DNA from: Firmicutes bacterium HGW-Firmicutes-12
GTDB taxonomy: Bacteria > Bacillota > Peptococcia > DRI-13 > PHAD01
DNA: 39,385 bases
Direction: 5' to 3'
NCBI GenBank assembly: GCA_002841595.1
Contig: PHAD01000011.1
Coordinates: 1-39,385 of the forward strand
This document shows positions 1-39,385 of this stretch, in pieces; within the stretch, counting starts at the first letter, position 1, and every line of letters starts with the position of its first letter. Both the position numbers and the translations under genes were made by a program. Under the pieces are notes generated by a model. The model did no database searches. It saw only the letters and a program-made list of their open reading frames with translations, and was not told the origin of the DNA.

Positions 1-1245
1 TTTTATTCCCCCTAGGATATACCCATTATCCTGGGCTTTTTCCATTGTATTGCATTGTGTCATAGTAAAGTCTTTGCGCCAGAGTACATTGCCTAACAAA
101 TCGGTTTTAAATAGATAAGATTTTGAAAGGGCCCCTCCATAAGCTGAGACTGTATAGCCATCGTTATTTTGAACTATAGAAGTGCCGATAATTGCGAGTC
201 CTTCTTTGGGATCTTTAAGCAGTTCCTTTTTGCTTACTATCTGCCCCGTACCATTCACTTTAACAAAGTCCACATAATATATAGTTCCAACATTACTTCC
301 CTGACCACCCGTTACATCAATGCTAACGGGTACCATGTCGTCAGATGATCCTACCAAGCCCAAATGTCCCTGTGCTCCAGTGGCTATGTAACTGCCGTCG
401 GCAGTTTGTAGCACGTCTTTGGCCTTAGAATTACCAGCGCTATAGTATTCACTATAGTTACGTCTCACTTGCCACTGTATATTTCCTCTGCTGTCAGTTT
501 TTACTAGCATCCTTCCAGAGGCCGCACTGCTTCCAGATCTATCTCCCCAATAGTAAGCGCCACTGTTCCAATCAAGGCATTGTTCCCAATACCCTGACAC
601 GATAAATCCTCCCTCTGTAGTCTCCTCAACGCTGTTTCCATATGTATAAAACTTCTTGCTTTCTGGATTATCTCCGTCATATAGGAAGTATTTATCCCAT
701 TGCTTATTACCAGAAGCATCTAGTTTTAAAAGATACATGCTCTTTTGTGGAATACTTATATTTGGTCTATTAGCATCGCTCATCATATATGGGGTATAAA
801 CGCCTGTAACTATATAACCACCATCACTAGTCTGTTTGATTGACGATCCATAATTAACTCGGTCTTTATTCGAGACACCGAACATTTTCTCCCACTCTTT
901 CTTGCCACTGTCATCAAGCTTCATAACCAGTAGCATTTCCTTGCGTCCATAGGGATAATCGTTTAATTCATCCCTGGCGGACCCCGTAATTATATAGCCA
1001 CCATCCTGGGTCATGTCCATGCCGTAGCCAACATAATCCCATTCATCTCCAGTACCATAGCTTTGTTCCCAAGCCACACTTGGAGTAGGAGCTTGGCCAT
1101 TTCCAGGATCCTGTTCCGATGCAACTCCCATTGTTTGCACTGGAATAGGTGTAAAACCCAATCCCAATATTAGTAAAGAAACCACTGTTTTCTTCAATAT
1201 CTTTTTAACCCAATGTATAACCATAACGCTTCTGTTATTTGACAT
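1..1245 (-). CDS. Secreted repeat protein, 3'-truncated by window edge (>=415 aa), with recurring DGGYIxTG motifs (propeller-like repeats)
   Basis: Manual translation from ATG at 1245 (AGGAGGT upstream) is open to base 1: signal-like VVSLLILGLGFTPIPVQT, then QDGGYIITGS, SDGGYIVTGV, EGGFIVSGYW, ADGSYIATGA, NDGYTVSAYG, DNGYILGGI, alternating with (L/V)KLD.SGNKxW segments. Missing from the ORF track because it has no stop in the window. Confidence 0.85.
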   Translation of the reverse strand, partial: MSNNRSVMVIHWVKKILKKTVVSLLILGLGFTPIPVQTMGVASEQDPGNGQAPTPSVAWEQSYGTGDEWDYVGYGMDMTQDGGYIITGSARDELNDYPYGRKEMLLVMKLDDSGKKEWEKMFGVSNKDRVNYGSSIKQTSDGGYIVTGVYTPYMMSDANRPNISIPQKSMYLLKLDASGNKQWDKYFLYDGDNPESKKFYTYGNSVEETTEGGFIVSGYWEQCLDWNSGAYYWGDRSGSSAASGRMLVKTDSRGNIQWQVRRNYSEYYSAGNSKAKDVLQTADGSYIATGAQGHLGLVGSSDDMVPVSIDVTGGQGSNVGTIYYVDFVKVNGTGQIVSKKELLKDPKEGLAIIGTSIVQNNDGYTVSAYGGALSKSYLFKTDLLGNVLWRKDFTMTQCNTMEKAQDNGYILGGIK

Positions 1246-1449
1246 GCAAAAATCTACCTCCTTTTGTATAAGATAAATACTGATTCATTTCAACAAATAG
1301 CATTGGTATAGAGGATAACTCATTACATTATTTTCCATTATCCCTTACTTTTCAATTTAACATTTTTAATCCTTTTATTCTTATAATATATTGCTGTATA
1401 CTATAAGATTATTGCTATATCGTGCGGGAGGTAGTATTTAGATATAATG

Positions 1450-1492
1450 AAAAAAGCCCCGCAGGTGCGTCGTTGACCTAACCTGCGAGGCT
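1450..1492 (-). terminator. Rho-independent terminator of the 1535-5212 gene
   Basis: Minus strand AGCCTCGCAGGT-loop-ACCTGCGGGGCTTTTTT; 12-bp stem with one G.U pair followed by a U-tract. Confidence 0.85.
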
Positions 1493-1534
1493 CTCTTTAT
1501 ATAAATTACTTGAATACGTACAGCACTTTTTTAT

Positions 1535-4500
1535 TTAATATATATCTAATATCTGAGCGGCAAAGGCATTATCCGAAGCATAAGCTGCATCGCTGTCGTA
1601 GTATTCAATAAAGAACTGCTGTGAAGCTATAGATTCATCATTTGCTGCTAAAGCGGCATAATTAGCATCAAGATACGCTTTAGTAAATGTAATGGTATCA
1701 TTTGCATCGTCTATCGTATAATTTGAAGGATCAACAACCGCTCCACCTGAACTCCCTACCAGAATCTTAATCCTATCGGTCAGAGTAGGAGTGAGTATAG
1801 AAGATCCATCGGTATCACATACGGTAAGATTGACTGTACATCCTCCTGCATCTCCAGTATAGTTATATGCTCCTATTATCGATGCCGTTTCGTTACCTGT
1901 CTCCAGATGTGGATTAGCAATGATATCTACTCCTGTAGGATCACCATTGGAATCGGTAGCGGATTTGATATTCAGGTAAGTGTGTGTTTCTATATTATTC
2001 TCGGTGTCTCGGACATAAAGCCTAATTACAGTATTTACCGCCGCACCAGATGTCCTCTGACCCAATATATATAATGTATTTCTGGGATTAGCATCCACCA
2101 CTCCGGGCATTTGACACGGTGTTACCACAAAACTGGTTAGATTATCTGTATTACCGCTCACCTCGATAAAGAATACCTTAAGGCTACCGTTGGCCGTATT
2201 CCCTACATCAGCTACGGACTTGGCCTGAATGAGGGCATCGCCGTAATTGCTTGCTCGAGCAGTTTTAATGTTAACCGCTGCTCCCCCATTCCAATAGGTT
2301 CCTTCAAGGTCATTATAGGTAACACTGTAGTTGTTTTCCAAGCCAATAGCGTTATCAAAGTGTCCCTGCATGGTTCCTGGACCTCCGCCCGATACCCACT
2401 GTTCATTGGAATTCAGCCTGATACCACTTTCTACATAACTTCCTCCTGTGGCAGGGTTGCCTGCCACATCTGCTACGATTGGTTCAGGCCCAAATATTTG
2501 GTCATAACCTTCAATACCATCTGACAGATTGACTGTTACCATCTTACCATCAGCAGACAGGGCAACGCCGCTAATCGTTGTACCACCGTTATTAGCATCT
2601 GAAAAACTCCAGTTAGCCGCATTTGTGGCAGCCGCCCTGTTGAGAACTTCATTATAGGTTACTGTAAATGTCGTTGCGTTTGTTTTAGTCCAGTCAGTGC
2701 TAATAGTCGGGGATGTAGACTCTTTTCCCACTGCAACACTGTATTTGACGATTGTATTATCTATATATTTGCTTCCATCGGAATTCTGTATATTTGTATT
2801 GGCAGGGACTACGGATACAAATTTATTATGGGGGATAAAGGTCTGATCTGTGGCCTCATCCAAGGTCATTGTCAATTGGTCGGAGGCTGCACTGTAGGCA
2901 AAGGCGGCGGTAGTTGTCGTAATATTTACAGGATTGGTACCTGAATTATCATCTGCATACTGAATCGTCCAGTTAGCAGGGTTTTCCGCCCTCGCCTGAT
3001 TAAGGTCTTCCGAGAAGGCAATTACAATTGTATCACCTGCCGCATGGTTAGAAGTACCGGTAGCAGAAGTAATCAGGTCACCGGCCACGGCTGCTACGGC
3101 TTCTGTGGTAACATTCGCAACGCTAGAGGAAATGCCTGCATTGTTTCCCCCGGTCACAACCAGTCTGAACACATAGTCCGTAGATGCTGTCAAGCCTGTT
3201 ACTGTTGCCGTTGCCGCATCCACGGCCAGTGCGCCTGTTACCGAATCTGTCCAGAGTATATCTCCCGGATGCATTTGCTGTATTTTTACCGCACTAGCTC
3301 CCGCTGCTGCCGTCCAAGTAAAGATTGCCGTTGTACTAGTTTTTGTAGTGTTCGCAAAATCCGCAATTGAAGTAACTGTAGGATCGTGGAAATCGACCCT
3401 CAGGTCATTCTTGGTAGAATTCGTTATCGCTGCCGCGCTTCCTCCAGTAAATGCAGTATCCTGGAAGGCTATGGTCAGGTTAGAAATATCATCTGCTTCA
3501 GCATGGCTTGTCGCACTATCCATCAAGATCAACCATACCGTTGTCGCTGTCTTTCTCCGTACTTCTGCTGTCATCCCCGCCGGTGTGTGGCTTACTGTTG
3601 CTTTGCCATCAGCAACGAAATCATCATTTAATACTCCTGTAAAAGTGTCCCCGCTTAAGGTTATTTCCAGCGGACCATCTATTGACCCGTTATTTCCCGG
3701 AACTTCAATAAACAAACCCTCGCCGTAAGCCAAGGAACCGACTGCCGCTACTAGTATCGGCCCTTTGGCTGTACTGGTTTGTGTCCCACTATAGCTACCT
3801 GAAGCTGTTAGTGTAGCTTTAACAAATTTTCCTGCATCACCGGCCACTGGAGTATACTTGTTCGTCGTTGCTCCGGCTATATTTGCGTATGTGCCATCTA
3901 CTGTGTTAGAAATTGTCCACTGGTAGGTACCTGTTGCTTCCGAGGGTGTTGGTGCAGCAGATAATTCAACTCCAACCTTAGCTTCACCTGTCACGGTAAG
4001 AGCGCTTACCGCCGTACTTGTCGCTCCACCGCCGCCACCGCTATCCCCTGATGATGGTGTTGGAGGGGGTGTTGCGGGTTGGGTTGTCGTTGGAGGGTTT
4101 ACACCTGTGGCTGTATTAACATTCGGTTGTGTAGTTGTGGAAATAACAACATCATTTGCATTTACATTAGCCGTAGTTACCGTACCTCCACCGGTTACGG
4201 TTGCCGCTGTATTGAGAGTAACATTAGTTACCCTTGTCCCTGCGGCCACGGTTACTGTGGCCGTATTGTTTACAACAATATTTTCTATCGTTGTCTGACC
4301 CTGAGTTGATACAACAGCGTCAGTTGCAGTTATTTCTACATTTGAGAAAGTACCTTCCAAGATAACTTCCTCTCCCGCTTCCCCGGTCGCAACCACCACA
4401 CTCACACCTTGTGCATTGGTAACTACAACTCTGGTTCCGCCATCAGGGGTATTTTCAATAACTACATTCCCTTGGAAGGAACCACCATCAATATGAATAC

Positions 4501-5212
4501 TGTTCTTACCGCCGCCTCTTACAAAGGTATTCCCCAAAACAGTAATATTATTTAGGAAAACATCCCCGTCTCCTACGGATTCTGCAATAGTCAAATTCCC
4601 TTTTATGACTTTGTTCTGTAATGTTACGTCTCCTACTGCAATCGTAACATTACCCATTATGGTTTCCAAGCCTTGTGCTGGACCATAAATTCCTTTTTCA
4701 CCAATGGTTTCCGAGTAACCATAAAACTCTACACTTCTCGTATTACCATCCCATTGATAACCTACATTCAGAGCCCTGGCAATAAAGGCAATCGGCAGCA
4801 TAGTTCGCCCTCCACCGCCACCGATGTCTTTAATTTCGGCGGCTGTATCCATCAGGAGGACTTTACCATTAACAACTAGTTCTTTGCTGCCAATCTTGAT
4901 TCTGATCAGATCATGGCCTCTGGTAATTTTCACAGTACGGTCTTCTGGGTTCCAAACAGCATTGTCTGTCCCCAGGGCAGGCGCTATAAATGCTACTGGA
5001 ACTAAAGTTCTACCCTCTTTTATATAAGGTGCTACGTCTGTTATAACTGTAGTGCCACCTTGTTGATAGCTTTGCTGCCCGATTGCAAAGGTTACTATCT
5101 GATCAGAACCTTTTACTTGATCGGCTGCCAACAAATTAAATGACAGCAAGGAGAGAGTCATGATGATCAATATAATAATTGCTAGCTTTTTACCTTTGCT
5201 TAGCTTCCCCAT
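1535..5212 (-). CDS. Surface/stalk protein: N-terminal copper-amine-oxidase-N-like domain, beta-helix-like region, Ig-like and fibronectin III-like modules
   Basis: ORF 1225 aa with signal peptide; GRTLVPVAFIAPALG...W....TVKI and GGRTMLPIAFIARAL are typical Cu_amine_oxidN1 repeats; GNVTI.VGDVTLQNKVIKGNLTI ladder; PPPTPSSGDSGGGGG linker; FN3-like TATVTGLTASTDYVFRLV. Confidence 0.85.
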   Translation of the reverse strand: MGKLSKGKKLAIIILIIMTLSLLSFNLLAADQVKGSDQIVTFAIGQQSYQQGGTTVITDVAPYIKEGRTLVPVAFIAPALGTDNAVWNPEDRTVKITRGHDLIRIKIGSKELVVNGKVLLMDTAAEIKDIGGGGGRTMLPIAFIARALNVGYQWDGNTRSVEFYGYSETIGEKGIYGPAQGLETIMGNVTIAVGDVTLQNKVIKGNLTIAESVGDGDVFLNNITVLGNTFVRGGGKNSIHIDGGSFQGNVVIENTPDGGTRVVVTNAQGVSVVVATGEAGEEVILEGTFSNVEITATDAVVSTQGQTTIENIVVNNTATVTVAAGTRVTNVTLNTAATVTGGGTVTTANVNANDVVISTTTQPNVNTATGVNPPTTTQPATPPPTPSSGDSGGGGGATSTAVSALTVTGEAKVGVELSAAPTPSEATGTYQWTISNTVDGTYANIAGATTNKYTPVAGDAGKFVKATLTASGSYSGTQTSTAKGPILVAAVGSLAYGEGLFIEVPGNNGSIDGPLEITLSGDTFTGVLNDDFVADGKATVSHTPAGMTAEVRRKTATTVWLILMDSATSHAEADDISNLTIAFQDTAFTGGSAAAITNSTKNDLRVDFHDPTVTSIADFANTTKTSTTAIFTWTAAAGASAVKIQQMHPGDILWTDSVTGALAVDAATATVTGLTASTDYVFRLVVTGGNNAGISSSVANVTTEAVAAVAGDLITSATGTSNHAAGDTIVIAFSEDLNQARAENPANWTIQYADDNSGTNPVNITTTTAAFAYSAASDQLTMTLDEATDQTFIPHNKFVSVVPANTNIQNSDGSKYIDNTIVKYSVAVGKESTSPTISTDWTKTNATTFTVTYNEVLNRAAATNAANWSFSDANNGGTTISGVALSADGKMVTVNLSDGIEGYDQIFGPEPIVADVAGNPATGGSYVESGIRLNSNEQWVSGGGPGTMQGHFDNAIGLENNYSVTYNDLEGTYWNGGAAVNIKTARASNYGDALIQAKSVADVGNTANGSLKVFFIEVSGNTDNLTSFVVTPCQMPGVVDANPRNTLYILGQRTSGAAVNTVIRLYVRDTENNIETHTYLNIKSATDSNGDPTGVDIIANPHLETGNETASIIGAYNYTGDAGGCTVNLTVCDTDGSSILTPTLTDRIKILVGSSGGAVVDPSNYTIDDANDTITFTKAYLDANYAALAANDESIASQQFFIEYYDSDAAYASDNAFAAQILDIY

Positions 5213-5484
5213 TTTGTTTTCCTCCTTAATATTTTTGTAATTGAGCTACATTTAACTCTAAATTTACTTATCAGCGATATTGAACAGTTTACTTATATTT
5301 TACTTTAAATTAGTTTTATATAGTTCAATCAGTAACGAAACTCCAATAAACTAGCATGAACCGTAAAAAAAGTAGAGTGAAATGCAACATTATATTAAAA
5401 TATGATAAAATGTGAATAATCACTTAAATAAATAAAACATAGATAGAATAAATTTTTTAAATTATAAAGAATTGGTGAAAAAAG

Positions 5485-7401
5485 ATGAGAAAATATAATA
5501 AATACATAATCCATCTTCTAATAATCTCCCTGGTTTCACTTATTATTGTTATTGAGTACAACAATTTTATGAATAACAAAGAGCTAATAAAAACTGAGCA
5601 TAGAGCTCAGCAAGGAGTACTTGATTTATCTGATTTGGATTTTGATAATCAGCCATTACACTCTCTTGATGGTGAATGGTTATTTTACTATCAACAATTT
5701 GTAACACCGGACAAGAAAGACCATCCGCCTGACGGATCTATCTATGTCCCTGGATTGTGGAATTCCTTTCGGTACCGCGGAGAAGAAATTGGTCCATCCG
5801 GACATGGCACCTATAGACTTAAAGTTCTACTTCCCCCTGACCATCAAGAACATATTGCCATAAAGGTACCTGATATGTCCGGCAGCTACCGCCTTTTTAT
5901 CAACGGCACTGAAGTTTGCTCCAACGGAGTAGTCGCAACATCCCAAACAGAAGAATTACCTCAATGGAAGCCTTTGGTTAGGAGTATAAAGATAAATTCC
6001 GACCAGCTGGATATTGTCGTTCATGTCTCTAATTATCACCATGTGAAAGGCGGAATGTGGGAATCCATTGTACTGGGTACAGAAGAAGCAATCTACAAGA
6101 ACAGGGAATTAAACCTTTTGGTCAGTTTTATCTTAATTGGCGTTTTATTTATTTCTATTTATTTTTATCTCATTATTTTTTCGGTAATGCAAAGCAATAT
6201 GGTCAGCCTGTATTTAGCTGCTTTTTCTTTCATGGCCTGCTTAAGGGAGCTTTTAGTCAGGGAAGTTGTCATTTTTTTATTTTTGCCAAATCTATCCTTC
6301 AATCTCATAACAAAGCTAGAATACATAACGGTTCCCTCAGGACCCTTACTGCTATCATTATCAATATATAGCCTCTACCAGGCGGAGTTCCCAAGGAGAA
6401 TTCTACGTACTATTGTGACTATCTTTGCACTTTATATGATAATTATCGTTTTCACTCCCTTAAAAATCTTTGCGTCTTTTATGGATTTTTATATAATTCT
6501 CTTTGTCATTACCGTTATTTATTTAATTTACGTTGTTGCAAGGGCAGCCAAGAACAAAAGACCGGGTGCAGGAATACTTCTGTTTGGCATTGTTTTCCTG
6601 CTTTTTACAATGTCTTTAGATATAGGTTATTTCTATAAGCTCCATAATGATTATGACCTTTCTTATACATTTTCTATCGGACTAATTATTTTTATCCTTT
6701 GCCAGATGAACTCTTTATCTTTATATATTGCCGATGTATCTCGGAGGGCACAACAATTGGCTAAAGCAGAAATGGCCTTTTTACAAGCACAAATATTCCC
6801 CCATTTTTTACATAACACACTTAATACCATCATCCATCTAACCAGGCAATCACCAGAAATGGCCCGTAACCTACTTATTGAATTGAGTAATTATTTACGC
6901 GGAAAATTCAATTTTGACTTATATAATAGCAATACATTAGTTTCCCTTAAATACGAGTTAGATATAGTAAAATCTTATCTTAACATCGAGTCAGTTCGCT
7001 TTAATGACCGTTTGGACGTAGATTACAGAGTAGATGAACAGGCCTTGAACTGCAAAATATTGCCGTTTCTCCTACAGCCCCTTGTTGAAAACTCCATAAG
7101 ACATGGTTTTAAAAATAAGCCAGATAATTGCGTTATGATGATTTCTGCATACCTTCAACCAAAACACCTAATACTCTCAGTTTCCGATAACGGAATGGGC
7201 ATGCCTAAAGATAAAACACTGGCTTTGACTCAAGCTGATACAAACGATTATGGTACCGGGCTTTACAATATAAACCAACGTTTGAATGTCGCTTATGGAA
7301 TAAGACTAAATATTTCCAGCGAACTAGATATGGGTACAACAATTAGTATTAAAATCCCCTTAAGGAGTGACCAAAGCCATGCTCAAAGCAGTGTTAGTTG
7401 A
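5485..7401 (+). CDS. Membrane sensor histidine kinase, 7TMR-DISM/LytS-like (HisKA_7TM / His_kinase type)
   Basis: N-terminal extracytoplasmic sensor, ~7 TM segments, then LQAQIFPHFLHNTLNTI (LytS-type H-box) and DNGMGMP...GTGLYNINQRL (HATPase). Confidence 0.85.
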   Translation: MRKYNKYIIHLLIISLVSLIIVIEYNNFMNNKELIKTEHRAQQGVLDLSDLDFDNQPLHSLDGEWLFYYQQFVTPDKKDHPPDGSIYVPGLWNSFRYRGEEIGPSGHGTYRLKVLLPPDHQEHIAIKVPDMSGSYRLFINGTEVCSNGVVATSQTEELPQWKPLVRSIKINSDQLDIVVHVSNYHHVKGGMWESIVLGTEEAIYKNRELNLLVSFILIGVLFISIYFYLIIFSVMQSNMVSLYLAAFSFMACLRELLVREVVIFLFLPNLSFNLITKLEYITVPSGPLLLSLSIYSLYQAEFPRRILRTIVTIFALYMIIIVFTPLKIFASFMDFYIILFVITVIYLIYVVARAAKNKRPGAGILLFGIVFLLFTMSLDIGYFYKLHNDYDLSYTFSIGLIIFILCQMNSLSLYIADVSRRAQQLAKAEMAFLQAQIFPHFLHNTLNTIIHLTRQSPEMARNLLIELSNYLRGKFNFDLYNSNTLVSLKYELDIVKSYLNIESVRFNDRLDVDYRVDEQALNCKILPFLLQPLVENSIRHGFKNKPDNCVMMISAYLQPKHLILSVSDNGMGMPKDKTLALTQADTNDYGTGLYNINQRLNVAYGIRLNISSELDMGTTISIKIPLRSDQSHAQSSVS

Positions 7402-8122
7402 TGATGAGTTAATCGCCCTCAAGGAGCTGAGTTTGCACTTAGATACTCTTGGTAATATTCAGATTGTAGGTTCCTTTACCAATCCCTTAAAAGGCTTCTT
7501 AAATCTATCTGTCCTTAAGCCTGATGTAGTCTTTTTGGATATTGACATGCCGGAAATCAGCGGCATTTATTTGGCTGAACAAATTATGACCACTTATCCT
7601 GAGATACGAATTATCTTTGTCACAGCCTTTGATAAATATGCGATAAATGCCTTTGAGCTCAACGCCGTGGATTATATCCTCAAGCCTGTCACATTAGATA
7701 GAATCAAAATGGCCATCGCAAAGGTTGAAGAGAATATTGAGAAAAGAATTGTTACGAATATTAATTCATTAAGTAATCAATATGAAGAGTCAGTTAAAAA
7801 AATTTTTATATATGAACAAGAGAATATTACCCTGCTCAGCTTCAAGGATATCTACTATATTGAGGCACACAATAAATTTGTACGCATCCGTACAAAGGAC
7901 AATTCATACAGTTCCAATCATCCTATTAATTATTACAATAAGAAATTGAATAACTTAAATTTCTTTCAAGCTCATCGCGGCTATCTTATTAATCTAGATA
8001 AGGTTGCCAAAATTATACCAAAGATAAATTATTCATTTGATATACAGTTGACAGATATAGATGATATAATCCCGGTTAGTAGAACCCGTATTAAGCTACT
8101 AAAACAACTACTAGAGCTGTGA
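7379..8122 (+). CDS. LytTR-family response regulator
   Basis: Receiver DVVFLDIDMPEISG, VTAFDKYAINAFELNAVDYILKPV; C-terminal LytTR (IYYIEAHNKFVRIRT, FFQAHRGYLINLDKV). ATG at 7379 with AAGGAG upstream; the track start at 7367 is GTG. Confidence 0.88.
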   Translation: MLKAVLVDDELIALKELSLHLDTLGNIQIVGSFTNPLKGFLNLSVLKPDVVFLDIDMPEISGIYLAEQIMTTYPEIRIIFVTAFDKYAINAFELNAVDYILKPVTLDRIKMAIAKVEENIEKRIVTNINSLSNQYEESVKKIFIYEQENITLLSFKDIYYIEAHNKFVRIRTKDNSYSSNHPINYYNKKLNNLNFFQAHRGYLINLDKVAKIIPKINYSFDIQLTDIDDIIPVSRTRIKLLKQLLEL

Positions 8123-8159
8123 ATATTAATTTTTTACTCAACATTTATGTTATCAAGAA

Positions 8160-11100
8160 ATGAGGATGAAGCCATTGCATCAACATGTAAAACGCCTTCT
8201 GGTAGAAAAAAGACCTGGCTATGATGTGGAAGCCCAGCATTTGTATCATGATCTAAAGGATAATCTGGACATATTCCGGCTTGAACGAGTCAGAATAATC
8301 AACCGCTATGATATTTCCGGTATTTCTTATGAAGCTCTTCAGCAGGCCAAAAAGACCATTTTCTCTGAGCCGAATGTGGATTTTGTCTATGATGAGACGA
8401 TTGAAATAGAACCTAGAGTAAATTCCTTCACCCTGGAATATCTACCTGGCCAGTATGACCAAAGGGCGGATTCTGCCGCTCAGTGTATACAAATTTTAAA
8501 TCAGGGAGAACCCCCCACTATCCTTTCATCAAGGTTAGTTTTGCTTTATGGAGATATTTCTGATAGTGATTTCCAGAATATCAAAAGCTATTGCATTAAT
8601 CCTGTCGATTCCCGCGAATCCTTATTGGAAAAACCCTCTTTACTGGAGATGGAAACAGTCACACCGGAGGATGTTGCAATTCTTGACGGTTTTATCGATA
8701 TGGATAATGCCCAACTCTCTTCCTATAAAGATATAAATGGTTTTGTAATGAGCTTTGAAGATTTCAAGTTTTGTCAAGCTTACTTCAGAGACGAGGAAAA
8801 AAGAAACCCTACAATAACTGAAATGAAGACGATTGATACCTATTGGTCGGATCATTGCCGACACACCACTTTTTTAACCAATATAGATAATGTTACCATT
8901 GAATCCAATGGATGCGGTTTACCTATCCTAACTGCCTATGAGGAATATCTAAAAGGACGCAGCTATGTATACGGTTCTGAACAAAGAGACATGTGCCTCA
9001 TGGATATTGCTGTGCTGGGCATGAAAAAGCTGAAAAAAGAAGGTAAACTCCAAAACTTAGATATTTCTGATGAGATCAATGCTTGCAGCATCATGGTCGA
9101 AGCAGATATTGATGGTAAAAAAGAAGATTGGTTGGTGATGTTTAAGAACGAGACCCATAACCATCCTACCGAGATAGAACCTTATGGCGGGGCAGCCACC
9201 TGTCTGGGCGGTGCCATCCGCGACCCTCTATCCGGCCGTGTTTACGTCTATCAGGCCATGAGGGTAACGGGAAGCGGCGACCCTAGAGCCAGCATAGCGG
9301 ACACCTTACCTGGGAAGCTACCACAACGCAAAATAACTACAGGTGCAACGGCAGGCTTCAGCTCTTACGGCAACCAAATCGGACTAGCTACAGGGCAAGT
9401 AGCCGAAATATATGACGAGGGCTTTATTGCCAAACGCATGGAAATTGGCGCAGTCATAGGGGCAGCCCCCAAGAGCAATGTGGTCAGAGAAAAACCAAAA
9501 GCCGGAGATATCGTTCTTCTATTGGGCGGCAAAACAGGACGGGACGGCTGCGGAGGTGCTACCGGCTCATCGATTGAGCATACAGAAGAATCGATCCTCA
9601 CTTGCGGAGCTGAAGTGCAAAAAGGTAACCCCCCTACCGAAAGGAAGATACAACGTTTATTTAGAAATCCCGAAGCCAGCCGACTAATCAAAAGGTGCAA
9701 CGACTTTGGCGCCGGGGGGGTTTCTGTGGCTATTGGGGAATTGACCGATGGCTTGATCATCAATCTTGATGCTATCCCCAAAAAGTATGAAGGCCTAGAT
9801 GGGACCGAACTTGCTATTTCCGAATCCCAAGAGAGAATGGCAGTGGTTGTAGCAAAAGAAAACGCCACGCTCTTTAAGTCTCTAACACAATCGGAAAACC
9901 TCGAAGCCGTAGAAGCTGCACAGGTAACCTCAGATCGAAGACTAAAAATGTATTGGCGCAATAAACCAATTGTAGATATCAGTCGTGATTTTCTGGACAC
10001 TAACGGGGTAAAGCAGCATACGAATGTGTATGTGCAAAAGCCAAGTACCCATGACAACTACTATAGCAAAAAGCTCGCCAACATCCCTAAGGATACAAGA
10101 AAGGCTTGGCTCGATAATCTACAGGACTTGAATGTCTGTTCGCAGCGTGGTATGGTGGAATGCTTTGACAGCTCCATCGGGGCCGGTACGGTTCTGATGC
10201 CCTTTGGCGGCAAGTACCAGGCAACTCCTGCCATCGGAATGGCCGCAAAATTACCGGTGGAATCCGGTGAAACCAATACCGGAACACTCATGTCTTTTGG
10301 CTACAATGCCCAAATAGCCCAGTGGAGTCCTTTCCATGGCGCTTTATATGCCGTAATCGAAGCCGTCTCCAAAATTGTCGCCATGGGTGGCAATTATCAA
10401 ACCATCCGCTTAACCCTGCAAGAGTATTTCGAGAAGCTTGGCAATGACTGCAAAAAATGGGGCAAGCCCTTTGCTGCCTTGTTGGGTGCCTACTATGCTC
10501 AAATGGAACTAGGGATACCGGCCATTGGCGGCAAAGATAGCATGTCCGGTACCTTCAAGGATCTCGATGTTCCGCCCACCTTGGTGGCCTTTGCTGTTGA
10601 TACCGCAGATGTCAGAAAGCTTATCTCTCCTGAATTCAAGGCTACGGGTAGCCAAGTTGTATATATACCTATCGAAAGGGACACCTCGGAGATGCCTGAT
10701 TTTTCACTGCTAAGAAAAACTTATCAACGCATTACCGAATTAATTCATGACCACAAGATACTGGCTGCTCATCCCGTTCGCGGTGGTGGTATCGCCGAGG
10801 TAATCAGCAAGATGTCCTTTGGCAACAGGATAGGCTTCGTCTTCACAGACAAAACAATAAAACAGTCTGATTACAGAAAGTTGCTGTTCTCCCCTGATTA
10901 TGGCAGTCTGGTGCTGGAAGTGCCCATGGATCTTAATCTAGCAAAAGCCTTATCTCCTCTGTCTTACAATATTATAGGGAGAACCCAGGAAAAAGAGACT
11001 ATTGAAATTGGTAATATTATTATCAGTCTTCAGGAAGCACAAGTTGCTTGGGAAGCACCTTTAGAAAAAGTGTTTCCAACCAATACCGCAGAAAAAATCG

Positions 11101-11969
11101 CACTAGCTACACCCGAAGCCTTATCCTATAAAAGTCGTGGTCAGGCAAAGTCAAGAATTACCGTGGCCAAGCCTCGCGTGTTTATTCCCGTCTTCCCAGG
11201 CACCAACTGTGAGTATGACACTAAAAAAAGGTTCGAAAAGGCCGGAGCCCAAACCGATGTATTTATCATGAAAAATTTCTCCCCCTTCGCTATTGAAGAG
11301 TCCATAAAAATTATGGCCCAAAAAATCAAGCAAGCACAAATTATCATGATTCCAGGCGGTTTCAGTGCCGGCGATGAACCCGATGGTTCAGGCAAATTTA
11401 TTGCTACAGTATTCCGCAACCCGCAGATTATGGAGACGGTAATGGAGCTATTAAAAAACAGGGATGGCCTAATGCTCGGTATCTGTAACGGTTTCCAGGC
11501 CTTAATCAAGCTTGGCCTTGTCCCTTACGGAGAGATCCGGGATATTGACAAAAACCAGCCTACATTGACCTTTAATCAAATCGGACGGCACGTTTCCTGC
11601 ATGGTAAGTACTAGAATTGCTTCCGTCTTGTCACCCTGGTTAACCAATGTCCAAGTTGGAGATATTCATCGCATCGCCGTTTCTCATGGAGAAGGGTGTT
11701 TTGTAGCCACTGAAACAGAAATTAAGCAATTAGTCCTCAACGGTCAAATTACCACTCAGTATGTAGATGAGCATGGACAGCCTTCCTACGATATCCGTTG
11801 TAACCCGAATGGCTCTCATTATGCAGTAGAGGGCATCACCAGCCCAGACGGCCGGATCTTGGGTAAAATGGGGCATTCCGAAAGAATTGGCCATAATCTC
11901 TATATTAATATCCCCGATGAAAAAGACCAGCTTCTATTTGAAGCCGGTGTGAATTATTTTAGATCATAA
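8160..11969 (+). CDS. purL: Phosphoribosylformylglycinamidine synthase, fused PurL-PurQ single-chain type
   Basis: 1269 aa; [38 protein letters not shown], C-terminal glutaminase [11 protein letters not shown]...[15 protein letters not shown]...[16 protein letters not shown]. Confidence 0.95.
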   Translation: [1269 protein letters not shown]

Positions 11970-12011
11970 GCAATAATCACAGAGATAAAAACGAACACTC
12001 CTGTAGTAAAC

Positions 12012-12117
12012 TGATATGCTCCCCTTAAGGTAGACAGATGAAATAATTAAATCTGTTACCGAGGGGAGCATCTTTGTGTCAAAAAGTAGCAGGTATTCAG
12101 CGGAAGAGAAATACACT
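12012..12117 (+). mobile_element. Remnant of an IS3-like insertion sequence end (left terminus plus the first ~13 codons of orfA)
   Basis: GTG at 12076: VSKSSRYSAEEKY, typical OrfA N-terminus, ends abruptly; preceded by hairpin ATGCTCCCCT..AGGTA.ACAGAT / ATCTGT.TACC..GGGGAGCAT that covers the RBS. Confidence 0.55.
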
Positions 12118-12120
12118 ACC

Positions 12121-12291
12121 TCATTCCTCTTTCTTTGTCATTTCTTTAGGCTCTTGCATTCCTTCCTCTGGTAGTATTTTTTTTCGTGAGATCAATTTTT
12201 TACAAGTATTGCAAAAGTAACTGATTGCGCCGCAACCGGATATTTCTTCGAGTTTACTTTTGCATTCAGGGCAATAATATATCTCGCTCAT
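12121..12291 (-). CDS. Small zinc-ribbon protein (56 aa), similar to the C-terminal half of YfgJ-type zinc ribbons
   Basis: Translation: MSEIYYCPECKSKLEEISGCGAISYFCNTCKKLISRKKILPEEGMQEPKEMTKKEE*; CxxC...C(G)AxxYFCxxCxxLISKKR pattern; RBS AAGAAGGTG. Shorter than the supplied ORF cutoff. Confidence 0.75.
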   Translation of the reverse strand: MSEIYYCPECKSKLEEISGCGAISYFCNTCKKLISRKKILPEEGMQEPKEMTKKEE

Positions 12292-12495
12292 CCATTCACC
12301 TTCTTTTTATCTGTAAATTTGACCACAAGTGGTTATAGTAGCGTTTAGCTTTTCTCTGTTTTTCTTCTATGATAATATTCGACAATTACCTCTCGTTTCC
12401 TTTCAAAGTAAGACTGAGTTAAAGAGTCATTCTTATTTTATTCATTTACTCGCAAATACACAAGCTAGCTTTATATAAACAGTAATAATCCTCTT

Positions 12496-12652
12496 CTAAT
12501 TATCACTTTTTATCTTCTTCCTCTCACGATATGCTGCCCGCTTCGCGTGCGTTCCGGACAGCCTAGCACCCTTCATCCTCACAGAACTTTTGCCTGTTTC
12601 CTGATTTAACAAACATTTTCATGCAAGACTGGCAAATGATATGGCTAACTTT
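12496..12652 (-). pseudogene. Frameshifted small zinc-finger-like ORF remnant
   Basis: One frame gives ...SHIICQSCMKMFVKSGNRQKFCEDEGC*, the next gives RMKGARLSGTHAKRAAYRERKKIKSDN*; together these resemble C-x2-C...RQKFC...AxRAAYRERKK phage/mobile zinc-finger proteins. No start codon seen. Confidence 0.35.
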
Positions 12653-12716
12653 TTAACTCTAATACCAATACTGTTAATACTTTCTATATATTTTAATATA
12701 TATTTTCCACTAAATA

Positions 12717-12944
12717 TTGTATAATCTAGAATGTCACAAAAAATCATATTCACTTAACATTACATATTGGCGGGCAATAGAGATACTTAAAATCATAACA
12801 CCTTATCTAGTAATTGAACGCAAACGCAAAAGAGCCCAACATATAATTAATCATTATGCTGCAGTAACACTGCGTAATGGCCGGTACTCCTCAGAACAAT
12901 TAATTGCAAAAGAAAACTTCTATCAAGCTTTCATCGCATTATAA
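12717..12944 (+). pseudogene. C-terminal remnant of a LAGLIDADG-type homing endonuclease
   Basis: 75-aa ORF: KKSYSLNITYWRAIEILKIITPYLVIERKRKRAQHIINHYAAVTLRNGRYSSEQLIAKENFYQAFIAL, resembling the C-terminal 'W.V.gr.AleiLk.ilPYL.vKr.qAelaie...r.Gr.l..ee...+e..Y..l..L' of bacterial LAGLIDADG endonucleases; LAGLIDADG helix absent, TTG start, in-frame stop just upstream. Confidence 0.5.
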
Positions 12945-12983
12945 AAACAACAACCTAGTAGCAATGACTAGGTTGTTGTTTTT
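12943..12983. terminator. Bidirectional intrinsic terminator shared by tmRNA (-) and the LAGLIDADG remnant (+)
   Basis: Perfect 17-bp inverted repeat AAAAACAACAACCTAGT-agcaatg-ACTAGGTTGTTGTTTTT. Confidence 0.9.
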
Positions 12984-13012
12984 ATATATAATTTTTGGTG
13001 GAGGTGAGGGGA

Positions 13013-13302
13013 CATGTTCTTCCACACTTTCATGTAGCACTGACTATATCTTCGACTGCCATCTTATTTCTCGGCAGCCGTCTGGCGTATTATGAAGGCT
13101 TCTTATCGTGTTTTGCCTCCATCCCAGCACTCCTTTGCAGACGCACACATGTACGATAGCTTTAGGAGTCTGTGAGTCGATACAGGGCTGGTAGCTTTCG
13201 CCTCATACCCCTCGGTATTGCCTTAGTGCAGATGCACCTTAGGTTTCACCGATTAAGCCAGATTATCACCTACAGATCACTCTGCAGGGCGACTCTTTTC
13301 AA
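13013..13302 (-). ncRNA. Group I self-splicing intron (~290 nt) inserted in the tmRNA T-loop
   Basis: T-arm split: GGACAGGGGUUCGAU | UUGAAAAGAG......AAGAACAUG | UCCCCUCACCUCCACCA; rejoining restores AGGGG-UUCGAUU-CCCCU. Core: CGGUGAAACCUAAG (13238-13251) / GGCAAUACCGAG (13211-13222), GUGCAUCUGCAC hairpin, R-like GACUCACAGACUCC (13166-13179), S-like GAAGAUAUAGUC (13042-13053). Intron ends in G; 5' exon ends in U; P1 CGAU/GUCG with terminal U.G. Confidence 0.9.
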
Positions 13303-13515
13303 ATCGAACCCCTGTCCGAAAGAACGACCACAGAAGCATCTCCGAGCGCAGCCTATAATTTAATTCTCGCCCGCCGGACTCCAGATAGGCACGGATTCCT
13401 TTGCGCCAGTCCCATTAATTTCCCCTTAGGTTATGCGACTCTCCCCTAAGAGTATCCTGCTAATTTGACCCCTTATCCCTCACCGCAGGAACAGAAGGTA
13501 AGAGGTAAAGCTGCT

Positions 13516-13545
13516 TTAGGCAGCTAAAGCGTAATTATTGTTAGC
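13516..13545 (-). other. tmRNA proteolysis tag reading frame: ANNNYALAA-stop
   Basis: GCT AAC AAT AAT TAC GCT TTA GCT GCC TAA; YALAA C-terminus. An earlier in-phase GCA could give AQQSNANNNYALAA, but position 91 fits the known resume-codon location. Confidence 0.8.
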
Positions 13546-13667
13546 GTTTGATTGTTGTGCGCCGTTTTACGGGCTAACGCGACCCCGGCTCGCTTCTTCT
13601 GCCACCGCTTCCCCCGTCGAAACCAGTACACCCCCAAAATTTAATAAGCGATTTAATTTAGTATTGG

Positions 13668-14135
13668 TTATTCCTTTTCCCTAGCACGAAGAGATCGTTG
13701 AACCTCGCGCTGTGCATCCTTCTCAGCAAGCGCATCTCTCTTATCATATTGTTTTTTCCCTTTGGCTAAAGCTATTTCTAATTTCACCCGTCCCCGCTTA
13801 AGGTAGATTTTTAGCGGGACCAAAGTTAAGCCCTGCTGTTTGACTTTACCGAAAAGTCGGTTAATCTCACTCCTATGCATAAGGAGCTTGCGAGCCCTAA
13901 CAGGATCCACGTTGTAACGATTACCCTGTTCATATGGGCTGATATGCATGTTGTATAGGAACATTTCTCCATTATCTACTTGGGCATAAGAATCCTTTAG
14001 GTTAGCTCTGCCAGCACGGAGCGATTTAACTTCCGTTCCTGTTAACGCAATTCCGGCTTCATAGGTTTCGTCGATAAAGAAATCATGCCTAGCTTTACGA
14101 TTTTCAGCTACTATTTTAATTTTTTGTTCTGACAT
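13668..14135 (-). CDS. smpB: SsrA-binding protein SmpB
   Basis: [62 protein letters not shown]. Confidence 0.97.
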
Positions 14136-14265
14136 AATTTTTCACCTTTATAATTTACTTCTCGTTTAGCTATAAAACCCATGATGTGTAAAGAAAACTT
14201 GGCTACGTCAAGCCTCTGGCGATGGCGAAGCCTTAGTTGCATTTATACTTATCAATAGTACAAGA

Positions 14266-14302
14266 AGACCCTGAGGAGTTTCAATTGAAACCGACAGAGT
14301 CT
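14266..14302 (-). terminator. Hairpin between rnr and smpB (possible attenuator/terminator/processing site)
   Basis: Minus strand AGACTCTGtcGGTTTCAATTGAAACtccTCAGGGTCT; extended stem, no strong U-tract. Confidence 0.4.
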
Positions 14303-14354
14303 CTATTATATCATAAAATGTAGTCTTTCTGCAAGAACGTATTCAACGTACTAT

Positions 14355-16565
14355 CTACTTAATTATACCAGATACAATCGGAGAGTCAAGGTTTTGATTG
14401 CCTTTATACTTCTTCTTGCGACCAATTTTATTATTCTTATCTTCTACTAATTCAAAGTCAATCTGCCTTTCCTCAACGTCAACCCTGGCAACCTTAACCT
14501 CTATTGTATCCCCAATACGAAACACCTTCTTCGTATGTTCACCAACAAGCATCAAGTGCCGTTCGTCATAGAGGTAATAATCGTCATTTAAATTTGAGAC
14601 ATGGATTAAACCTTCAACAGTATTTGGCAATTCCACAAAGAATCCGAAGGACTTAACTCCACTGATAAAACCTGTAAATGTCTGCCCTACCGTATCTTTC
14701 ATGTATTCAACCTTCTTTAAGTCAACCGATTCTCTTTCAGCATCTTCAGCAATCCGTTCTTGCATTGAAGACTGCGTTGCATATTCTATCATTAACTTTT
14801 TAAGTTGTTTTAATCTATCTTTTTGTATAGAGCCTTTTTCTAAAAACTCACGAATAACCCTGTGTATTGCCAAGTCAGGATACCTTCTAATAGGAGAGGT
14901 GAAATGTGAATAGTAGTCAGCGGCGAGACCAAAATGGCCAATAGCCTCAGGAGCATAACGAGCATGCTTCATTGACCTTAGGACCGTCATACTTACAGCC
15001 CTTTCCTCGGGCTGTCCTTTTGTTTTCTCTACGATGCGCTGAAGTGATTGGGGGGTAACCTCTCCACGTTTATTTGTTTTTATGAAGTAGCCAAATATCC
15101 CCAAGAACTCATTTAGTTCAGTAATATCATCGAGAGCAGGCTCTTCATGCACACGATAGAGAAAGGGTACCTCCAACCGGTAATATTGCTCTGCTACTGT
15201 TTCATTTGCCGCTATCATAAATTCCTCTATTATCATTTCTGCTATCGAACGCTCTCTTTTGACTATTTCTACTGGTTTACCTGTTTCATCCAGTATTACT
15301 TTGGCTTCAGGAAAATCAAAATCAATAGCACCGCGCTTCAACCGCTTCGCACGCAATATAAGGCATAACTCTCTCATTAATTCAAATGTTTTCAAATACT
15401 CACCATAACGCGTTAATAACTCCGCATCTGCATCTTCTAAGATTCTACGTACATTTTTATAAGTCATTCTTTCTTTAACTTCAATTACCGAACTACAAAT
15501 CTCATAGTTTACGACCGTTCCTTCTTCATTTATTTCCATAAAACAGGTCATGGCTAGTCTATCTTCATTTGCGTTAAGGCTACAAATACCATTAGACAGA
15601 CGTTGCGGCAGCATTGGAATCACACGATCAACAAGATAAACACTGGTGGCCCTTTTCAAAGCTTCTTGATCTAGCAAAGATCCCTCTTTAACATAATATC
15701 CGACATCAGCTATATGCACACCTAAGTAGTAGTTGCCATTAGAGAGTATTTCCAAACTAACGGCATCATCAAGATCCTTGGCATCCTCCCCATCAATTGT
15801 TACAAGAGGAAGACTACGTAAGTCCTTACGATTATGTAACTCTTCGTCAGCTATTTTAAGTGGTATTCTTTCAGCCGCATTTAATACTTCGGAAGGAAAA
15901 GCCTCAGGCAACCGGAACTTACGCACAATAGAAAGAACATCTGTGCCAGGTGCATTTTTATGCCCTAGTACTTCAATAACCTTTCCTTCTGGGTTACGCC
16001 TAGCTTCAGGCCACCTTGTTATTGTTACTACTACTTTTTCATAGTTTTTTGCGCCTGCTGTTTCTTCCTTAGGGATGAAGATATCATGTCCAATTCGTTT
16101 GTCATCAGGAATGACAAAACCAAAGTTTCGACTGCTTTCAAACGTACCGACTACCTGTTCATTAGCTCTCTTTAGTATGCGGATTATACTTCCTTCTCTT
16201 CTTCGTCCATCCTCCAGATGCCGGTAAAGCCTTACTATTACTCGGTCATTATGCATCGCTCCGTTTAGATCTTCCTTAGGTATAAAAACATCTTGCTCAA
16301 TAGGATCATCTGGTATTAGAAATCCAAACCCCTTAGGGTTACCTTGGAGTCTTCCTACGCATAGATTCATCTTCTGCGGGAGCCCATAGCGACCTTTTCT
16401 GTTCAATATAACAATTCCTTGAACCTCCATATCTCGAAGTATCTCTAGCAATAGTTTATTCTCATTGAGACCAAGTTCTTTAACAAGTTCTTCTGCAGTT
16501 ATAGGCTTATAGGAATGCTGCAGCATATATTCGAGTATGATTTCTTGCGTTAGCATAATATTCAC
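14355..16565 (-). CDS. rnr: Ribonuclease R
   Basis: 736 aa; VTIDGEDAKDLDDAVSLE, HIADVGYYVKEGSLLDQEA, S1 domain GQTFTGFISGVKSFGFFVELPNTVEGLIHVSNL. Confidence 0.96.
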   Translation of the reverse strand: MNIMLTQEIILEYMLQHSYKPITAEELVKELGLNENKLLLEILRDMEVQGIVILNRKGRYGLPQKMNLCVGRLQGNPKGFGFLIPDDPIEQDVFIPKEDLNGAMHNDRVIVRLYRHLEDGRRREGSIIRILKRANEQVVGTFESSRNFGFVIPDDKRIGHDIFIPKEETAGAKNYEKVVVTITRWPEARRNPEGKVIEVLGHKNAPGTDVLSIVRKFRLPEAFPSEVLNAAERIPLKIADEELHNRKDLRSLPLVTIDGEDAKDLDDAVSLEILSNGNYYLGVHIADVGYYVKEGSLLDQEALKRATSVYLVDRVIPMLPQRLSNGICSLNANEDRLAMTCFMEINEEGTVVNYEICSSVIEVKERMTYKNVRRILEDADAELLTRYGEYLKTFELMRELCLILRAKRLKRGAIDFDFPEAKVILDETGKPVEIVKRERSIAEMIIEEFMIAANETVAEQYYRLEVPFLYRVHEEPALDDITELNEFLGIFGYFIKTNKRGEVTPQSLQRIVEKTKGQPEERAVSMTVLRSMKHARYAPEAIGHFGLAADYYSHFTSPIRRYPDLAIHRVIREFLEKGSIQKDRLKQLKKLMIEYATQSSMQERIAEDAERESVDLKKVEYMKDTVGQTFTGFISGVKSFGFFVELPNTVEGLIHVSNLNDDYYLYDERHLMLVGEHTKKVFRIGDTIEVKVARVDVEERQIDFELVEDKNNKIGRKKKYKGNQNLDSPIVSGIIK

Positions 16566-16617
16566 TCCTCATTAAAATAAAGGATACTTTAACTATATCC
16601 TGCCCCGCTTTACACCT

Positions 16618-17172
16618 CTACAATCCAAGTTGCTCATGATTTTCTCTCATAGCAACTAAGGCGATGCTCAAAAACTCTTCTAAACTTAGTCCAAGGTCAC
16701 TACAAGCTGCAATGCGCTCACGACTTGCTCCTCGGGCAAAGGCTTTTTCATAAAACCGCTTAATTAAAGATTCAACATCTACAGCTTCCAATTTCTTTTC
16801 CGGGCGAATCAGGGCGCCTGCAACAATTAGTCCGGTAACAGGATCTGTAGCAAAAAGAGCTTTATCCATTAGTGTTTTTCTTTCCAATCCGTGGATATGA
16901 TTATGGCATTTTATTGCATCAATTACATCAGTCGGAACATCCTCCTCTTCGAGCATTTCCGCTCCTAGCATACTATGAAGTTCAGGCTGATCTTTTGTTT
17001 TCTCGTAATCAATATCATGGAGTAACCCAGCAAGCTTCCACTTTTCTTCATCTTCATGAAAATACTGGGCTAGGGCCCCCATGACAGCTTCAACCGCCAA
17101 AAAGTGTTTTATTAGATTCTTGGTATGAATATTCTTCTCAATCAGAGTTATTGCTTCCTCACGTTTCATCAT
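16618..17172 (-). CDS. HD/HDIG-domain phosphohydrolase-like protein
   Basis: LAGLLHDIDYEKTKDQPELHSMLGAEMLEEEDVPTDVIDAIKCHN; ATG at 17172 with GGGAGGG upstream preferred over the track start at 17199. Confidence 0.85.
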   Translation of the reverse strand: MMKREEAITLIEKNIHTKNLIKHFLAVEAVMGALAQYFHEDEEKWKLAGLLHDIDYEKTKDQPELHSMLGAEMLEEEDVPTDVIDAIKCHNHIHGLERKTLMDKALFATDPVTGLIVAGALIRPEKKLEAVDVESLIKRFYEKAFARGASRERIAACSDLGLSLEEFLSIALVAMRENHEQLGL

Positions 17173-17213
17173 TTGATTAAGCCCTCCCTTACTTATCAAA
17201 GCAACCTAAATAA

Positions 17214-17618
17214 TTAATATAATACACCGTCTTGAACTATCATAAATCTTGCTGTAGCCTCCGCAGCAATCTCCCCATCAAGATATATATATCCTTCTGT
17301 ATCGACCACACGCCTCTTTCTTCCAGTTATCCTTCCTTCTATGCGTAATTGTCTGTATAGCGGTATGCTCTGTCTAAACCGCACTTCTAGTCTCGCTGTC
17401 ACGGCTCTAAAACCAATGGCAACTATACAATTTGACATAACTTCATCTAGAAGTGTACTGGTTATGCCGCCATGCATTATGCCCGGATAGCCTTGATGGT
17501 AATCCCCAGGTGTGAAAATAGTATAGACCCCATCCACTCCCTGCAGAAATTTGAGCTTCAAACTCTGTGAATTAAGCTCACCACAACCAAAACAGTGATG
17601 ATTATAATCTATCTCCAT
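17214..17618 (-). CDS. PaaI/4HBT hotdog-fold thioesterase family protein
   Basis: CFGCG..N, PGDYHQGYPGIMHGGITSTLLDEVM, hotdog pattern. Confidence 0.85.
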   Translation of the reverse strand: MEIDYNHHCFGCGELNSQSLKLKFLQGVDGVYTIFTPGDYHQGYPGIMHGGITSTLLDEVMSNCIVAIGFRAVTARLEVRFRQSIPLYRQLRIEGRITGRKRRVVDTEGYIYLDGEIAAEATARFMIVQDGVLY

Positions 17619-17630
17619 ATCGCTACCTCC

Positions 17631-18389
17631 TTATGCAGTAAAAATTTCTTGTAAAAATACTTCTACAGCCTGAAACACTTGGTTGCGTTCCATTCCTAGC
17701 GTAATAACGTGACCTGATTTTTTCAACCAGAGTAACTTTTTATTTTCACTTCCTAACTGCTCATAAATATATGTCGCACTCTCAGGCTTTACAGTATTGT
17801 CATCGGTAGATTGGATAATTAGTGCAGGAGCTCCAATTACGCCAAGTTCCGGCTTCACTTTATCAATAAGTTCAAACAATGATACTAAAGGTTTAGTCGG
17901 CATGACGTTATAAGAAAATCTCCCTTCAGCCATTTCCCTTTTAATATCTTCGGGGTCATTGTTCTTCGGAATAAAGTCATTATCAAATCGCGAGGCCTCG
18001 TAGGCTCGTTCATCAACCATATAGATTGGGGCACTGAAACATACTACCCCGGGAACCTGGTAATTTGACGCCAGATGTAAAGCAAGTATCCCGCCCATCG
18101 AGAGCCCCATTGGAACTATATGATAATCTTCATACTCTTTTTTTATTCTTAGATATTCCTCTTCTACCGCACCATACCAGTCCGGCCAGGCAGTTTTTAA
18201 CATATCTTCCGGCGTAGTTCCATGACCAGGAAGAAGGATAGAAGATACTACATAGCCTTTATCATGTAAATATGTCCCTAATACCCCCACATCAGCCGGA
18301 GAGCCGGTAAATCCATGAATTAATAGACAAATTATTTTTTTATCCCCTAACATAAAAAAGGGTTGTGCGTTACGGTGAACAAATCCCAT
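17631..18389 (-). CDS. Alpha/beta-fold carboxylesterase (Est30-like)
   Basis: LLIHGFTGSPADVG, LPGHGTTPEDM, VPMGLSMGGILALHLA, STDDNTVKPESA, KSGHVITLG. Confidence 0.9.
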   Translation of the reverse strand: MGFVHRNAQPFFMLGDKKIICLLIHGFTGSPADVGVLGTYLHDKGYVVSSILLPGHGTTPEDMLKTAWPDWYGAVEEEYLRIKKEYEDYHIVPMGLSMGGILALHLASNYQVPGVVCFSAPIYMVDERAYEASRFDNDFIPKNNDPEDIKREMAEGRFSYNVMPTKPLVSLFELIDKVKPELGVIGAPALIIQSTDDNTVKPESATYIYEQLGSENKKLLWLKKSGHVITLGMERNQVFQAVEVFLQEIFTA

Positions 18390-18488
18390 TATCTCACCTA
18401 CCCTAAAATCTTTGTAATGTTTGTATAACCCTAATTATAACCTAACTGGAATAATATGACGAGCTTCTAAAGCTAGACTGCAAAAAAG

Positions 18489-18522
18489 TAAAGGTCGAAC
18501 CTTTTTACAGGTTCGACCTTTA
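18489..18522 (-). terminator. Intrinsic terminator of hppA
   Basis: TAAAGGTCGAACC-tgtaaaaa-GGTTCGACCTTTActtttttg on the minus strand. Confidence 0.85.
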
Positions 18523-18544
18523 GTATCCTGGATATATTTATTGT

Positions 18545-20554
18545 TTACATAAAGAGTGGAGCAAACACCAAGGCTACAATCGTCATCAATTTGATTAAGA
18601 TGTTTATTGACGGACCTGATGTATCCTTGAAGGGGTCACCCACGGTATCCCCGTTAACTGCAGCAGCATGGGCTACAGAGCCTTTACCACCATAATTGCC
18701 GGCTTCAATATATTTTTTGGCATTATCCCAGGCGCCACCGGCATTAGCCATCATAACTGCCAAGAGGAAGCCTGAAGCTGTAGCACCGGCTAGCATTCCA
18801 CCCAATGCTTCTTTACCTAATCCCGGTAATAAGCCCACAATAATCGGGGCTGCAATAGCTAGTACACCAGGTAATATCATCTCTCTTATAGCAGCAGCCG
18901 TACTGATACTAACACAAGTATTATAATCAGGTTTGGCTTTACCTTCCATCAGACCAGGAATGGTTTTAAACTGCCGTCTCACTTCTTCAATCATTTCAAA
19001 AGCTGCTCTTCCTACTGCCTTCATAGTCATAGATGAGAAAAGATACGGTAGCATTGCCCCTATGAAAAGACCTGCTACAACAGAAGGATTCAAAAGGTCT
19101 ATTTGCTTAATCCCTGCTACTGCTGTATACGCCGAAAATAAAGCTAAAGCTGTTAAAGCTGCAGAACCAATCGCAAATCCTTTACCAATAGCAGCTGTCG
19201 TATTACCTACAGAATCAAGGGCATCAGTGATCTTTCTAATCTTAGGATCTAATCCTGCCATTTCTGCAATCCCGCCCGCATTATCAGCTACGGGACCATA
19301 AGCGTCAACCGCAACTACCATACCAGTTGTAGAAAGCATACCCACTGCAGCAAGAGCTATACCATAAAGACCTGCAAATTTATACGATACTAGAATAGCC
19401 ACTACAATGACAATGATAGGAAGGGCTGTACTTAACATACCAGTTGAAAAACCTTCAATAATGTTGGTTGCCGCACCAGTTTGTGAAGCCTTAGCTATTT
19501 CTTTGACAGGTTTATAATCAGCGGAAGTATAATACTCAGTTATCTTTCCTATAATTACTCCGGACAACAATCCTGCTAATGTGGCGATAAATACTCCTAT
19601 TCCAGTGACCACACCACTTGTAGGCAACAAGTTGGTAGCAAGAAAATATGTAGCGATAACGGAAAGAATTGCAGCAACATAAGTTCCCATACTTAACGCT
19701 TTTGAAGCATTAGCACCTTCATTCGTCCGTACAAAGAAAGTTCCTATAATGGAAGCCACTATTCCAGCTGCGGCAATTAAGATAGGTAGAATAATTCCGT
19801 TTCTTCCTAAACCGAACGCAACTGCCAGTGCCATACCCGCAATAATAGAGCCAACATAGGATTCAAACAGGTCAGCGCCCATTCCAGCTACATCACCTAC
19901 ATTATCACCAACGTTATCAGCAATAACGGCTGGGTTGCGCGGATCATCTTCGGGGATTCCGGCTTCAACTTTTCCTACTAAGTCAGCCCCAACGTCCGCC
20001 GCCTTGGTGAAAATACCGCCACCCACGCGACCGAACAGAGCGATTGAACTAGCACCTAAAGCAAACCCATTTATAATAGTAGGGTCATCAAAAAGGAAAG
20101 TTACAATTCCTAGACCCACCAAGCCAAGACCAACTACAGACATACCCATAACTGCGCCACCGGAAAAGGCTACACCTAAAGCTTTGTTGGCACTTTCATG
20201 AGCGGCATTGGCCGTTCTTACATTAGCTTTGGTAGCTACGTGCATTCCTATAAAACCAGCGGCAACAGAACATATTGCCCCGATGATGAAAGCAATCGCC
20301 GTCTCAGGCTGCAAACTTTCAGCTCCTGGAGTCATTATCCCCACCGCTACAATAAATGTAGCCACTACTGCAACGAATACTACTAATGTCTTATACTCTC
20401 TAAATAAGAACGCCATCGCTCCTTCATGAATAGCGTGGGCAATTTCCTGCATGGCCTCATTGCCGGGACTTACTTTCATAATTTTATTTGCCAAATAAAG
20501 GGCAAACAAAAGAGCTAGCACCCCTGCTAAAGGTGCCCAAAACGTAAAATTCAT
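18545..20554 (-). CDS. hppA: Membrane-bound ion-translocating pyrophosphatase, K+-dependent type by motif
   Basis: 669 aa; [77 protein letters not shown]. Confidence 0.95.
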
Positions 20555-20583
20555 CTCTTTTCTTCCTCCTTAGGTACAACTCT

Positions 20584-20814
20584 TTAATTGAGAACAGGCA
20601 AGGATAATAACAGTGTAAGTATCATAAAGGAAATAGCAAAAATTGTCGAAAGCTTGCTTAAGAAATCATCCAGCCCTTTTTTCTTGCCAAAAACACTTTC
20701 TGCACCGCCGGCAATGGCACCAGATAGACCGGCACTTTTTCCTGACTGGAGAAGAACTGTAGCAATAAGACCAATTGATGCTATTATCTGTAAAACAAAA
20801 ACAACCGTTTTCAA
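20584..20814 (-). CDS. secG: Protein translocase subunit SecG
   Basis: 76 aa, LLQSGKSAGLSGAIAGGAESVFGKKKGLDDFLSKLS; located 3' of eno. Confidence 0.92.
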   Translation of the reverse strand: MKTVVFVLQIIASIGLIATVLLQSGKSAGLSGAIAGGAESVFGKKKGLDDFLSKLSTIFAISFMILTLLLSLPVLN

Positions 20815-20901
20815 GGCGTATCACACCCCCTTCTAATTACCATGGCTATTTTAACACATCATCATAGGGTATACAACTTTTTCTTCAAAAGGATTGTTAA
20901 G

Positions 20902-22212
<1,311 letters not shown>

Positions 22213-22215
22213 TTA

Positions 22216-23757
22216 TTATCTAATAATTAAGCTTTCTCCAGTCATATCTTTAGGCTTTGGTAACCTCAATAGCTCCATAATAGTTGGGGCGATGTCTTGA
22301 AGACTCCCCTCACGCAGGGTGATTTTTTCAAGCCCCTTACCAACTAGAATTAACGGAACTACATTAGAAGTATGTGCTGTAACTATCTGCTGAGTTCTTG
22401 GCTCGAGCATACTCTCAGCATTACCATGGTCAGCTGTAATAATGAGTACCCCACCCTTTTCAAAGACCGGCTCAACTAATCTGCTTAAACTTAAGTCCAC
22501 CGTTTCTATTGCTGTTATAGCAGCATCAAACTGACCGGTATGTCCCACCATATCAGCATTAGCATAATTCAAAATAATTAATTCATGCTTATTCCCTTTA
22601 ATTATTTCTAAAGTCTTATCTGTAACCTCTACCGCGCTCATTTCGGGATGTAGATTATATGTAGCAACTTTGGGCGAAGAAACTAATACTCTATCTTCAC
22701 CGATATATGGATTCTCCAATCCTCCATTAAAAAAGAAAGTTACATGAGCATACTTTTCTGTCTCGGCTATCCTCATTTGCTTCAAGCCAGCGGCACTGAC
22801 AACCTCCCCCAAAGTGTTTTTTAGATTTTGAGGGGGAAAGGCTACCCGAACATTCAAGGTAATATCATATTGAGTAAAACAGACGTAATGGAGTTCGAGA
22901 TAACCTGTTGGTCTTTCGAAATATGGAAAATCTCGGTCCGTAAAAGCATGGGAAATCTGCCTGGCCCGATCGGCTCGAAAATTGAACATAACCATAACAT
23001 CTCCAGAGCGCACTTTGCCTATCGGCAACCCTTCTTTTGATATAATTACGGTGGGTTCGACAAATTCATCTGTTTGTTTCATATCATAAGCCCGCTCCAC
23101 CGCTTCAAGAGCCATACTAGCCTTATTTCCTTCTCCTTTGACCATAGCAATATAGGCTTTTTCTACCCTATCCCAACGATTATCCCTGTCCATCGTATAG
23201 TATCGCCCTGATACTGTGGCAATTTTTCCTATACCTAAAGTCTTTAGTTTATCTTCCAAAGCGAGAATATACTGCTTTGCATTAGCCGGAGGTACATCAC
23301 GTCCATCCAAAAGCACATGGATGTACACCTCCTGTAGACCCCTTGCAACAGCCATATCCAGCAATGCATACAGATGTTCGATATGACTGTGGACTCCCCC
23401 GTCAGAGAGAAGCCCCATCAAATGTAAAGCTTTATTATTATGCACAGCATTATCTATTGCTTCAAGCAATACGTTATTTTTCTGAAATTCTTTTTCTCTA
23501 ATCGCCCTATTGATACGAGTTAGTTCCTGGTAAACAACCCTTCCCGCCCCAATATTAAGATGTCCTACCTCGGAATTGCCCATTTGTCCGTCAGGTAATC
23601 CAACATATTCTCCAGAAGCTTGTAGTGTGGTATTAGGAAATCGAGAAACTAATCGGTCATAGCAAGGTTTTTTTGCACTAGCTATAGCGTTCCCATCTTT
23701 ATGGGTGGAAACACCCCAGCCATCAAGTATAACCAACATCACAGGTCTATATGACAA
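22216..23757 (-). CDS. gpmI: 2,3-bisphosphoglycerate-independent phosphoglycerate mutase
   Basis: VMLVILDGWG, MGNSEVGHLNIGAGR, HVLLDGRDVPP, ITADHGNAE; likely TTG start at 23757 behind GGGGGA. Confidence 0.96.
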   Translation of the reverse strand: MSYRPVMLVILDGWGVSTHKDGNAIASAKKPCYDRLVSRFPNTTLQASGEYVGLPDGQMGNSEVGHLNIGAGRVVYQELTRINRAIREKEFQKNNVLLEAIDNAVHNNKALHLMGLLSDGGVHSHIEHLYALLDMAVARGLQEVYIHVLLDGRDVPPANAKQYILALEDKLKTLGIGKIATVSGRYYTMDRDNRWDRVEKAYIAMVKGEGNKASMALEAVERAYDMKQTDEFVEPTVIISKEGLPIGKVRSGDVMVMFNFRADRARQISHAFTDRDFPYFERPTGYLELHYVCFTQYDITLNVRVAFPPQNLKNTLGEVVSAAGLKQMRIAETEKYAHVTFFFNGGLENPYIGEDRVLVSSPKVATYNLHPEMSAVEVTDKTLEIIKGNKHELIILNYANADMVGHTGQFDAAITAIETVDLSLSRLVEPVFEKGGVLIITADHGNAESMLEPRTQQIVTAHTSNVVPLILVGKGLEKITLREGSLQDIAPTIMELLRLPKPKDMTGESLIIR

Positions 23758-23818
23758 TCCAGTTCCCCCTTGCTTCAACCATAATATAGTACTTAGCTAC
23801 ATAATCTTAACAGGTAAT

Positions 23819-24580
23819 TCAAATAATGCCAGCACTTTTAATTATCTCAGAAAGAGAATCTACTTCAAGACTTGCACCACCAACCAGAGCACCATCAATG
23901 TTCTCTTTTGAGAAGTATTCACGTGCATTGGTTGGCTTTACACTACCGCCATATTGAATTCTAACGCTCTCTCCCGCTTTCTGCCCATACTTTTCATGAA
24001 TGATTCTTCTTATAAAAGCAATTGTCTCCTCGGCATCTTGAGAGGTAGCGTTAACTCCTGTTCCTATTGCCCATACAGGTTCGTAGGCAACAACCATAGT
24101 TGTAATGTCCCTTGCTTCAATATCTGTCAATGATCCTAGCAATTGTTCTTTGCATACGTCTTCTGTTCTACCATTTTGTCTTTCCTCAAGAGTCTCTCCA
24201 ATACAAAGAATTGGTACTAGGCCATGGGCTAAGGCTGCCTTAACCTTTTTATTTATGAATTCGTTAGTTTCTTTAAAAATATGCCTTCGCTCAGAATGCC
24301 CTAGTAATACATAACTACATCCTGCATCCAGGAGCATATTTGGGGATATTTCACCAGTAAACGCTCCCTTTGTTTCAAAGTGCATATTCTGTGCCCCCAT
24401 CTTAATTCCTGTACCTCGCAAGGCATTTCCGACTACTGCAAGAGCAGTAAAGGTTGGAAAGATAACTACTTCTACTTTTCGATAAAGATCCGCATCTGCC
24501 GGAAATTCTGCAGCAAAGCTCTCTGCTTCACGAATAGTCTTGTGCATTTTCCAGTTCGCTCCAATTATGGGAAGGCGCAT
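23819..24580 (-). CDS. tpiA: Triosephosphate isomerase
   Basis: IGANWKMHKT, YVLLGHSERR, AYEPVWAIGTG, IQYGGSVKPTNA, GALVGGASL; ATG at 24580 behind AGGAGG, overlapping pgk. Confidence 0.97.
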   Translation of the reverse strand: MRLPIIGANWKMHKTIREAESFAAEFPADADLYRKVEVVIFPTFTALAVVGNALRGTGIKMGAQNMHFETKGAFTGEISPNMLLDAGCSYVLLGHSERRHIFKETNEFINKKVKAALAHGLVPILCIGETLEERQNGRTEDVCKEQLLGSLTDIEARDITTMVVAYEPVWAIGTGVNATSQDAEETIAFIRRIIHEKYGQKAGESVRIQYGGSVKPTNAREYFSKENIDGALVGGASLEVDSLSEIIKSAGII

Positions 24581-25775
24581 TTCCAGTATCCTCCTCTCGC
24601 TCCTGTAGGGCTTCCAAGCCTGGTAATATCCGTCCTTCCAGGAATTCAAGCGTGGCCCCGCCCCCTGTTGAAATATGATATATTTTGTCTGCTAACCCGG
24701 CTTTTTCTACTGCTGCAACCACATCTCCACCACCAATAACCGTCCTGGCTGCAGAGTTAGCTACTGCATCCGCTATCTTGTTAGTTCCTTGTGAAAATTG
24801 TTCAATTTCATATACACCTAAGGGTCCATTCCAAAGAATAGTCGCTGCATTATTAATCATTTCAATATAGGCTTTAATAGTCTTTGGTCCTATATCTAAA
24901 GCCAACCAACCGGTAGGAATATCCTCTATGGCTGTTACCCTTATTTCAACATCCGCTTTTAACTCCTGTGCTATTACAACATCTAGAGGTAAGAGCACTT
25001 TAACGTTTTTCTTTTCAGCCTGTAGTAATATACTGCGTGCCTCTTCTATAACCTCATCTTCAATCAAAGATTCCCCCATATCGATTCCTGAGGCTTTTAG
25101 CAAAGTGTTAGCCATTCCTCCGCCTACCAAAAGTGTATCAACTTTGTCCAATAAACTCTTCATTACAGGGATCTTATCACTCACCTTCGCTCCGCCCAAA
25201 ATTGCTAAAAAAGGAGCCTTAGGTTTATTAAGAACTTCTGTTAATATTGAAATCTCTTTCTCCATTAGTAAACCTGCTACAGCAGGCAGAAAATGGGCCA
25301 CTCCTTCCGTGGAAGCATGAGCACGATGGGCAGCCCCAAAAGCATCGTTAACATATATATCTGCCAGTTTAGCTAAGCTGCTGCTCATTTCTGGATCATT
25401 TTTTTCTTCACCTGCATAAAAGCGCGTGTTTTCAAGTAAGACAACCTGCCCGGGTTTCATTTCTGCCGTTATCTTTTTAGATTCCTCTCCACCACAGTCA
25501 GCGGCAAACAAAACCTCTTGTCCCAGTATAATGCTTAAATACTGGGCTACCGGCTTTACACTATATTCTGGTACAAATTTCCCCTTGGGTCTTCCTAAAT
25601 GGGTCGCAAGAATAACCTTTGCCCCTTTATCTATCAAATACCTAATAGTAGGTAATGTTTTAATTATACGTGTTTCGTCGGTGATGACACTTTTCTCCAT
25701 TGGGACATTAAAATCTACACGAATCAACACTCTTTTTCCGGCGGTCTCTATGTCCCTAATGGTCTTTTTGTTCAC
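24528..25775 (-). CDS. pgk: Phosphoglycerate kinase with short C-terminal extension
   Basis: KRVLIRVDFNVP, ATHLGRPKG, LGGAKVSDKI, NGPLGVYE, STGGGATLEFLEG. Confidence 0.97.
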   Translation of the reverse strand: MNKKTIRDIETAGKRVLIRVDFNVPMEKSVITDETRIIKTLPTIRYLIDKGAKVILATHLGRPKGKFVPEYSVKPVAQYLSIILGQEVLFAADCGGEESKKITAEMKPGQVVLLENTRFYAGEEKNDPEMSSSLAKLADIYVNDAFGAAHRAHASTEGVAHFLPAVAGLLMEKEISILTEVLNKPKAPFLAILGGAKVSDKIPVMKSLLDKVDTLLVGGGMANTLLKASGIDMGESLIEDEVIEEARSILLQAEKKNVKVLLPLDVVIAQELKADVEIRVTAIEDIPTGWLALDIGPKTIKAYIEMINNAATILWNGPLGVYEIEQFSQGTNKIADAVANSAARTVIGGGDVVAAVEKAGLADKIYHISTGGGATLEFLEGRILPGLEALQEREEDTGNAPSHNWSELENAQDYS

Positions 25776-25819
25776 GCTAAAATGCCCCCTTTATTTAATT
25801 TATGGTTACTCAAATAATT

Positions 25820-26836
<1,017 letters not shown>

Positions 26837-26872
26837 TCATTAATACCTTATTATTTTAATTTATTAACCACA

Positions 26873-27901
26873 TTAAATCTCTAATAACTCCTGAATGCGT
26901 TCACCCGCTCCCTGATCAGTGAAAAGTATATCGACAAATCCATGCTTTAATACTGCAAGAATTGCCTCTGCTTTTCCACGACCTCCGGCTACCGCTACAA
27001 CTAAATCTAATTCTGCCAATTCTTCAAGGGTAGGTCCAACTGTTGGAGTCGTTTTTACTATGGAACCATCGGCCGCAAAAAAATAACCAAAAACTTCGCC
27101 AACCGCAGATTTATTGGTCCCTTCAAATAGTTTCGGCCAGTTCAAGTCACGTCGTTTCGCTGTTTCCATGGGGTTGCCTATTCCATGCACCAATAGATTA
27201 GCGTGTCTAGATAAAGTAATAACCTCCTGTACCCTGTTCTCTAACATCAATTTATCCAATGTTTCCTCGGAGATCCCATCAGGTACGTGCAATAAACGAT
27301 AAGACACACCTAACCTTTGAGCTATCCCAGCCGCTATTGTATTGGCTTGGATATCAACATCTTCTCCTAATCCTCCCCGGGCTGGAACTATGAGTACATT
27401 TTTCTTGCCAGCTGATTTCGGAAAACTATAAGCTACTTCTGCCATTGTTGTACCGCCTGTTACCGCAACAACCCAATCATCCTTTACTACATCTCGTATA
27501 AATCTTGCTCCCATTTTCCCAATTTCATGCAAAATGCTACGGTCATTATCCACATCCCCAGGCACAATATAAACCTTCTCTAAACCTAGCTTTTGTGTCA
27601 AATTTCTCTCTAAAGTAATTAATCCACGTAATTTATGTACTAGCTCTCCAAGCTGTAGCATTAATGACTCACATTCCAAGGTCAAGGAAACGCCAGCTGT
27701 ATTAGATACTAGTAGCTGCTGGTTCTTTAAGAAATCTAGTTCTCCGCGCACCACTCTTTCACCCAGTGAAAGCTGTTCTGCCAATAAACGCCTGCCAAGA
27801 GGTTGGCCATTTTTTATTGCACGAAGTATATTATACCGCCTTTCCAGCAAATCTATTATTTCTGGTGTGAACTTTGATAACAGGCGTACTGTCTCGTTCA
27901 C
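26873..27901 (-). CDS. cggR: Central glycolytic genes regulator, SorC-family sugar-phosphate sensor
   Basis: N-terminal HTH, SorC domain VAVTGGTTMAEVAYSFP, FTDQGAGERIQELL; immediately upstream of gap. GTG at 27901 behind GGGAGG preferred. Confidence 0.9.
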   Translation of the reverse strand: MNETVRLLSKFTPEIIDLLERRYNILRAIKNGQPLGRRLLAEQLSLGERVVRGELDFLKNQQLLVSNTAGVSLTLECESLMLQLGELVHKLRGLITLERNLTQKLGLEKVYIVPGDVDNDRSILHEIGKMGARFIRDVVKDDWVVAVTGGTTMAEVAYSFPKSAGKKNVLIVPARGGLGEDVDIQANTIAAGIAQRLGVSYRLLHVPDGISEETLDKLMLENRVQEVITLSRHANLLVHGIGNPMETAKRRDLNWPKLFEGTNKSAVGEVFGYFFAADGSIVKTTPTVGPTLEELAELDLVVAVAGGRGKAEAILAVLKHGFVDILFTDQGAGERIQELLEI

Positions 27902-27916
27902 AATCAGTCCTCCCTT

Positions 27917-27933
27917 GGCCATTTTATGTCCCA
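27917..27933 (-). promoter_or_regulatory. Candidate CggR operator half-site, just downstream of a TATAAT -10 (27949-27944)
   Basis: TGGGACATAAAATGGCC fits the recalled CGGGAC-N6-TGTC CggR box with one mismatch per half; placed between -10 and the cggR GTG start. Confidence 0.45.
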
Positions 27934-28065
27934 CTATGCATATATTATATCCACTTTTTGCTACCCTCTAACTATAAATTTAACAAATTGCGTTTGAACT
28001 TACAAGATCAATTACATATATTTAACAGATATATTTAGAGTGGATATTCTTAAAAATAGCTTTGA

Positions 28066-29439
28066 TTAAGAATATCTCTTACGAAATCCCGCATTGGGGA
28101 TGCCTATTTCCTCTCGGTATTTTGCTACTGTACGACGTGCAATACTAATACCACGCCCTTGTATTATATTACTTATCTTTTGGTCGCTATATGGCTTAGT
28201 TGGTTCTTCCTCTTTTATGATTTCCTGTAATAATCGTTTAATACTTTCAGAGGAGGCAGATTCCCCACTATCTGTCTGTAGTCCAGAGCTAAAAAAGAAC
28301 TTAAAATCATAAATACCTTGCGGAGTCTGAATGTATTTATTATCTGTAGCACGACTAACTGTCGATTCATGAACATTTATTTGTTCAGCTATCTGTTTTA
28401 ATGTTAAAGGCTTAAGATATTTAATACCATGCATAAAAAAGGGTCGTTGGGTCTTAACTAATGCATTGGTGACCTGGTATATAGTCATGCGCCTTTGTTC
28501 AATACTCCTAATTAACCAAAGGGCTTGGTGTAACTTACTCTCAACAAAATCACGGGTTGAGTCATCAGCATTATTACTCTTTTTTAAGATAGAGCTGTAA
28601 ACTTTATTAATAGTTAAAGTTGGTATATGGTTATCATTCAAATATATTACAAAGTCGTCTTCAATACGTTCAACCGTCACATCAGGTACAATATACCGGA
28701 TATCCCCGCAACCATATGAAGCTCCAGGCTTAGGGTTTAGAGTTTTTATCAAATCAGCCATTTCCTGAATGCGTGCCACTGGTACGTTTAATTTTTGTGC
28801 CGCCTGGTTAAGCTTCCCTGCGGCAATAAGCTCCAGATGATTTGTTACTAATTCATACAATACAGAATCTTCAAAACCTTTTTGTTTTAGCTGGATGATT
28901 AGACATTCACTTAAGCTAGAAGCTCCTACACCAGAAGGGTCAAATCCCTGTATTATTCTAATTGCTTTTTCTACTTGCTTAACAGAAACTTTTAAGTCTG
29001 CGGCAGCCTGTTCAGATGATACATAAATATATCCACAGGGATTCATATTGCCAATTAGATAGCTAGCTATGCGGTACTCTGTTTTGTTTAAAGCTAAATA
29101 GCCGAGTTGCGAATAAAGATGCTCATCTAAACTGATCCCTTTACTCATAAAGCCCTCGAAAGGTACCTCAGGTTTAATTTCTTTATACTGACGAGGTTCT
29201 GCTGAATCATAGTTTCCATTTAAATAATATTCCCAATCTATTTCTGTTTCCTTTTTATCATACTCATTGTTCTCTTTTTCTTCTTTTATTTCAATCAGAG
29301 GATTTTCTGTAACCATCTGATCGACGTAGTCAGACAATTCCATAAACGACAGCTGAAGAATCTTTATGGCCTGTCTCAGTTCGGGAGTCATTATAAGTTT
29401 TTGGCTCTGTTCGAGGCGCAGTCCATAATTAAGTTGCAT
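28066..29439 (-). CDS. rpoN: RNA polymerase sigma-54 factor
   Basis: MQLNYGLRLEQSQKLIMTPELRQAIKILQLS; RAMTIYQV...; LTLKQIAEQINVHESTVSRA; RPON box variant ISIARRTVAKYREEIGIP. Confidence 0.95.
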   Translation of the reverse strand: MQLNYGLRLEQSQKLIMTPELRQAIKILQLSFMELSDYVDQMVTENPLIEIKEEKENNEYDKKETEIDWEYYLNGNYDSAEPRQYKEIKPEVPFEGFMSKGISLDEHLYSQLGYLALNKTEYRIASYLIGNMNPCGYIYVSSEQAAADLKVSVKQVEKAIRIIQGFDPSGVGASSLSECLIIQLKQKGFEDSVLYELVTNHLELIAAGKLNQAAQKLNVPVARIQEMADLIKTLNPKPGASYGCGDIRYIVPDVTVERIEDDFVIYLNDNHIPTLTINKVYSSILKKSNNADDSTRDFVESKLHQALWLIRSIEQRRMTIYQVTNALVKTQRPFFMHGIKYLKPLTLKQIAEQINVHESTVSRATDNKYIQTPQGIYDFKFFFSSGLQTDSGESASSESIKRLLQEIIKEEEPTKPYSDQKISNIIQGRGISIARRTVAKYREEIGIPNAGFRKRYS

Positions 29440-29627
29440 TTTATAAACCCCTTCCAAGATACCTTTCAATCATCATACCATTAATGTTAATTTTTCGTTG
29501 TTTTTTATTAAATTCCTGCTATTTTTTGCTGGATATTTTATCTGGACGTCCCTATTTAATTTATATACACAAATTAATAAAAAATTCTAACAATATTTGA
29601 AAAAAATAATAATAGAAATATTATAAA

Positions 29628-29668
29628 AAAACAACGTATAGCTCATCCGCTACACGCCGCTTTTTGAG
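29628..29668 (-). terminator. Terminator of the ferredoxin gene
   Basis: Minus strand AAAAAGCGGCGTGTAGC-ggatga-GCTATACGTTGTTTTTTT. Confidence 0.85.
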
Positions 29669-29687
29669 TGTTCATAATTTGGGTAAT

Positions 29688-29858
29688 TTACGCAGGACTA
29701 ATTGCATCTACAGGACAGGCATCAACACAAGCACCGCAGTCAGTGCAAGTATCAGCATCAATAATGTATTTGTCGCCGCCTTCACTAATCGCTTCTACTG
29801 GACATTGAGCAGCACAAGCACCACAAGAAATGCATTCCTCATTAATTATATGAGCCAT
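29688..29858 (-). CDS. 2[4Fe-4S] ferredoxin, 56 aa
   Basis: MAHIINEECISCGACAAQCPVEAISEGGDKYIIDADTCTDCGACVDACPVDAISPA*; two CxxCxxCxxxCP clusters; not in the ORF track because of length. Confidence 0.95.
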   Translation of the reverse strand: MAHIINEECISCGACAAQCPVEAISEGGDKYIIDADTCTDCGACVDACPVDAISPA

Positions 29859-29940
29859 ATTTTCACCTCCAACTCCTCTTTGAAAAACTCCAACCTCATA
29901 AAATTATACTAAATTAATTCAAATAATACAGCAAGATTTT

Positions 29941-30912
29941 TTATTTAATTCTTATTATATTAGAGGTACGTAACCGAAGCTTTAAATCTTCACTTATTTC
30001 TTCAATTCTACGCATTCGATGATTCACTCCTGATTTACCAATAGGTGGTTCCATCAACTCACCTAGCTCTTTTAAGCTGACTTCTGGGTTTTCCAATCGC
30101 AAACGTGCTATATCCTGCAGACGCACAGGAAGTTTATCTAGTCCTAAGGTATCATCGATCAATCTTATATTTTCAACCTGTTTCAATGATGCATTTACGG
30201 TTTTATTGAGATTAGCCGTCTCGCAATTTACTAGGCGATTAACTTGATTGCGCATTCCCTTGACTATTCTAATATTCTCGAAACTTAGAAGCGCCTGGTG
30301 TGCTCCAATAATATTCAAGAAGGCCACAATTTGATCGCTTTCTTTTAGATAAACAAAATGCATTTTCTTTCTGCTGCCCACTTTGGCCTGTATTTCTGAG
30401 AATTTATTCATAACTCCAGCTAAAGAACGAGAGTATTCTAAGCTATTGGTTATTATCTCTAAATGGTAGTTACCTTCGGGTCTATTCACGGAACCAGCGC
30501 CCAAGAAGGCCCCACGCAAATAACTGCGACGACAGCATTGGGTTTTATACATTGACTTTTTTATTGAATGAGATATAGTACCGTCCTCATTTAATATACC
30601 TAAGATTTTAAGATACGAACTCATCTCCGAACGGTGAACAAAGTTAATACTATAAATATTGGTTTTTTTCAAACGCTTTCTTTTCTGCACTTTTATTTCC
30701 ACATTAAAATCAAATATTTGTTTAGCAAGGCGGAATATCTTCCTTGCTACACCGGCATTCTCAGTTTTAACACAGAGACCTATTTTTTGCTCAGGATTGA
30801 TCGTAATTGTACCATCCATCCTTACTAAAGCAGCCAACTCTGCCAGCTGACAGCAGGGCCTTGTCGGGATGATACGAGCTAATTCGTCTTTGGTCTGCGT
30901 GGAAAAAGACAT
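29941..30912 (-). CDS. whiA: DNA-binding protein WhiA
   Basis: SFSTQTKDELARI, RGAFLGAGSVNRPEGNYHLEI, C-terminal LKELGELMEPPIGKSGVNHRMRRI. Confidence 0.95.
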   Translation of the reverse strand: MSFSTQTKDELARIIPTRPCCQLAELAALVRMDGTITINPEQKIGLCVKTENAGVARKIFRLAKQIFDFNVEIKVQKRKRLKKTNIYSINFVHRSEMSSYLKILGILNEDGTISHSIKKSMYKTQCCRRSYLRGAFLGAGSVNRPEGNYHLEIITNSLEYSRSLAGVMNKFSEIQAKVGSRKKMHFVYLKESDQIVAFLNIIGAHQALLSFENIRIVKGMRNQVNRLVNCETANLNKTVNASLKQVENIRLIDDTLGLDKLPVRLQDIARLRLENPEVSLKELGELMEPPIGKSGVNHRMRRIEEISEDLKLRLRTSNIIRIK

Positions 30913-30929
30913 TTTTTAATCACCTCGTA

Positions 30930-32267
30930 TTAAAAGTACTCTCTTTGTGTTTTTTCTGGCTGAGTAGATAATAGGTATTGTTCGAAGATATTTGTTAACG
31001 TTCTTGGTCCTTTAACCTCAGATACCTTTTTTATTATTAAATGAGCAATCTTGTGGGGGTTATGACGAATATACCCTTTTTCTTGGTAAAGTGAAGCAGA
31101 AATGATCCCCACTTTTAGTTTTTCTAATTTTTCTATATCCACTTGCACAACTTGCGCACCTTCATTTGTATATTTTTTGAGGTGTTCAATAGGTATTTCT
31201 TCATTATTAACTATAATAAACTCAACCAATTCCTGCCGTGAATGTTGATATATAGCCTGTAAATGATCACTTGCACTATACCCCAGTGTTTCTCCTGGTT
31301 GGGTCATAATATTACATACATATACCTTCAATGCGGATGATTTAGTAATCGCTTCCACTATACCAGGAACCAAAAGATTAGAGATAACACTAGAATAAAG
31401 ACTTCCAGGACCAAGAATTACCGCATCTGCTTCTAGTATGGCTTCGAGCGCTTCTTGCACCGGTTTTGGATGCTGGGGAATAGTAAACACTCTCTCAACA
31501 AGTTTGCCAACTTGAGCAATACTTGATTCCCCTATAACTATTGTTTTATCCTGCATCTCTGCCGCCAACACAATATTATCCAAAGTAGAAGGCACAACAC
31601 GTCCGCGTATGGCTAGTACCTTACTGACTGCATGAATTGCGGTTTCGAAGCTACCCGACATTTCGGCCAAAGCTGTTATTAGAAGGTTCCCTAAATTATG
31701 GCCTGACAATTCTCCCTTTTTGAAGCGATAGTTAAATAAATTTTCCATATCTGGCTCCGTATCCGCTAAAGCTACCAAACAGTTACGTAAATCACCAGGC
31801 GGCAGTATGCCAAACTCACCCCTTAGGCGTCCCGAACTACCCCCATCATCCGTTGCAGGAACGATTGCAGTAATATTAGAAGTGTACTCTTTAATTCCTC
31901 GTAAAAGGACAGGCAAACCCGTCCCTCCACCGATAACTACTATTCGTGGTCCCTTTTTTAGATAATGCCGTTGATATACATTTTTGACTCGACTATTTGG
32001 AACCGTAGCTAGAAGGAGCAACTTAAAGGTCTCCCTGAGGCTGTATAGTATTATTGACAATCCTAAACAACTGACTAATACTCCCGTAATCATAATTATT
32101 ATTGTGTTTAGTTGATTAGTACTAACTAGAATGCTTCCTAGTATCTTTTGTATAGGACTATTAAAGATTAATCCAAGTCCTATGCCAGTTATCAGTATTC
32201 CTATAGCAAAAAATAGCAACCATCTTTTGATGTGTATCCCAGATAAAAACCAATGTAGGAACCTCAT
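30930..32267 (-). CDS. yvcK: Gluconeogenesis factor YvcK-like (CofD/2-phospho-L-lactate transferase fold) with N-terminal TM helices
   Basis: VVIGGGTGLPVLLRGIKEYTSNITAIVPATDDGGSSGRLR, GPGSLYSSVISNLLVPGI. Confidence 0.94.
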   Translation of the reverse strand: MRFLHWFLSGIHIKRWLLFFAIGILITGIGLGLIFNSPIQKILGSILVSTNQLNTIIIMITGVLVSCLGLSIILYSLRETFKLLLLATVPNSRVKNVYQRHYLKKGPRIVVIGGGTGLPVLLRGIKEYTSNITAIVPATDDGGSSGRLRGEFGILPPGDLRNCLVALADTEPDMENLFNYRFKKGELSGHNLGNLLITALAEMSGSFETAIHAVSKVLAIRGRVVPSTLDNIVLAAEMQDKTIVIGESSIAQVGKLVERVFTIPQHPKPVQEALEAILEADAVILGPGSLYSSVISNLLVPGIVEAITKSSALKVYVCNIMTQPGETLGYSASDHLQAIYQHSRQELVEFIIVNNEEIPIEHLKKYTNEGAQVVQVDIEKLEKLKVGIISASLYQEKGYIRHNPHKIAHLIIKKVSEVKGPRTLTNIFEQYLLSTQPEKTQREYF

Positions 32268-33160
32268 ACCGGTTCCTCCTTAACACCTTTTTTTAGTATA
32301 TCTCGGTGTCTAACCGCGACTGTATACTCGCTTCCCGAAAGCATTTCCTGCATAATATTTGATAGAGCAACCGAACGATGCTGCCCGCCCGTACAACCAA
32401 TAGCTATAACCAGATGCGTTTTCCCTTCCCTAATATAATGTGGCAGTAAGAACATAATCAATTCGTTATATTTTGTTAAAAACTCTTTAGTTATGGGTGA
32501 ATTTAGTACATACTCTTTGACTTCGGGATCACACCCGGTGAGCTTGCAAAGACTTTCCTCATAAAAAGGATTAGGAATAAAACGAACATCTATTACTAGA
32601 TCGGCATCAAGAGGAATCCCGTATTTATAACCAAAGGACATCACCGTGATATTCATTCTTATTTTCTCATTTTTCGGTCCGTATAGATCATTAATTTGTG
32701 ACTTAAGCCGACTTGTCGTCATTTCCGACGTGTCAATTATCTTATTAGCTATACCTCGCATCTCCTCGAGACGCTTTCTTTCTAAAAGTATATCTTCAAG
32801 TAGCCTGCCATGTACCGAAAGAGGATGCCGCCTTCTAGTTTCCTTAAATCGTTTGACCAATACCTCAGTACTAGCCTCAAGAAAAAGTATTTCATATGGA
32901 TACTTGTTTGTTTTCATTTCTTCAAGTGATTTGAAGAAATCATCAAAAAAACCTCCACCTCTTACATCTATTACCAGAGCTATACGATTAATCTTTCCCT
33001 CTGCTTCAAGGCATAGTTTCACAAATCTCGATAGTAGCGCTGGAGGAAGATTATCAACACAAAAGAAGCCTAAGTCTTCTAAGGCCCTAACAGCAAGGGT
33101 CTTGCCCGCACCCGATAAACCTGTGATAATCAAAAAAGTAAAGCTCTTTTTTTCTTTCAT
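32264..33160 (-). CDS. rapZ: RNase adapter RapZ / P-loop nucleotide-binding YvcJ
   Basis: ITGLSGAGKTLAVRALEDLGFFCVDNLPP, AIGCTGGQHRSVAL; start ATG 33160 behind GAGGAGTG. Confidence 0.94.
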   Translation of the reverse strand: MKEKKSFTFLIITGLSGAGKTLAVRALEDLGFFCVDNLPPALLSRFVKLCLEAEGKINRIALVIDVRGGGFFDDFFKSLEEMKTNKYPYEILFLEASTEVLVKRFKETRRRHPLSVHGRLLEDILLERKRLEEMRGIANKIIDTSEMTTSRLKSQINDLYGPKNEKIRMNITVMSFGYKYGIPLDADLVIDVRFIPNPFYEESLCKLTGCDPEVKEYVLNSPITKEFLTKYNELIMFLLPHYIREGKTHLVIAIGCTGGQHRSVALSNIMQEMLSGSEYTVAVRHRDILKKGVKEEPV

Positions 33161-33167
33161 CGTGAAA

Positions 33168-33923
33168 TCACTCCTCACAATCAATCGCGTTCTTCACGCG
33201 CTCACTCGGTATACCCGCTTTTTCCAAAACACTTCCGCCATAATCCAAGCGACCTACTGTCTTTGGAAAATGCGCGTCACTATTAACTATAAAATCGACC
33301 CCACAGCGTGCCGCCTCTATAACTTCATGATAGTCTGGAAATCGATGGCCAGCATTGATTTCCCAGGCTGTATCACACTTCAGACATGCCTTGGCCACTT
33401 CAGGTATATCAATGGGCATTTTAAGCCCGGGGTGAGTAATAGCCCTTACATCATATTTATATATTGCTTCAGTTAGTGCTTTAGTATTATTATTGATCAC
33501 TTTTGACTTCAAGGGCGGAAATAACCAAACAGCTTGGTTATTTATGATCCAACCAGCTTCGTTTATTCTCCGCGGTCTTATATAGGGATGCAATCCCACC
33601 AAAAGATAATCCAACTGTTCTATAATTTCCCGACTTACGTCCAAGTCACCTTTAGTATTTAATATATTAGACTCAACACCAATATAAGTTCTTATACCAG
33701 GATTATTGGATTGCAGTGCTCTAAGCTCTTCTTTAATTTGTATAAACACCTTTTCATTCTTTACACCGGTTCCTATATTTGCCGGCCCATGGTCTGCTAT
33801 ACCCATTTCTGCTAAGCCAGATTGGGCGGCTGCTACAACCATTTCTTCAACCGTACCTCGACCATCGCTATAAGTCGTATGCATATGATAATCCCCGAAA
33901 AACTTCACCAGAATATCCCCCAT
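33168..33923 (-). CDS. PHP-domain phosphoesterase
   Basis: GDYHMHTTYSDGRGTVEEMV, GIADHGP, THPGLKMP, NSDAHFPKTVGRL. Confidence 0.9.
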   Translation of the reverse strand: MGDILVKFFGDYHMHTTYSDGRGTVEEMVVAAAQSGLAEMGIADHGPANIGTGVKNEKVFIQIKEELRALQSNNPGIRTYIGVESNILNTKGDLDVSREIIEQLDYLLVGLHPYIRPRRINEAGWIINNQAVWLFPPLKSKVINNNTKALTEAIYKYDVRAITHPGLKMPIDIPEVAKACLKCDTAWEINAGHRFPDYHEVIEAARCGVDFIVNSDAHFPKTVGRLDYGGSVLEKAGIPSERVKNAIDCEE

Positions 33924-34020
33924 AAAGTTTTATAACCTCATTATAACTTCATACCTACTTAGTTTCCAGTGTTAAGCCCTGGGATAATACCAATTAAGAA
34001 AATATATAAAAAATAAATTT

Positions 34021-34050
34021 AACTGATGCCTCTTAAATGTGACATCAGTT
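34021..34050 (-). terminator. Hairpin/terminator downstream of cobO
   Basis: AACTGATG...CATCAGTT stem, followed on the minus strand by AAATTTATTTTTTAT. Confidence 0.5.
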
Positions 34051-34087
34051 ATGTACTAAGCTTATTATCTTTTCCGCATTAATCGTA

Positions 34088-34681
34088 TTAGTTCTCTATT
34101 CCTTTTCTTGCCTCAATACCTTGAGTATAATAATGCTTCACCTCTCGCATTTCCGTTACTAAATCCGCTGTTTCAATTAACTCTGGTGTCGCCCCTCTTC
34201 CGGTTAAGACTACCTCTACACCTTTCGCCCTTTTTTCAATTAGGCTCTTTACTTCTTCCCATGAAACTAGTCCAAAATGGAGAGCTACATTTAATTCATC
34301 TAGAACCACTAAATCATATTCTCCGCTGGTCGTAGCTTCCCTCGCTTTCTCCATACCTCCCGCAATTATCTCTAGATATTCTTGGGGCGGCTGGCCAGGA
34401 GGAAAAAACACGGCCTTATCTCTCCATTGAGCTGCTTCTTCTGGTGACATGGATCCTTCTTTAACGACAAAAAAGGGTTTGCCTATCGTCTGCAGTGTTA
34501 AGTTTGGTGAAATTTCAGGAAGTATACTATGCTCACTATAGACTTTAGCTTTCATAAATTGAAGGAACATAACCTTTTTCCCTGCTCCTAGTGCTCGGAT
34601 AGCCAATCCAATAGCTGCAGTAGTTTTTCCTTTGCCGTTTCCGGTATACACCTGGACAAATCCAGTACTATTCATCCTCAT
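34088..34681 (-). CDS. cobO: Corrinoid adenosyltransferase CobO/BtuR type
   Basis: VQVYTGNGKGKTTAAIGLAIRALGAGKKVMFLQFMK; DLVVLDELNVALHFGLV; VVLTGRGATPELIETADLVTEM. Confidence 0.95.
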   Translation of the reverse strand: MRMNSTGFVQVYTGNGKGKTTAAIGLAIRALGAGKKVMFLQFMKAKVYSEHSILPEISPNLTLQTIGKPFFVVKEGSMSPEEAAQWRDKAVFFPPGQPPQEYLEIIAGGMEKAREATTSGEYDLVVLDELNVALHFGLVSWEEVKSLIEKRAKGVEVVLTGRGATPELIETADLVTEMREVKHYYTQGIEARKGIEN

Positions 34682-34777
34682 CCTCCGCTCTTGTCTATAA
34701 TTTTATGAAATCCTTTTTGTGACTTAATTAGTCGATTATGCTTTTCATACATTGTACAGCATACAGCCGTATAGTTC

Positions 34778-34813
34778 AAAATAAAAAGCCCCCAACTGGC
34801 GGCTTTTATTTTG
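34778..34813 (-). terminator. Terminator of the mutase operon
   Basis: AAAATAAAAGCCGCCAGTTGGGGGCTTTTTATTTT on the minus strand. Confidence 0.85.
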
Positions 34814-34843
34814 TAGCTACTGATAAAATTTACTGCAATATTG

Positions 34844-35251
34844 CTACGCAATTACTGAAGCAGAAGCGACTTTCATAGCAGCGACTAGTTCATCCCTTTT
34901 TGTTCCACTTACGCATACGTTAGAGAAACCCATTTCCTTAAGTGTTTTCACATCACCGGGGGGAATAACCCCGCCAATTACACAGGCAATACTTTTCTCT
35001 AAGCCTTTTTTCTTTAATAACTCTATTAAATGTTTTCCAGTGCGCAGGTGTGCACCCGAAAGCGAGCTAACACCAATAACACTTACATCTTCTTCCACAG
35101 CGGCTTTGATGGCATTATCAGCAGTCGTATTCCCCATGTATACTACTTCCATACCTTCTTCTTTGAGTATACTGCTAACTATCATTATTCCCCGATTATG
35201 AGTTTCTGGTCCCAGACAACACATTACTACTTTAATTTTATTTTCTACCAA
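34844..35251 (-). CDS. B12-binding small subunit of a methylmalonyl-CoA mutase-family enzyme
   Basis: KVVMCCLGPETHNRGIMIVSSILKEEGMEVVYMG, GVSSLSGAHL, VIGGVIPPGDVKTLKEMGF; likely TTG/GTG start near 35251 behind GGGGAGG. Confidence 0.88.
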   Translation of the reverse strand: MVENKIKVVMCCLGPETHNRGIMIVSSILKEEGMEVVYMGNTTADNAIKAAVEEDVSVIGVSSLSGAHLRTGKHLIELLKKKGLEKSIACVIGGVIPPGDVKTLKEMGFSNVCVSGTKRDELVAAMKVASASVIA

Positions 35252-35270
35252 TGTAGTCCTCCCCTTTCTA

Positions 35271-37046
35271 CTAAAATACGCTCGGCCTTTTCCACAATCC
35301 AAAAACTTCTTTAAATACTTTCCAATTTTCTCCAACAGTGCAACCAGCTCTAGCACAATTTACGGTGTATTCCATAATGTTTTTACCCTCTTTACAGGCT
35401 ATTCTTAGGTCATCAAGGGCTTTTTCAACTGCTGCACTATCCCTATTTTCTCTGTGTTCATTCAGTCTTTGTAATTGCTTGGCTTCGCATTCTTCAGGAT
35501 AGCGGAAAGCTTCAAACTCTTCTCCTTCTCCACTCTTCTGATAATTATGACCAACTATCTTTATTTCACCTTTTTCAATTCTCATATTCTCTTTATACAT
35601 ATAATTGAAGGTTTTACGAGACAAGTATCCATTAGCTATTGCTTCAACATAACCACCCTGGTTTTCTATCTCTGTTATTTCCTCTAGAATTCTCTTTTCC
35701 ATCTCATTCGTCAGAGATTCTACATAATAGGAGCCACCCAAGGGATCAACTACAGTAGTTACGCCGGTTTCATGCTCAATGATTTGTTGTGTACGCAAAG
35801 ACAGCAAAGATGCCTCCTCGGAAGGAACAGATATAGCCTCATCATAGGAATCAACGTGCATCGATTGAACCCCGCCAAAGACAGCTGCAAGTGCCTCATA
35901 GGCTGATCTAATGGCATTATTATAAGGCTCTTCTCTAACTAAGCTTATGCCGGAAGTTTGGATATGGCATCTCATCCAAGTCGAACGGGGATTTTTGGCA
36001 TTATACTTATATTTTAAGATTCGGTACCAAAGTCTTCTCATAGCCCGCAGTCTGCTTACCTCTTCAAAGAAGTCCATACCTACCGACCAGAAGAAGGCTA
36101 ATCTCTCGGCTACCCAGTCAACTTCGTAACCACGACGTATCATTTCATCTAAAATTGCCATCCCGTGTGCAGCAGCAACGGCCATTTCAGTTACACCAGA
36201 TGTGCCAAACTCACGGAAGTTATAACCGTTTAGCGTAATAAAATTCCACTTTGGTACATTATTACGAATAAATTCAATATTGTCACACTCTATACGGAAG
36301 CAATCTTTAGGGGGGATAAACTCGGATGAATTGCGCACAAGTTCTTCGAGGGTCATATCATTTTGCACACTGCCCTTTAGTTGATCCCAGGGAACACCTC
36401 TTTTTTCTGCCATAACCAGATACATAGGAAATAGGCACGCACAGTTTGATGGATAGTGCGTTACTATTGAGGAAGTTTCCTTAGATATATCAATCCCATC
36501 ATATAACTTTTCCCAGTCTGCCACATGGTTCACACTTACACCACAAGAACCAACCGAACCTAGGGACATAGGATCATCACAATCATACATTTGAATAGTC
36601 GGCATATCAAAAAGAAGGTTTATTCCGGTAGCACCATGATCAAGTAAATACTTGATCCTCGCATTCGTGTCTTCTGGGGCTCCGAAGCCCACTAGCTGAC
36701 GCTGGGTGAATGTTCTACCACGATACATATTGCTGTGAATACCCCTTGTGAAAGGTGCCTCACCCGGATTTCCTAATTGTTCCATGTAATCATTACTCAT
36801 TACATTTAAAGGAGTATATACCATTTCTCTAGGGATCTCTGAACCAAGCACTGTTAATGGTACGACCTCCCAATCCTTCAAATCATTTGGTCTTACAACG
36901 TTCTCTTTCCAGCTATCCAAACCATCTTTAACTTTGTTCAGAAATCCTTCATCATAAACCGGAGCTTTACTTGTACCTGTTATGTTTTCTTTAATAATCT
37001 CAGCGGTATTTTTCTTTGGCTCGGTATTTGTCATACTATTATTCAC
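35271..37046 (-). CDS. Methylmalonyl-CoA mutase-family large (catalytic) subunit, divergent; substrate uncertain
   Basis: 591 aa TIM-barrel mutase: TQRQLVGFGAPEDTNARIKYLLDHGATGINLLFDMPT, GSVQNDMTLEELVRN, RCHIQTSGISL, VDPLGGSYYVE. Confidence 0.9.
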   Translation of the reverse strand: MNNSMTNTEPKKNTAEIIKENITGTSKAPVYDEGFLNKVKDGLDSWKENVVRPNDLKDWEVVPLTVLGSEIPREMVYTPLNVMSNDYMEQLGNPGEAPFTRGIHSNMYRGRTFTQRQLVGFGAPEDTNARIKYLLDHGATGINLLFDMPTIQMYDCDDPMSLGSVGSCGVSVNHVADWEKLYDGIDISKETSSIVTHYPSNCACLFPMYLVMAEKRGVPWDQLKGSVQNDMTLEELVRNSSEFIPPKDCFRIECDNIEFIRNNVPKWNFITLNGYNFREFGTSGVTEMAVAAAHGMAILDEMIRRGYEVDWVAERLAFFWSVGMDFFEEVSRLRAMRRLWYRILKYKYNAKNPRSTWMRCHIQTSGISLVREEPYNNAIRSAYEALAAVFGGVQSMHVDSYDEAISVPSEEASLLSLRTQQIIEHETGVTTVVDPLGGSYYVESLTNEMEKRILEEITEIENQGGYVEAIANGYLSRKTFNYMYKENMRIEKGEIKIVGHNYQKSGEGEEFEAFRYPEECEAKQLQRLNEHRENRDSAAVEKALDDLRIACKEGKNIMEYTVNCARAGCTVGENWKVFKEVFGLWKRPSVF

Positions 37047-38001
37047 CTTCCCTTATGTTGATTTTTAATATATTATTTATAATTTCATTGGCCCCTTGAT
37101 AGGGATTTAGCCCCCCCTCTCGCACTTTTTTTTGAATAAGTTTTGCCTCTTCAATTTCCATTTTATGATCTATATATTTTTTAATTGTTTCCTTCATCGC
37201 ATAAAGACAGGTGTGCTCTCGGCGGGTTTGACTCATTAATGCTGCTGTTCCTGATTCGTTTAGATAGTTCTTATGCGTTTGAATCGCTTGGTATAATTCC
37301 GTAGTTCCCTTATTATTTAAAGCCTCTGTTAAAACAATTTCAGGTTTCCAATCACTCTCTTTTCTGAGATGCAACATCATTTTCAGATCATCCACCACCT
37401 CCAATGCACCATTGGTATCGGCTTTATTAACAACAAAAACATCAGCAATTTCCAATATTCCGCCTTTTAAGGCTTGCATTTGATCGCCCAGTCCAGGTAC
37501 GGAAACGACAACTTTAGTATCAGCATATCTGATAATGTCTGCTTCCATTTGACCTACACCTACTGTTTCGACAATAACAACGTCTTTCCCAAAGGCATCC
37601 ATAATTTTAATGATTTCACTAGCTCTCGGAGCTAGACCACCTAGTTCACCACGTGTAGCCATGCTACGTAAATATACGTCATCATCCTCGTAGGCCCATT
37701 GCATCCTAATTCTATCCCCCAGGAAAGCACCCCCGCTATAAATACTACTCGGGTCCACACACAGTACACCAACCTTATGGCCCTCGTTGCGAAAAGCTTT
37801 GATTAGCTTATCAACTAATGTACTTTTGCCTGCTCCAGGAGGACCAGTGACCCCCAAGATGTGCGCCTTTCCGGTCATAGGATAAACTGCTTTCATGACG
37901 TCCAGCATATAAGGACTATTATTCTCCACAATTGTTATTAATTTACTCAAAGCCTGTCTGTCCTTTTGCCAAAATCTCTCAATTAGCTTTTCTAATTCCA
38001 T
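37039..38001 (-). CDS. meaB: MeaB/ArgK-family G-protein chaperone of B12-dependent mutases
   Basis: GVTGPPGAGKSTLVDKLI, VLCVDPSSIYSGGAFLGDRIRM, VETVGVGQMEADI, VVNKADTNGA; overlaps the large-subunit start by 8 nt. Confidence 0.94.
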   Translation of the reverse strand: MELEKLIERFWQKDRQALSKLITIVENNSPYMLDVMKAVYPMTGKAHILGVTGPPGAGKSTLVDKLIKAFRNEGHKVGVLCVDPSSIYSGGAFLGDRIRMQWAYEDDDVYLRSMATRGELGGLAPRASEIIKIMDAFGKDVVIVETVGVGQMEADIIRYADTKVVVSVPGLGDQMQALKGGILEIADVFVVNKADTNGALEVVDDLKMMLHLRKESDWKPEIVLTEALNNKGTTELYQAIQTHKNYLNESGTAALMSQTRREHTCLYAMKETIKKYIDHKMEIEEAKLIQKKVREGGLNPYQGANEIINNILKINIREGE

Positions 38002-38036
38002 ATCAGCGCCTCCTTGGTACTACCATTACATCTATT

Positions 38037-38066
38037 ATTATATTACTATGTAATTCGACATGTCAA
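38037..38066 (-). promoter_or_regulatory. Sigma-A-type promoter for the meaB-mutase operon with palindrome GACATGTC (38057-38064) overlapping -35
   Basis: TTGACA-18 nt-TATAAT on the minus strand, 36 bp upstream of the meaB ATG. Confidence 0.65.
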
Positions 38067-38159
38067 TACTACGATTTAAATTCCATAAAACAAACTTCAT
38101 TCAGATAGAGTTTTGACTCCTCCTGAGGTGTTTAGCGCCGATTAGACAAAAACAGGCAT

Positions 38160-38187
38160 AAAAAAAGACCGGTTCGCACCAGTCCTT
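38160..38187 (-). terminator. Terminator of the gntR/fadR-type gene
   Basis: AAGGACTGGT-gcga-ACCGGTCTTTTTTT directly at its stop codon. Confidence 0.85.
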
Positions 38188-38933
38188 TACTCCAATTTAG
38201 CATTTTTATAGAAATTCTCTATATGCTCAGTCATTAATCTTTTAGCTTCTTGTTCGTCTTTTGTTTTGATCATCAATAAAATCCTTTTGTGCTCTTCTAT
38301 TAAGGCTTCCCTTACTTGGGTCAATTCCATAATATTTGCAAAGGCCTCCTGCATTATCCGAAGGAGCGTATGTCGTATGGCTAGCATAACCAAAACATTA
38401 ATCCTATTTTTGCCAGCACGAGCAACGGCTAAGTGAAATTCTAAGTCTGCATCATGAAACTGTTTCCAATTAGATTCTTCCTCCATTACTTCAATTATTT
38501 GCTCTATCTCCTGAATATCCTCATCTGTAGCCCTTCTTGCGGCCCAGTATACGGTAATACTCTCAATTGCCACTCTGTACTCAATCAGTTCTTTTTCACT
38601 TATTTGCTCCAATAAAAATAACCTTTGTAACCCATCAACCGTCGTACTAGTTGTAAGCGGTTTAACAAATATTCCTCCAGATACCGCTCCTGTTCTGACC
38701 TCCAGCATCCCGTTACTTTCTAATATTCGTACAGCTTCTCTCACCGAGGCACGTCCTACACCAAACAATTGTTGTAGTTCTCTTTCACTCGGGAGACGAT
38801 CATGCGGCTTTAGTTCACCACTAATAATGGCTTCCTCAATCTGGCGAGCAATGTCTTGAAAGGTTCTTGTTGGCGCCGCTTTGTGAAAGCTCAGCTGCGA
38901 TTGGCTAGCGATCTTATCATTTAAAAAGGGCAT
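38187..38933 (-). CDS. GntR-family transcriptional regulator, FadR/FCD subfamily
   Basis: N-terminal wHTH LPSERELQQLFGVGRASVREAVRILESNGMLEVR; C-terminal FCD domain (DADLEFHLAVARAGKN). Confidence 0.93.
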   Translation of the reverse strand: MPFLNDKIASQSQLSFHKAAPTRTFQDIARQIEEAIISGELKPHDRLPSERELQQLFGVGRASVREAVRILESNGMLEVRTGAVSGGIFVKPLTTSTTVDGLQRLFLLEQISEKELIEYRVAIESITVYWAARRATDEDIQEIEQIIEVMEEESNWKQFHDADLEFHLAVARAGKNRINVLVMLAIRHTLLRIMQEAFANIMELTQVREALIEEHKRILLMIKTKDEQEAKRLMTEHIENFYKNAKLE

Positions 38934-39034
38934 ATCCTTCTCTCCTTATTTTGTTTCATCTATTAAGTAGGCTAATTAATTTTATCTTATGTGACAAAAA
39001 GAAACAAGTTTGATATTAATCTTACTTTTATTTA

Positions 39035-39073
39035 CAAAAGGTCTCTTGTGCACGCAATGCGCCAAGAGACCTT
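39035..39073 (-). terminator. Riboswitch expression-platform terminator
   Basis: AAGGTCTCTTG-gcgcattgcgtgca-CAAGAGACCTTTTgt on the minus strand, between the B12 aptamer and the gntR gene. Confidence 0.75.
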
Positions 39074-39133
39074 CCCATCTTAAAAGTCACTTTCTAAATA
39101 CGATAAGTAAATATACCCCTCACTTATCATATC

Positions 39134-39295
39134 AATTTAAGGCAGGTCTCCTGACTCACAGCTTATCCTCATCCCAACCTTCCCAGGTAAATAAAACCCA
39201 GTGGCGCATCAGGGATTTGTAACTGTTTACAGTGGTGGGCCCGTACTGGTTTTTCACCAGTTTCCCTATTAACTCTTATAAGAGTACCTTAAATT
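39134..39295 (-). promoter_or_regulatory. Cobalamin (B12) riboswitch aptamer
   Basis: Minus strand: AATTTAAGG (P1) ... ATAGGGAAACTGGTGAAAAACCAGTACGGGCCCACCACTGTAA ... GCGCCACTGGG ... CTGGGAAGG ... GTGAGTCAGGAGACCTGCC ... CCTTAAATT (P1'). Contains the B12 box AGTCAGGAGACCTGCC at 39156-39141. Confidence 0.95.
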
Positions 39296-39321
39296 ATTAT
39301 CAAATTTTCTACAATATTTAA

Positions 39322-39385
39322 CTATAGAACAACTCCACCGTCAACACTTAATACCGCACCAGTAATATAAGCGGCATCATCGGAA
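39322..39385 (-). CDS. C-terminus of a short-chain dehydrogenase/reductase (FabG-like), truncated by window edge
   Basis: SDDAAYITGAVLSVDGGVVL* matches the conserved SDR C-terminal S..a.yitGa.l.vDGG. Confidence 0.8.
   Translation of the reverse strand, partial: SDDAAYITGAVLSVDGGVVL

Follow-up and report, generated by a model that had tools for sequence, protein, structure and literature searches.

Why should a cobalamin riboswitch stand in front of a gene for a GntR-family regulator? In the window, by which is meant the whole 39,385-nt stretch of Firmicutes bacterium HGW-Firmicutes-12 DNA that was analysed, such a riboswitch precedes gntR, and genes for a B12-dependent acyl-CoA mutase follow. 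The reading favoured here, with a probability of roughly 0.6, is that B12 would turn off a GntR repressor and so would indirectly turn on the B12-requiring mutase, riboswitch and repressor together acting as an inverter.

The cobalamin leader and its expression platform

The aptamer (RF00174) occupies 39306–39124 on the minus strand, on which all features located below in the window also lie. Its match covers the entire Rfam model (positions 1–189 of 189) at 119.6 bits (E = 1.3e-29) compared with a gathering score of 31.5, and the full minus-strand aptamer claimed in the initial annotation of this DNA is thereby borne out. Within it lies the B12-box segment GTCAGGAGACCT (39155–39144), the predicted 5′ strand of an antiterminator. 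A linker hairpin, GATAAGT...ACTTATC (39128–39102), is present in the MFE folds and occupies what we take, from general knowledge of cobalamin riboswitches, to be the place of P13. The window also contains a tmRNA gene (13300–13627, minus strand, 140.6 bits).

The partner of the B12 box is AGGTCTCTTGGC (39072–39061), which serves both as the antiterminator 3′ strand and as the terminator 5′ arm. Complementarity between box and arm extends over 12 bp, one G-U pair included, where the initial annotation had named seven. The predicted energy of the duplex is −20.7 kcal/mol, compared with −8.1 ± 1.9 kcal/mol in 2000 dinucleotide shuffles of the 92-nt region, none of which was as good. The competing terminator hairpin, with its short U-tract (UUUUGU), spans 39073–39034; the automatic terminator scan missed both this hairpin and the terminator of gntR described below, and both were therefore folded directly. 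Its stem, AAGGTCTCTTG/CAAGAGACCTT (39073–39038), has −26.3 kcal/mol when folded with some flank and a probability of 0.98–1.0 in the fold of the full leader. The tail is just UUUUGUAAAU, weaker than a classical U-tract, and because it is short termination may be leaky. In folds of the growing transcript the best pair probability of the antiterminator is 0.94–1.0 at 3′ ends 39057–39045 and 0.01 at 39041, where the terminator reaches 0.99 and replaces it; the folds are computed at equilibrium, with ligand, kissing loop and kinetics left aside, and demonstrate mutual exclusion, not efficiency. The mutually exclusive antiterminator and terminator proposed earlier thus hold computationally, through the 12-bp duplex, the shuffles and the growing-transcript folds.

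Since the B12 box itself forms the antiterminator, a ligand that holds the box favours the terminator, and an OFF response is predicted. That the leader is an OFF switch on gntR, as first suggested, is supported in silico by the box–arm pairing, by the folds and by other cobalamin leaders in the class that have this box-to-terminator-arm platform. Natural ON riboswitches exist for other ligands, and an ON response, with bound cobalamin preventing the terminator and GntR rising with B12, can be conceived here too. However, it would run against the pairing just described, and elsewhere in the class comparable platforms stand before genes for B12 uptake and synthesis, where OFF control is expected; an ON switch is highly improbable.

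Cobalamin riboswitches were found in 37 of the 46 genomes of the class. A candidate terminator was present in 77 of 81 leaders, and the box:arm duplex reached −10 kcal/mol or better in 38, by a scan that was automatic and heuristic and several of whose hairpins are probably not true platforms. Among the 77 leaders with a candidate terminator, the window leader has the strongest box:arm duplex (−23.1 kcal/mol in that scan). The first genes after 72 class leaders, among the families listed (25 of 43), are CobT (11), BtuF-like binding proteins (10), DUF4430 (10), CbiQ (5), FecCD (4) and CbiM (3), and also CbiD, CbiK and NrdD; they are mostly B12-related. No homologue of the window's gntR, meaB, mutase or cobA was found in the first three ORFs at the 77 other class leader loci with a gene call (E 1e-4). 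Thus what is unusual is the gene that follows, not the switch; the platform is predicted to be of the standard B12-OFF type for the class.

Immediately upstream, a short-chain dehydrogenase (SDR) gene truncated by the contig end is represented by its C-terminal part (39385–39322); 15 nt separate its stop codon TAG (39324–39322) from the aptamer. The minus strand from 38934 to 39385, including the stretch between the riboswitch terminator and gntR, showed no promoter-like site of at least 9/12. An internal promoter driving gntR constitutively, a concern raised in the initial annotation, is therefore unsupported at that threshold, and the riboswitch is probably inside an operon, because the SDR stop is so near and no such promoter intervenes. 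One could take the riboswitch to be mainly the B12-gated end of this upstream operon, or a decayed copy, with another promoter sustaining gntR. The 15-nt spacing and the weak U-tract would suit this reading, as would a similar leader on another contig of the genome (C73), which makes duplication possible. However, the window aptamer outscores the other two cobalamin aptamers in the genome and its box:arm duplex is the strongest of 77, so that the element does not look decayed, and the stretch from its terminator to gntR lacks a promoter of at least 9/12. This reading is unlikely.

gntR, the mutase unit and a predicted operator

The gene behind the switch, gntR (38933–38187), encodes a 248-aa regulator with a GntR helix–turn–helix domain (PF00392, 1.9e-19) and an FCD domain (PF07729, 8.8e-24), the domain composition of the FadR subfamily, and has a ribosome-binding site, AAGGAGAGAAGG, upstream of its start. 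It is followed by an intrinsic terminator, GGACTGGT-GCGA-ACCGGTCT and then TTTTTT (38185–38160; 8-bp stem, −11.2 kcal/mol). The two domains agree with the initial annotation of a FadR/GntR gene after the riboswitch terminator. Its accompanying remark that this is not a B12 gene stands for gntR itself and fails for the surroundings, where a B12-dependent mutase unit adjoins.

That unit begins with the sigma-70 promoter TTGACA-N18-TATAAT (38066–38037), which scored 12/12 in the promoter scan and is one of two perfect sites in the 345 kb of strand-bases scanned. Its genes are meaB for a mutase-associated GTPase (38001–37039; TIGR00750, 333 bits, above cutoff), mutA for the large subunit of a B12-dependent acyl-CoA mutase (37046–35271; TIGR00641, 532 bits) and mutB for the B12-binding small subunit (35356–34844; TIGR00640, 91 bits, above cutoff); the listed start of mutB overlaps mutA, and the true start is probably further downstream. 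A terminator, AAAGCCGCCAGTTGGGGGCTTTTT (34805–34780), separates mutB from cobA (34681–34088), a separate unit that encodes a probable cob(I)alamin adenosyltransferase of the CobA/BtuR type (TIGR00708, 163.8 bits, just under the cutoff of 167.75) and is preceded by a weak 9/12 promoter (34779–34751). Because gntR has its terminator and meaB its own 12/12 promoter, the two belong to separate transcription units, and meaB-mutA-mutB most likely forms a unit of its own, which encodes the B12-dependent acyl-CoA mutase together with its chaperone, a GTPase. A plain OFF switch on one long operon, gntR-meaB-mutA-mutB-cobA, in which the adenosyltransferase gene would be the target related to B12, would be consistent with the colinear genes on one strand and with the probable role of cobA in B12 handling. 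It is likewise unlikely, since a terminator and a 12/12 promoter part gntR from meaB, a further terminator parts mutB from cobA, and the cofactor would shut off the very enzyme that depends on it; in a Desulfovirgula MAG (L010), too, gntR and the mutase genes are separated by a terminator and a promoter.

The closest solved structure to the mutA product is 2-hydroxyisobutyryl-CoA mutase (4r3u, E = 3e-119). At the positions that we take to be the active-site residues of methylmalonyl-CoA mutase (MCM; Tyr89, Arg207 and His244 in P. shermanii numbers) the window mutase has Leu89, Arg207 and Asn244, and at those that we assume to be diagnostic of 2-hydroxyisobutyryl-CoA mutase (HCM; Ile90, Asp117 and Gln208 in HcmA numbers) it has Leu, Leu and Arg. 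Six sequences from five genomes, the window included (window; L004, L008, L010, L011, L012), have in common Leu for Tyr89, Leu for Ala116 and Asn for His244 in P. shermanii numbering, with Arg207 kept. This clade, which has neither the MCM nor the HCM pattern, seems to represent a type of acyl-CoA mutase in sulfate-reducing Firmicutes that has yet to be characterised. Ketone-induced 2-hydroxyisobutyryl-CoA mutase clusters are known from the sulfate reducers Desulfococcus biacutus and Desulfotomaculum spp. (PMC7888143, PMC8084838). The locus resembles them in its large and small mutase subunits with an SDR and in the closest structure, but differs in its active-site residues and in that this genome has no close TPP-dependent ketone-activating enzyme. 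An acetone pathway was set aside as the role of the mutase: the TPP enzyme near some relatives' mutases has at best a partial match here, at 30%.

A predicted GntR operator, TGGTAGTACCA (38025–38015), lies 11 nt after the −10 element of the meaB promoter and overlaps the edge of the meaB ribosome-binding site. The exact sequence occurs at three sites in the genome, all intergenic: in the window; at position 7671 of contig C95, just after a promoter and ahead of two CoA-transferase genes; and at position 1950 of C73, ahead of a TIM-barrel gene adjoining the genome's other two cobalamin riboswitches. Operator count alone was rejected as evidence, the genome (2.78 Mb) having 41 TGGTNNNACCA sites, with 0.5 expected in the window and 41 of 100 shuffles containing one. 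Because the count is within chance, only the position and the recurrence of the operator are informative. Each of the three exact TGGTAGTACCA sites follows, at a distance of 3–11 nt, the −10 of a promoter scoring 10/12 or more, and such a promoter stands just upstream of none of the 38 other TGGTNNNACCA sites (3/3 versus 0/38; p about 9e-5, the thresholds having been fixed with some sites already known).

On C73 the cobalamin riboswitches are in tandem (395–575 and 769–980) and precede an ORF that the contig end truncates; a terminator accompanies the first of them. The TIM-barrel gene, with TGGTAGTACCA after its promoter, is just upstream of the pair.

FadR-subfamily sites consist of TKGT/ACMA boxes in which GT and AC are typically 3 nt apart (PMC4494728). 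E. coli PdhR is related to the window GntR. Its box in E. coli is AATTGGTnnnACCAATT (PMC7660256). The palindrome TGGT-N3-ACCA, which conforms to TKGT/ACMA, is present as a predicted site at three promoters here and at two in L010, and at all five it lies 3–22 nt downstream of the −10. An operator in the start-site region is the classic position for repression. The direction of regulation is read from this position, and some GntR-family proteins activate; GntR, itself under the OFF switch, could then activate the mutase and CoA-transferase units, in which case B12 would lower both. However, activators usually bind upstream of the −35, whereas the operator is downstream of the −10 at five of five sites, and a perfect or near-perfect core promoter should need no activator. 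Activation is decidedly unlikely.

Recurrence of the predicted regulon and the probable operon upstream

In L010 the gene order is CoAT-a, CoAT-b, gntR, terminator, meaB, mutA, mutB, SDR, and the GntR orthologue is 63 % identical to the window GntR. There, a 10/12 promoter ahead of the CoA-transferases is followed after 14 nt by TGGTAGGACCA, and another, also 10/12, ahead of meaB is followed after 22 nt by TGGTATTACCA. Regulator, predicted operator and both putative target units recur together in this distant genome. No riboswitch was found in L010, L012, L145 or L146, nor at seven mutase loci of the Desulfosporosinus group, where an SDR-meaB-mutA-mutB cluster also occurs without this GntR; a riboswitch paired with gntR was seen in a single genome. 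Riboswitch conservation is therefore unusable as evidence. The simplest history would be that the riboswitch was added to a pre-existing GntR regulon, its loss in L010 being a possible alternative.

A search of the 46 class genomes for GntR orthologues (E ≤ 1e-50) returned only the window's own gene, and among 399 phylum genomes (E ≤ 1e-55) the sole addition was a 45 % homologue beside dehydratase-like genes, on a 6.3-kb contig (G168:C114) in which no TGGTNNNACCA site was found. In that genome the homologue (L060, 3171–3875) adjoins genes resembling 2-hydroxyacyl-CoA dehydratase subunits.

The SDR tail in front of the riboswitch is carried by the window alone. An SDR on C95, which follows the CoA-transferases and an MBL-fold gene, is cut almost exactly at the missing point, and an SDR on C46, 96 % identical to it in protein, is cut at the same place; each adjoins a CoA-transferase gene, and both ends are probably an assembly break at a repeat. 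A join of C95 to the window was considered and not made: synteny suggests it, yet C46 is compatible as well (13-nt overlap). The gene order in L010 speaks for C95 as the upstream contig, and if that is so gntR would be the last gene of an operon bearing its own operator. Also on C95, at 2–4603 (L022) and directly upstream of the TGGTAGTACCA-bearing CoA-transferases, are CbiQ-like transporter, ABC ATPase, prenyltransferase-repeat-like and ECF S-component-like genes, which on reading, without a family search, resemble a cobalt/B12 uptake cluster.

The proposed inverter and its known counterparts

The aptamer, the alternative hairpins, the gene order, the terminators, the promoter and the recurrence of the operator in two genomes with GntR orthologues are observed. 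From these we infer binding by GntR, repression rather than activation (from operator position alone), the ligand response and the physiological outcome. At low cobalamin the B12 box would pair with the terminator 5′ arm, read-through would follow and GntR would be made; by binding TGGTAGTACCA downstream of the −10 it would block the promoters of meaB-mutA-mutB and of the CoA-transferase operon. With cobalamin bound, the aptamer would hold the box, the terminator would form, GntR would fall and both units would be derepressed. The OFF switch would in this way be inverted to a net B12-ON response, with mutase and chaperone made when the cofactor is present. Because gntR adjoins the mutase unit and the predicted operator lies on the promoter of that unit, the net metabolic output is probably ON rather than OFF. 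The FCD domain probably responds to a CoA ester or an acid of the pathway, and the result would be an AND gate with B12. The odds are about even that the cobalamin OFF switch was inserted before an autoregulated repressor, so that a substrate-responsive regulon was made cofactor-requiring too; a feedback loop would follow, as gntR is probably the last gene of an operon that its own product represses.

RF00174 terminator-type OFF switches, which precede B12 uptake or synthesis genes and B12-independent isozymes, are alike in aptamer, box–arm antiterminator and predicted OFF response, but the controlled gene here is a FadR-type regulator beside B12-dependent enzymes. Likewise, FadR/PdhR/LldR-type repressors share the HTH and FCD domains, the TGGT-N3-ACCA operator and the predicted control of catabolic-type operons, whereas synthesis of the window GntR is predicted to be riboswitch-gated.

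Closer in logic are two Listeria RNAs. A B12 riboswitch controls AspocR, an antisense RNA to pocR, and a B12-requiring pathway is expressed with B12 (PMC8079631). The locus is predicted to be similar, with an OFF switch on a negative element giving B12-dependent expression, but in AspocR that element is antisense RNA directed at the gene of an activator, and here it is a sense mRNA for a predicted DNA-binding repressor, the riboswitch transcript being sense to gntR. The other is Rli55, of which Enterococcus EutX is a relative. Its B12 riboswitch terminates an EutV-sequestering RNA, freeing a B12-dependent pathway (PMC8079631). The inverted logic, in which B12 removes an inhibitor, is predicted here as well; the inhibitor in Rli55 is a protein-sequestering ncRNA acting on antitermination, whereas here it would be a repressor. 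A survey of antisense-acting riboswitches names two previously described cases only (PMC9943018), and no report of a cobalamin riboswitch ahead of a GntR repressor was found in the literature searched, largely without subscription journals and partly by title or abstract. Known natural circuits with such inverted B12 logic use non-coding RNAs, not a protein repressor. The switch taken alone is ordinary; what appears to be new is its placement on the gene for a regulator predicted to repress a B12-dependent enzyme.

Most cobalamin riboswitches are reported as OFF, so B12-induced expression of B12-dependent enzymes is largely an open question; in a 2024 study a mutase rose with B12 and had no nearby riboswitch to explain it (PMC11575231). 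The locus suggests a simple, evolvable answer, namely an OFF switch placed on a repressor. Together with L010, apparently the same regulon without the riboswitch, the window makes a pair for studying the acquisition of such logic.
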